Assembly (NCBI GenBank): GCA_020438485.1
Contig: JAGQUM010000040.1
Coordinates: 620 to 38,858 of the forward strand
Direction: 5' to 3'
Origin: Thermoleophilia bacterium
GTDB lineage: Bacteria > Actinomycetota > Thermoleophilia > Miltoncostaeales > Miltoncostaeaceae
DNA: 38,239 nt
Shown: one piece after another, positions 1 to 38,239 of the stretch
Layout: each line of letters begins with the position of its first letter
How positions within the stretch are numbered: position 1 is the stretch's first letter
Translations under genes and position numbers: made by a program
The notes under the pieces: model-generated
Databases searched by the model: none
Told to the model about the DNA's origin: nothing
The model's input: only the letters and a program-made list of their open reading frames with translations

Positions 1-1363
<1,363 letters not shown>

Positions 1364-1383
1364 GCGTCGGCGTCCCCCTTCGG

Positions 1384-4300
1384 TCAGTCGTCGGAGGCGC
1401 CGACGACGGCGGCCTCATCGGGTCCCAGGGCACCCTGCTCGGCCAGCACGCGCTTGAAGTCCTTCGGCATGACCTTGACGAACTGCCCGACCGCCTCGTC
1501 CCAGTCGTCGAGCACGCGCCTGGCCACCCGCGATTCGGTCTCGTCGAGGTGGCGGGTGACGCGGTCGCGCAGCCACTCGACGTCGTCGTCCTCCATCTCG
1601 TCGAGGTCGACCATCTCGCGGTTCACGCGGCCCGGGAACACCCCGTCGGGGTCCCACACGTACGCGATGCCGCCGCTCATGCCGGCGCCGAAGTTGCGGC
1701 CCGTGGGCCCGAGCACCACGACGCGCCCGCCGGTCATGTACTCGCAGCCGTGGTCGCCCACGCCCTCCACCACCGCGACGGCGCCGGAGTTGCGCACGCA
1801 GAAGCGCTCGCCGACGATGCCGCGCAGGAACACCTCACCGCCCGTCGCTCCGTACAGGATGACGTTGCCGGCGATGATGTTTTCCTCGGGAACGAACGAC
1901 GCGTTCCTGTGCGGGCGCACCACGATGCGGCCACCCGACAGCCCCTTGCCGGTGTAGTCGTTGGCGTCGCCGTCGAGCCGCAGGGTCAGCCCCCGGGGCG
2001 CGAAGGCCCCGAAGCTCTGGCCCGCGGAGCCCTCGTAGTTGACCACGATGGTGTCGTCCGGAAGGCCGCCGGGGTGGCGGCGGGAGATCTCCTGGCCCAG
2101 CAGCGTGCCGGCCGTGCGGTTGACGTTGCGGATGGGCGTCGTCAGGGAGACCCGCGCGCCCTCCTCCAGCGCCGGGATGGCCTGCCGGATGAGCCGGTCG
2201 TCGAGCGTCTTGTCGAGGCCGTGGTCCTGGTCGCGCACGCGGTGCAGGGCGTCGCCCTCGGCGGGCTGCGGCATCTCCAGGATGGGCGACAGGTCCAGCT
2301 TGTGTGCCTTCCAGTGGTCGATGGCGGCAGTCGTGTCGAGCAGTTCGGCGTGCCCGATGGCCTCCTTCAGGCTGCGGAAGCCGAGCTGGGCCAGCAGCTC
2401 GCGGACCTCCTCGGCGATGAACTCCATGAAGTTCACCACGAACTCGGGCTTGCCGGTGAACCGGGCACGCAACTCGGGGTTCTGGGTCGCGATGCCCACC
2501 GGGCACGTGTCGAGGTGGCAGACCCTCATCATCACGCAACCCGACACCACCAGCGGGGCGGTCGCGAAGCCGAACTCCTCGCCGCCCAGCAGCGCGGCGA
2601 TCATGACGTCGCGGCCCGTCTTCATCTGGCCGTCGACCTGCACCACGATGCGGTCGCGCAGCCGGTTCAGCAGCAGCGTCTGCTGGGTCTCGGCGAGCCC
2701 CAGCTCCCACGGCGCGCCCGCGTGCTTGATGGACGTCAACGGCGACGCGCCGGTGCCCCCGTCGTGGCCGGAGATCAGCACCACGTCGGCGTGCGCCTTG
2801 CTGACACCGGCCGCGACCGTCCCCACGCCGACCTGCGCGACGAGCTTCACGTGGATGCGCGCCAGCGGGTTCGAGCACTTCAGGTCGTGGATGAGCTGGG
2901 CCAGGTCCTCGATGGAGTAGATGTCGTGGTGGGGCGGCGGCGAGATGAGGCCCACGAACGGCGTGGAGTACCGCACCTTCGCGATCCACGGATACACCTT
3001 GGGCCCGGGCAGCTGGCCGCCCTCGCCGGGCTTGGCCCCCTGCGCCATCTTGATCTGGATGTCGGTGGCGTTGATGAGGTACTCGCTGGTGACGCCGAAG
3101 CGCCCCGACGCCACCTGCTTGATGCGGCTCACCCGCCAGTCGCCGTTGGCCTCCTTGCGGAAGCGGGCCGGGTCCTCGCCACCCTCGCCGCTGTTGGAGC
3201 GGCCGCCGATGCGATTCATGGCGATGGCCAGCGTCTCGTGTGCCTCTGCCGAGATCGAGCCGTAGCTCATGGCACCCGTCGAGAAGCGGCGCACGATCTC
3301 GCTGACCGGCTCGACCTCGTCGATCGGGATCGGCTCGCGCTCGCCGAAGCGGAACTCGAACAGACCGCGCAGCGTGGCCAGGCGCGTGGACTGGTCGTTC
3401 ACCAACTGCGTGTACTGCTTGAAGATGTCGTACCGGCCGCTGCGGGTGGCGTGCTGCAGCTTGAAGACCGTCTCGGGGTTGAACAGGTGGTACTCGCCCT
3501 CGCGGCGCCACTGGTACTCGCCGCCCCCCTCGAGGCCGCGGTGCACGCGCTCCTCCGGCCGGTCGAGCCAGGCCAACTTGTGGCGGCGGGAGACCTCCTC
3601 GGCCACCTCGCCCAGGCCGATGCCCTCGATGCGGCTGACGGTGCCCGTGAAGAACTCGTCGACGAACTCCTGGCCGAGGCCGATGGCCTCGAAGATCTGG
3701 GCCCCGGTGTACGACGCGACGGTGGAGATGCCCATCTTGGACATCACCTTCAGCAGGCCCTTGCCGCAGGCCTTGATGTAGTTGCGCACCGCCTTGACGG
3801 GGTCTTTGAACTCCGTCATCCCCTGGGCGATCATGTCCTCGATCGTCAGGAACGCGAGGTACGGGTTGATGGCCGCGGCCCCGTATCCGATCAGCAGGCA
3901 CATGTGGTGGCACTCGCGGGCGTCACCCGCTTCCACCACGAGCCCCACCCGGGTGCGGGTCTTCTCGCGGATGAGGTGGTGGTGCACCGCGGACGTCGAC
4001 AGCAGCGACGGGATGGGCGCCATCTCGTGGTCGGACTCGCGGTCGGACAGCACCAGGATCTGGGCGCCCGCGGCGATCTCGAGGGACGCCTGCCGGCGGA
4101 TCTCGTCGAGCGCGTCGCGCAGGCCCTGCTCGCCGTCGGCCACGCGGTACAGGCACCGGATGACGGCGGCACGGAAGTCGGGCGTCTCGCGCTGGTTCTC
4201 GGCGTCCTTGAGCTTCAGCAGTTCCTCGTTGGTGAGGATGGGCTGGCGCACCGAGATGAGGTGGCAGCTCTCGGGCTGCGGATCGAGCATGTTGCGCTCG

Positions 4301-5916
4301 GGACCCACGACCTTGCCGAGGGCGGTCACCATCTCCTCGCGGATGGCGTCGAGCGGCGGGTTCGTCACCTGGGCGAAGAGCTGCTGGAAATAGTCGAACA
4401 GCAGCCGCGAACGGTCGGACAGCACGGCCACCGGGGTATCGGTGCCCATGGAGCCGGTGGGCTCCACGCCGTCGCGGGCCATCGGCTCGAGGATGATGCG
4501 CAGGTCCTCGTTGGTGTAGCCGAACACCCGCTGCCTGCGCAGGACGTCGCGATGCGGCGCGAGCTCGTGCGCCGGCGCGACCATGTCGTCGAGCTCGATC
4601 ATCTGCTCGTCCAGCCAGCGACCGTACGGCTTCTGGTTGGCCAGGCCGGTCTTGATCTCCTCGTCGCCGACGATGCGGCCCTCGGCCGTGTCGACCAGGA
4701 AGATCTTGCCGGGCTGCAGGCGCCCCAGGTGCAGCACCCGGTTGGGCGCCACGTTCAGCATGCCGGCCTCGGACCCCATGATCACCAGGTCGTCGGTGGT
4801 GACGACGTAGCGCGATGGGCGCAGCCCGTTGCGGTCGAGGACGGCGCCGATGACGGTGCCGTCGGTGAAGGCGATCGACGCCGGACCGTCCCACGGCTCC
4901 ATGATGGTGGAGTGGTAGCGGTAGAAGTCCTTGCGGGCCTGGTCCATCTCGGTGTGGTGCTCCCACGCCTCCGGGATCATCATCAGCACCGCGTGGGGCA
5001 GCGAGTAGCCGCCCATGTACAGCAGCTCCAGCACCTCGTCGAACGAGGCGGAGTCGCTGGCGCCCGGGTTGCAGATGGGGAAGATCCGCTCCAGCTTGCC
5101 CGGGATGCCGGGACACTCCAGCAGCGCCTCACGGGCGCGCATCCAGTTGCGGTTGCCCTGCACCGTGTTGATCTCGCCGTTGTGGCTGATGAACCGGTAC
5201 GGGTGCGCCAGCGGCCACGACGGGAACGTGTTGGTGGAGAAGCGCGAGTGCATCAGCGCCAGCGCCGAGTCCACCCGCTCGTCGCGCAGGTCCGGGAAGA
5301 ACTCGTCGAGTTGCCCGGGCGTGAGCATGCCCTTGTAGACGAAAGTGCGGCCCGAGAGGCTGGGGACGTAGCAGCCCCCGGACGCCAGGTCGCCGCACGT
5401 GTTCTCGATGCGCTTGCGGATGATGAACGCGCGCTTTTCGAGCTCGAAGTCGCGTGCTCCGGCGATGAAGATCTGCCGGAAGCGGGGCATCGCGGCCAGC
5501 GCCTGCGCGCCCAGCCCGGACGGGTCGGTGGGTACGTCGCGCCAGCCCAGCACCTCCATCGACTCCTCGAGCACGATGGTCTCGATGCGGTGCACCATGT
5601 CGGCGGCGGCGGCGTCGTCCGTGGGCAGGAACACCATGCCCGTGGCGTAGCGGCCCTCGCCGGGCAGGCCGAAATCGACCACGCTGCGGAAGAACGCGCT
5701 GGGAAGCTGGATGAGCATGCCGGCGCCGTCGCCGGTGTTGGCCTCCGCGCCGCGGGCCCCTCGATGGTCGAGGTTGACCAGCGCCTCGCAGCCCTGGCGA
5801 ACGATGGAGTGGCTGCGGTGGCCCTTCATGTGGACCACGAAGGCGACGCCGCAGGCGTCGTGCTCGAAGCGCGGGTCGTAGAGGCCCGTGCGTGCTGGTG
5901 CGCTGTAGGTGTCTAT
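1384..5916 (-). CDS. gltB: Glutamate synthase large (alpha) subunit
   Basis: GltB hydrolyses glutamine at an N-terminal glutaminase domain, channels ammonia and makes glutamate on an FMN/3Fe-4S synthase domain. The catalytic Cys is in [14 protein letters not shown], which becomes the mature N terminus in this family. Further in are the central domain, the FMN synthase region with [12 protein letters not shown] and [10 protein letters not shown], the cluster cysteines in [19 protein letters not shown], and the C-terminal GXGXG helix. Length is about 1510 residues, normal for the family. Start choice: the only conventional in-frame start before the Cys is GTG at 6036, which adds 40 Arg-rich residues unlike GltB and has no ribosome-binding site. 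ATA at 5916 has GGGAGG six bases upstream (5923-5928) and gives a 21-residue propeptide. I list 5916; an automatic caller would give 6036. Confidence 0.93.
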
Positions 5917-5963
5917 CGCGACCCTCCCGCGGCGCCGGAGCGCTATCCAAGAACGAAGGGGGC

Positions 5964-5969
5964 ACGATA
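5964..5969 (-). promoter_or_regulatory. Candidate -10 element for gltBD
   Basis: On the minus strand this reads TATCGT, matching the TANNNT -10 pattern, with TTCAAG 17 bases upstream as a weak -35. Transcription would begin near 5957. That places the conventional GTG (6036) outside the message and leaves a leader of about 40 bases before the ATA at 5916. This is pattern matching only. Confidence 0.35.
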
Positions 5970-6067
5970 CCGGTCGCGTGCCTTCGCTTGAAGGGTGGAC
6001 GACGCCACCTCTCCGCGGACCGGCCCGTGGACGCACACCATAGGAGACGGGCGCGCCCTACGCCCAC

Positions 6068-7684
6068 CTACCCGGCGTCGGCCCGGATGAGGTCCGCCGC
6101 CCGCTCGGCGACCATGATGACCGGGGCATGGATGTTGCCGGAGGTGATCATCGGGAACACGGACGCGTCCGCGACCCGCAGGCCGTCCACGCCCCGCACC
6201 CGCAGGCGCGGGTCGACCACCGCGGCGGGGTCCGATCCCATGCGGCACGTGCCGCACGGGTGGTACAGCGTCTGCCCCGTCGCGCGGGCCCACTCCAGCA
6301 TGCCGCCGTCGTCCGCATCCGGGCCGGGGTTCATCTCGCGCACCACGAACGGGGCCAGGGACGGCCGCGCCACCAGCCGGCGGGCGGCGCGCATGGCGCC
6401 CACGACGACCGCGACGTCGGCGTCGTCGGTGAGGAATCGGGGCCGGATCACGGGCGGCGTGCGGACGTCCGGCGAGCCGGCGTGGATGGATCCCACGGAC
6501 CGCGGTCGCTGCTGGATGATGCCGATGGTCATGCCCGGCTCGCGGTCCAGCACCCGGCGGGCGGCGTTCTCGTAGCTGGCGTGCATGAACAGGAACTGGG
6601 CGTCGGGGCGCTCGCCCTCGGAGCCGGTGGCGACGAACCCGTGGCAGAGCGCAGGACCCAGCGTGAGCACGCCGGTGCGGCGCGCCGCGTAGCGGGCGGC
6701 GGCCCGCGCCAGCCGCCATCCCCGCGACGCCTCGTTGACCGTGACGACGCCTCGCAGGCGCCAGTTCATGCGCAGCGCGTAGTGGTCGCGGTAACCCTCC
6801 CCCACGCGGGGCGACGCGACGCGCACCGGGACGCCGATGGCGCCCAGCACCCGCGGGTCGCCGATCCCCGACACCTCGAGCATCTGGGGCGAGCGGATGG
6901 CGCCGAGCGCCAGGATCACCTCGCGGCGGGCGGCGACGTGCACGGGCCCATGGGGCGCGCGGAGCGTGGCCCCCGTGCAGCGCGCGCCGTCGAACGCCAG
7001 GCCGGTGGCCCACGTGTGCGGCATCACCGTGAGGTTGGGACGGCCACGGGCGGGCGCGAGCCACGCGTCGTACGGGCTCCATCGCCGGCCCCGGTGCTGG
7101 TTCACCTGGTAGTAGCCGAAGCCCCGCTGGTCGGCGTTGTAGTCGTCCACGAGCGCGGCGCCGTCCTCCACCGCCGCGCGCAGGAACGCGTCCGCGATGG
7201 GAAACCGCTCGCGCACCTGGGTGACGTGGAACGGCCCGCGGTGCCCCCTGGCCGGCCCGCCCTGCGCGTAGTCCTCGAACCGGCGAAACACCGGCTCGAC
7301 GTCGGGCCAGGCCCAGCCGTCGGCGCCCGCCGCGGCCCAGCCGTCATAGTCGGCCGGCTGGCCGCGCACGTAGACCATGCCGTTGATGAGGCCGGAGCCC
7401 CCGAGGCCCCGCCCGCTGGGGACGGGGATGACACGGCCGTTGGTGGCGGCGTCCGGCGACGTCTCGTAGAACCAGTTGTACTCGCGGCTTCTCAGCAGGT
7501 TCCCGAACCCCGCGGGCAGCCGGATGAACGGGCTGCGGGGCTCGCCGCCTGCCTCCACCACCACGACGCGGTGGCGGCCCGAGGCCGTCAGGCGGTCGGC
7601 CAGGACGCAGCCCGCGGTGCCTCCCCCCAGCACCAGGTAGTCGCATTCGACGTGGCCCGCGCCGGGGCCGGGGTGCCTGGACAT
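6068..7684 (-). CDS. GMC-family FAD-dependent oxidoreductase (choline dehydrogenase-like)
   Basis: A 538-residue flavoprotein of the glucose-methanol-choline family, which oxidises an alcohol to a carbonyl; the substrate cannot be read from sequence. The ADP-binding motif GGGTAGC is at residues 20-26, followed by VVVVEAGG. The first GMC signature is around SGRGLGGSGLINGMVYVRG. The second is around ALGAIRSPQMLEVSGIG. The C terminus has HPCGTCRMG, DASVFP and SGNIHAPVIMVAER, which hold the usual active-site His and Asn. ATG at 7684 follows GGGAG at eight bases. No signal peptide is visible. It lies 151 bp upstream of the preferred gltB start on the same strand, and nothing links it functionally to glutamate synthase. 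Confidence 0.93.
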   Translation of the reverse strand: MSRHPGPGAGHVECDYLVLGGGTAGCVLADRLTASGRHRVVVVEAGGEPRSPFIRLPAGFGNLLRSREYNWFYETSPDAATNGRVIPVPSGRGLGGSGLINGMVYVRGQPADYDGWAAAGADGWAWPDVEPVFRRFEDYAQGGPARGHRGPFHVTQVRERFPIADAFLRAAVEDGAALVDDYNADQRGFGYYQVNQHRGRRWSPYDAWLAPARGRPNLTVMPHTWATGLAFDGARCTGATLRAPHGPVHVAARREVILALGAIRSPQMLEVSGIGDPRVLGAIGVPVRVASPRVGEGYRDHYALRMNWRLRGVVTVNEASRGWRLARAAARYAARRTGVLTLGPALCHGFVATGSEGERPDAQFLFMHASYENAARRVLDREPGMTIGIIQQRPRSVGSIHAGSPDVRTPPVIRPRFLTDDADVAVVVGAMRAARRLVARPSLAPFVVREMNPGPDADDGGMLEWARATGQTLYHPCGTCRMGSDPAAVVDPRLRVRGVDGLRVADASVFPMITSGNIHAPVIMVAERAADLIRADAG

Positions 7685-7800
7685 GCCGCATTCTCCCTCT
7701 CCGCGGGCGCGACGTCACCCCGCCGCGTCCGGGTGATCCCGGAGACGCCGCGGGCGGCTTCCCGATACCGTCGTCGCGCCGCCTCCCGCAGATTCGCCGC

Positions 7801-8967
7801 ATGACCACCTCACCTCCCCCCTCGCGCCGCTTCTGGACCGACGGTCCCGGCGGCGTCCTGTGGCGCAGCGGCGCCACCGCCATTGTCGCGCTCGTCGCGG
7901 CCGAGATCGCCGTCCTGCTGGTGATCTTCGGCTACGGAATCCTCGCGCTGGCGGCCGCGGCCCTGTCGCTCGCCGCGGGACTCACCGTGTGGCGGCGCGG
8001 GCTGCTGCCGTGTGCCGTCGTGGCGTGCGCCATCTCCCTGCCCGCCGCGTCGGCCACGCGTGACCCCGTGCGCATCGCGCCGCGCGCAACCGGCGTCCAG
8101 ATCGTCCAGCCGCGCACCGCCGCCGAGATCCGACCGTCGTACCGCCAGGGGTTCGGCGCCCTCGTGGTCGACCTGCGCCGCACGCGCCTGCCGTCCGGCG
8201 GTCACCTGTCCATCTCCGCCCGCAGCGACACGGACCGGGTGATCGTGGCCCTGCCGCGTGACCGCTGCGTCAACGTGCGGGTGCGCCGCACGCTACTGCC
8301 GGCGCCCGGCGACGTCGAACGCCGTGCGCTGCGCCTGGCCGGGCTGCCGGCCGATCCACGCATGCCCGCGTACATGGTCTCGGGCTTCGGCGGCCCGGGG
8401 CCGGCGCCGCCGGCGCCGGCGTTCCCGGCGACGTCGGTGTTCTCGCGCATCTCGGGCGCGTCCCCCGACGGGCACGCGGTGGTGCGCCGGTCCCGCGACG
8501 CGCGCGCGGCGTCGCTGGACCTCGTCGTCGCGTCGCCGGCGAACGTGGTGGTGCGCGACTTCCCCTCGTCGGTCGGCCTCCTGAACGAGGAGGCGTGGCA
8601 ACAGGTCTCGGGCAGCCAGTGGCCCGTGGGCGTCGAGACGACGCCGAACCCCGGGCAGCGACGCGAGGCGTGGGCATGGAAGCCCCGCTGGAGCGCCGCC
8701 GACCGGCGCCGCGGCATCCCGCGGCGCTGGGCCCGGTGGGGCGCGGCGGTCGTCCCCGAGCTGAGGGCCCAGGCCGCCCGCGCCGCCGGGTACTGCGCGT
8801 CGCGCGGGGTCCTGGCCGGGTACTGGGCCACGGCGGAGATCACGGGGCGGTCCGCGACCGTGTACCTCTCGGTCAACGGCGTGGGCCGCGTGGCGTGGAC
8901 GCGCGTCCTGAGCGACGGATCCGTCGCGCCAACCGCACCGGCGATCCCGGTGGGGGGCGCCGTATGA
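7801..8967 (+). CDS. LiaF-like membrane protein with long unknown C-terminal region
   Basis: 388 residues. Residues about 20-65 form two to three hydrophobic segments. Residues about 95-165 resemble the C-terminal domain of LiaF and PspC-associated proteins: a phrase of the type PRTAAEIRPSYRQGFGALVV, then a short repeat-like stretch ending VIVALPRDRCVNV. In Firmicutes LiaF represses the LiaS kinase, and actinobacteria have analogous genes next to DesK-type kinases. The following kinase overlaps it by an ATGA, so I infer it is the sensor accessory of that pair. The last 220 residues (Pro-rich linker, then a basic Trp-rich part and a final part with one Cys) match nothing I recognise. Start ATG at 7801; no strong ribosome-binding site. 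Confidence 0.78.
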   Translation: MTTSPPPSRRFWTDGPGGVLWRSGATAIVALVAAEIAVLLVIFGYGILALAAAALSLAAGLTVWRRGLLPCAVVACAISLPAASATRDPVRIAPRATGVQIVQPRTAAEIRPSYRQGFGALVVDLRRTRLPSGGHLSISARSDTDRVIVALPRDRCVNVRVRRTLLPAPGDVERRALRLAGLPADPRMPAYMVSGFGGPGPAPPAPAFPATSVFSRISGASPDGHAVVRRSRDARAASLDLVVASPANVVVRDFPSSVGLLNEEAWQQVSGSQWPVGVETTPNPGQRREAWAWKPRWSAADRRRGIPRRWARWGAAVVPELRAQAARAAGYCASRGVLAGYWATAEITGRSATVYLSVNGVGRVAWTRVLSDGSVAPTAPAIPVGGAV

Positions 8968-10145
8968 GCGCCCGCGCGTCGCACCCCATCCGCCGCCTGC
9001 CCGCCGCCGCGGGCGGGGCGGCCGTCCTTACGCTGGCCGCGTCCATGGTCGCGGGCCCCGGTGGGAGCACCGTCCCCACCGTGATCCTGGGCGCCGCCGC
9101 CGTGGTGCTGCTGGCCCTCGCGCTGGGCGCGCGGGCCAGGCTGCTCGACGCCGAGGTCGGTCTGGGCACGCTCGGCCTCGTCGCCCTCGTGGTGGCGAAC
9201 CTCGCCGCCGTCTACTGGCTGCTGTCGTCCGTCGCGGTGGCCCGCGCCCTCGTGCCCGCCGCGATGCTTGTCGCCGGCGGCGCGCTCATCGGCCTCACGC
9301 TGGCCCGCACGCGGGACGACCGCGGCGACGCCCTGACGCCGTGGCAGTCCATGACCGCCGACACCACGTCGCGCACGTCGGGGAGGGCCCTGCGGACACT
9401 GGGCCCCGGGCTGGCGGGCACGTTCCTGGTGATCGTCGCGTGCGGTGTGCTGGTGCGCCACCTCGCCGTGTACGGAGCGGCGTGGGCGCTGCTGGGCACC
9501 GTGATGCTGACCGTCGCCACCGTCGCGCCGGCCGCGTTCGCGACCCGCTGGGTGGCGCTGAGCCGCACCCCCGCGTCGGCGGCGCCCGCCCGCAGCGACG
9601 CCCAGGTCGCGGCGCACCTGCACGACTCGGTCCTGCAGACGCTGGCCCTCATCCGGCGGTCGGCGGACGATCCCGGCCGCGTCGGCCGGCTGGCCCGGGC
9701 CCAGGAGCGTGACCTGCGCGACTGGCTGGCGGGCCGCGACGCCGACCGCGCCGACACGCTGGGGCCCGCGTTGCGGGCCGCGGCCCGCGAAGTGGAGGAC
9801 TCCCATCCCGACGCCGCCATCGAGGTGGTCGCCGTGGGCGACACCCCGCTCACCGCGGCCTTGCAGGCGATGGTGGACGCCGCGCGCGAGGCCATGCTGA
9901 ACGCAGCGCGCCACGCCGGCACGCGCATCCAGGTGTATGCCGAGTGCGAGGCCGAGGGCGTCGTGACGGTCTACGTGCGCGACACCGGCCCGGGCTTCGT
10001 GTTGGACGACGTCCCCCCACAGCGACGGGGCGTGCGCGATGCCATCATCGGCCGCATGGACAGCGTGGGCGGCGAGGCCGTGATCGACTCGGGCGAGGCC
10101 GGCACGGAGGTGACGCTGCGCCTCACCCGCGGCGGGGGCGGGTGA
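8964..10145 (+). CDS. Membrane sensor histidine kinase, DesK/NarL class
   Basis: 393 residues. The first about 200 carry roughly six hydrophobic segments without a recognisable extracellular sensor domain. A HisKA_3-type dimerisation box AHLHDSVLQTLALI follows, with the phospho-acceptor His at residue 220. The HATPase domain is in the C-terminal third, with the N-box EAMLNAARHAG (Asn313) and the G-box VRDTGPGF. It would autophosphorylate and pass phosphate to the response regulator encoded next. Its ATG lies in the stop of the LiaF-like gene and its own stop overlaps the regulator GTG, which implies translational coupling of all three. Lack of a sensor domain fits intramembrane-sensing kinases that rely on a LiaF-type partner. 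Confidence 0.9.
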   Translation: MSARASHPIRRLPAAAGGAAVLTLAASMVAGPGGSTVPTVILGAAAVVLLALALGARARLLDAEVGLGTLGLVALVVANLAAVYWLLSSVAVARALVPAAMLVAGGALIGLTLARTRDDRGDALTPWQSMTADTTSRTSGRALRTLGPGLAGTFLVIVACGVLVRHLAVYGAAWALLGTVMLTVATVAPAAFATRWVALSRTPASAAPARSDAQVAAHLHDSVLQTLALIRRSADDPGRVGRLARAQERDLRDWLAGRDADRADTLGPALRAAAREVEDSHPDAAIEVVAVGDTPLTAALQAMVDAAREAMLNAARHAGTRIQVYAECEAEGVVTVYVRDTGPGFVLDDVPPQRRGVRDAIIGRMDSVGGEAVIDSGEAGTEVTLRLTRGGGG

Positions 10146-10795
10146 CGGGCGCGCCCCCCACCGTCGTGCTGGTGGACGACCACGCCCTGTTCCGGGCGGG
10201 GGTGCGAGCCGAGCTGGAGGGCCGCGTGGACGTGGTCGGCGAGGCGGGCGACGTCGCGTCGGCCGTCCGCGCCGTGATGGCCGCCGGACCCGACGTTGTG
10301 CTGCTGGACGTCCATATGCCCGATGGGGGCGGCCTGGAGGTGCTGCAACGGGTGCTCGCCCGCCGCCCCGCCCAGTGCTTCCTGGCGCTGACGGTGTCCG
10401 ACGCGCCCGAGGACGTCATCGCGATCATCCGGGCGGGAGCCCGCGGGTACGTGGAGAAGTCCATCTCCACCGACGACCTGGCGGCGGCGATCGCGTCCGT
10501 ACGGGCCGGGGAACCGGTGTTCAGCCCGCGCCTGGCCGGGTTCGTACTGAACGCGTTCGCCGGCCGCGCCCCCGTGGGCGCCGTGGACCCGGACGTCGAG
10601 CAGCTGACGCCCCGCGAGCGCGACGTGCTGCGTCTCATCGCCCGCGGCTACAGCTACAAGCAGACCGGCCTGCACCTGGGCATCTCGCCCCGCACCGTCG
10701 AGACGCACGTGTCGTCAGTGCTGCGCAAGACGCAGCTCTCCAGCCGCCACGAGCTGGCGCACTGGGCGTCCCGCAGGGGGCTCGCCGGCGACTGA
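10142..10795 (+). CDS. NarL/FixJ-family response regulator
   Basis: 217 residues. The receiver domain (about 6-120) has the acidic pair D12/D13, phospho-acceptor D56 in VVLLDVHMP, T84 and K106, so it should be phosphorylatable. The C-terminal LuxR helix-turn-helix starts at LTPRERDVLRLIARG and contains the recognition helix region SPRTVETHVSSVLRK. It is the DNA-binding output of the overlapping kinase gene. The GTG start at 10142 overlaps the kinase stop. The target genes are unknown; regulation of its own operon is common in LiaR-like systems but is not shown here. Confidence 0.94.
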   Translation: MTGAPPTVVLVDDHALFRAGVRAELEGRVDVVGEAGDVASAVRAVMAAGPDVVLLDVHMPDGGGLEVLQRVLARRPAQCFLALTVSDAPEDVIAIIRAGARGYVEKSISTDDLAAAIASVRAGEPVFSPRLAGFVLNAFAGRAPVGAVDPDVEQLTPRERDVLRLIARGYSYKQTGLHLGISPRTVETHVSSVLRKTQLSSRHELAHWASRRGLAGD

Positions 10796-10882
10796 CGGCG
10801 CGGGAAGTAAGGGCGGCCGAAATGCCCAACGTCCCGCCGGTTCGACCCCGGTCGGCCGGCCGGGATGTGCGAGGCTCGACCC

Positions 10883-11593
10883 ATGATGTCGCTGGCGGGG
10901 CACGAGCCACACGCGGCCGGGATGTCCGGCAAGCTCAACTGGTTGCGCGCGGGCGTGCTGGGGGCGAACGACGGGATCATCTCCACGGCGGGCCTCGTGG
11001 TCGGCGTCGCGGGCGCCACGGCGAACAGCCACACGCTGCTCATCTCGGGCGTCGCGGGCGGCCTGGCCGGCGCGCTGTCGATGGCCGTGGGCGAGTACGT
11101 TTCGGTCAGCACCCAGCGCGACACGGAGCGGGCGCTGATCGCGCTGGAGACCCGCGAGCTGGCCGATGACCCCGAGGGCGAGCTGGAGGAGCTGATCGGC
11201 CTCTACGAAGCCAAGGGCCTTTCGCCCGGCCTCTCGCGCGAGGCCGCCGAGCAGCTGACGGCCGGCAACGCGCTGGCCGCGCACCTGGACGCCGAGCTGG
11301 GCATCGACCCGGACGACCTCACCAACCCCTGGCACGCCGGCATCGCGTCGTTCTTCGCGTTCCTCGCCGGCGCCGCCATCCCGCTGCTGGCGATCCTGCT
11401 GAGCCCCACGGGCCTGCGCCTCGCCGTCACGATGGCCGCGGTGCTGGTGGGCACCGGACTGACCGGGTTCATCAGCGCGCACCTCGGGCGGGCGCCGAAG
11501 CCGCCCGCCATCGTGCGCAACCTCATCGGCGGGGCGCTGGTCATGGCCATCACGTACACGGTGGGCACGATGATCGGCGGCGCCGCCGGCTGA
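10883..11593 (+). CDS. VIT1/CCC1-family metal ion transporter
   Basis: 236 residues. The family moves Fe2+ or Mn2+ across membranes. The N-terminal helix has the family signature GVLGANDGIISTAGLVVGVA, followed by GVAGGLAGALSMAVGEYVSV. A cytoplasmic acidic/helical section (about 75-145, many Glu) corresponds to the metal-binding region. Three more hydrophobic helices follow, ending YTVGTMIGGAAG. ATG at 10883 has GAGG eight bases upstream; a second ATG is adjacent at 10886. It follows the response regulator on the same strand after an 87-bp gap, so it may be a separate unit. It converges on the diguanylate cyclase gene with only 15 bp between stops. Confidence 0.9.
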   Translation: MMSLAGHEPHAAGMSGKLNWLRAGVLGANDGIISTAGLVVGVAGATANSHTLLISGVAGGLAGALSMAVGEYVSVSTQRDTERALIALETRELADDPEGELEELIGLYEAKGLSPGLSREAAEQLTAGNALAAHLDAELGIDPDDLTNPWHAGIASFFAFLAGAAIPLLAILLSPTGLRLAVTMAAVLVGTGLTGFISAHLGRAPKPPAIVRNLIGGALVMAITYTVGTMIGGAAG

Positions 11594-11608
11594 CGCCCTC
11601 GGGGCGGA

Positions 11609-12790
11609 TCAGGCGGCGAGGGACTCCGCGGTCGTCACCCGGTTGCGGCCCGCCTGCTTGGCGGCGTACATCGCCGCGTCGGCGTCCTGGAACGCGGAGT
11701 CGAACCCCTCCATGCACAGGAAGGAGCGGGAGACGCCCACGCTGACGGTGCACACGATGTGCCCGACACCCGTCGCCGCGTCCCCGCGGACGATCTCGAC
11801 GGCCTCGACGACGGCGCGAAGACGCTCGGCCAGGCTCGCGGCCTCGTCGGCGTCGGCATCGAGGCACCCCACGACGAACTCCTCGCCGCCGGTGCGGGCC
11901 ACCAGGTCGCCCGCACGGACGTGGGCCCGCAGCGCGTCGGCGACCCCGCACAGCGCGTCGTCGCCCGCCCGGTGGCCGTGGGTGTCGTTGATGGCCTTGA
12001 AGTGGTCGAGGTCCAGCAGCAGCAGCACGGCCCCGCGCGACGAGCGCCCGGCGAGGTGCTCCGACAGCCGCCGCGTCATCCCCCGGCGGTTGAGCACACC
12101 CGTGAGGGGATCGTGGACGACGGCCGCCTCCAGTTCGCGGGTGAGGCGGATGAACACCATCCACGTGATGAGCGGCGCCAGCACCACGGCCATCACCGAC
12201 ACGTATCCGTAGAATACGAGCTGGTACCACCGGGCGGGATCCAGCGCGGTGATGCCGTCACGGATGATGTGTCCGGCCTTCAGCGCGTGCAGGAGCCCGA
12301 CCCCGGCGCACGTGGCGGCGAGCACCCGCAGCGGCACCTTCAGCCTGTCGGCGGCGTGCCGCGATCCCGCGCGCCACATCGTGACCGCGAGGGTCGAGAA
12401 GACCACGACGGCGCACGCCGCCAGCAGCACGTAGCGCGCCTCGGGGCCGGCCAGCGGGTGGAGGATCACCTGTGCCGCCGTGTACCCCGCGACCCCGGTC
12501 CACAGCACCGGCCAGCCGGGAGCCGGCTCGCCGAGGAAGCGGCGCAGCCCCGTGTAGAGGAGCACCGGCGCCAGGACCGACATGGTGTGGTTCGCCACGC
12601 CCATCACGCTCCAGTCGGGGCGGTGCCCCAGCAGTTGCATCACGAACGACGCGCTCAGCAGGACGTTGCAATAGCCGAGATCCTTCGTCCCGTGCACCTG
12701 GGGTAGCCGCGAGCCCATCAGGAACGCGAGCACCCCGAAACACAACAGGTGGGCCGCGATGATCGCGACGATGACGTTCGTGGCCTGCAT
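11609..12790 (-). CDS. Membrane-bound diguanylate cyclase (GGDEF)
   Basis: 393 residues from ATG 12790. About seven hydrophobic helices fill residues 1-215 and are likely a membrane sensor of unknown ligand. The GGDEF domain begins near HDPLTGVLNRRGM. The active-site signature is GGEEF at 301-305, so catalytic activity (2 GTP to cyclic di-GMP) is expected. RAGD (292-295) lies exactly five residues before it, the canonical RxxD inhibitory site, so product feedback inhibition is likely. There is no EAL or HD-GYP domain. It is divergent from the HAD gene with 114 bp between starts. No other cyclic di-GMP gene is in the window. Confidence 0.94.
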   Translation of the reverse strand: MQATNVIVAIIAAHLLCFGVLAFLMGSRLPQVHGTKDLGYCNVLLSASFVMQLLGHRPDWSVMGVANHTMSVLAPVLLYTGLRRFLGEPAPGWPVLWTGVAGYTAAQVILHPLAGPEARYVLLAACAVVVFSTLAVTMWRAGSRHAADRLKVPLRVLAATCAGVGLLHALKAGHIIRDGITALDPARWYQLVFYGYVSVMAVVLAPLITWMVFIRLTRELEAAVVHDPLTGVLNRRGMTRRLSEHLAGRSSRGAVLLLLDLDHFKAINDTHGHRAGDDALCGVADALRAHVRAGDLVARTGGEEFVVGCLDADADEAASLAERLRAVVEAVEIVRGDAATGVGHIVCTVSVGVSRSFLCMEGFDSAFQDADAAMYAAKQAGRNRVTTAESLAA

Positions 12791-12889
12791 GTGGGAGTGG
12801 CTGCGCCTCCGCGTGGCCGCGTGGGAGAGCCGGCGGACGGCACGCCGCGGGCCTTGTGCCCCATGTGTCGGAATGTCGCGGCCAACCCT

Positions 12890-12895
12890 TACGAT
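12890..12895 (+). promoter_or_regulatory. Candidate -10 element for the HAD/GH65 operon
   Basis: TACGAT fits TANNNT and ends ten bases before the ATG at 12905. A start of transcription about seven bases downstream would leave a leader of only a few bases, so the message may be almost leaderless, in line with the lack of a ribosome-binding site there. Confidence 0.4.
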
Positions 12896-12904
12896 GGCGG
12901 CATC

Positions 12905-13636
12905 ATGAATCTCACCGACGCGGATGCCGTGCTGTTCGACCTGGACGGCGTGATCACCCCCACCGCCGACGTCCACATGGCCGCGTGGTCGCGGATGTTC
13001 AACGGCCTCCTGCGCGAGCGGGGCATCGCGGAGCCGTACACGGACGCCGACTACTTCGCGTACGTCGACGGAAAGCCCCGGTACGACGGCGTGCGCGGGT
13101 TCCTGACCTCCCGCGGCATCGCGCTGCCTGAGGGGACGCCCGGCGACCCGTCAGCGGCCGAGACGGTGTGCGGGCTGGGCAACCGCAAGAACGACGTGTT
13201 CACGGAGGTCCTGCGGCGCGACGGCGTGCGCGCCTACCCCGGGTCGCTCGCGCTCGTCGACGCGCTGGAGGCGCGCGGGACGCCCATGGCCATCGTGTCG
13301 TCGTCGCGCAACGCGCGTCCCGTCCTGGACGCCGCGGGCCTCACCCACCGGTTCGCGTGCGTCATCGACGGCCTCGTGGCCGCCGAGGAAGGCCTGCCGG
13401 GCAAGCCCGCCCCCGACACGTTCCTGCGGGCGGCCGAGCGGCTGGGCGTGCCCGCCGGGCGGGCCGCGGTGTTCGAGGACGCCGTCGCGGGCGTGCGGGC
13501 GGGGGCCGCCGGTGGCTTCGGGCTGGTGGTCGGCGTCGACCGCGGCGCCGGCGAGGAGGCCCTGCGCGACGCCGGCGCCGGCGTGGTGGTGGACGACCTC
13601 GCTCGGCTCGTGCCCGGGGCGGGGCGGACGACGTGA
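12905..13636 (+). CDS. HAD-superfamily phosphatase/mutase, beta-phosphoglucomutase family
   Basis: 243 residues. Motif I is LFDLDGVITP with nucleophile D12 and acid/base D14. A helical cap follows. Motif II is around AIVSSSRNARPV, motif III Lys in PGKPAPDTFL, and motif IV acids are in VFEDAVAGVRAGAAGG. This matches beta-phosphoglucomutase, which converts beta-glucose 1-phosphate to glucose 6-phosphate. The GH65 phosphorylase gene starts inside its stop (GTGA at 13633-13636), so the two would act in sequence: phosphorolysis of an alpha-glucosyl disaccharide, then isomerisation of the sugar phosphate. The same gene pair is known in mycobacteria (Rv3400/Rv3401). Confidence 0.92.
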   Translation: MNLTDADAVLFDLDGVITPTADVHMAAWSRMFNGLLRERGIAEPYTDADYFAYVDGKPRYDGVRGFLTSRGIALPEGTPGDPSAAETVCGLGNRKNDVFTEVLRRDGVRAYPGSLALVDALEARGTPMAIVSSSRNARPVLDAAGLTHRFACVIDGLVAAEEGLPGKPAPDTFLRAAERLGVPAGRAAVFEDAVAGVRAGAAGGFGLVVGVDRGAGEEALRDAGAGVVVDDLARLVPGAGRTT

Positions 13637-16146
13637 GCGGGCCGCCCCGGGACCCCGACCCGGTTGACCGCGCGAAGTTCCCGCCGGACGAGTGGGCCCT
13701 GGTCGAGAAGGACGTCAACCACGGCGACATGAGCGTCACCGAGACGCTGTTCACGGTGGGCAACGGGTACCTGGGCATGCGCGGCAACCCCGAGGAGGGA
13801 CGCCCCGCCCACGAGAACGGCACGTTCGTCAACGGCTTCCACGAGACGTGGCCCATCCGCCACGCCGAGGAGGCGTACGGGTTCGCCCGCACCGGCCAGA
13901 CCATCGTCAACGCGCCCGACGCGAAGGTGATGAAGCTGTACGTCGACGACGAGCCGCTGACGCTGGCCGTCGCGGACTTCGAGGAGTACGAACGCCGCCT
14001 GGACTTCCGCACGGGCGTGCTCACGCGTGACATCCTGTGGGCCACCCCGTCGGGCAAGCGCGTGCGCGTGCGCTCGACGCGCATGGTGTCGTTCACCGAG
14101 CGGCACCTCGCCGTGATGACCATCGAGGTCACCGTGCTGGACCGCCGCGCGCCGGTGGTGATCTCGTCGCAGATCATCAACCGGCAGGACGGCATCAACG
14201 AATACAACGTGCACTCGAAGGCGGGCCCGCACGAAGGCGCGTCCGACCCGCGGCGGGCGACCCGCTTCGACGAACGGGTGCTGAACCCCGTGGATCACTG
14301 GCACAACGAGCGCCGCATGCTGATGGGCTACCGGTGCAACAACTCCGGGATGACCATCGCGGTGGGCGCCGAGCACGCCATCGCCACGAACAACACCTAC
14401 GACGAGATCGAGGCCGTGGACGACGACCTCGGCAAGAAGGTGTACCGCGTCCACGCCCTACCGGGCGTGCCGATCCGGATCACGAAGGCCGTCGCGTACC
14501 ACACGTCGCGGGGTGTCCCGGTGCGGGAGCTGTTCGACCGCTGCCGACGCACGCTGGACCGCTTCCGAGAGAAGGGCGTGAACGAGCTCCACGCCGAGCA
14601 GCGCGGGTGGCTGGCGCGATACTGGCGCAATACCGACGTCGTCATCGACGACCGGCCCGGCGCCCAGCAGGCCATCCGGTGGGCGCTGTTCCAGCTGGCG
14701 CAGGCGGCCGCGCGGGCCGACCAGATGGGCATCGCCGCGAAGGGCGTGAGCGGGTCGGGCTACGAGGGCCACTACTTCTGGGACACCGAGGTCTACGTCG
14801 TCCCGTTCCTCGTGTTCACGAACCCCACGATGGCCCGCAACGCGCTGACGTCGCGCCTGAACCTGCTGGAGCCCGCCCGCGAACGGGCCCGCGAGCTGTC
14901 GCAGCGCGGGGCGCTGTTCCCGTGGCGCACCATCAACGGCGAGGAGGCGTCCGCGTACTACGCGGCGGGCACGGCCCAGTACCACATCGACGCCGACATC
15001 GTGTACGCCCTGTGCAAGTACGCGGACGTCACGGGCGACACCGCGTTCCTGTACCGCCGCGCCATGGACACGCTGGTGGAGACCGCCAGGATGTACGCCG
15101 ACCTCGGGTTCTGGCGCCCCAGCGACGAGGGCCGGTCGTTCCACATCCACGGCGTCACGGGGCCCGACGAGTACACGACCGTCGTGAACAACAACATGTT
15201 CACGAACGTGATGGCCCGCTTCAACCTCGAGCGCGCCGCGGCGCTGATGCGCCGGATGCGCACCGACGAGCCCGACGGGTACGCCCGCCTGGTGGACCGG
15301 CTGGACGTCACGGACGACGAGATCGACGAGTGGGCCGAGTGCGCGGCCGCGATGTACATCCCGTACGACGAGACGCTCGAGATCCACCCCCAGGACGACC
15401 ACTTCCTGGATCGCGAGCTGTGGGACCTCGAGGCCACGCCGGACGACAACCGGCCGTTGCTGCTGCACTACCACCCGCTGGTGATCTACCGGTTCCAGGT
15501 CCTCAAGCAGGCCGACGTGGTGCTGGCGCTGCTGCTTCAGGGCGACCGCTTCACCGCCGCCGAGAAGCGGGCCGACTTCGAGTACTACGATCCCATCACC
15601 ACGGGCGACTCGACGCTGTCGGCCGTCGTGCAGAGCATCATCGCGGCAGAGGTGGGCTACCACGAGATGGCTCTGCGGTACTTCTACGACGGCCTGTTCG
15701 TGGACCTGGCGAACCTGCACGGCAACACGCGCGACGGCGTGCACGTGGCCGCCGCCGGCGGGGTGTGGAACTGCCTCGTGTACGGCTTCGCCGGGATGCG
15801 CGACCACGACGGCCACATCACGTTCGATCCCCGCCTGCCCGAGCGCTGGACCGGCCTCACGTTCCCGCTGCAGGTCTGCGGCAACCGCATCCGGGTGCGG
15901 CTGACGCCGGACGGCATCGCGTTCACGGGAGAGGAGGGCGGGCCCGTGCACGTCTCCGTGCGGGGCCGGCGGGTCACGGTGGAGGAGGGCGAGACGACCG
16001 CCGTGCCCCTGATCGGGCAGGGTCCCCGCCGTCCGGACCTCGAGGGCGTGCACCCGGTGGTGGGCGGGCATCGCGCCGACGGCTCCATTATCACCGCCGG
16101 CGTGCCGACGCCCACCGAGGACGTCGAGCGGTTGCCGCCCGCGTAG
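13633..16146 (+). CDS. Glycoside hydrolase family 65 disaccharide phosphorylase
   Basis: 837 residues, the usual size for maltose/trehalose/kojibiose phosphorylases. The N-terminal beta-sandwich begins near VTETLFTVGNGYLGMRGN. The (alpha/alpha)6 barrel has FWDTEVYVVPF around residue 382. The general acid is Glu513 in GVTGPDEYTT. The phosphate-binding loop is around DPITTGDSTLSAVVQSI. A C-terminal beta domain closes the protein. The substrate (maltose, trehalose, kojibiose, nigerose) cannot be settled by eye. No signal peptide is seen, so it acts in the cytosol. The start is GTG at 13633, overlapping the HAD stop. No sugar transporter is nearby, so an intracellular disaccharide such as trehalose is the likeliest source of substrate. 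Confidence 0.94.
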   Translation: MSGPPRDPDPVDRAKFPPDEWALVEKDVNHGDMSVTETLFTVGNGYLGMRGNPEEGRPAHENGTFVNGFHETWPIRHAEEAYGFARTGQTIVNAPDAKVMKLYVDDEPLTLAVADFEEYERRLDFRTGVLTRDILWATPSGKRVRVRSTRMVSFTERHLAVMTIEVTVLDRRAPVVISSQIINRQDGINEYNVHSKAGPHEGASDPRRATRFDERVLNPVDHWHNERRMLMGYRCNNSGMTIAVGAEHAIATNNTYDEIEAVDDDLGKKVYRVHALPGVPIRITKAVAYHTSRGVPVRELFDRCRRTLDRFREKGVNELHAEQRGWLARYWRNTDVVIDDRPGAQQAIRWALFQLAQAAARADQMGIAAKGVSGSGYEGHYFWDTEVYVVPFLVFTNPTMARNALTSRLNLLEPARERARELSQRGALFPWRTINGEEASAYYAAGTAQYHIDADIVYALCKYADVTGDTAFLYRRAMDTLVETARMYADLGFWRPSDEGRSFHIHGVTGPDEYTTVVNNNMFTNVMARFNLERAAALMRRMRTDEPDGYARLVDRLDVTDDEIDEWAECAAAMYIPYDETLEIHPQDDHFLDRELWDLEATPDDNRPLLLHYHPLVIYRFQVLKQADVVLALLLQGDRFTAAEKRADFEYYDPITTGDSTLSAVVQSIIAAEVGYHEMALRYFYDGLFVDLANLHGNTRDGVHVAAAGGVWNCLVYGFAGMRDHDGHITFDPRLPERWTGLTFPLQVCGNRIRVRLTPDGIAFTGEEGGPVHVSVRGRRVTVEEGETTAVPLIGQGPRRPDLEGVHPVVGGHRADGSIITAGVPTPTEDVERLPPA

Positions 16147-16160
16147 GCGGCGCCACCGGC

Positions 16161-16192
16161 CCACTCCCAGGGTGAGCATCCCGTGGGGGTGG
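16161..16192 (+). terminator. Hairpin after the HAD/GH65 operon
   Basis: CCACTCCCA (16161-16169) pairs with TGGGGGTGG (16184-16192) over nine pairs with one G-U. Inside it, GGG (16170-16172) pairs with CCC (16180-16182) around a seven-base loop, with a single bulged G. It begins 14 bases after the stop codon. There is no U-tract, as is common for actinobacterial terminators. Confidence 0.6.
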
Positions 16193-16238
16193 GCGCGGCC
16201 GACGCCCCGCGGCGGGTCGGCGAGGACGGGGACGGGAA

Positions 16239-16261
16239 CGGCCACCGGAGAGAGATGGCCG
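16239..16261. terminator. Second hairpin between convergent GH65 and prs
   Basis: CGGCCA (16239-16244) and TGGCCG (16256-16261) form a perfect six-pair stem with an 11-base loop. It lies between two convergent genes and could serve transcripts from either side; it is about 150 bases beyond the prs stop. The rest of 16193-16413 shows nothing I recognise. Confidence 0.3.
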
Positions 16262-16413
16262 GAAGGGGCGGACCGTGGGGGACCTCCGGCGGGCGCGTCC
16301 GGCGTTGCCCTCGGTCTCACGGGCGCCCGGTCCCGGTCACGACGCCGCCGCGAAGCCTCCCGGAGCGGGCGCGCCAACGGGGGAGCCGCGTGCCGTCGCG
16401 CCGCCCCGCCGGT

Positions 16414-17409
16414 CTAGAAGAGCTGGTTCTCGCCCGAGAAGATCTCGCTGACGGACTCGTCGCAGAACACGTTGTGCACCGAGTCGGCAAGGATCCCCGC
16501 GACGGAGACCACCTTGATGAGGTCGCCGGGGGCGTTCTCGGCCAGCGGGATGGTGTCGGTGACGACCACCTCCTCCAGGCCCGAGCCCTGCAGCCGCTCG
16601 AACGCCGGCCCCGAGAAGATGCCGTGCACCGCCGCGGCGAACACGCGGTTCGCGCCCGCCTTCTTGATCGTCTTGATACCGGCTGCCAGCGTTCCCGCGG
16701 TGTCGATCATGTCGTCGATGAGGATCGCGTCGCGACCCTTCACGTCGCCCACCAGGAACGTGATCTCGGCCTCGTTGTGCTCGGGCCGCTGCTTGGCCAG
16801 CAGCGCCAGGCGGGCACCCAGCTTCTCGGCGACGTGGTTGGCCAGCTTGGCGCGACCCGCGTCGGGCGAGACCACGACGATCTTCCCGAGGTCGCCGGAC
16901 AGCTGGCGCTCGCGGAAGTGGTCGACCAGGAGGGGGATGGCCGTCATGTGGTCGACGGGGATCTGGAAGAACCCCTGCACCTGCCCCGCGTGGAGGTCCA
17001 TGGTCAGCACGCGGTCGACGCCCGCGGCCTGTAGCAGCTCGGCCACCAGCTTGGCGGTGATGGGCTCGCGTGGCGCGGACTTCTTGTCCTGCCGGGAGTA
17101 GCCGTACCAGGGGATGACGGCGTTGATGCGGTGCGCCGACGCCAGCTTGGCCGCGTCGATCATGATGAGCAGTTCCATCAGCGCGTCGTTGACGGGCCGG
17201 CACGTGGACTGCACCAGGAAGATGTCCGCGCCGCGGATGCTCTCCTCGAAACGCACGTAGATCTCGCCGTTGGCGAACGTCTTCAGCGTGACGTCACCCA
17301 ACTCGATGCCGAGACGGTCGGCGATGCGCTCGCCCAGGTCGCGGCTGGAGCGGCCAGCGAACACCATCAGGCGCTTCGAGTCCTCCCGGTCGATGCTGGT
17401 GCTCGTCAC
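16414..17409 (-). CDS. prs: Ribose-phosphate pyrophosphokinase (PRPP synthase)
   Basis: 331 residues. It makes 5-phosphoribosyl 1-diphosphate from ribose 5-phosphate and ATP for purine, pyrimidine, His and Trp synthesis. The start of the fold reads MVFAGRSSRDLGERIA. The catalytic flexible loop is YSRQDKKSAPREPITAK. The DLHAGQVQGFFQIPVDH signature and the PRPP loop DDMIDTAGT are intact, so this is an active class I enzyme. The GTG start (17409) overlaps the glmU stop, so it is co-translated with glmU, an order common in Gram-positive bacteria. Confidence 0.97.
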   Translation of the reverse strand: MTSTSIDREDSKRLMVFAGRSSRDLGERIADRLGIELGDVTLKTFANGEIYVRFEESIRGADIFLVQSTCRPVNDALMELLIMIDAAKLASAHRINAVIPWYGYSRQDKKSAPREPITAKLVAELLQAAGVDRVLTMDLHAGQVQGFFQIPVDHMTAIPLLVDHFRERQLSGDLGKIVVVSPDAGRAKLANHVAEKLGARLALLAKQRPEHNEAEITFLVGDVKGRDAILIDDMIDTAGTLAAGIKTIKKAGANRVFAAAVHGIFSGPAFERLQGSGLEEVVVTDTIPLAENAPGDLIKVVSVAGILADSVHNVFCDESVSEIFSGENQLF

Positions 17410-18806
17410 GACGATGCCTCCCCGTCGGCCTTGGCCTTCGCCGCGGCGGCCTTGGCCGCGGCCTTCTCGGTGAACCCCTCGATGTTCGACTGGCGCGCCC
17501 GCGCGATGCCCAGCGCGCCCGCCGGCACGTCGTGCGTCAGGATGCTGCCGGCCGCCGTCATGGCGTCGTCGCCGATGGTGACCGGGGCCACCATCACGCA
17601 GTCGGACCCGGTGCGCACGCGCGAGCCGATCGTGGTCCTGTGCTTGCGGAAGCCGTCGTAGTTCGCGGTGATGTTGCCCGCGCCGACGTTCGTGCCCTCG
17701 CCGATGGTCGCGTCGCCGATGTACGACAGGTGGGGCACCTTGGAGCCCGCCCCGACCGTGGAGTTCTTGGTCTCCACGTACGTGCCGACCTTGGCCCCCT
17801 CGCGCAGGTCGGTGCCGGGCCGCAGGTATGCGAACGGACCCACCGTGACCCCATCGGCCACGTCGCTGTAATGCACGCGGGCGGCCGTGATGGCGACGTC
17901 GTCGCCCACCGTCGACCCCTCGATCACGACGTCAGGGCCGATCTGGCAGCGGGCGCCGATCTTTGTTGCCCGCGTCAGGTGGACGCCGGGGTACAGGACC
18001 GTGTCCTCGCCCACCTCCACCCCGTGCTCGAGGTACACCCGCGACGGGTCGGTCATCGTGACCCCCGAGAGCATCAGCTCCTCGCGCAGGCGCCGCTGGA
18101 GGACCTCCTCCACCTCGGCCAGCTGCACGCGGGTGTTGACGCCCGCCACCACGTCCGGGTCGTCCGACACGAGCGCACCGACGCGACCGGGCCACGCGCC
18201 CAGCACGTCGGGCAGGTACAGCTCGCCCTGCGCGTTGTGGGCCCTCAGACCGGTGAGCGCGTCCTCCAGGTCGGGGCGCGAGAAGCAAAAGATGCCCGCG
18301 TTGATCTCGCCGAGGGCCAGCTGCGCGTCGTCGGCGTCGGCGGCCTCCACGACCGCTTCCACGGCGCCGTCTCCCGACCTGACCACGCGGCCGTAGGAGC
18401 CCGCGTCGTCGAGCACCGCCGTGACCATGGTGGCGGCGTGGCCGGACCCCGCGTGGCTCTCGACCAGCGCCCGGAACAGCTGCGGCCGCACCAGGGGGGT
18501 GTCGCCGCACGCGACGACGACGTGGTCGCAGTCCGGCGCCAGGGCGGCGAGCCCCACCTGCGTGGCGTGACCCGTGCCGCGTTGCTCGGCCTGGACCGCG
18601 GTGGTGACCCCGTCAGGCAGGGATGCGGCCACGTCCTCGGCGCCGTGCCCGACGACCACCACGGTGTGCGCGGGCGACGCTGCCCCGACGGCGTCGAGCA
18701 CCCAGGTCAGCATGGGGCGCCCGGCGCACGCGTGCAGCACCTTCGCACGGGAGGAGCGCATCCGCGTGCCCTTGCCCGCCGCCAGCACCACCACGCCCAG
18801 CTTCAT
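17406..18806 (-). CDS. glmU: Bifunctional GlmU: N-acetylglucosamine-1-P uridyltransferase / glucosamine-1-P acetyltransferase
   Basis: 466 residues. It makes UDP-GlcNAc for peptidoglycan and other envelope glycans. The N-terminal nucleotidyltransferase has VVVLAAGKGTRM, the Lys in RAKVLHACAGRPML, and EQRGTGHATQ. The C-terminal left-handed beta-helix contains FAYLRPGTDLREG, the conserved His in PHLSYIGDATIGEG and GAGNITANYDG, so both activities look intact. The C terminus ends in an Ala/Lys-rich tail (AAAKAAAAKAKAD), common in actinobacterial GlmU. ATG at 18806 is preferred because the conserved sequence starts immediately. The tRNA-Gln lies just upstream on the same strand. Confidence 0.97.
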   Translation of the reverse strand: MKLGVVVLAAGKGTRMRSSRAKVLHACAGRPMLTWVLDAVGAASPAHTVVVVGHGAEDVAASLPDGVTTAVQAEQRGTGHATQVGLAALAPDCDHVVVACGDTPLVRPQLFRALVESHAGSGHAATMVTAVLDDAGSYGRVVRSGDGAVEAVVEAADADDAQLALGEINAGIFCFSRPDLEDALTGLRAHNAQGELYLPDVLGAWPGRVGALVSDDPDVVAGVNTRVQLAEVEEVLQRRLREELMLSGVTMTDPSRVYLEHGVEVGEDTVLYPGVHLTRATKIGARCQIGPDVVIEGSTVGDDVAITAARVHYSDVADGVTVGPFAYLRPGTDLREGAKVGTYVETKNSTVGAGSKVPHLSYIGDATIGEGTNVGAGNITANYDGFRKHRTTIGSRVRTGSDCVMVAPVTIGDDAMTAAGSILTHDVPAGALGIARARQSNIEGFTEKAAAKAAAAKAKADGEASS

Positions 18807-18840
18807 GCGCGCTCCGTCCGTGTCGTGTGAGTGGAGGAGG

Positions 18841-18911
18841 TTGGGGCGGGAGGATTCGAACCCCCGATCACGGGACCAAAACCCGTTGCCTTACCCCTTG
18901 GCCACGCCCCA
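18841..18911 (-). tRNA. tRNA-Gln (anticodon UUG)
   Basis: The minus strand folds as a cloverleaf. The acceptor stem is TGGGGCG with CGCCCCA (a U1-A72 pair, usual for tRNA-Gln). The anticodon arm is ACGGG / TTTTGGT / CCCGT with anticodon TTG. The T arm GGGGG / TTCGAAT / CCTCC has one G-U pair. The discriminator is A. CCA is not encoded; the next bases are CCT. It reads CAA codons. It ends 34 bases before the glmU start on the same strand, so the two may share a transcript. Confidence 0.96.
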
Positions 18912-18960
18912 CCGGGTCCGTGCCCCGAGTATAGGAGGCGGGCACCCCGCGGCCGCCCGG

Positions 18961-19254
18961 TCACGCCCCGAGCACCCGCACGTCGGCGACCACGGCCACC
19001 CGCTCGTCGGACGTCTCGCCCGTCTCCTGGTTGACGACCTCGATGGTGTCGGCGATGCAGTCGACGCACACCCGGTCGCCCTCCTCCATGGTGCCCTCGG
19101 GGAAACGCCGCGCCAGGTCGCCCTTCAGCTCGAACGTGTTCATCGCGAGCGTCTCGTCGGTGTCGAGGCTCAGCAGGATGACGTCGCCGTGGTAGGGATC
19201 CACGTCCCGCCACAGCAGGCTGATCCGGCCGGTAATCGAGACGACGTCGCTCAC
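18961..19254 (-). CDS. Hypothetical 97-residue protein
   Basis: I do not recognise the family. Third-position G/C is very high and residue composition is balanced, so it is probably real. It is acidic, rich in Asp, Glu and Val, with beta-strand-like alternation and no membrane helix. Two Cys sit close together in DRVCVDCIADT, which might bind metal or form a disulfide. It may be a small OB- or PilZ-like beta barrel, but this is a guess. Start GTG at 19254, with a TAGAGT -10-like box at 19264-19269 that would leave only a few bases of leader. Confidence 0.72.
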   Translation of the reverse strand: MSDVVSITGRISLLWRDVDPYHGDVILLSLDTDETLAMNTFELKGDLARRFPEGTMEEGDRVCVDCIADTIEVVNQETGETSDERVAVVADVRVLGA

Positions 19255-19263
19255 GCCGGGCAG

Positions 19264-19269
19264 ACTCTA
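19264..19269 (-). promoter_or_regulatory. Candidate -10 element for the 97-residue protein gene
   Basis: TAGAGT on the minus strand matches TANNNT and ends nine bases before GTG 19254, suggesting a nearly leaderless message. It lies in the 18-bp gap between two divergent starts; no equally good box is seen for the plus-strand neighbour. Confidence 0.35.
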
Positions 19270-19272
19270 TCC

Positions 19273-19515
19273 ATGCCGAGCGGTGCGCGACGCCCCACCA
19301 GCTACATGCTGCTGGGCCCCCCTGACATCCTGTTCGACGTCCTGGAGGACTTCGCGGACGTCGGCTGGCGCACGGGGCACGCGGGATGGAAGGCGGTCGT
19401 CACGGCGCCGGCCGAGGAGGACGGCCACGCGGCTCCCGCCTGGCCCGTCGAGGTCACGCTGGTGGAGGTTGTGCGCGAGGGGCACGTGCGGGCGTGCCGG
19501 GAGCACCTCGCCTGA
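19273..19515 (+). CDS. Hypothetical 80-residue protein
   Basis: Unrecognised. It is mixed and mildly acidic, with an N-terminal phrase TSYMLLGPPDILFDVLEDF and a Trp pair (GWRTGHAGWKAVV). Third-position G/C is very high, which supports coding. It is divergent from the 97-residue gene by only 18 bp, and its 3' end overlaps the end of the convergent membrane-protein gene by 62 bp; both weaken the case. No ribosome-binding site is clear before ATG 19273. It may be real, but I hold it loosely. Confidence 0.5.
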   Translation: MPSGARRPTSYMLLGPPDILFDVLEDFADVGWRTGHAGWKAVVTAPAEEDGHAAPAWPVEVTLVEVVREGHVRACREHLA

Positions 19516-20266
19516 GGGCACGCGCCGCGGCCATCACCCACGGGGTCAGCGCCAGGGCCGCCATGTCGAAGAACACGTAGCCGCCCGCGATTCCACTGGG
19601 CGGGTTGCCGTTGGGCACGCCGATGCCCGGCACCTCGGGCAGCCAGAACCACGTGCCCAGCGCCGTGCCGTAGAGCTCGAGGAACGCGACGTACGTGAAC
19701 ACCCCCGCGTAGACGACGCCCGACGGGCTGCGGGTCATGAACGCGGCCAGTATCACGGCGCCGATGGCCCCCGCCACGTCGAGCCGCGGCAGCACCCCCA
19801 GGCCCAGCAGGCCCCAGCCCAGCACGCCGGCCGTCGCGAGCGCCACGAACGGACCGGCGTAGGCGCGCACCAGGCGGGTGTGCGTCAGGCGCAGCCCGAA
19901 CAGGTAAACCATGCCGTGCCCGGGGGGCACGAAGCTGGGCAGGTTGTGGTGGCGGTAGACGTAGGCGCCCCACAGGATCGAGCCGACGATCTCGAAGAAC
20001 GTGGCCACCACCACGACGATCAGCGCCTGGTAGCGCTCGTGCGGCTCCGAAAGCCACAGCAGGCCGGCGAAGATCGTCCACGCGCAGAGCCCCAGCACCG
20101 GCTGCCACCCGAACGCCAGCACCTTGTCGAGCCACAACCCGACCAGCCCCGCGAAGAGGATGACGGCGCACGACCCCCACGCGATCCACTGCCCCCGTCG
20201 ATCGTGAACATTGTGTTGCAGCGCCGCTGCGGGTGCTGGGGCGTGGCAGGTGCTCACCGCGGGCAT
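19454..20266 (-). CDS. Conserved integral membrane protein of unknown function
   Basis: About 270 residues with seven or so hydrophobic helices, beginning at QWIAWGSCAVILFAGLVGL. A motif PPGHGMVYLFGLRL sits in the middle, at a loop/helix junction where a conserved His-containing site is plausible. The C terminus is an Arg/Pro/Ala-rich tail. No transporter or enzyme family is evident to me. The start is either ATG 20266 or GTG 20257; the start region overlaps the putative phoU promoter, and GTG 20257 fits a leaderless start from a TACTAT box at 20265-20270. It is divergent from the PhoU-type gene with an 11-bp gap between ATGs. Confidence 0.78.
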   Translation of the reverse strand: MPAVSTCHAPAPAAALQHNVHDRRGQWIAWGSCAVILFAGLVGLWLDKVLAFGWQPVLGLCAWTIFAGLLWLSEPHERYQALIVVVVATFFEIVGSILWGAYVYRHHNLPSFVPPGHGMVYLFGLRLTHTRLVRAYAGPFVALATAGVLGWGLLGLGVLPRLDVAGAIGAVILAAFMTRSPSGVVYAGVFTYVAFLELYGTALGTWFWLPEVPGIGVPNGNPPSGIAGGYVFFDMAALALTPWVMAAARALRRGAPGTPARAPRAQPPPA

Positions 20267-20271
20267 AGTAT
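20264..20271. promoter_or_regulatory. Near-symmetric -10 element shared by two divergent genes
   Basis: The top strand reads TAGTAT at 20266-20271 and the bottom strand reads TACTAT over 20270-20265. On the plus strand transcription would start about at the phoU-type ATG (20278); on the minus strand near GTG 20257. Both messages would be leaderless. No good -35 is seen on either side. Confidence 0.45.
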
Positions 20272-20277
20272 TGACCC

Positions 20278-20958
20278 ATGTCCGTGACCCGCCTGCACTT
20301 CCAGCAAGAGATCGAGGCCCTGCGCTCGGGGATGCTCGAGATGGCCAGCGTCGTCCTGGCACAGGTCGAGCGCGGCGTCGCCGCGTGGGACGACGTCGAC
20401 CACGCCGCCGCCGAGGCGGTGATCGAGGGCGACGACCGCGTCGACGACCTGTGCGCCGAGCTCGACCAGCGCATCTTCAGCATCCAGATCCTTGAGGCCC
20501 CCGTCGCCACCGACCAGCGGCTGCTGCACGTCGGGCTCATCACCGTCATCGCCCTGGAGCGCGTGGGCGACCTCGCGACGGCCATGGCCCAGTTGGCGCT
20601 CAACGAGACCGCCGGCGACGCGATCCCCCAGATCCAGCTGCTCATCCGCCGCATGAGCGCCCAGGCGGTCGACACGCTGGCACTGGCCATCCAGGCCATC
20701 GCCCGGGGAGAGATCGAGCTGGGCGAGCGCGCGGTCGCCCAGGCGAAGGGCGTGCGCGAGATGCTCGACCAGGTGGTTGCCGCGGTCGGCACGTCCACGG
20801 CGGCCCCCGAGACGCGCACGTGGGCTGCGGCCGCCGTGCTTGTGGCTCGTCACCTCGAGCGAGTCGCCAACAACGGCGCCGAGTTGGGCAGCCGCGTGCG
20901 ATTCCTCGTCACTGGCGAGCCGTTCCAGCGGGCCAACCGGAAGGTCTCGAGCGGCTAG
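20278..20958 (+). CDS. phoU: PhoU-family phosphate uptake/signalling regulator
   Basis: 226 residues, all helical, as two PhoU repeats. PhoU proteins damp the phosphate transporter and PhoR signalling. The first repeat carries ALERVGDLATAMA, matching the family ExxxD metal motif. The second has HLERVANNGAELGSRV with Asn where the usual Asp sits, then FLVTGEP, the usual closing phrase. It starts MSVTRLHFQQEIEALRSGM, matching the family N terminus. No pst or phoR gene is in the window. The stop overlaps by four bases the stop of the convergent 55-residue gene. Confidence 0.92.
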   Translation: MSVTRLHFQQEIEALRSGMLEMASVVLAQVERGVAAWDDVDHAAAEAVIEGDDRVDDLCAELDQRIFSIQILEAPVATDQRLLHVGLITVIALERVGDLATAMAQLALNETAGDAIPQIQLLIRRMSAQAVDTLALAIQAIARGEIELGERAVAQAKGVREMLDQVVAAVGTSTAAPETRTWAAAAVLVARHLERVANNGAELGSRVRFLVTGEPFQRANRKVSSG

Positions 20959-21125
20959 TCCCCCTCGTCGTCCCTGCGGTCGCCGTCGGACTCGTCGGCG
21001 GCCTTCGGGCGGGATGCCTCGTGCTGCTGCTCCAGTTGCTCGAGCCGCTCGAGTGCGGCGAGCGCGTCGTCACCCGCGCCGATGTTCCGGATGCTGGTGC
21101 GTCGATCGCGCTTTGCCTTCGCCAT
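20955..21125 (-). CDS. Small hypothetical protein, 55 residues
   Basis: Start ATG 21125 has a strong ribosome-binding site, GGAGG seven bases upstream, which is the main support. The N terminus is basic (MAKAKRDRRTSIRNIG) and the rest is a probable helix or coiled coil (LAALERLEQLEQQHEAS) with a strongly acidic end (DESDGDRRDDEGD). No domain is recognised. Such a charged small protein could bind RNA or a protein partner; I make no functional claim. It lies downstream of mutY-mutT on the same strand, 41 bases from the mutT stop. Confidence 0.7.
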   Translation of the reverse strand: MAKAKRDRRTSIRNIGAGDDALAALERLEQLEQQHEASRPKAADESDGDRRDDEGD

Positions 21126-21166
21126 CAGGAGTCCTCCGTTCGGAACCCCGAGTGTAAAGCACCCAC

Positions 21167-21562
21167 CTACACGCGGCCGTCGGCCAGGGCCCTCACCAGC
21201 CCCGCGTCGGCCGGCGGGAACGGATAGCCCGGCAGGTCCGTCCGCCTGACCCAGCGGAACTGCACCACCTCCACGGGACGGGGCCGCTGCCGCGCGCGCC
21301 ACCCGCAGCGGTGGAACCGCAGCTCCAGTGGCCCCGATTGCGCGGTCCACACCCGCGGGCCCACGTCCACGTCGACGGCCAGTTCCTCGCGGATCTCCCG
21401 CGACAGGGCCGCCGCGTCGGACTCGCCCGGCTCCCGCTTGCCACCCGGGAACTCCCAGCGGTGGGGATGCCCGCGGTCCGGCAGCCGCTGGCTGATAAGG
21501 ACCCGGCCGCCGCGCTCGATCACGGCCGCGACCACGACGTCTCGGCGCGGATGGCTACGCAT
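21167..21562 (-). CDS. NUDIX hydrolase, MutT-like
   Basis: 131 residues. The Nudix box is complete: G41-x5-E47-x7-R55-E-I-R-E-E-L-A-V, with Ala in place of the usual final Gly, as in some MutT proteins. WEFPGGK precedes it, as in 8-oxo-dGTP diphosphatases. The last part, QFRWVRRTDLPGYPFPPAD, is the MutT-type C terminus. It probably clears oxidised dGTP from the nucleotide pool. It starts inside the end of mutY (8-bp overlap), so the two anti-8-oxoguanine enzymes are translated together. Confidence 0.9.
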   Translation of the reverse strand: MRSHPRRDVVVAAVIERGGRVLISQRLPDRGHPHRWEFPGGKREPGESDAAALSREIREELAVDVDVGPRVWTAQSGPLELRFHRCGWRARQRPRPVEVVQFRWVRRTDLPGYPFPPADAGLVRALADGRV

Positions 21563-22346
21563 GGCCGGCCCTCACCAGCCACCGGCCGTCGCGCGCCGCA
21601 AGGCCGTCGTGTACCAGCGACGCGGACGCGTCCGGATCGTCGTCCAGCCGTACCCGCTCGCCGCGCGCGAGCGCCCCCATCAGCGTCCCGCGCCGCTGGC
21701 GCATGGAGCCCTCGTAGCGACCCTGCCGGCGTAGCGGCGGGGTCACGTCGGCGACGTTGCCCGCGTCCGCCGCCGGGCACCCGGCCCGCACGGGGCATCC
21801 CCCGTCGCACCGCGGGGCCCGGTTCGTGCACCACAGGCGCCCGAGGTCCATGAGGGCCTGCCCCGCGGCCCACGCCCGGCCGGGGGGCGTGCCCGGCCAG
21901 CCCCCCGGAAACCGCCGGGCCATCACGCGCCGGACGTTCGTGTCGACGGGCAGGACGTCGGCCTCGTCGGCGAAGCAGCGCAGGGCCGCGGCGGTGTAGG
22001 CGCCCACCCCCGGCAGGTCCGTCATGCGGTCGTCCGCGGGCCACCCGCGCTCGGCCACCACGCGCGACGCCTCGTGCAGGCGCCGGGCGCGCAGCGGATA
22101 ACCCAGGCCGTGCCACGCCGCCAGGACGTCCCCGACGGACGCCCGCGCCAGGGCCGCGGCCGTCGGCCAGCGCTCCATCCACGACACGTAGTACGGCACC
22201 ACCCGCCGCACCGGCGTGGCCTGCAACTGCGTCTCGGCGACCAGCACCGCGTACCGGTCGCGGGTACGCCGCCAGGGCAGATCCTCTCCGGCCGTCCCGA
22301 ACCACTGGATGAGGTCGGTCACGGCGCGCTCGGCGGCGGCGTCCAC
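21555..22346 (-). CDS. mutY: A/G-specific adenine DNA glycosylase
   Basis: 263 residues from GTG 22346. It removes adenine mispaired with 8-oxoguanine. Visible features are WRRTRDRYAVLVAETQLQAT with the catalytic Glu in AETQLQ, the helix-hairpin-helix LPGVGAYTAAAL, and the catalytic Asp in VDTNVRRVMARR. The iron-sulfur cysteines are C173, C180, C184 and C190; spacing is x6-x3-x5, against the usual x6-x2-x5. The long Nudix-like C-terminal domain of E. coli MutY is absent; a short winged-helix-like end of about 70 residues remains, as in mycobacterial MutY. An ATG eleven bases upstream is out of frame. No ribosome-binding site is evident. Confidence 0.93.
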   Translation of the reverse strand: MDAAAERAVTDLIQWFGTAGEDLPWRRTRDRYAVLVAETQLQATPVRRVVPYYVSWMERWPTAAALARASVGDVLAAWHGLGYPLRARRLHEASRVVAERGWPADDRMTDLPGVGAYTAAALRCFADEADVLPVDTNVRRVMARRFPGGWPGTPPGRAWAAGQALMDLGRLWCTNRAPRCDGGCPVRAGCPAADAGNVADVTPPLRRQGRYEGSMRQRRGTLMGALARGERVRLDDDPDASASLVHDGLAARDGRWLVRAGHA

Positions 22347-22453
22347 GCGCGGAGCATGGCACGCGCCGCGGACCCGCCCCGGCGCGTCGCTTAAACCGCC
22401 AGAATCACATCCGGCGCACGCACCGCGGTGCCCCCGCCATGAAACAGGCCCGC

Positions 22454-22469
22454 CGGGGGGCTTCCCCCG
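22454..22469. other. GC hairpin upstream of the secreted-protein gene
   Basis: CGGGGG (22454-22459) and CCCCCG (22464-22469) form a perfect six-pair stem with loop GCTT. It sits in the 162-bp divergent gap between mutY and the secreted-protein gene, just upstream of the TATTGT box, so it is more likely a regulatory site or chance than a terminator. Confidence 0.3.
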
Positions 22470-22484
22470 CGCGCCGCCGCGGCA

Positions 22485-22490
22485 TATTGT
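22485..22490 (+). promoter_or_regulatory. Candidate -10 element for the secreted-protein gene
   Basis: TATTGT matches TANNNT and lies in an AT-rich island of an otherwise very GC-rich region, 18 bases before GTG 22509. The -35 region is poor. Confidence 0.4.
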
Positions 22491-22508
22491 TCCGTCATCC
22501 GGTTCCTC

Positions 22509-23615
22509 GTGTCGACATCCTCCGCACGGTCCATCGTGGCGCGCCTCGCGCTGGCGGCGGCCTGCATCGCCGCGATCCCGCAGGTCGCGGCGGCGGCCAC
22601 CCCTGTGGCCGACACCCCGGTCGCGACCGACAGCCAGGCGGCGCCCCCGACGGGCCCCGACACGTCCACGCCCGCCACTGACCCCGGCGCGACGGTCACG
22701 CCCGAGGAGCCCGAACCCGTCGTCGTCGTCCCCGAGACGCCGGCCGCCGAGCCCGCGACTCCCCCGGCCGCCACCGAGCCGCCGCCGCCTGCCACCGACG
22801 GCGCATACGCGCCGCCGCCGGTCGAGACGGCCCCGGTGGCCTCGGCGCCCGTCCCCACCACCACCACCACCCCCGCCACGAGCCCGGCCGGCACCGCCGA
22901 CCCCATCGCGGCGTCGAAGTCGCTGCCCGTCTCCGGGCCCGACGCCCCCGCGCCAGGCGACGTCATCAAGGCCACCGGGGCGAGCGTGACCGCCGTGGCG
23001 AGCCCGTCGGGCGCCGGCCAGGCACCCGCGACCGACCGCCAGACGCTGGCCCCCGCCGTGTCCGGCGCGCCCGACCGGCTGGTCATCAGAAACACGACGG
23101 GCGCCGCCACCCCCGACTCGCGTGTCGCCACCGACACGCACAGCGCCGGGGCCGCTCCCGCGGCAGCCACCACGACGGCCCGCCGCACCACCCACCCGGT
23201 CCCGTCGCCGGACCGGCTCGGCGTGCGTCTGAGCACCGACGCGACCCGCCCGGACACCGTCCTGACGGGCGTTCGCACGGCGTCGCCCACCGTGGGCCGC
23301 ACCGTGTCGCGCAAGGCCGTCCCGTCGTTCCTCGAGGCGCCGACCGCCGACCCCGCCACGTCCACCCGCATCGCGGCGCCCTCGTTCGGCGCCGGTGCGG
23401 GTACCACCGGCTCCGGCCTCCTCCAGGTCCTGGCCAACTACGTCTTCCCCGGCGTCAGCAACAACGCAAGCGGCGCCATCCTCCTGCTGTTCCCCTTGGC
23501 GCTGCTGCTGGCGGCGCTGACTCCCCGCATCCCGCGTCTGCACCTGCAGACCATCGTGGCCGAGCGCGGCTCGGGATGCCCAGGCTACAACCCGGTCCAG
23601 CTCAGGCCGGGATAG
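22509..23615 (+). CDS. Secreted, C-terminally membrane-anchored Pro/Thr/Ala-rich protein
   Basis: 368 residues. The N terminus is a signal peptide (SSARSIVARLALAAACIAAI, then cleavage around QVAAAATP). Residues about 30-310 are a low-complexity Pro/Thr/Ala/Val stretch, typical of an extended cell-wall-spanning stalk. Near the end, residues about 318-338 form one membrane helix (AILLLFPLALLLAALTPRI), followed by a 30-residue basic tail. There is no LPXTG motif. The last extracellular section (LLQVLANYVFPGVSNNASG) is the most protein-like part. The function is unknown. The start GTG 22509 is the only one that keeps a full signal peptide. Confidence 0.75.
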   Translation: MSTSSARSIVARLALAAACIAAIPQVAAAATPVADTPVATDSQAAPPTGPDTSTPATDPGATVTPEEPEPVVVVPETPAAEPATPPAATEPPPPATDGAYAPPPVETAPVASAPVPTTTTTPATSPAGTADPIAASKSLPVSGPDAPAPGDVIKATGASVTAVASPSGAGQAPATDRQTLAPAVSGAPDRLVIRNTTGAATPDSRVATDTHSAGAAPAAATTTARRTTHPVPSPDRLGVRLSTDATRPDTVLTGVRTASPTVGRTVSRKAVPSFLEAPTADPATSTRIAAPSFGAGAGTTGSGLLQVLANYVFPGVSNNASGAILLLFPLALLLAALTPRIPRLHLQTIVAERGSGCPGYNPVQLRPG

Positions 23616-23636
23616 GTCCCGCGCGCCCGGGACAGG

Positions 23637-23656
23637 TGCGCCCTCATATCGGCGCA
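23637..23656 (+). terminator. Possible terminator hairpin after the secreted-protein gene
   Basis: TGCGCC (23637-23642) pairs with GGCGCA (23651-23656) around an eight-base loop, 21 bases after the stop. It is short, without a U-tract. Confidence 0.35.
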
Positions 23657-23722
23657 TCGCCCGGATACGTGTCCTTGCGGGTGGCGTCCGGCCCTTGCCG
23701 GCACCCGCGTGCCATCACGTTT

Positions 23723-23734
23723 CTTCGCGCGAAG
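23723..23734. promoter_or_regulatory. 12-bp perfect palindrome before the receiver-like gene
   Basis: CTTCGCGCGAAG is its own reverse complement and ends 13 bases before ATG 23748. It could be an operator or an RNA hairpin that affects translation. A second, imperfect palindrome GGATACGTGTCC lies at 23663-23674. Confidence 0.35.
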
Positions 23735-23747
23735 GGATTACACACAA

Positions 23748-24185
23748 ATGAGCCCCCTCGACGTCGTCGTCCTCGGACCTGACGGCCACTCTCGGAACAA
23801 CCTGGAAGAGACCATCCGCCGCCTCGGCCACTCGGCCGTCGGCTTGGACCCCGCCACCGTGGCGGGCCTTCCGCCCACGCACGGCGACGTGCTGATGCTG
23901 GACCTGCGCGGCGAGGACCGCAGCTGGAGCGACCTCACCACCGAGCTGCTCGACGACGAGCGCCCGCTGGTGATCGTCGCCGACCAGGCCCGCCGTATGG
24001 TGCAGACGCTGGCCGGCCGCCCCGCCGGCACGCTGCTGCTGACCGGCGGCGAGGACGACAGCGGCTTCCGCGTCGCCTTCACGCTGTGCAGCGCGCTGTG
24101 CGCATCGAGCCGCCCCGCGACGCCCCCGCGACGCAGCCCCGGCTGGAGCCTTCCCGGCGCGTTGCGCGCCGCGACGGCCCTCTAG
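23748..24185 (+). CDS. Degenerate receiver-like protein of unknown function
   Basis: 145 residues from ATG 23748. The order of strands resembles a receiver domain: LDVVVLGPDGHSRNN, then DVLMLDLRGED with an Asp where the phospho-acceptor would be, then PLVIVAD. The N-terminal acidic pair is reduced to a single Asp, the switch Thr/Ser is Ala, and the conserved Lys is not seen, so normal phosphorylation is unlikely. A phrase PAGTLLLTGGEDDSGFRVA follows, and the last 25 residues look unstructured. I infer a pseudo-receiver. It follows the secreted-protein gene by 132 bp on the same strand. An upstream in-frame ATG (23709) lacks a ribosome-binding site. Confidence 0.6.
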   Translation: MSPLDVVVLGPDGHSRNNLEETIRRLGHSAVGLDPATVAGLPPTHGDVLMLDLRGEDRSWSDLTTELLDDERPLVIVADQARRMVQTLAGRPAGTLLLTGGEDDSGFRVAFTLCSALCASSRPATPPRRSPGWSLPGALRAATAL

Positions 24186-24263
24186 CGACGCCGCTCGATA
24201 CCCCGCCGACGGGGGCCCGGATCGCGACCGGGTCCCCGGGGGTCGACACCCCGACGTCGCCGG

Positions 24264-24269
24264 TAGACT
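24264..24269 (+). promoter_or_regulatory. Candidate -10 element for the VOC-protein gene
   Basis: TAGACT matches TANNNT, 37 bases before the TTG start at 24307. Directly upstream, CGGGG/CCCCG (24237-24253) makes a small inverted repeat that could be a terminator for the preceding gene or an operator. Confidence 0.35.
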
Positions 24270-24306
24270 TCGCGGCCCGCACGCCGACGAAGGAGCGCGA
24301 CCCGCT

Positions 24307-24657
24307 TTGAGCCGCATCAACGGCATCGACACGGTCTTCTACCAGGTCTGCAACATGGACCGGGCCGTCCAGTTCTACGAGGGCACCCTCGGCCTACAGC
24401 TCGCCCGCCGCGAGGGCAACGACTGGGCCGAGTTCGAGGCCGGCGGCGTGACGTTCGCCCTTTCCGGCGAGCTCGCCGTGCAGCCCCAGGGAGGCGGCGC
24501 AACCGTCGTGTTCACGTCCGACGACCTCGACGGGCTCAAGGAGCACCTGGCGTCCAAGGGCGCCCGCATGGGGGGCATCCAGGACATGGGTGGCGCCCGC
24601 ATGCTCGACGTGTTCGACCCGGACGGCAACCAGATCGTGGTGCTGGCCCCCACCTGA
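24307..24657 (+). CDS. VOC-superfamily (glyoxalase/bleomycin-resistance fold) protein
   Basis: 116 residues, one vicinal-oxygen-chelate domain made of two beta-alpha-beta-beta-beta modules. Typical phrases are VCNMDRAVQFYEGTLGLQL near the start and MLDVFDPDGNQIVVLAP at the end. Members include glyoxalase I, dioxygenases and drug-binding proteins; the usual metal His/Glu set is not clear, so the activity is not assigned. Start is TTG 24307, with GGAG at about ten bases; no ATG lies near. The gene stands alone, with a pseudogene remnant downstream. Confidence 0.88.
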   Translation: MSRINGIDTVFYQVCNMDRAVQFYEGTLGLQLARREGNDWAEFEAGGVTFALSGELAVQPQGGGATVVFTSDDLDGLKEHLASKGARMGGIQDMGGARMLDVFDPDGNQIVVLAPT

Positions 24658-24920
24658 CGACCGGTCGGTCTCGCGGCCGGCCCACGACCCGCCGGCCGCC
24701 CGGCTTCGACGCCGCACCGGGGAGGCCTCGATGGACACCGCGCCCGAGGCGCTCCCCCGGCCACGCCCGGTGCCGCGCGCCGACCGAAGGCGGCTTCCCG
24801 ATGCACGCGTCCGCGTGGGACCAACCGGGACGCCCCGCGTCCCGCCCGCGTCGACGCCGGGTGCCACGACCCCGACGCGGTACGCGGCCCCGCTCGGCCG
24901 AGCCGACCCGACACCCCGTG
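24658..24920. other. Stretch without a recognisable gene
   Basis: Between the VOC gene and the acetyltransferase relic. Open frames here give Arg/Pro-rich low-complexity translations without a ribosome-binding site. It may hold the eroded N-terminal half of the acetyltransferase, but I cannot align it by eye. Confidence 0.4.
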
Positions 24921-25260
24921 CCGGCGCTGACGACCGGCGTCCCCGTGTTCCGCGCGGACCCCGGGAAGAGGGCCTTCATCGACATGGGCCGCCGCGCTGA
25001 GGGCACGGGCGGGGACGGAGCGCTGATCGGTCACGGCCGCACGATCGCCACACCGAACCACGCCGTCCGCCCGCGACGCCCGGCCGCCATGTGCCCCACG
25101 CCGATCGGGATCGGGCGCGATGTGCACCCGGGGCGAGCGTGGTCGTCGTACCCGGCGTCACGATCGGCGACGGGGCAGTCGTCGCGGCCGGATCGGTGGT
25201 CGTCAGCGAGCTCACGCCGCACGCCGTCGGCGGCCGGGCCCCGGGCGCGGCTCCCCGCGC
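24921..25260 (+). pseudogene. Frameshifted remnant of a hexapeptide-repeat O-acetyltransferase
   Basis: Two plus frames together read like the C-terminal half of a LacA/maltose acetyltransferase. In the first frame (about 24921-25133) are GDGALIGHGRTIATPNHAV, which holds the position of the catalytic His, and TPIGIGRDVHPG. In a second frame (about 25130-25260) is ASVVVVPGVTIGDGAVVAAG followed by SVVVSELTPHAVGGRAPG, the classic left-handed beta-helix end. The break falls at about 25125-25135, where a few residues of the expected DVWIGGGA turn are lost. No start codon with ribosome-binding site is found and the N-terminal half is unrecognisable. A sequencing error could explain the single frameshift but not the missing front. 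Confidence 0.6.
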
Positions 25261-25303
25261 GAGACCGGGTTCGCTCACGGGTGGGCCCGTGTCGGAGAGC
25301 GGC

Positions 25304-25702
25304 TCAGCCCTCGTCGGCCACCGGTTCCGCTCCGGCGGCGGCGGCGACCGCCGCGGCGAACCGGTCGGGGTGCTCCACCACCAGCACGATCCTCCGCGTG
25401 GACCAGCGCAGCGGGGCCCGGACGTCGAGCTCGCGCCGCAGCTCCAGCACCACCGCGTCGCCACCGTCCGCGGCGAATGCCACCGTGCCGCGCGCGATCC
25501 TCACGCCCAGCCCCGCCCACAGGGGCCACGTCGTGCGGCCGACCCCGGCGATGTCCCGCGTCGGCACGTCGGCCTTGCCCAGCAGGCCGAAGCGCACCCG
25601 CACGACCCCGGGCTCTACTTCGACGGTGCCCCCTCGCGGGGCGAGCGGCGCGACGAACCAGAACGCCCACCGGGAACGCCGCAGGGGAAAGACCTCGGCC
25701 AC
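25304..25702 (-). CDS. PH-like-domain hypothetical protein
   Basis: 132 residues from GTG 25702. It is a beta-rich protein with phrases WAFWFVAPLAPRGGTVEVEP and VRVRFGLLGKADVPTRDI, then LDVRAPLRWSTRRIVLVVEHP and an Ala-rich helix. It resembles actinobacterial conserved proteins of the bacterial pleckstrin-homology type, which have no known reaction. No membrane helix is clear. It begins 17 bp after the sigma-factor stop on the same strand, so it is likely co-transcribed. A longer frame upstream overlaps the sigma gene and looks spurious. Confidence 0.72.
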   Translation of the reverse strand: MAEVFPLRRSRWAFWFVAPLAPRGGTVEVEPGVVRVRFGLLGKADVPTRDIAGVGRTTWPLWAGLGVRIARGTVAFAADGGDAVVLELRRELDVRAPLRWSTRRIVLVVEHPDRFAAAVAAAAGAEPVADEG

Positions 25703-25719
25703 GACATCCGCCCCCGCGC

Positions 25720-26403
25720 CTAGCGGAGGTCCACGACCTCGCGCGAGCGCAGGTGGCCCGTGGCCTTTCGCTTGACCCGCTGCAGGGCGTTGTCGACGGT
25801 CTTGGGAGTGCACCCCAGGACGTCGGCGATCTCCTCGTACGAGCGCCCCTCGAGGTACATGGTGAGCACCCCGCTCTCAAGCTCCGACAGCACGTCGCGC
25901 AGGAAGCCCACCAGCGCCCGCAGCTCCTCGGAGGAGATGGCCTGGTTGACCGGGTCGACGGCCGGGTCGCTGGGAAGCACGTCGGCCAGGGACATCTCCT
26001 GGTCGTTGTTGGCGCCCGCTCGCGTGTGGCTGAACGACACGTACGTGTTGAGCGGCGAGTGCTTCTGCCGCGCCGAGGTCTTGATGGCCGAGATGATCTG
26101 GCGCTGCACACACAGCTCGACGAACGAGCGGAACGTGGTCTGCTTGTCGGTGCGGTAGTCGCGGACGGCCTTGAAGAGGCCGATGAGCCCCTCCTGGATG
26201 AGGTCGTCGTTCTCGCCCCCGATCAGGAAGTAGCCGCTGGCCTTGAGGCGCACGAGGCCACGGTAGCGCTCGACCAGCCGGTCCATCGCCACGGGGTCCC
26301 CCTGCCGCGCACGTGCCACGAGGGCCCTGTCGTGACTATCAACCCAAGGTTGAGAGTGAGGGCTGTCTGCCCGGTTCGTCGAGCGCGCGAACACTGATGT
26401 CAT
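25720..26403 (-). CDS. sigH: Sigma-70-family RNA polymerase sigma factor, SigH (sigma-30) type
   Basis: 227 residues. Region 2 has YFLIGGENDDLIQEGLIGLF and then KAVRDYRTDKQTTFRSF, very close to Bacillus SigH, followed by QRQIISAIKTSARQKHSPLN. Region 4 has SELESGVLTMYLEGRSYEEI and a helix-turn-helix ending DNALQRVKRK. In Bacillus SigH starts sporulation and stationary-phase transcription; Thermoleophilia carry homologues whose regulon is not established. ATG 26403 has no ribosome-binding site; a start further in is possible, as the first 25 residues are unlike the family. No anti-sigma gene is adjacent. Confidence 0.93.
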   Translation of the reverse strand: MTSVFARSTNRADSPHSQPWVDSHDRALVARARQGDPVAMDRLVERYRGLVRLKASGYFLIGGENDDLIQEGLIGLFKAVRDYRTDKQTTFRSFVELCVQRQIISAIKTSARQKHSPLNTYVSFSHTRAGANNDQEMSLADVLPSDPAVDPVNQAISSEELRALVGFLRDVLSELESGVLTMYLEGRSYEEIADVLGCTPKTVDNALQRVKRKATGHLRSREVVDLR

Positions 26404-26671
26404 GGGGAATACCGGGCCTTTGGCTCAATCAGAGGTCGAGGGTGCCGCTGTGCCGGGCATCCTATGGCACACCCCGGCTGTCGCCAAGCCCGTGGCACCC
26501 CTGGTGCAACGAACCGACCGCGGACGGGCCCGCGCAACACCCGTGCCACGCCCGGTTCCGTGCGGGCGCGCGGAGGAATCGGCGGGTCGCGGTGGCCCGG
26601 CCTCGTCGTCTCGTCGTACGCTGGGCCGACCGCCAACGTCGCGCCGCGCGCGCCCGATGCCCGGAGCCCAC

Positions 26672-26896
26672 ATGACCACTTACCTGCGCATCGCGTACGG
26701 CCTCACGGTGCTCGTCGCCGTTCTCGGCCTGATGGTCGGCCTTGCCGACTGGCCGGTGTGGACGGTCGCCGCAGCCGGCGTCGTGGCGGGCCTGTGGTGG
26801 GGGTTCGGGAAGGCGTTCGCGGGCGAAGACGTACGCGGGTACCGCGCCGAGCGCGCGGAGCGTCGGGCCCGCCGCGACCGCGAGCGCACCGGCTGA
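26672..26896 (+). CDS. Small membrane protein with two helices
   Basis: 74 residues. Two hydrophobic helices (LRIAYGLTVLVAVLGLMVGL and WTVAAAGVVAGLWWGF) are joined by a short turn, then a basic, charged tail (RAERAERRARRDRERTG) that would face the cytosol. The function is not recognised. ATG 26672 has GGAG eight bases upstream; an in-frame ATG at 26657 is an alternative. A TACGCT box at 26617-26622 could be its -10. It sits between the sigma gene and rlmB, opposite in strand to both. Confidence 0.68.
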   Translation: MTTYLRIAYGLTVLVAVLGLMVGLADWPVWTVAAAGVVAGLWWGFGKAFAGEDVRGYRAERAERRARRDRERTG

Positions 26897-26917
26897 GCCG
26901 GGGGTACCGCCCGGGCT

Positions 26918-27610
26918 TCAGGCCGGGCGGCCCGCCTCGAACAGCACCAGCCCCGCCGCGACCGAGATGTTGAGCGACGCCACGCGGCCCCGCATCGGGA
27001 TGGACACCAGGCGATCACACGCTGCGGCCACGCGCGGCCGCAGCCCCGCCCCCTCGCTGCCCAGCACGACCACGGCGTCGGACGGGACGGAGCCCCGGAA
27101 GCCGGCGTCGCTTTCCGGGTCGGTGCCCACCACGGTGCGGCCCGCCTGGCGGGCCTCCAAGAGGAAGCCGGTCATGCTGTCGACCCGCGCCACCCGCAGG
27201 TGCTCGACGGCGCCGGCCGACGCCTTGCACACCACGGGAGTCACGCCGGGGGATCCCCGCAGGGTGATGGCCACCGCCCGCGCCCCGGCCGCGTCGGCCA
27301 CACGGCAGATGGCGCCGAGGTTGCGGGGGTCCTGGGCCCCGTCCAGGCACACCAGCGGCCCGGGTTCGGCCAGGAGTTCGCGGGGTTCGGCGTACGGGTA
27401 CGGCCCGGCGAACGCGATGACGCCCTGGTGATCGGACGTGCCGGCCAGGCGCCCGAGCGTGGCCTTGTCGGCAGTCCGGACTCGGGCGCCGCGCAGCCAC
27501 GGCTCGCGCGCCAGCCGGTCGAGCACCAGGACCTCTCGCACGTCGCGGCGCCCGGCGCGCAGCAGCTCCCGCACAGGGTTGCGCCCGTAGACGACCTCCC
27601 GATCGCTCAC
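26918..27610 (-). CDS. rlmB: 23S rRNA 2'-O-ribose methyltransferase, RlmB/TrmH family (SPOUT)
   Basis: 230 residues. The N-terminal L30e-like substrate-binding part starts VVYGRNPVRELLRAG. The SPOUT knot motifs are DGAQDPRNLGAICRVADAAG (motif 1), VLGSEGAGLRP (motif 2) and IPMRGRVASLNISVAAGLVL (motif 3), so SAM binding looks intact. The family methylates G2251 of 23S rRNA in E. coli; the exact target here is inferred. GTG 27610 overlaps the cysS stop. cysS-rlmB pairs are widespread in Gram-positive bacteria. Confidence 0.94.
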   Translation of the reverse strand: MSDREVVYGRNPVRELLRAGRRDVREVLVLDRLAREPWLRGARVRTADKATLGRLAGTSDHQGVIAFAGPYPYAEPRELLAEPGPLVCLDGAQDPRNLGAICRVADAAGARAVAITLRGSPGVTPVVCKASAGAVEHLRVARVDSMTGFLLEARQAGRTVVGTDPESDAGFRGSVPSDAVVVLGSEGAGLRPRVAAACDRLVSIPMRGRVASLNISVAAGLVLFEAGRPA

Positions 27611-29010
27611 CGCGGGCCCACCTGCTGCCCGTCGGGCGTGTCGCGCACCTCGTAGCCCAGATCCCGGATGGCGTCACGCAGCCGGTCGGACTCGGCGAAG
27701 TCCCGCGCCGCCCGGGCCGCGGCGCGTGCCTCGACCAGCGCGGCGACGTCGGCGGGCACGTCGTCCCCCGGCGGGGCTGCCAGGGCCCCGAGCCCCAGCA
27801 GATCCAGCATCGTTGCCAGCTCGGTCCTCACGGACTGCAGCTGCCCCTCGGACGGTCGGTCGGCGCCGTCCACCGCAGCGTTGACCGCGGCGACCGCCTC
27901 GAACAGGGCGGCCAGCGCGCCCGGCGTGTTGAAGTCGTCGGCGAGGGCCTCGGCGAACTTGGCGCGGGCCTCCGCGACCGACCGGGCCAGCGCGGGGCGT
28001 AGCTGGTCGCCCGGCGCGGCCAGCGCCCGGTCGAGACCCCGAACGGTGTTGCGGATGCGCTCGGCGGCACGGGCCGATTCCGCAAGGGCGTCGTGTCCGT
28101 ATGGCAGCTTCGACCGGTAGTGGCTGCGCAGGAAGAACATCACGAGCACCTCGGCGGGCCACTCGGCAAGCGCGTCGCGCAGCAGCACGATGTTCCCGTC
28201 GCTCTTGGACATCTTCCCGCCCAGCTCGAGCATCTCGTTGTGCACCCACAGCTTCGCCATGCGGCAGCCGTCGGCCCCCTCGCTCTGGGCGATCTCGTTC
28301 TCGTGGTGGGGAAAGACCAGGTCGATCCCACCGCCGTGGATCTCGAAGTCGGTGCCCAGCGCCGCGTGGGCCATCGCCGAGCACTCGATGTGCCATCCGG
28401 GGCGCCCCGGTCCCCAGGGTGAGTCCCAGAACGTGTCCTCACCGTCCTTGCGCCCCTTCCACAGGGCGAAGTCGAGGTGGTGCTCCTTGGCGGGGCCGGG
28501 ATCGGTGTCGAGCATCTCCTCCAGCCGCCGGCCCGACAGGGCGCCGTACCCGGGGAACTCCCGCACGCGGAAGTACACGTCACCGCCCGCGGCGTACGCC
28601 AGCCCGCGGTCGACCAGTCGGGCGATCATGTCGACGATCTCGGGGATGGCGTCCGTGACCCGCGGCTCCACGTCGGGGCGCCCCAGGCCCAGGCGGTCGG
28701 TGTCGGCCACGTATTCGCGGCCGTACCGCTCGGCCAGCTCGGCCGACGGCACCCCCTCACGGGCGGCGGCCGCATAGATCTTGTCGTTGACGTCGGTGAG
28801 GTTGCTGGCCAGCACGACGCGGTACCCGGAGTGCTGCAGGAAGCGCTTGAGCAGCGAGAACAGCACGAACGGGCGCGCGTTGCCCACGTGGATGGGGCCG
28901 TACACCGTGGGGCCGCACACGTACATGCGCACGGTGCCATCGGGCCCGGTCGGAAGCGGTTCCTTGCTGCGCGACAGCGTGTTGTGCAGGCGGATGTCCG
29001 ACGGGGTCAT
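27607..29010 (-). CDS. cysS: Cysteinyl-tRNA synthetase
   Basis: 467 residues. It charges tRNA-Cys. The N-terminal Zn-binding Cys is in MYVCGPTVYGPIHVGNARP, which also holds the HIGH-type motif in the form HVGN. Further zinc ligands are in WHIECSAMA and LVFPHHENEIAQSE. The KMSKS loop is GGKMSKSDGN. A C-terminal DALR-like helical domain follows. ATG 29010 sits in the ispF stop (ATGA, 29007-29010) and the stop overlaps rlmB, so it is in the middle of a translationally coupled operon. A longer frame upstream enters ispF and is spurious. Confidence 0.97.
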   Translation of the reverse strand: MTPSDIRLHNTLSRSKEPLPTGPDGTVRMYVCGPTVYGPIHVGNARPFVLFSLLKRFLQHSGYRVVLASNLTDVNDKIYAAAAREGVPSAELAERYGREYVADTDRLGLGRPDVEPRVTDAIPEIVDMIARLVDRGLAYAAGGDVYFRVREFPGYGALSGRRLEEMLDTDPGPAKEHHLDFALWKGRKDGEDTFWDSPWGPGRPGWHIECSAMAHAALGTDFEIHGGGIDLVFPHHENEIAQSEGADGCRMAKLWVHNEMLELGGKMSKSDGNIVLLRDALAEWPAEVLVMFFLRSHYRSKLPYGHDALAESARAAERIRNTVRGLDRALAAPGDQLRPALARSVAEARAKFAEALADDFNTPGALAALFEAVAAVNAAVDGADRPSEGQLQSVRTELATMLDLLGLGALAAPPGDDVPADVAALVEARAAARAARDFAESDRLRDAIRDLGYEVRDTPDGQQVGPR

Positions 29011-29483
29011 GGCGAGGGGGTCTCCACGAGCGCGGTGGCCTGGCAGAACACGCCCTCCTCGCGGCCGGTGAAACCCATCCGCTCGGTGGTGGTGGCGTGG
29101 ACGGTGACGGGTGCGCCCACGATGGCGCTCATGGCGCGCTGCATCGCGTGGCGGTGCGGGCCGATGCGCGGGCGCTCGCACACCACCACGGCGTGGGCGT
29201 TGAGGACGGTGCATCCCTGGGCGGCGAGCCGCTCGGCCACGATGCCCAGCAGGCGCGCACCCGCCGCGCCCTCCCACTCGGGGTCGCCTGGCGGGAACAG
29301 CGCGCCGATATCCGGGTTCCCGCTGGCGGCGAGCAGCGCGTCGCACACCGCGTGGGCCACGACGTCGGCGTCGCTGTGGCCCACGAGGCCCGCGTCGTGC
29401 GGGATCTCGACGGTGCCGAGCATCACGGGCCCGTCTCCGCCGAAACGGTGGGCGTCCAGCCCGCTGCCGACCCTCAGGCCCAC
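29007..29483 (-). CDS. ispF: 2-C-methyl-D-erythritol 2,4-cyclodiphosphate synthase
   Basis: 158 residues, the family size. It closes the cyclodiphosphate ring in the MEP pathway of isoprenoid precursors. The N-terminal metal site is GLDAHRFGG (DxH). The signature is GHSDADVVAHAVCDALLAAS. DIGALFPPGDPEWEGA and ATTTERMGFTGREEGV complete the active site, so it looks functional. GTG 29483 starts inside the 3' end of the PHP gene (10-bp overlap). ispD, the enzyme two steps earlier in the pathway, is two genes upstream. Confidence 0.95.
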   Translation of the reverse strand: MGLRVGSGLDAHRFGGDGPVMLGTVEIPHDAGLVGHSDADVVAHAVCDALLAASGNPDIGALFPPGDPEWEGAAGARLLGIVAERLAAQGCTVLNAHAVVVCERPRIGPHRHAMQRAMSAIVGAPVTVHATTTERMGFTGREEGVFCQATALVETPSP

Positions 29484-30337
29484 GAGCGAATGGGGGTCGG
29501 TTCCGGCACGCGGCCGCGGAAGCGGGTGAGATGGGTGTAGCCCGCCCCGCGCAGGGCCGCGACGGCCGTGGAGAAGCCCTCTGCGACGTCCTCGGGGCGG
29601 TGGGCGTCGCTGGCGAGCGTCACGGGCACCCCGGCCTCGCGGAATCCGGCGAGCAGGGAAGGCTCGGGGTACAGCTCGCCCACGGGCTTGCGGAAGCCCG
29701 CCGAGCTGCACTCCACGGCGATGCCGGCGCGGGCGACGGCGTCGACGAGGTCGTCGAGGCGCGGGCGCACCGCGTCGGGGATGCGGTCGCCGAAGACCTT
29801 GGGCAGGTCCGGGTGGGCCAGCACGTCGAACAGACCCGACCCCGCCGCATCGATCAGCGCGTCCAGGTACGCGTTCCACACGTCCTCGGCCGCGTGCGGG
29901 CCGATGGGCGGTTCCGACGGGTTGTCCACCGACACCTCGCCGATCCAGTGGACGGAGCCCAGCACGACGTCGAACGGGCGCGCGTCGAGGAACGCGCGCA
30001 GATCATCCTCGCGCCCGGGGACCCAGTCGGCCTCGATGCCCAGCAGCACGGGCATGCCCGCGTCCCGGGCGTCGGCGATCGCCGCGCAGTACGCGTCGAT
30101 GTCGGCCGTGGCCTCCTCGCGCCAGAAAGGCGACGGGTGCAGATCCGCGAGCGCGGCGAACCGGTAGTCATGCTCGGTGAACGCGATCTCCGCGACCCCG
30201 CGGGAGCGGGCCCGCTCGACGTAGCGGCCGATCCAGCCGCGCGACAGGTACCCGCCGTGCGTGTCCCACCGGCGGGCCTGCTGCGCCCGCTCCCCCACGC
30301 CGTCGGGCTGCAGGTGCATGTGGTAGTCGATCAGCAC
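29474..30337 (-). CDS. PHP-family phosphoesterase (histidinol-phosphatase-like)
   Basis: 287 residues. The PHP metal ligands are all visible: HMH near the start (DYHMHLQPDG), EH in FTEHDYRF, E in GIEADW, GSVHWI, LAHPDLPK and SDAHRPEDV. This is the set used by HisK-type histidinol phosphatase and related hydrolases, so an active trinuclear phosphoesterase is expected. The substrate could be histidinol phosphate or another phosphate ester. No his genes are near; it is flanked by ispD and ispF. The start is GTG 30337, 11 bp after the ispD stop. Confidence 0.9.
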   Translation of the reverse strand: MLIDYHMHLQPDGVGERAQQARRWDTHGGYLSRGWIGRYVERARSRGVAEIAFTEHDYRFAALADLHPSPFWREEATADIDAYCAAIADARDAGMPVLLGIEADWVPGREDDLRAFLDARPFDVVLGSVHWIGEVSVDNPSEPPIGPHAAEDVWNAYLDALIDAAGSGLFDVLAHPDLPKVFGDRIPDAVRPRLDDLVDAVARAGIAVECSSAGFRKPVGELYPEPSLLAGFREAGVPVTLASDAHRPEDVAEGFSTAVAALRGAGYTHLTRFRGRVPEPTPIRSWA

Positions 30338-30348
30338 GGCACGCGAGG

Positions 30349-31077
30349 TTATCCGACCGCGGTCCCGCCGGACCGTGCCGCCAGGATCGCGGCGGCCAGC
30401 TCGAGGTCCGCCGGGGTCGTCACCTTGAGGTTCGGCGCGCCGGGGTCCACCACGGCGACGTCGCCGCCGGCGGCCTCCACCAGCGATGCGCAATCGGTGG
30501 CATCGGCGAGCGTGCCCGTGGCCCTGGCCAGGCCCACGGCATCGCGCAGCGCGTCGGCCACGAAGGCCTGTGGGGTCTGAGCGGCCCACAGGCCGGCGCG
30601 CGGAGTGGAGCGCTCGATGGTGGTGCCGGTGACGCGCTTGAGCGTGTCGGCCACCGGAGCCGCCAAGATGGCGCCCCGGTGGGGGCCGACGCCCCGCAGC
30701 ACCGCGGCCACCATCTCGGGCGTCAGGAGGGGGCGGGCCGCGTCGTGGACGAGCACGAACGGCACCGCGAGGTCGGCGGCAACCAACCCCAGGGCCACCG
30801 ACTCCGCACGGGACGCGCCCCCCGGAATCACCCGGCACCGGGTGGTGAGATCACCCGCGCACGCCGCGACGGGCGCGACGTGGCCCGGGGGTGCAACGAT
30901 GACGATGTCCACGACGTCCGGCGCCCGGTCGAGAGCCGCGAGGCTCCACGCGACCAGCGGCCGGCCGCCGAGGGGCACCAGGGCCTTCGGCAGGGCGGCG
31001 CCCAGACGCGTCCCCTCCCCCGCGGCCACCACCACGGCCGTCGCCGTACGCGCACCACTCGAGGAATCTCTACCCAT
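30349..31077 (-). CDS. ispD: 2-C-methyl-D-erythritol 4-phosphate cytidylyltransferase
   Basis: 242 residues. It joins CTP to methylerythritol phosphate in the MEP pathway. The nucleotide-binding start is VVVAAGEGTRLGAALPKAL. Other motifs are PGGASRAESVALGL, VLVHDAARPLLT, and the C-terminal ATDCASLVEAAGG and NLKVTTPADLELA. All usual catalytic Arg/Lys/Asp positions appear present. ATG 31077 is preceded by a TACCAT box at 31098-31103. It heads the operon ispD - PHP - ispF - cysS - rlmB. Confidence 0.95.
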   Translation of the reverse strand: MGRDSSSGARTATAVVVAAGEGTRLGAALPKALVPLGGRPLVAWSLAALDRAPDVVDIVIVAPPGHVAPVAACAGDLTTRCRVIPGGASRAESVALGLVAADLAVPFVLVHDAARPLLTPEMVAAVLRGVGPHRGAILAAPVADTLKRVTGTTIERSTPRAGLWAAQTPQAFVADALRDAVGLARATGTLADATDCASLVEAAGGDVAVVDPGAPNLKVTTPADLELAAAILAARSGGTAVG

Positions 31078-31103
31078 GATCCACGCCCACCCGGCCGATG
31101 GTA

Positions 31104-31111
31104 GTGATCAC
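31104..31111. promoter_or_regulatory. 8-bp palindrome GTGATCAC between divergent genes
   Basis: It is located in the 64-bp gap between ispD and the 50-residue gene, beside the possible ispD -10 (TACCAT, 31098-31103 on the minus strand). The position would suit an operator, but an eight-base palindrome can occur by chance. Confidence 0.25.
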
Positions 31112-31141
31112 ACGGACTCCAGGGAGGACACCTCGCCGCAC

Positions 31142-31294
31142 GTGAACACGCCACACCCGCGAGAGATCTCGCTGCGCGCGTACTGGGTGGATTCCCTGAC
31201 GCCGGCGGAGCGCGACGGCCTGCCCGACCTGCCGCTGCGCGTCGTGGAGGAGATGTTCACCGAGTGGCGGCGCCGCACGCACGCCGACGAGTGA
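31142..31294 (+). CDS. Small protein, 50 residues, coupled to a DUF72 gene
   Basis: The translation from GTG 31142 is balanced and soluble: PREISLRAYWVDSLTPAERD, then LPDLPLRVVEEMFTEWRRRT. It has two or more helices and a basic end. No family is recognised. GGGAGG lies at 31122-31127, 14 bases upstream, longer than ideal. An in-frame ATG at 31076 would add 22 residues but overlaps the ispD start. Its stop overlaps the DUF72 start (GTGA), so the two are probably translated together. High third-position G/C supports coding. Confidence 0.6.
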   Translation: MNTPHPREISLRAYWVDSLTPAERDGLPDLPLRVVEEMFTEWRRRTHADE

Positions 31295-32010
31295 GCCTCC
31301 ACGTCGGCACGTCGGGGTGGTCGTACCCGGAGTGGCGACCGGCCTTCTATCCGTCGGGCCTGCCGCGCGCCCGCTTCCTGGAGTACTACGCGTCGCGTCT
31401 GGGCGCGTGCGAGGTCAACGTCACGGCGCACCGCCTGCAGGGCGCGGGGGCGGTCGCGGCGTGGGCCCGCGCCGCCGCGCCGGGCTTCCGCTTCGTGTGC
31501 AAGGTCCACCGGGGCGTCACGCACCGCGAGGGCGCCGTCCCCGTGGGCCTGGCCGAGCGCTTCGCCGCGTCTCTCGCGCCGCTGGGCGACGCGCTCGCCG
31601 GGGTGTTGGTCCAGTTCCCCGAGGAACGTGCTCGCGACGACGCCCTGGCCACGCGCGTCATGGAGTTGCTGGCGCCCGTCGGCCCGGTGGTGATGGAGTT
31701 CCGGCACCCGTCCTGGGACGAACCCGCCGTGCGTGAGGCGGTCGCGGCGGCGGGCGGCACGACGTGCCTGACCCACACGGAGGGACCGCCGCCCGGCCGG
31801 CTGCCACCCGGGCCGCTGGCCTACGTGCGCCTTCGCGCCGATGCGTACCCCGAACCCGAGCGATCCCGGTGGCGCGACCTCTTGCGACGCGAGGCCGCGA
31901 CCCGGCCGGTGGTCGCCATCGCCCGCCACAGGGATTTGCCGCCCGACGACCCGCATTCGGGGCTGGGCCTGGCCCGCTGGATGGAGGACGCCGCCCCGGA
32001 CCGGGGGTGA
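31291..32010 (+). CDS. DUF72 family protein
   Basis: 239 residues, TIM-barrel-like. The opening SLHVGTSGWSYPEWRPAFYP is the DUF72 signature, followed by FLEYYASRLGACEVN. FRFVCKVHRGVTH, VVMEFRHPSWDE and a late AYVRLR match the family pattern. DUF72 proteins are widespread, with no well-established reaction. GTG 31291 overlaps the stop of the preceding small gene. It converges on the DUF2254 gene with 23 bp between stops. Family members commonly run near 240-260 residues, so this is full length. Confidence 0.9.
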   Translation: MSLHVGTSGWSYPEWRPAFYPSGLPRARFLEYYASRLGACEVNVTAHRLQGAGAVAAWARAAAPGFRFVCKVHRGVTHREGAVPVGLAERFAASLAPLGDALAGVLVQFPEERARDDALATRVMELLAPVGPVVMEFRHPSWDEPAVREAVAAAGGTTCLTHTEGPPPGRLPPGPLAYVRLRADAYPEPERSRWRDLLRREAATRPVVAIARHRDLPPDDPHSGLGLARWMEDAAPDRG

Positions 32011-32033
32011 AGCGGCCCGAGGGGCACGAGCAC

Positions 32034-33263
32034 TCAGGTGCCGGCGTCGCCCTCGCCGTCGATGCGGGCGCGCATGGCGCTGATGGCGGGCGCGTGCGCG
32101 GGCACGGCGCGCATCAACAGCTCATCGAGCACCCCGCGCAACACGGCCATCACGCTGGGGGCATCCCGCGCGTAGTGGGCGATCTCACCCAGCGAGTCCT
32201 CCAGGGTCCGGGCGAACGTCGGCGCGCGGTACGTGGCCCGCGTCACCCCGTCGTCATCGACCAGCCGGCGCGGCAGGTCGGGGTGCGCCGCCACGACGAC
32301 GAGGACGGTGTGAAGTTCGTGGAGGACCTCGACGGCCGTGGTCGGATCGTTGACGCCCGGCGAAAGCGCACGCTCGGCGATGTCGGTGAGTTGCCGGATG
32401 CCGAAGCCGAAATCCGGACCCATGTGGCGTTCGCGGTCGACGGCGACGAACGACGCCACCTCGTCGGCGGGGACGTCGCCGGAGGCCCACACCGTTCCGA
32501 TCGCCTGCCCATCGACGACGAAATCACCCAGCCCGACGTCCAGCTCGGCGAGGCAGTCGCGGTCTTCGGCCCAGCGGACGAGGCCCGTCGAGTCGATGAC
32601 CGTGACCCACCCATGCCGGCCGGACATCCGGACGACCGTCCCCCCGCCCTGGGGCCGGCGCACCTCGGTGGGCTGGGGACGGTGCCCGGACGAAAGGCGG
32701 TCGATGGACTCCCGTGTCCTCGCGCCCAGGCGCGAGATCACGCGGTTGAGATGCACTGCCGACGTGATGTGGTGGATGAACGCGATGAAGAAGCCCACGG
32801 ACGCCACGACGAACAGGAACGACAACCCCACGGACGCCTGGGGCACGAACGCGGCGGCGCCGTCCTGCGCGCCGCGAACCGATCGGAGCACGGTGAGCGA
32901 GTAGAGGAACGACCCGGTGAACACCCCGAGCGTCAACTGCACGGTGCGCGACGCGAGGAACGTCCCGAGCAGACGCGGGATGAACTGGCTGCTCGCCAGC
33001 TGCAGCACGACCATCGTGATGGAGAACACCAGGCCCGTCACCGAGATCATGGCGCTCGCGATCGTCCCCAGAAGCTGGCGGGCCCCGTCGGGGCCACCGT
33101 CGAACAGCGTCGGCACGATCCCGGTGACGCGTTCGTCGACGTGAGGTAACACCGCCCCCAGGACCACCGAGGCGGTGGCCACGACCGCGGGCAGCACCCA
33201 GAACGGCCGCCAGAGCCTGTCCCACCACGTGAGGGATGCCACCTCGGGCCGTGCATGCCGCAT
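32034..33263 (-). CDS. DUF2254 family integral membrane protein
   Basis: 409 residues from ATG 33263. The first about 175 residues contain four membrane helices, with the family phrase ISVTGLVFSITMVVLQLASS and then FIPRLLGTFLASR. The C-terminal half is soluble, with GDFVVDGQAIGTVWA, FGIRQLTDIAERALSPGVND, PTTAVEVLHEL and a helical end. The function of DUF2254 is unknown. TTG at 33269 is a possible start six bases earlier. GTTGAGG directly abuts the ATG, which is too close for a usual ribosome-binding site. It lies before the PIN/TRAM gene, 109 bp apart, on the same strand. Confidence 0.9.
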   Translation of the reverse strand: MRHARPEVASLTWWDRLWRPFWVLPAVVATASVVLGAVLPHVDERVTGIVPTLFDGGPDGARQLLGTIASAMISVTGLVFSITMVVLQLASSQFIPRLLGTFLASRTVQLTLGVFTGSFLYSLTVLRSVRGAQDGAAAFVPQASVGLSFLFVVASVGFFIAFIHHITSAVHLNRVISRLGARTRESIDRLSSGHRPQPTEVRRPQGGGTVVRMSGRHGWVTVIDSTGLVRWAEDRDCLAELDVGLGDFVVDGQAIGTVWASGDVPADEVASFVAVDRERHMGPDFGFGIRQLTDIAERALSPGVNDPTTAVEVLHELHTVLVVVAAHPDLPRRLVDDDGVTRATYRAPTFARTLEDSLGEIAHYARDAPSVMAVLRGVLDELLMRAVPAHAPAISAMRARIDGEGDAGT

Positions 33264-33372
33264 CCTCAACGGGCCCCGCGACGGCGGACGGGCGCGCGCG
33301 GGGTGCCCACCCGGCGGCGCGCGGTGCGAGACAGGCGCCGCGCCCGCATGCCCGGTGACGTGTGCAGCCGCC

Positions 33373-34431
33373 TCACGAGGCCGTCTGGCGTTGCCCCTCG
33401 GTGTCCGGCAGCCGGCAGAACACCATCTTCCCCGACGGGCTCTGCAGCACCGAGGTCACCTCCGCGCCGACGCGGCGCCCCAGCAGCTTGCCGGCGCCGT
33501 CCACCACCACCATGGTGCCGTCCTCCAGGTACCCGACCCCCTGGTCGTACTCCTTGCCCTCCCGGACGATCTTCACGTCGAGGGCCTCGCCGGGCAGTAC
33601 GGCGGGCTTCAGGGCGTTGGCCAGTTCGTTGACGTTCAGCACCTCGATCTCCTGCAGACGCGCCACCTTGTTGAGGTTGTAGTCGGTGGTGACGATCGAC
33701 GCGCCGATGTCGCGCGCCATGCGCACCAGGCGGGCGTCGACGGGGTCCGTGTCGCCGGACGTGGTGGCCCGTACCGAGAAGCCCCCGTTGGACGTGACCT
33801 TGATCTCCTCCACCAGTTCCAGGCCGCGGCGCCCGCGGGCGCGCTTGAGGGGGTCGGTGGAGTCGGCGACGCGCTGCAGCTCCTCCAGCACGAAGTCGGG
33901 CACCACGATGGCCCCGGAGAGGAACCGTGTGCGCAGCACGTCGACCAGCCGCCCGTCGATGATGGCGCTCGTATCGATCAGCCGGGTCTGGGCCGCCACC
34001 GGGCGCGACCGCACGCCGACCAGGCGCAGGATGTCGACGTGTCGCCGAGCCGCGATGCGGCTGAACACGTACCCCACCACGAGCACGACCACGATCCACA
34101 GGTACGGACCCACGACGGGCAGCTGCGCCACCGCCAGCCCGGCGAGCGCGGCGGCCACCAGGCCCACCACCAGCCCCAGGGCGCCGACCGTGAGCTCGGC
34201 GGCCGAGCGGCGGTCGGCGGCGCGCTCGATGGCCCGGAAGCGCGTACGCAGGAAGCGGCCCGCGATACCGCCCACCACGAAGCCCAGCAGCACGCCGACG
34301 GCCACGAACCCGGCCCAGGCCACGTACAGCCAGGGCGAGTCGAACCAGTCGCTCAGCGGCGCGGCGGCGCCGGCCTGGTATCCGGCGATGCCCAGCAGCA
34401 GGGCGAGCGTGAGGCGGGTGGCGAGGATCAT
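33373..34431 (-). CDS. PIN/TRAM-domain membrane protein (YacL-like)
   Basis: 352 residues. Four membrane helices in residues 1-130 are followed by a PIN-like nuclease domain starting LIDTSAIIDGRLVDVLRTRF. Acidic residues in LIDTSAIIDGR, DTDPVDARLV and VTTDYNLNK could bind Mg2+. A C-terminal TRAM domain follows (LPGEALDVKIVREGKEYDQG, then GYLEDGTMVVVDGA). This matches the YacL family, which sits next to ispD or carD in Gram-positive bacteria and is inferred to cleave or bind RNA at the membrane. It starts with ATG 34431, 185 bp after the carD stop. Confidence 0.93.
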   Translation of the reverse strand: MILATRLTLALLLGIAGYQAGAAAPLSDWFDSPWLYVAWAGFVAVGVLLGFVVGGIAGRFLRTRFRAIERAADRRSAAELTVGALGLVVGLVAAALAGLAVAQLPVVGPYLWIVVVLVVGYVFSRIAARRHVDILRLVGVRSRPVAAQTRLIDTSAIIDGRLVDVLRTRFLSGAIVVPDFVLEELQRVADSTDPLKRARGRRGLELVEEIKVTSNGGFSVRATTSGDTDPVDARLVRMARDIGASIVTTDYNLNKVARLQEIEVLNVNELANALKPAVLPGEALDVKIVREGKEYDQGVGYLEDGTMVVVDGAGKLLGRRVGAEVTSVLQSPSGKMVFCRLPDTEGQRQTAS

Positions 34432-34510
34432 CGAGGGCGGTTGGACCGCCGGCGCGGGTGGGCGGCACGTGGCCGCTGCCGGCGGGACCTCCTAAGGCGT
34501 GGACGCTGGC

Positions 34511-34540
34511 GGTGTGGGGCCCCCGACGGAGACCCCCACC
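34511..34540 (-). terminator. Possible hairpin between carD and PIN/TRAM
   Basis: GGTG-T-GGGG (34511-34519) pairs with CCCCCACC (34533-34540), eight pairs with one bulged T and a 13-base loop. It lies 77 bases after the carD stop on the minus strand. No U-tract; it could equally be chance in G-rich sequence. Confidence 0.35.
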
Positions 34541-34616
34541 GGATTATCGCCGACGTGCGTGACGGCGGCACGTCCCAGGTCGCGCGAACCCTCGGCCGCG
34601 CGGCCCGGGAGTCGTT

Positions 34617-35168
34617 CTAACCGTCGAGCCCGTCCTCGCCGTCGAGGTCCACGCCGCCGGCGGCCACCCGGCCGCCGCGGGACTCGCCGATCTCCTCGAG
34701 CAGGTTGTCGAGGAACTCGATGGCCTCCTGCTCCTCCATCTCGCACGCATACATCAGCTCGCTCGCGAGGATCTTCTTCGCGCGGCCGAACATCTGCTTT
34801 TCGCCGGTGGACAGCCCCTTGTCGAGGTCGCGAATCGACAGGTTCCGCACCACCTCCGCCAGCTCGAAGATGTCGCCGGTCTTGATCTTGTCCCGGTTGT
34901 GCTTGAACCGGCGGTTCCAGTTCTTGGGCATCTGCGTGCCGTCGTCGCGCAGGACCGCCAGGACCTCCTTGACCGTCTCCTCGTCGATGACGCGGCGCAG
35001 GCCGGCGCGCTCGGCGTTCTCGGACGGCACCATCACGGTCATCTCGTTGTAGAGGATCTTGATCGTCAGGTATTCGCGGCTCTGCCCGAGAACCTCCTTG
35101 ACCTCCTTCTTCATCACGCTGCCCGCCCCATGGTGCGGGTATACGACCTTGTCCCCTACTTCGAACAC
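34617..35168 (-). CDS. carD: CarD-family transcription regulator
   Basis: 183 residues from GTG 35168. CarD binds the RNA polymerase beta lobe and upstream promoter DNA, stabilising open complexes. The N-terminal Tudor-like domain opens FEVGDKVVYPHHGAG and continues through VMVPSENAERAGLR. A helical C-terminal domain (NWNRRFKHNRDKIKTGDIFE, then LSTGEKQMFGRAKK) follows, then an acidic Gly-rich tail. The start choice rests on AGGGGG five bases upstream of GTG 35168 and on the close match of the N terminus to mycobacterial CarD; GTG 35195 would add nine residues. It follows radA with 36 bp between. Confidence 0.95.
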   Translation of the reverse strand: MFEVGDKVVYPHHGAGSVMKKEVKEVLGQSREYLTIKILYNEMTVMVPSENAERAGLRRVIDEETVKEVLAVLRDDGTQMPKNWNRRFKHNRDKIKTGDIFELAEVVRNLSIRDLDKGLSTGEKQMFGRAKKILASELMYACEMEEQEAIEFLDNLLEEIGESRGGRVAAGGVDLDGEDGLDG

Positions 35169-35204
35169 ACGAACCCCCTGCCCTGGGTTTGACACGGCTC
35201 TGCT

Positions 35205-36560
35205 CTATCGCGCACAGGCCACGTCCAGTGCCTGCGTGACGCCGTCCACTTCGGCGCGCCGGGGCGCGCCGGACGATTCGGGTACCGCATCGGTCGCCGT
35301 CCGTGGCATGACCGCGATCTCGAAACCTTGTGCCGCGAGCGCGGCGAGTCGCCGGGCCGCGTGGCCGACGGGGCGCACCGCCCCGGTGAGCGCCAGCTCG
35401 CCGAACGCGCCCGCGCCGGGGGCGACGGGCACACCGCGGTGGGCGCTGACGATGGCCAGCGCGATGGCGAGGTCGGTGGCCGGGTCGAGCGCCCGGATGC
35501 CGCCGGCGACGCTGACGAACACGTCCTGATCGCCCAGCCGCAGCCCTGCGTGACGCGAAAGCACCGCGATGACCTGCGCCAGCCGCGTGCGGTCGACTCC
35601 CACGCCGACGCGCCGCGGCGGCACCACCTCGGTGTGCCCCACCAGGGCCTGGACCTCCACCAGCAGCGCGCGGGAGCCCTGGATGGCGGGGAAGACGCAC
35701 GACCCGACCTGGCCGCGGTGGGCGTCGAGAAAAAGCCCGGCGGGGTCGGCCACCGACTCAAGGCCCCGGGCGCGCATCTCGAACAGCCCCGTCTCGTCGA
35801 TGGAGCCGAAGCGGTTCTTGACGGCCCGCAGAATGCGGTGGGAGCGCATCTCCTCGCCCTCGAAGATCAGCACGGTATCGACCAGGTGCTCGAGCATCCG
35901 CGGCCCCGCGAGGCCGCCGTCCTTCGTGACCTGACCGACCAGCAGCACGGTGACCCCGGTGGTCTTCGCGGCCTTCATCAGCGAGGCCGCGGCCTGCCTG
36001 ACCTGGGTCACGGTGCCCGGCGCGCCGTCGATGGCGTCGCTCACCAGCGTCTGCACGCTGTCGATGGCCACCACCGCCGGGCGCAGGGTCTCTATCGCGG
36101 CCACGACGGTCTCGAGCGACGTCTCGGCGACCACGCCCACGGCTTCGCAGTCGACCGCCAGGCGCTGGGCGCGCGTGCGGACCTGGTCGATGCTCTCCTC
36201 GCCCGTGATCAGCAGCACGTCGCCGGCCCGTGACATGTGGGCCAGCGCCTGCAGCACCAGCGTGCTCTTTCCGATGCCGGGCTCGCCGCCGATGAGCACC
36301 AGCGAGCCCTCCACCAGGCCGCCGCCAAGCACCCGGTCGAGCTCGTCGATGCCCGTGCCGGTGCGGGGCGCCGGGGACTCACCCGCGTCGCCCAGGCGCA
36401 CCGGCGTGACGGCCCCGGCCCGGATGGGGGCGACCGACGCCGGCAGCTGCTCGTTGACGGTTCCCCACGCGCCGCACGACCCGCACCGCCCCATCCACCG
36501 GGGCGCGTGCGCGCCGCACTCGCGACAGACGAACACGCTCTGGACTCGAACCTTTGCCAC
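35205..36560 (-). CDS. radA: DNA repair protein RadA (Sms)
   Basis: 451 residues from GTG 36560. The N-terminal C4 zinc finger is CRECGAHAPRWMGRCGSCGAW. The RecA-like ATPase has Walker A GGEPGIGKST, Walker B in AVVAIDSVQT, and the RadA-specific KNRFGS motif (AVKNRFGSIDETGLFEM). A Lon-protease-like domain follows, without an evident serine-lysine protease centre. RadA helps branch migration and recombination. AAGGTGGG lies just before the GTG. A longer upstream frame reads basic low-complexity sequence and is not likely. It is 73 bp downstream of clpC. Confidence 0.96.
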   Translation of the reverse strand: MAKVRVQSVFVCRECGAHAPRWMGRCGSCGAWGTVNEQLPASVAPIRAGAVTPVRLGDAGESPAPRTGTGIDELDRVLGGGLVEGSLVLIGGEPGIGKSTLVLQALAHMSRAGDVLLITGEESIDQVRTRAQRLAVDCEAVGVVAETSLETVVAAIETLRPAVVAIDSVQTLVSDAIDGAPGTVTQVRQAAASLMKAAKTTGVTVLLVGQVTKDGGLAGPRMLEHLVDTVLIFEGEEMRSHRILRAVKNRFGSIDETGLFEMRARGLESVADPAGLFLDAHRGQVGSCVFPAIQGSRALLVEVQALVGHTEVVPPRRVGVGVDRTRLAQVIAVLSRHAGLRLGDQDVFVSVAGGIRALDPATDLAIALAIVSAHRGVPVAPGAGAFGELALTGAVRPVGHAARRLAALAAQGFEIAVMPRTATDAVPESSGAPRRAEVDGVTQALDVACAR

Positions 36561-36633
36561 AACCCACCTTGTCGCGTTCCGTGCGCTCCGCCCGCCCCGA
36601 TGCCCGGCGCGGGCGGCGTCCTTCCGATTCCGT

Positions 36634-38239
36634 CTAGGCCTCCGCGGGCTGACCGCCGGCTTCATCCCCGCCCGCCGCCGCGGGCACGGGCTGCCCGGAG
36701 GAGTCGGGCACCACGTCCGGCGCGGGGGCCGGCGTGGACGACACCTTCGTGGTCTGGCCGTCCGGCGTCGTGACCGAGATGGCCATCTCGTCGCCGTCGC
36801 GGTCCACCACGATGGTGTTGCCCTCGGCCATGCCGCCCAGCAGCACCTGGTCGGCGATGGGGTCCTCGATGAGCCGCTGGATGGCGCGGCGCAGCGGCCG
36901 GGCGCCCATGGTCGGGTCGTACCCCTGCTCGACCAGCAGGTCCTTGGCCGCGTCGCTCAGCTGCAGCGTGACGCCATGTTCGGCCACCTGCTTCATCAGG
37001 CGCACCAGCAGGAGATCGACGATCTGGGTGATCTCCTCCTTCGTGAGCTTGTGGAAGACGATGACCTCGTCGATCCGGTTGATGAGCTCGGGCCGGAAGA
37101 CCCGCTTCAGCTCGCCCATGATCCGCGACTTCATGTCGTCGTACGACAGGCCCATCTCGTCGGCGACCGAGAAGCCCAGCGGCGTGTTGCGGCTGATCGT
37201 CGCGGCGCCGATGTTCGACGTCATGATGATGATGGTGTTGCGGAAGTCGACCTGGCGCCCCTGGGAGTCGGTCAGGCGGCCGTCCTCCAGGATCTGCAGC
37301 AGGATGTTGAACACCTCGGGGTGGGCCTTCTCGACCTCGTCCAGCAGCACCACGGAGTACGGCTTGCGGCGCACCTGCTCGGTGAGCTGGCCGCCCTCGT
37401 CGTAGCCCACGTAGCCGGGCGGGGAGCCCACCAGGCGGCTGACCGCGTGCTTCTCCATATACTCGGACATGTCGACCTGGATCAGCGCGCTCTCGTCGCC
37501 GAACAGGAACTCGGCCAGCGTGCGGGCCAGCTCGGTCTTACCGACGCCGGACGGGCCCAGGAAGATGAACGAGCCGCCGGGACGCTTCGGGTCCTTGATG
37601 CCGGCCCGCGAGCGCCGGATCGCGCGGCTGACGGCCTTGATCGCGGCCTCCTGGCCGATGACCCGCTTGTGGAGCTCGTCTTCCATGCGCAGCAGCTTGC
37701 GCGACTCGGCCTCGGTGAGCTTGAACACCGGGATTCCGGTCCACATGGACACGATGTCCGCGATCTCGTCCTCGCCGATGGACGGCCGCGGGCCGCCCTC
37801 GTCGGACTTCCACTCGTCCTCGAGCTCGCGCTTCTTGTTGGTGAGGCGGCGCTCCTTGTCGCGCAGGTTCGCGGCCTTCTCGAACTCCTGCGACTCGATG
37901 GCCGTTTCCTTCTCCTTGCGGACCGTCTCGATCTCCTCTTCGAGATCGTGGAACGACGGCGGCGCGCTCATGGTGCGGATGCGCATGCGACTGGCGGCCT
38001 CGTCGATGAGGTCGATGGCCTTGTCGGGAAGGAACCGCTCGCTGATGTAGCGGTCGGTCAGGTTCGCCGACGCCTCCAGCGCCTCGTCCGTGATGGTGAC
38101 GCGGTGGTGCGCCTCGTAGCGGTCGCGCAGGCCGCGCAGGATCTGCACGGTCTCCTCCTGCGAGGGCTCGTCCACCTTGATCTGCTGGAAACGGCGCTCC
38201 AGCGCCGAGTCGCGCTCGAGGTACTTGCGGTACTCGTCC
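36634..38239 (-). CDS. clpC: ATP-dependent Clp protease ATPase subunit ClpC, 5' end outside window
   Basis: About 534 residues of the C-terminal part are visible; the N domain and the first AAA+ core lie beyond the window. The start of the visible part, DEYRKYLERDSALERRFQQI, ends the first AAA+ module. A UVR/middle-domain coiled coil follows (SQEFEKAANLRDKERRL). The second AAA+ module has Walker A GPSGVGKT, LLDEVEKAHPEVFN, and arginine-finger-region FRPELINRIDEVI. The C terminus is Pro/Ala/Gly-rich. It unfolds substrates for ClpP. The frame is intact to the last base of the window. Confidence 0.97.
   Translation of the reverse strand, partial: DEYRKYLERDSALERRFQQIKVDEPSQEETVQILRGLRDRYEAHHRVTITDEALEASANLTDRYISERFLPDKAIDLIDEAASRMRIRTMSAPPSFHDLEEEIETVRKEKETAIESQEFEKAANLRDKERRLTNKKRELEDEWKSDEGGPRPSIGEDEIADIVSMWTGIPVFKLTEAESRKLLRMEDELHKRVIGQEAAIKAVSRAIRRSRAGIKDPKRPGGSFIFLGPSGVGKTELARTLAEFLFGDESALIQVDMSEYMEKHAVSRLVGSPPGYVGYDEGGQLTEQVRRKPYSVVLLDEVEKAHPEVFNILLQILEDGRLTDSQGRQVDFRNTIIIMTSNIGAATISRNTPLGFSVADEMGLSYDDMKSRIMGELKRVFRPELINRIDEVIVFHKLTKEEITQIVDLLLVRLMKQVAEHGVTLQLSDAAKDLLVEQGYDPTMGARPLRRAIQRLIEDPIADQVLLGGMAEGNTIVVDRDGDEMAISVTTPDGQTTKVSSTPAPAPDVVPDSSGQPVPAAAGGDEAGGQPAEA

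Follow-up and report, generated by a model that had tools for sequence, protein, structure and literature searches.

Bidirectional promoters with a symmetric -10 element were reportedly described by Warman and colleagues in 2021. The main text of two papers describes such elements as firing in both directions (Warman et al. 2026, PMC12825309; PMC10268837). In the parts of those papers drawn on here, the commonest distance between the two transcription starts is 18 bp in E. coli, where 10 and 23 bp are also common (PMC12825309), and again 18 bp in Salmonella, where -11A of one strand is paired with -7T of the other (PMC10268837). A second relevant body of work concerns leaderless genes, which are stated in part of the text of Zheng et al. 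(2011, PMC3160421) to be common in Actinobacteria. For M. tuberculosis, passages of Cortes et al. (2013, PMC3898074) describe a TANNNT element without a conserved -35 motif, a quarter of genes as leaderless and closely juxtaposed divergent promoters as common.

The locus described here lies in a window (the whole stretch of DNA that was analysed) of 38,239 nucleotides on contig 5 of the 91 contigs of a 2.58 Mb Thermoleophilia genome, with a GC content of ~73% around the locus. We label this genome G000, a second species of the same genus G001 and genomes of the family G0xx. The initial annotation had proposed that a symmetric -10 element is common to two divergent genes, one encoding a PhoU-type regulator and the other a membrane protein. 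We put the probability that the locus is a bidirectional promoter, with one box and with both genes started at or next to their first codon, at roughly 0.8. Its features, as read or predicted, are these:

20265-20271, no strand assigned: ATAGTAT, the symmetric common -10 heptamer (ATANTAT), read directly; ATAATAT stands at the equivalent place in G001.
20266-20271, + strand: predicted -10 hexamer TAGTAT for phoU, 6 bases before the ATG (sequence, genome sample and family loci).
20265-20270, - strand: predicted -10 hexamer of the membrane gene, TACTAT, 7 bases upstream of its GTG (sequence, genome sample and family loci).
20278-20958, + strand: phoU, 226 aa (TIGR02135, PF01895), with transcription predicted to begin at the A of ATG 20278; 26 of 30 loci have TANNNT 6-8 bases upstream of the start.
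19454-20257, - strand: gene for a membrane protein of no known family, GTG start, 267 aa, predicted transcript start 20257/20258; the membrane nature is judged from the sequence.
20258-20277, no strand assigned: 20-bp interval between the start codons, containing both -10 hexamers (19 bp in G001).
20264-20266, - strand: ATG overlapping the -10, rejected as the membrane-gene start because the box encloses it and transcription is predicted to begin downstream of it.

Read directly, the + strand from 20255 to 20280 is CAC-CGCGGGC-ATAGTAT-TGACCC-ATG, in which CAC at 20255-20257 is GTG on the - strand, CAT at 20264-20266 is ATG on the - strand, and 20267-20277 are the 11 bases between the latter and the ATG at 20278-20280 on the + strand. 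The heptamer had been placed in this 11-bp gap; it is present, but starts two bases ahead of the gap, within the - strand ATG. Its two readings, TAGTAT (20266-20271, +) and TACTAT (20270-20265, -), are offset by one base as first described, and hexamers that overlap on opposite strands, one base out of register, are found in both species of the genus. The spacing also fits the proposal that the predicted starts fall at or adjoining start codons, with 6 bases to ATG 20278 and 7 to GTG 20257. A 7-base rule puts transcription starts at 20278 (+) and 20258 (-), at a distance of 20 bp; the predicted spacing is 20-21 bp. For the divergent starts of bidirectional promoters, the range used in the main text of PMC10268837 is 7-25 bp. 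By eye, no -35 element kept in both species is seen in the + direction and none is seen in the - direction in G000. A missing -35 is normal for this type of promoter and adds no support for a shared box.

How common are starts of this type? In a genome sample of 181 genes, predicted by a simple third-position-GC rule, TANNNT was found 6, 7 and 8 bases before an in-frame ATG or GTG at 10, 5 and 3 sites, respectively, with 0-2 sites at each of the other distances from 0 to 30. The motif lies 5-8 bases before the start in 18 of the 181 genes, phoU and the membrane gene included, as against 1-7 for control motifs. Across the family, TANNNT at 6-8 bases is present at the phoU loci listed above (21, 4 and 1 at 6, 7 and 8 bases) and at 24 of 30 membrane-gene loci (6, 9 and 9), seven control A/T motifs of the same shape scoring 0-5 loci. 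The phoU sample covers 30 of the 35 family genomes in which phoU was matched, and the membrane-gene sample 30 of 38 hits; the phoU set includes eight loci (L023-L030) that are 45-48% identical to phoU here and may represent another PhoU paralogue. The box is absent at 6-8 bases from phoU in G025, G014, G011 and G017, and from the membrane gene in G004, G014, G003, G024, G029 and G016, the last of which has a box at 10 bases. A pattern anchored on phoU, found in 6 of 42 family genomes (one of them off the phoU place, and G000 absent), was too strict. No SD-like sequence precedes the start of either gene in G000 or G001. Leaderless starts look to be a family habit of both genes, also where the two are not neighbours, and the family loci and the peak in the genome sample support the earlier prediction that both are leaderless.

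In G001, the only other species of the genus among the genomes examined, the locus reads CAC-GACGGC-ATAATAT-GTCGGC-ATG, with 6 bases on either side of the heptamer and the start codons 19 bp apart. The two heptamers differ only at the centre (G to A), the sole base that is free in both hexamers. Of the flanking gap bases, 12 can be aligned and 7 of these differ (by eye) between the species, whose PhoU proteins are 76% and membrane proteins 72% identical. Retention of the layout in a second species favours the proposed -10 common to both genes and, on this sequence evidence, we take the compact bidirectional promoter to be most likely real, and conserved across two species of the genus.

Which bases carry this argument depends on the strand. 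T20266, A20267 and T20271 are explicable by the phoU box alone, and it is A20265, T20269 and A20270, needed by the - direction only, that speak specifically for the membrane gene. Were phoU the sole user of the box, the likeness on the - strand would merely follow from the AT-richness of a -10, and transcription of the membrane gene, with a leader, would come from a promoter inside phoU. It is the + strand box that recurs at phoU across the family, and -10 boxes are near-symmetric in general according to the main text of PMC10268837, both of which favour this alternative. We nevertheless consider it unlikely: the three bases needed by the - direction alone are kept in both species; the - start codon keeps a distance of 6 or 7 bases to the box in each of them despite a 16-codon difference in the N-terminus; no SD-like sequence precedes an in-frame - start in either; and a leaderless-type box recurs in front of the membrane gene across the family.

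A shared box could also be a chance juxtaposition, without function on the - side, inherited by two sister species. That only two genomes, related by common ancestry, have the shared box is compatible with this, but at the level of divergence given above one would expect an AT island without function to have drifted in a genome with 73% GC. The rarity of the arrangement makes chance more improbable still. ATANTAT occurs once in 237,131 bases sampled from the genome (window included), at this locus, TANNNT occurring 175 times on both strands. We searched for the layout as CAYN{5,8}ATANTATN{5,8}RTG, with the reversed pattern as control. In the whole genome there is one site, at this locus, and none for the control; in 20 Mb of first-order Markov sequence the full layout was found 0 times. 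The layout is present in 9 of the 61 genomes searched. Within the family, for which the search covered 37 of 42 genomes, it is found in two (G000 and G001), once each and both times at the phoU/membrane locus, with the control in 0 of 37. Counting against the shared-box reading, sites with short frames also turn up beyond the family: the other 24 genomes searched have 14 of them, in 7 genomes, as against 5 control sites in 4. Of the 15 loci fetched (16 places were listed), two are flanked on either side by a frame of at least 100 codons, these being G000 (226/267) and G001 (228/283). Box and layout together exceed chance expectation, and we regard the chance explanation as very improbable.

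The initial annotation had given the distance between divergent ATGs as 11 bp, and the spacing of those codons is right. The likely - strand start is GTG 20257, however, and not ATG 20266, and the start codons are therefore 20 bp apart, not 11. At GTG 20257 the protein opens VST, as it does at 8 of 23 other listed loci (G015, G012, G025, G022, G019, G028, G030 and G035); the opening is V[S/T] at 16 of 24 loci and VPD in G001. The frame of the equivalent ATG in G001 closes with a stop after 11 codons (by eye), and the GTG frame is open for 283 codons. In G000 the stretch from GTG 20257 to the first long helix holds no further in-frame ATG, GTG or TTG. Third-position GC from the GTG to the first long helix is 0.77 in G000 and 0.67 in G001, as against 0.92 and 0.93 in the rest of the gene, and in this respect the N-terminal stretch looks less like settled coding sequence. 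A start at ATG 20266, with transcription from elsewhere, an 11-bp gap and a - strand product that is not leaderless, is in frame and uses what is usually the stronger start codon, but this codon overlaps the -10, has no SD-like sequence and lies upstream of the predicted transcript start, and the early stop in G001 and the agreement of the VST opening with relatives make the idea very improbable.

How far does the shared box extend? The two genes are divergent neighbours in 12 of 37 family genomes and in 7 of 37 are separated by ~2.2-2.5 kb, measured between matches. In 11 of the 12 divergent pairs the boxes could be compared centre to centre (in the twelfth, G014, neither gene has TANNNT at 4-10 bases). 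The distance is 1 bp in both species of the genus; the remaining nine pairs have 59, 75, 75, 76, 78, 113, 127, 127 and 183 bp. Outside the genus, then, the gene pair is kept without joint -10 positions, an outcome that the initial annotation had itself named as a refutation of its proposal, and a common box as a general property of the phoU/membrane pair is rejected. Because these nine divergent pairs keep separate boxes, box sharing is a genus-level trait rather than an ancient feature of the pair. A tree of the membrane protein (21 rows) groups the genus, with support, with genera g2 and g6, the branching order inside this group not being resolved; the four g2 species have separate boxes. 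The simplest reading is that two boxes merged in this genus, a direction of change that we infer from these comparisons. We do not favour a single deletion that joined two old promoters: the membrane protein before its anchor residue is not shorter in the two species (37 and 53 residues) than at the other 22 loci whose box lies at 6-8 bases (20-46).

The seven genomes in which the genes lie ~2.2-2.5 kb apart are G006, G015, G012, G025, G011, G008 and G017; in these, by eye, the sequence just upstream of phoU resembles the 3' end of a same-strand gene.

The assignment of the + strand product to PhoU is sound: PF01895 matches in two stretches with 70.3 bits, well above the cut-off of 23.5, and TIGR02135 matches residues 7-214 with E 3.6e-33, though its 115 bits are under the curated cut-off of 130.25. 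PstC-type genes above the family cut-off are on contigs 91 and 80, not on the contig of this window. A short frame of 56 codons (MAKAKRDRRTSIRNIG...; 20955-21125, - strand) is convergent with phoU and overlaps its stop, and similar short frames lie downstream of phoU at seven of the relatives' loci that were read in their given orientation (by eye). The partner had been described as a membrane protein of no known family, and it gave no Pfam or NCBIfam match. It is hydrophobic, with eight long helices predicted and a model of mean pLDDT 86.9. No sequence match was found in the PDB, and no fold match for the model at E 0.001 or better (best 0.74). Its relatives (n=25) matched five Pfam families, one member each, with a best E of 0.0071. 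The protein family has an invariant GNPPSG motif and is matched in 37 of 37 family genomes and in many other actinobacterial records. A phoU match lies nearby (flank of at most 3.5 kb) in 14 of 80 membrane-protein loci, these being the best 80 of 101, from named genomes.

How might such a promoter work? On each strand ATANTAT can be read as TANNNT, with a shift of one base between the two readings, and polymerase could seat in either orientation. We infer that polymerase with the housekeeping sigma factor would bind the AT island. In the + orientation RNA would run from the A of the phoU ATG, and in the - orientation from the GTG of the membrane gene or one base before; both messages would lack a leader, and ribosomes would load at the 5' start codon. 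Related genera with the two genes as divergent neighbours have a leaderless-type box for each, 59-183 bp apart, and here the boxes would have become one. Support for this scheme is weakened by the predicted spacing, which is outside the common E. coli values of 18, 10 and 23 bp, and by the occurrence of the shared box in two species only.

Would the two products be mutually exclusive, as originally suggested? According to parts of the text of PMC12825309, two polymerases cannot bind at once in E. coli, but at five tested promoters basal firing was too low for interference between the directions, repression being possible once one direction is activated. By analogy, mutual exclusion is plausible for polymerase binding and too strong a term for expression.

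The architecture seems to recur beyond this genus. The ATANTAT layout is found in 120 of 396 genomes of the phylum, in which control sites are often present too. Two of 28 fetched phylum loci (one per genome, GC 0.32-0.75), L183 and L184, are flanked on either side by a frame of at least 80 codons. These belong to two genera of another actinobacterial family and have ATACTAT with start codons 7 bases off on both sides (at about position 1503-1527) and frames of 108/334 and 108/345 codons, a ferredoxin and a GNAT acetyltransferase by a Pfam scan of the L183 pair. The ferredoxin is presumably FdxA-like. The genes are unrelated to the phoU pair, from which they also differ in that the acetyltransferase frame is open further upstream (135 and 240 codons), and the acetyltransferase start is less sure because of this. 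Apparently they represent an independent case of the architecture. A strict pattern of ferredoxin start plus TANNNT was found in 1 of 296 phylum genomes, and is too strict to give a frequency.

The 18-bp register, searched for as CAYN{5,8}TANNNTAN{5,8}RTG, has 3 places in this genome as against 5 for its control, and is therefore not enriched. One of these 3 places is at moaC and moaD (identified by Pfam MoaC and ThiS), which are divergent around TANNNTA in both species of the genus, at G000:C87:61952-61977 (L176) and at L207 in G001. The moaC box is TAGATTA in G000 and is kept as TAGGTTA in G001, and moaC looks to be of the leaderless type; its start could be placed in 1 of 6 relatives' loci. 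For moaD the start probably lies further in and is preceded by an SD-like sequence (GAGG in G000, GGGAGGTG in G001, by eye).

A broader view can be offered tentatively. Two leaderless promoters, separate in sister genera, may have merged into one palindromic -10, leaving 20 bp as the core promoter for both genes with the start codons flanking it directly; activating one direction would lower the other and tie PhoU inversely to the membrane protein without a dedicated regulator. Since the architecture is also found with other genes in another actinobacterial family, and in a half-leaderless version at moaC/moaD, this might be a recurrent compression of divergent control in leaderless genomes. 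The contrast across genera between separate leaderless-type boxes and one common box makes a clean test case for the origin of bidirectional promoters, and also for the question whether competition between polymerases links a pair of genes that both lack a leader. A search of titles and abstract openings in the open-access literature found no double-leaderless pair with one common -10.

In comparison with known systems, the locus resembles bidirectional promoters of the E. coli type, as described in the main text of PMC12825309, in having one AT-rich -10 on both strands and predicted starts within ~20 bp. The 18-bp register (TANNNTA), which is the commonest and typical but not a defining one, is not that of the phoU/membrane locus, where the sequence is ATANTAT. 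In the former, with -11A and -7T paired between the strands (PMC10268837, main text), four fixed bases are enough; here the predicted spacing is 20 bp and six fixed A/T bases are needed, because -11A and -7T do not coincide in this register, and in a GC-rich genome the ATANTAT register is the costlier one. Both products here appear to be leaderless, a word that occurs 0 times in the main text of either PMC12825309 or PMC10268837. With the actinobacterial leaderless genes described in parts of PMC3160421 and PMC3898074 the locus has in common a TANNNT a few bases before ATG or GTG, but there the box is described for one gene and here it would serve two. There is also a likeness to prpD (Rv1130)/Rv1129c of M. 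tuberculosis, where a regulator and its neighbour are divergent and both leaderless, a common -10 not being stated in the figure legend (PMC3898074). The phoU locus would join two described phenomena, the symmetric bidirectional -10 and the leaderless gene, in one 20-bp element.
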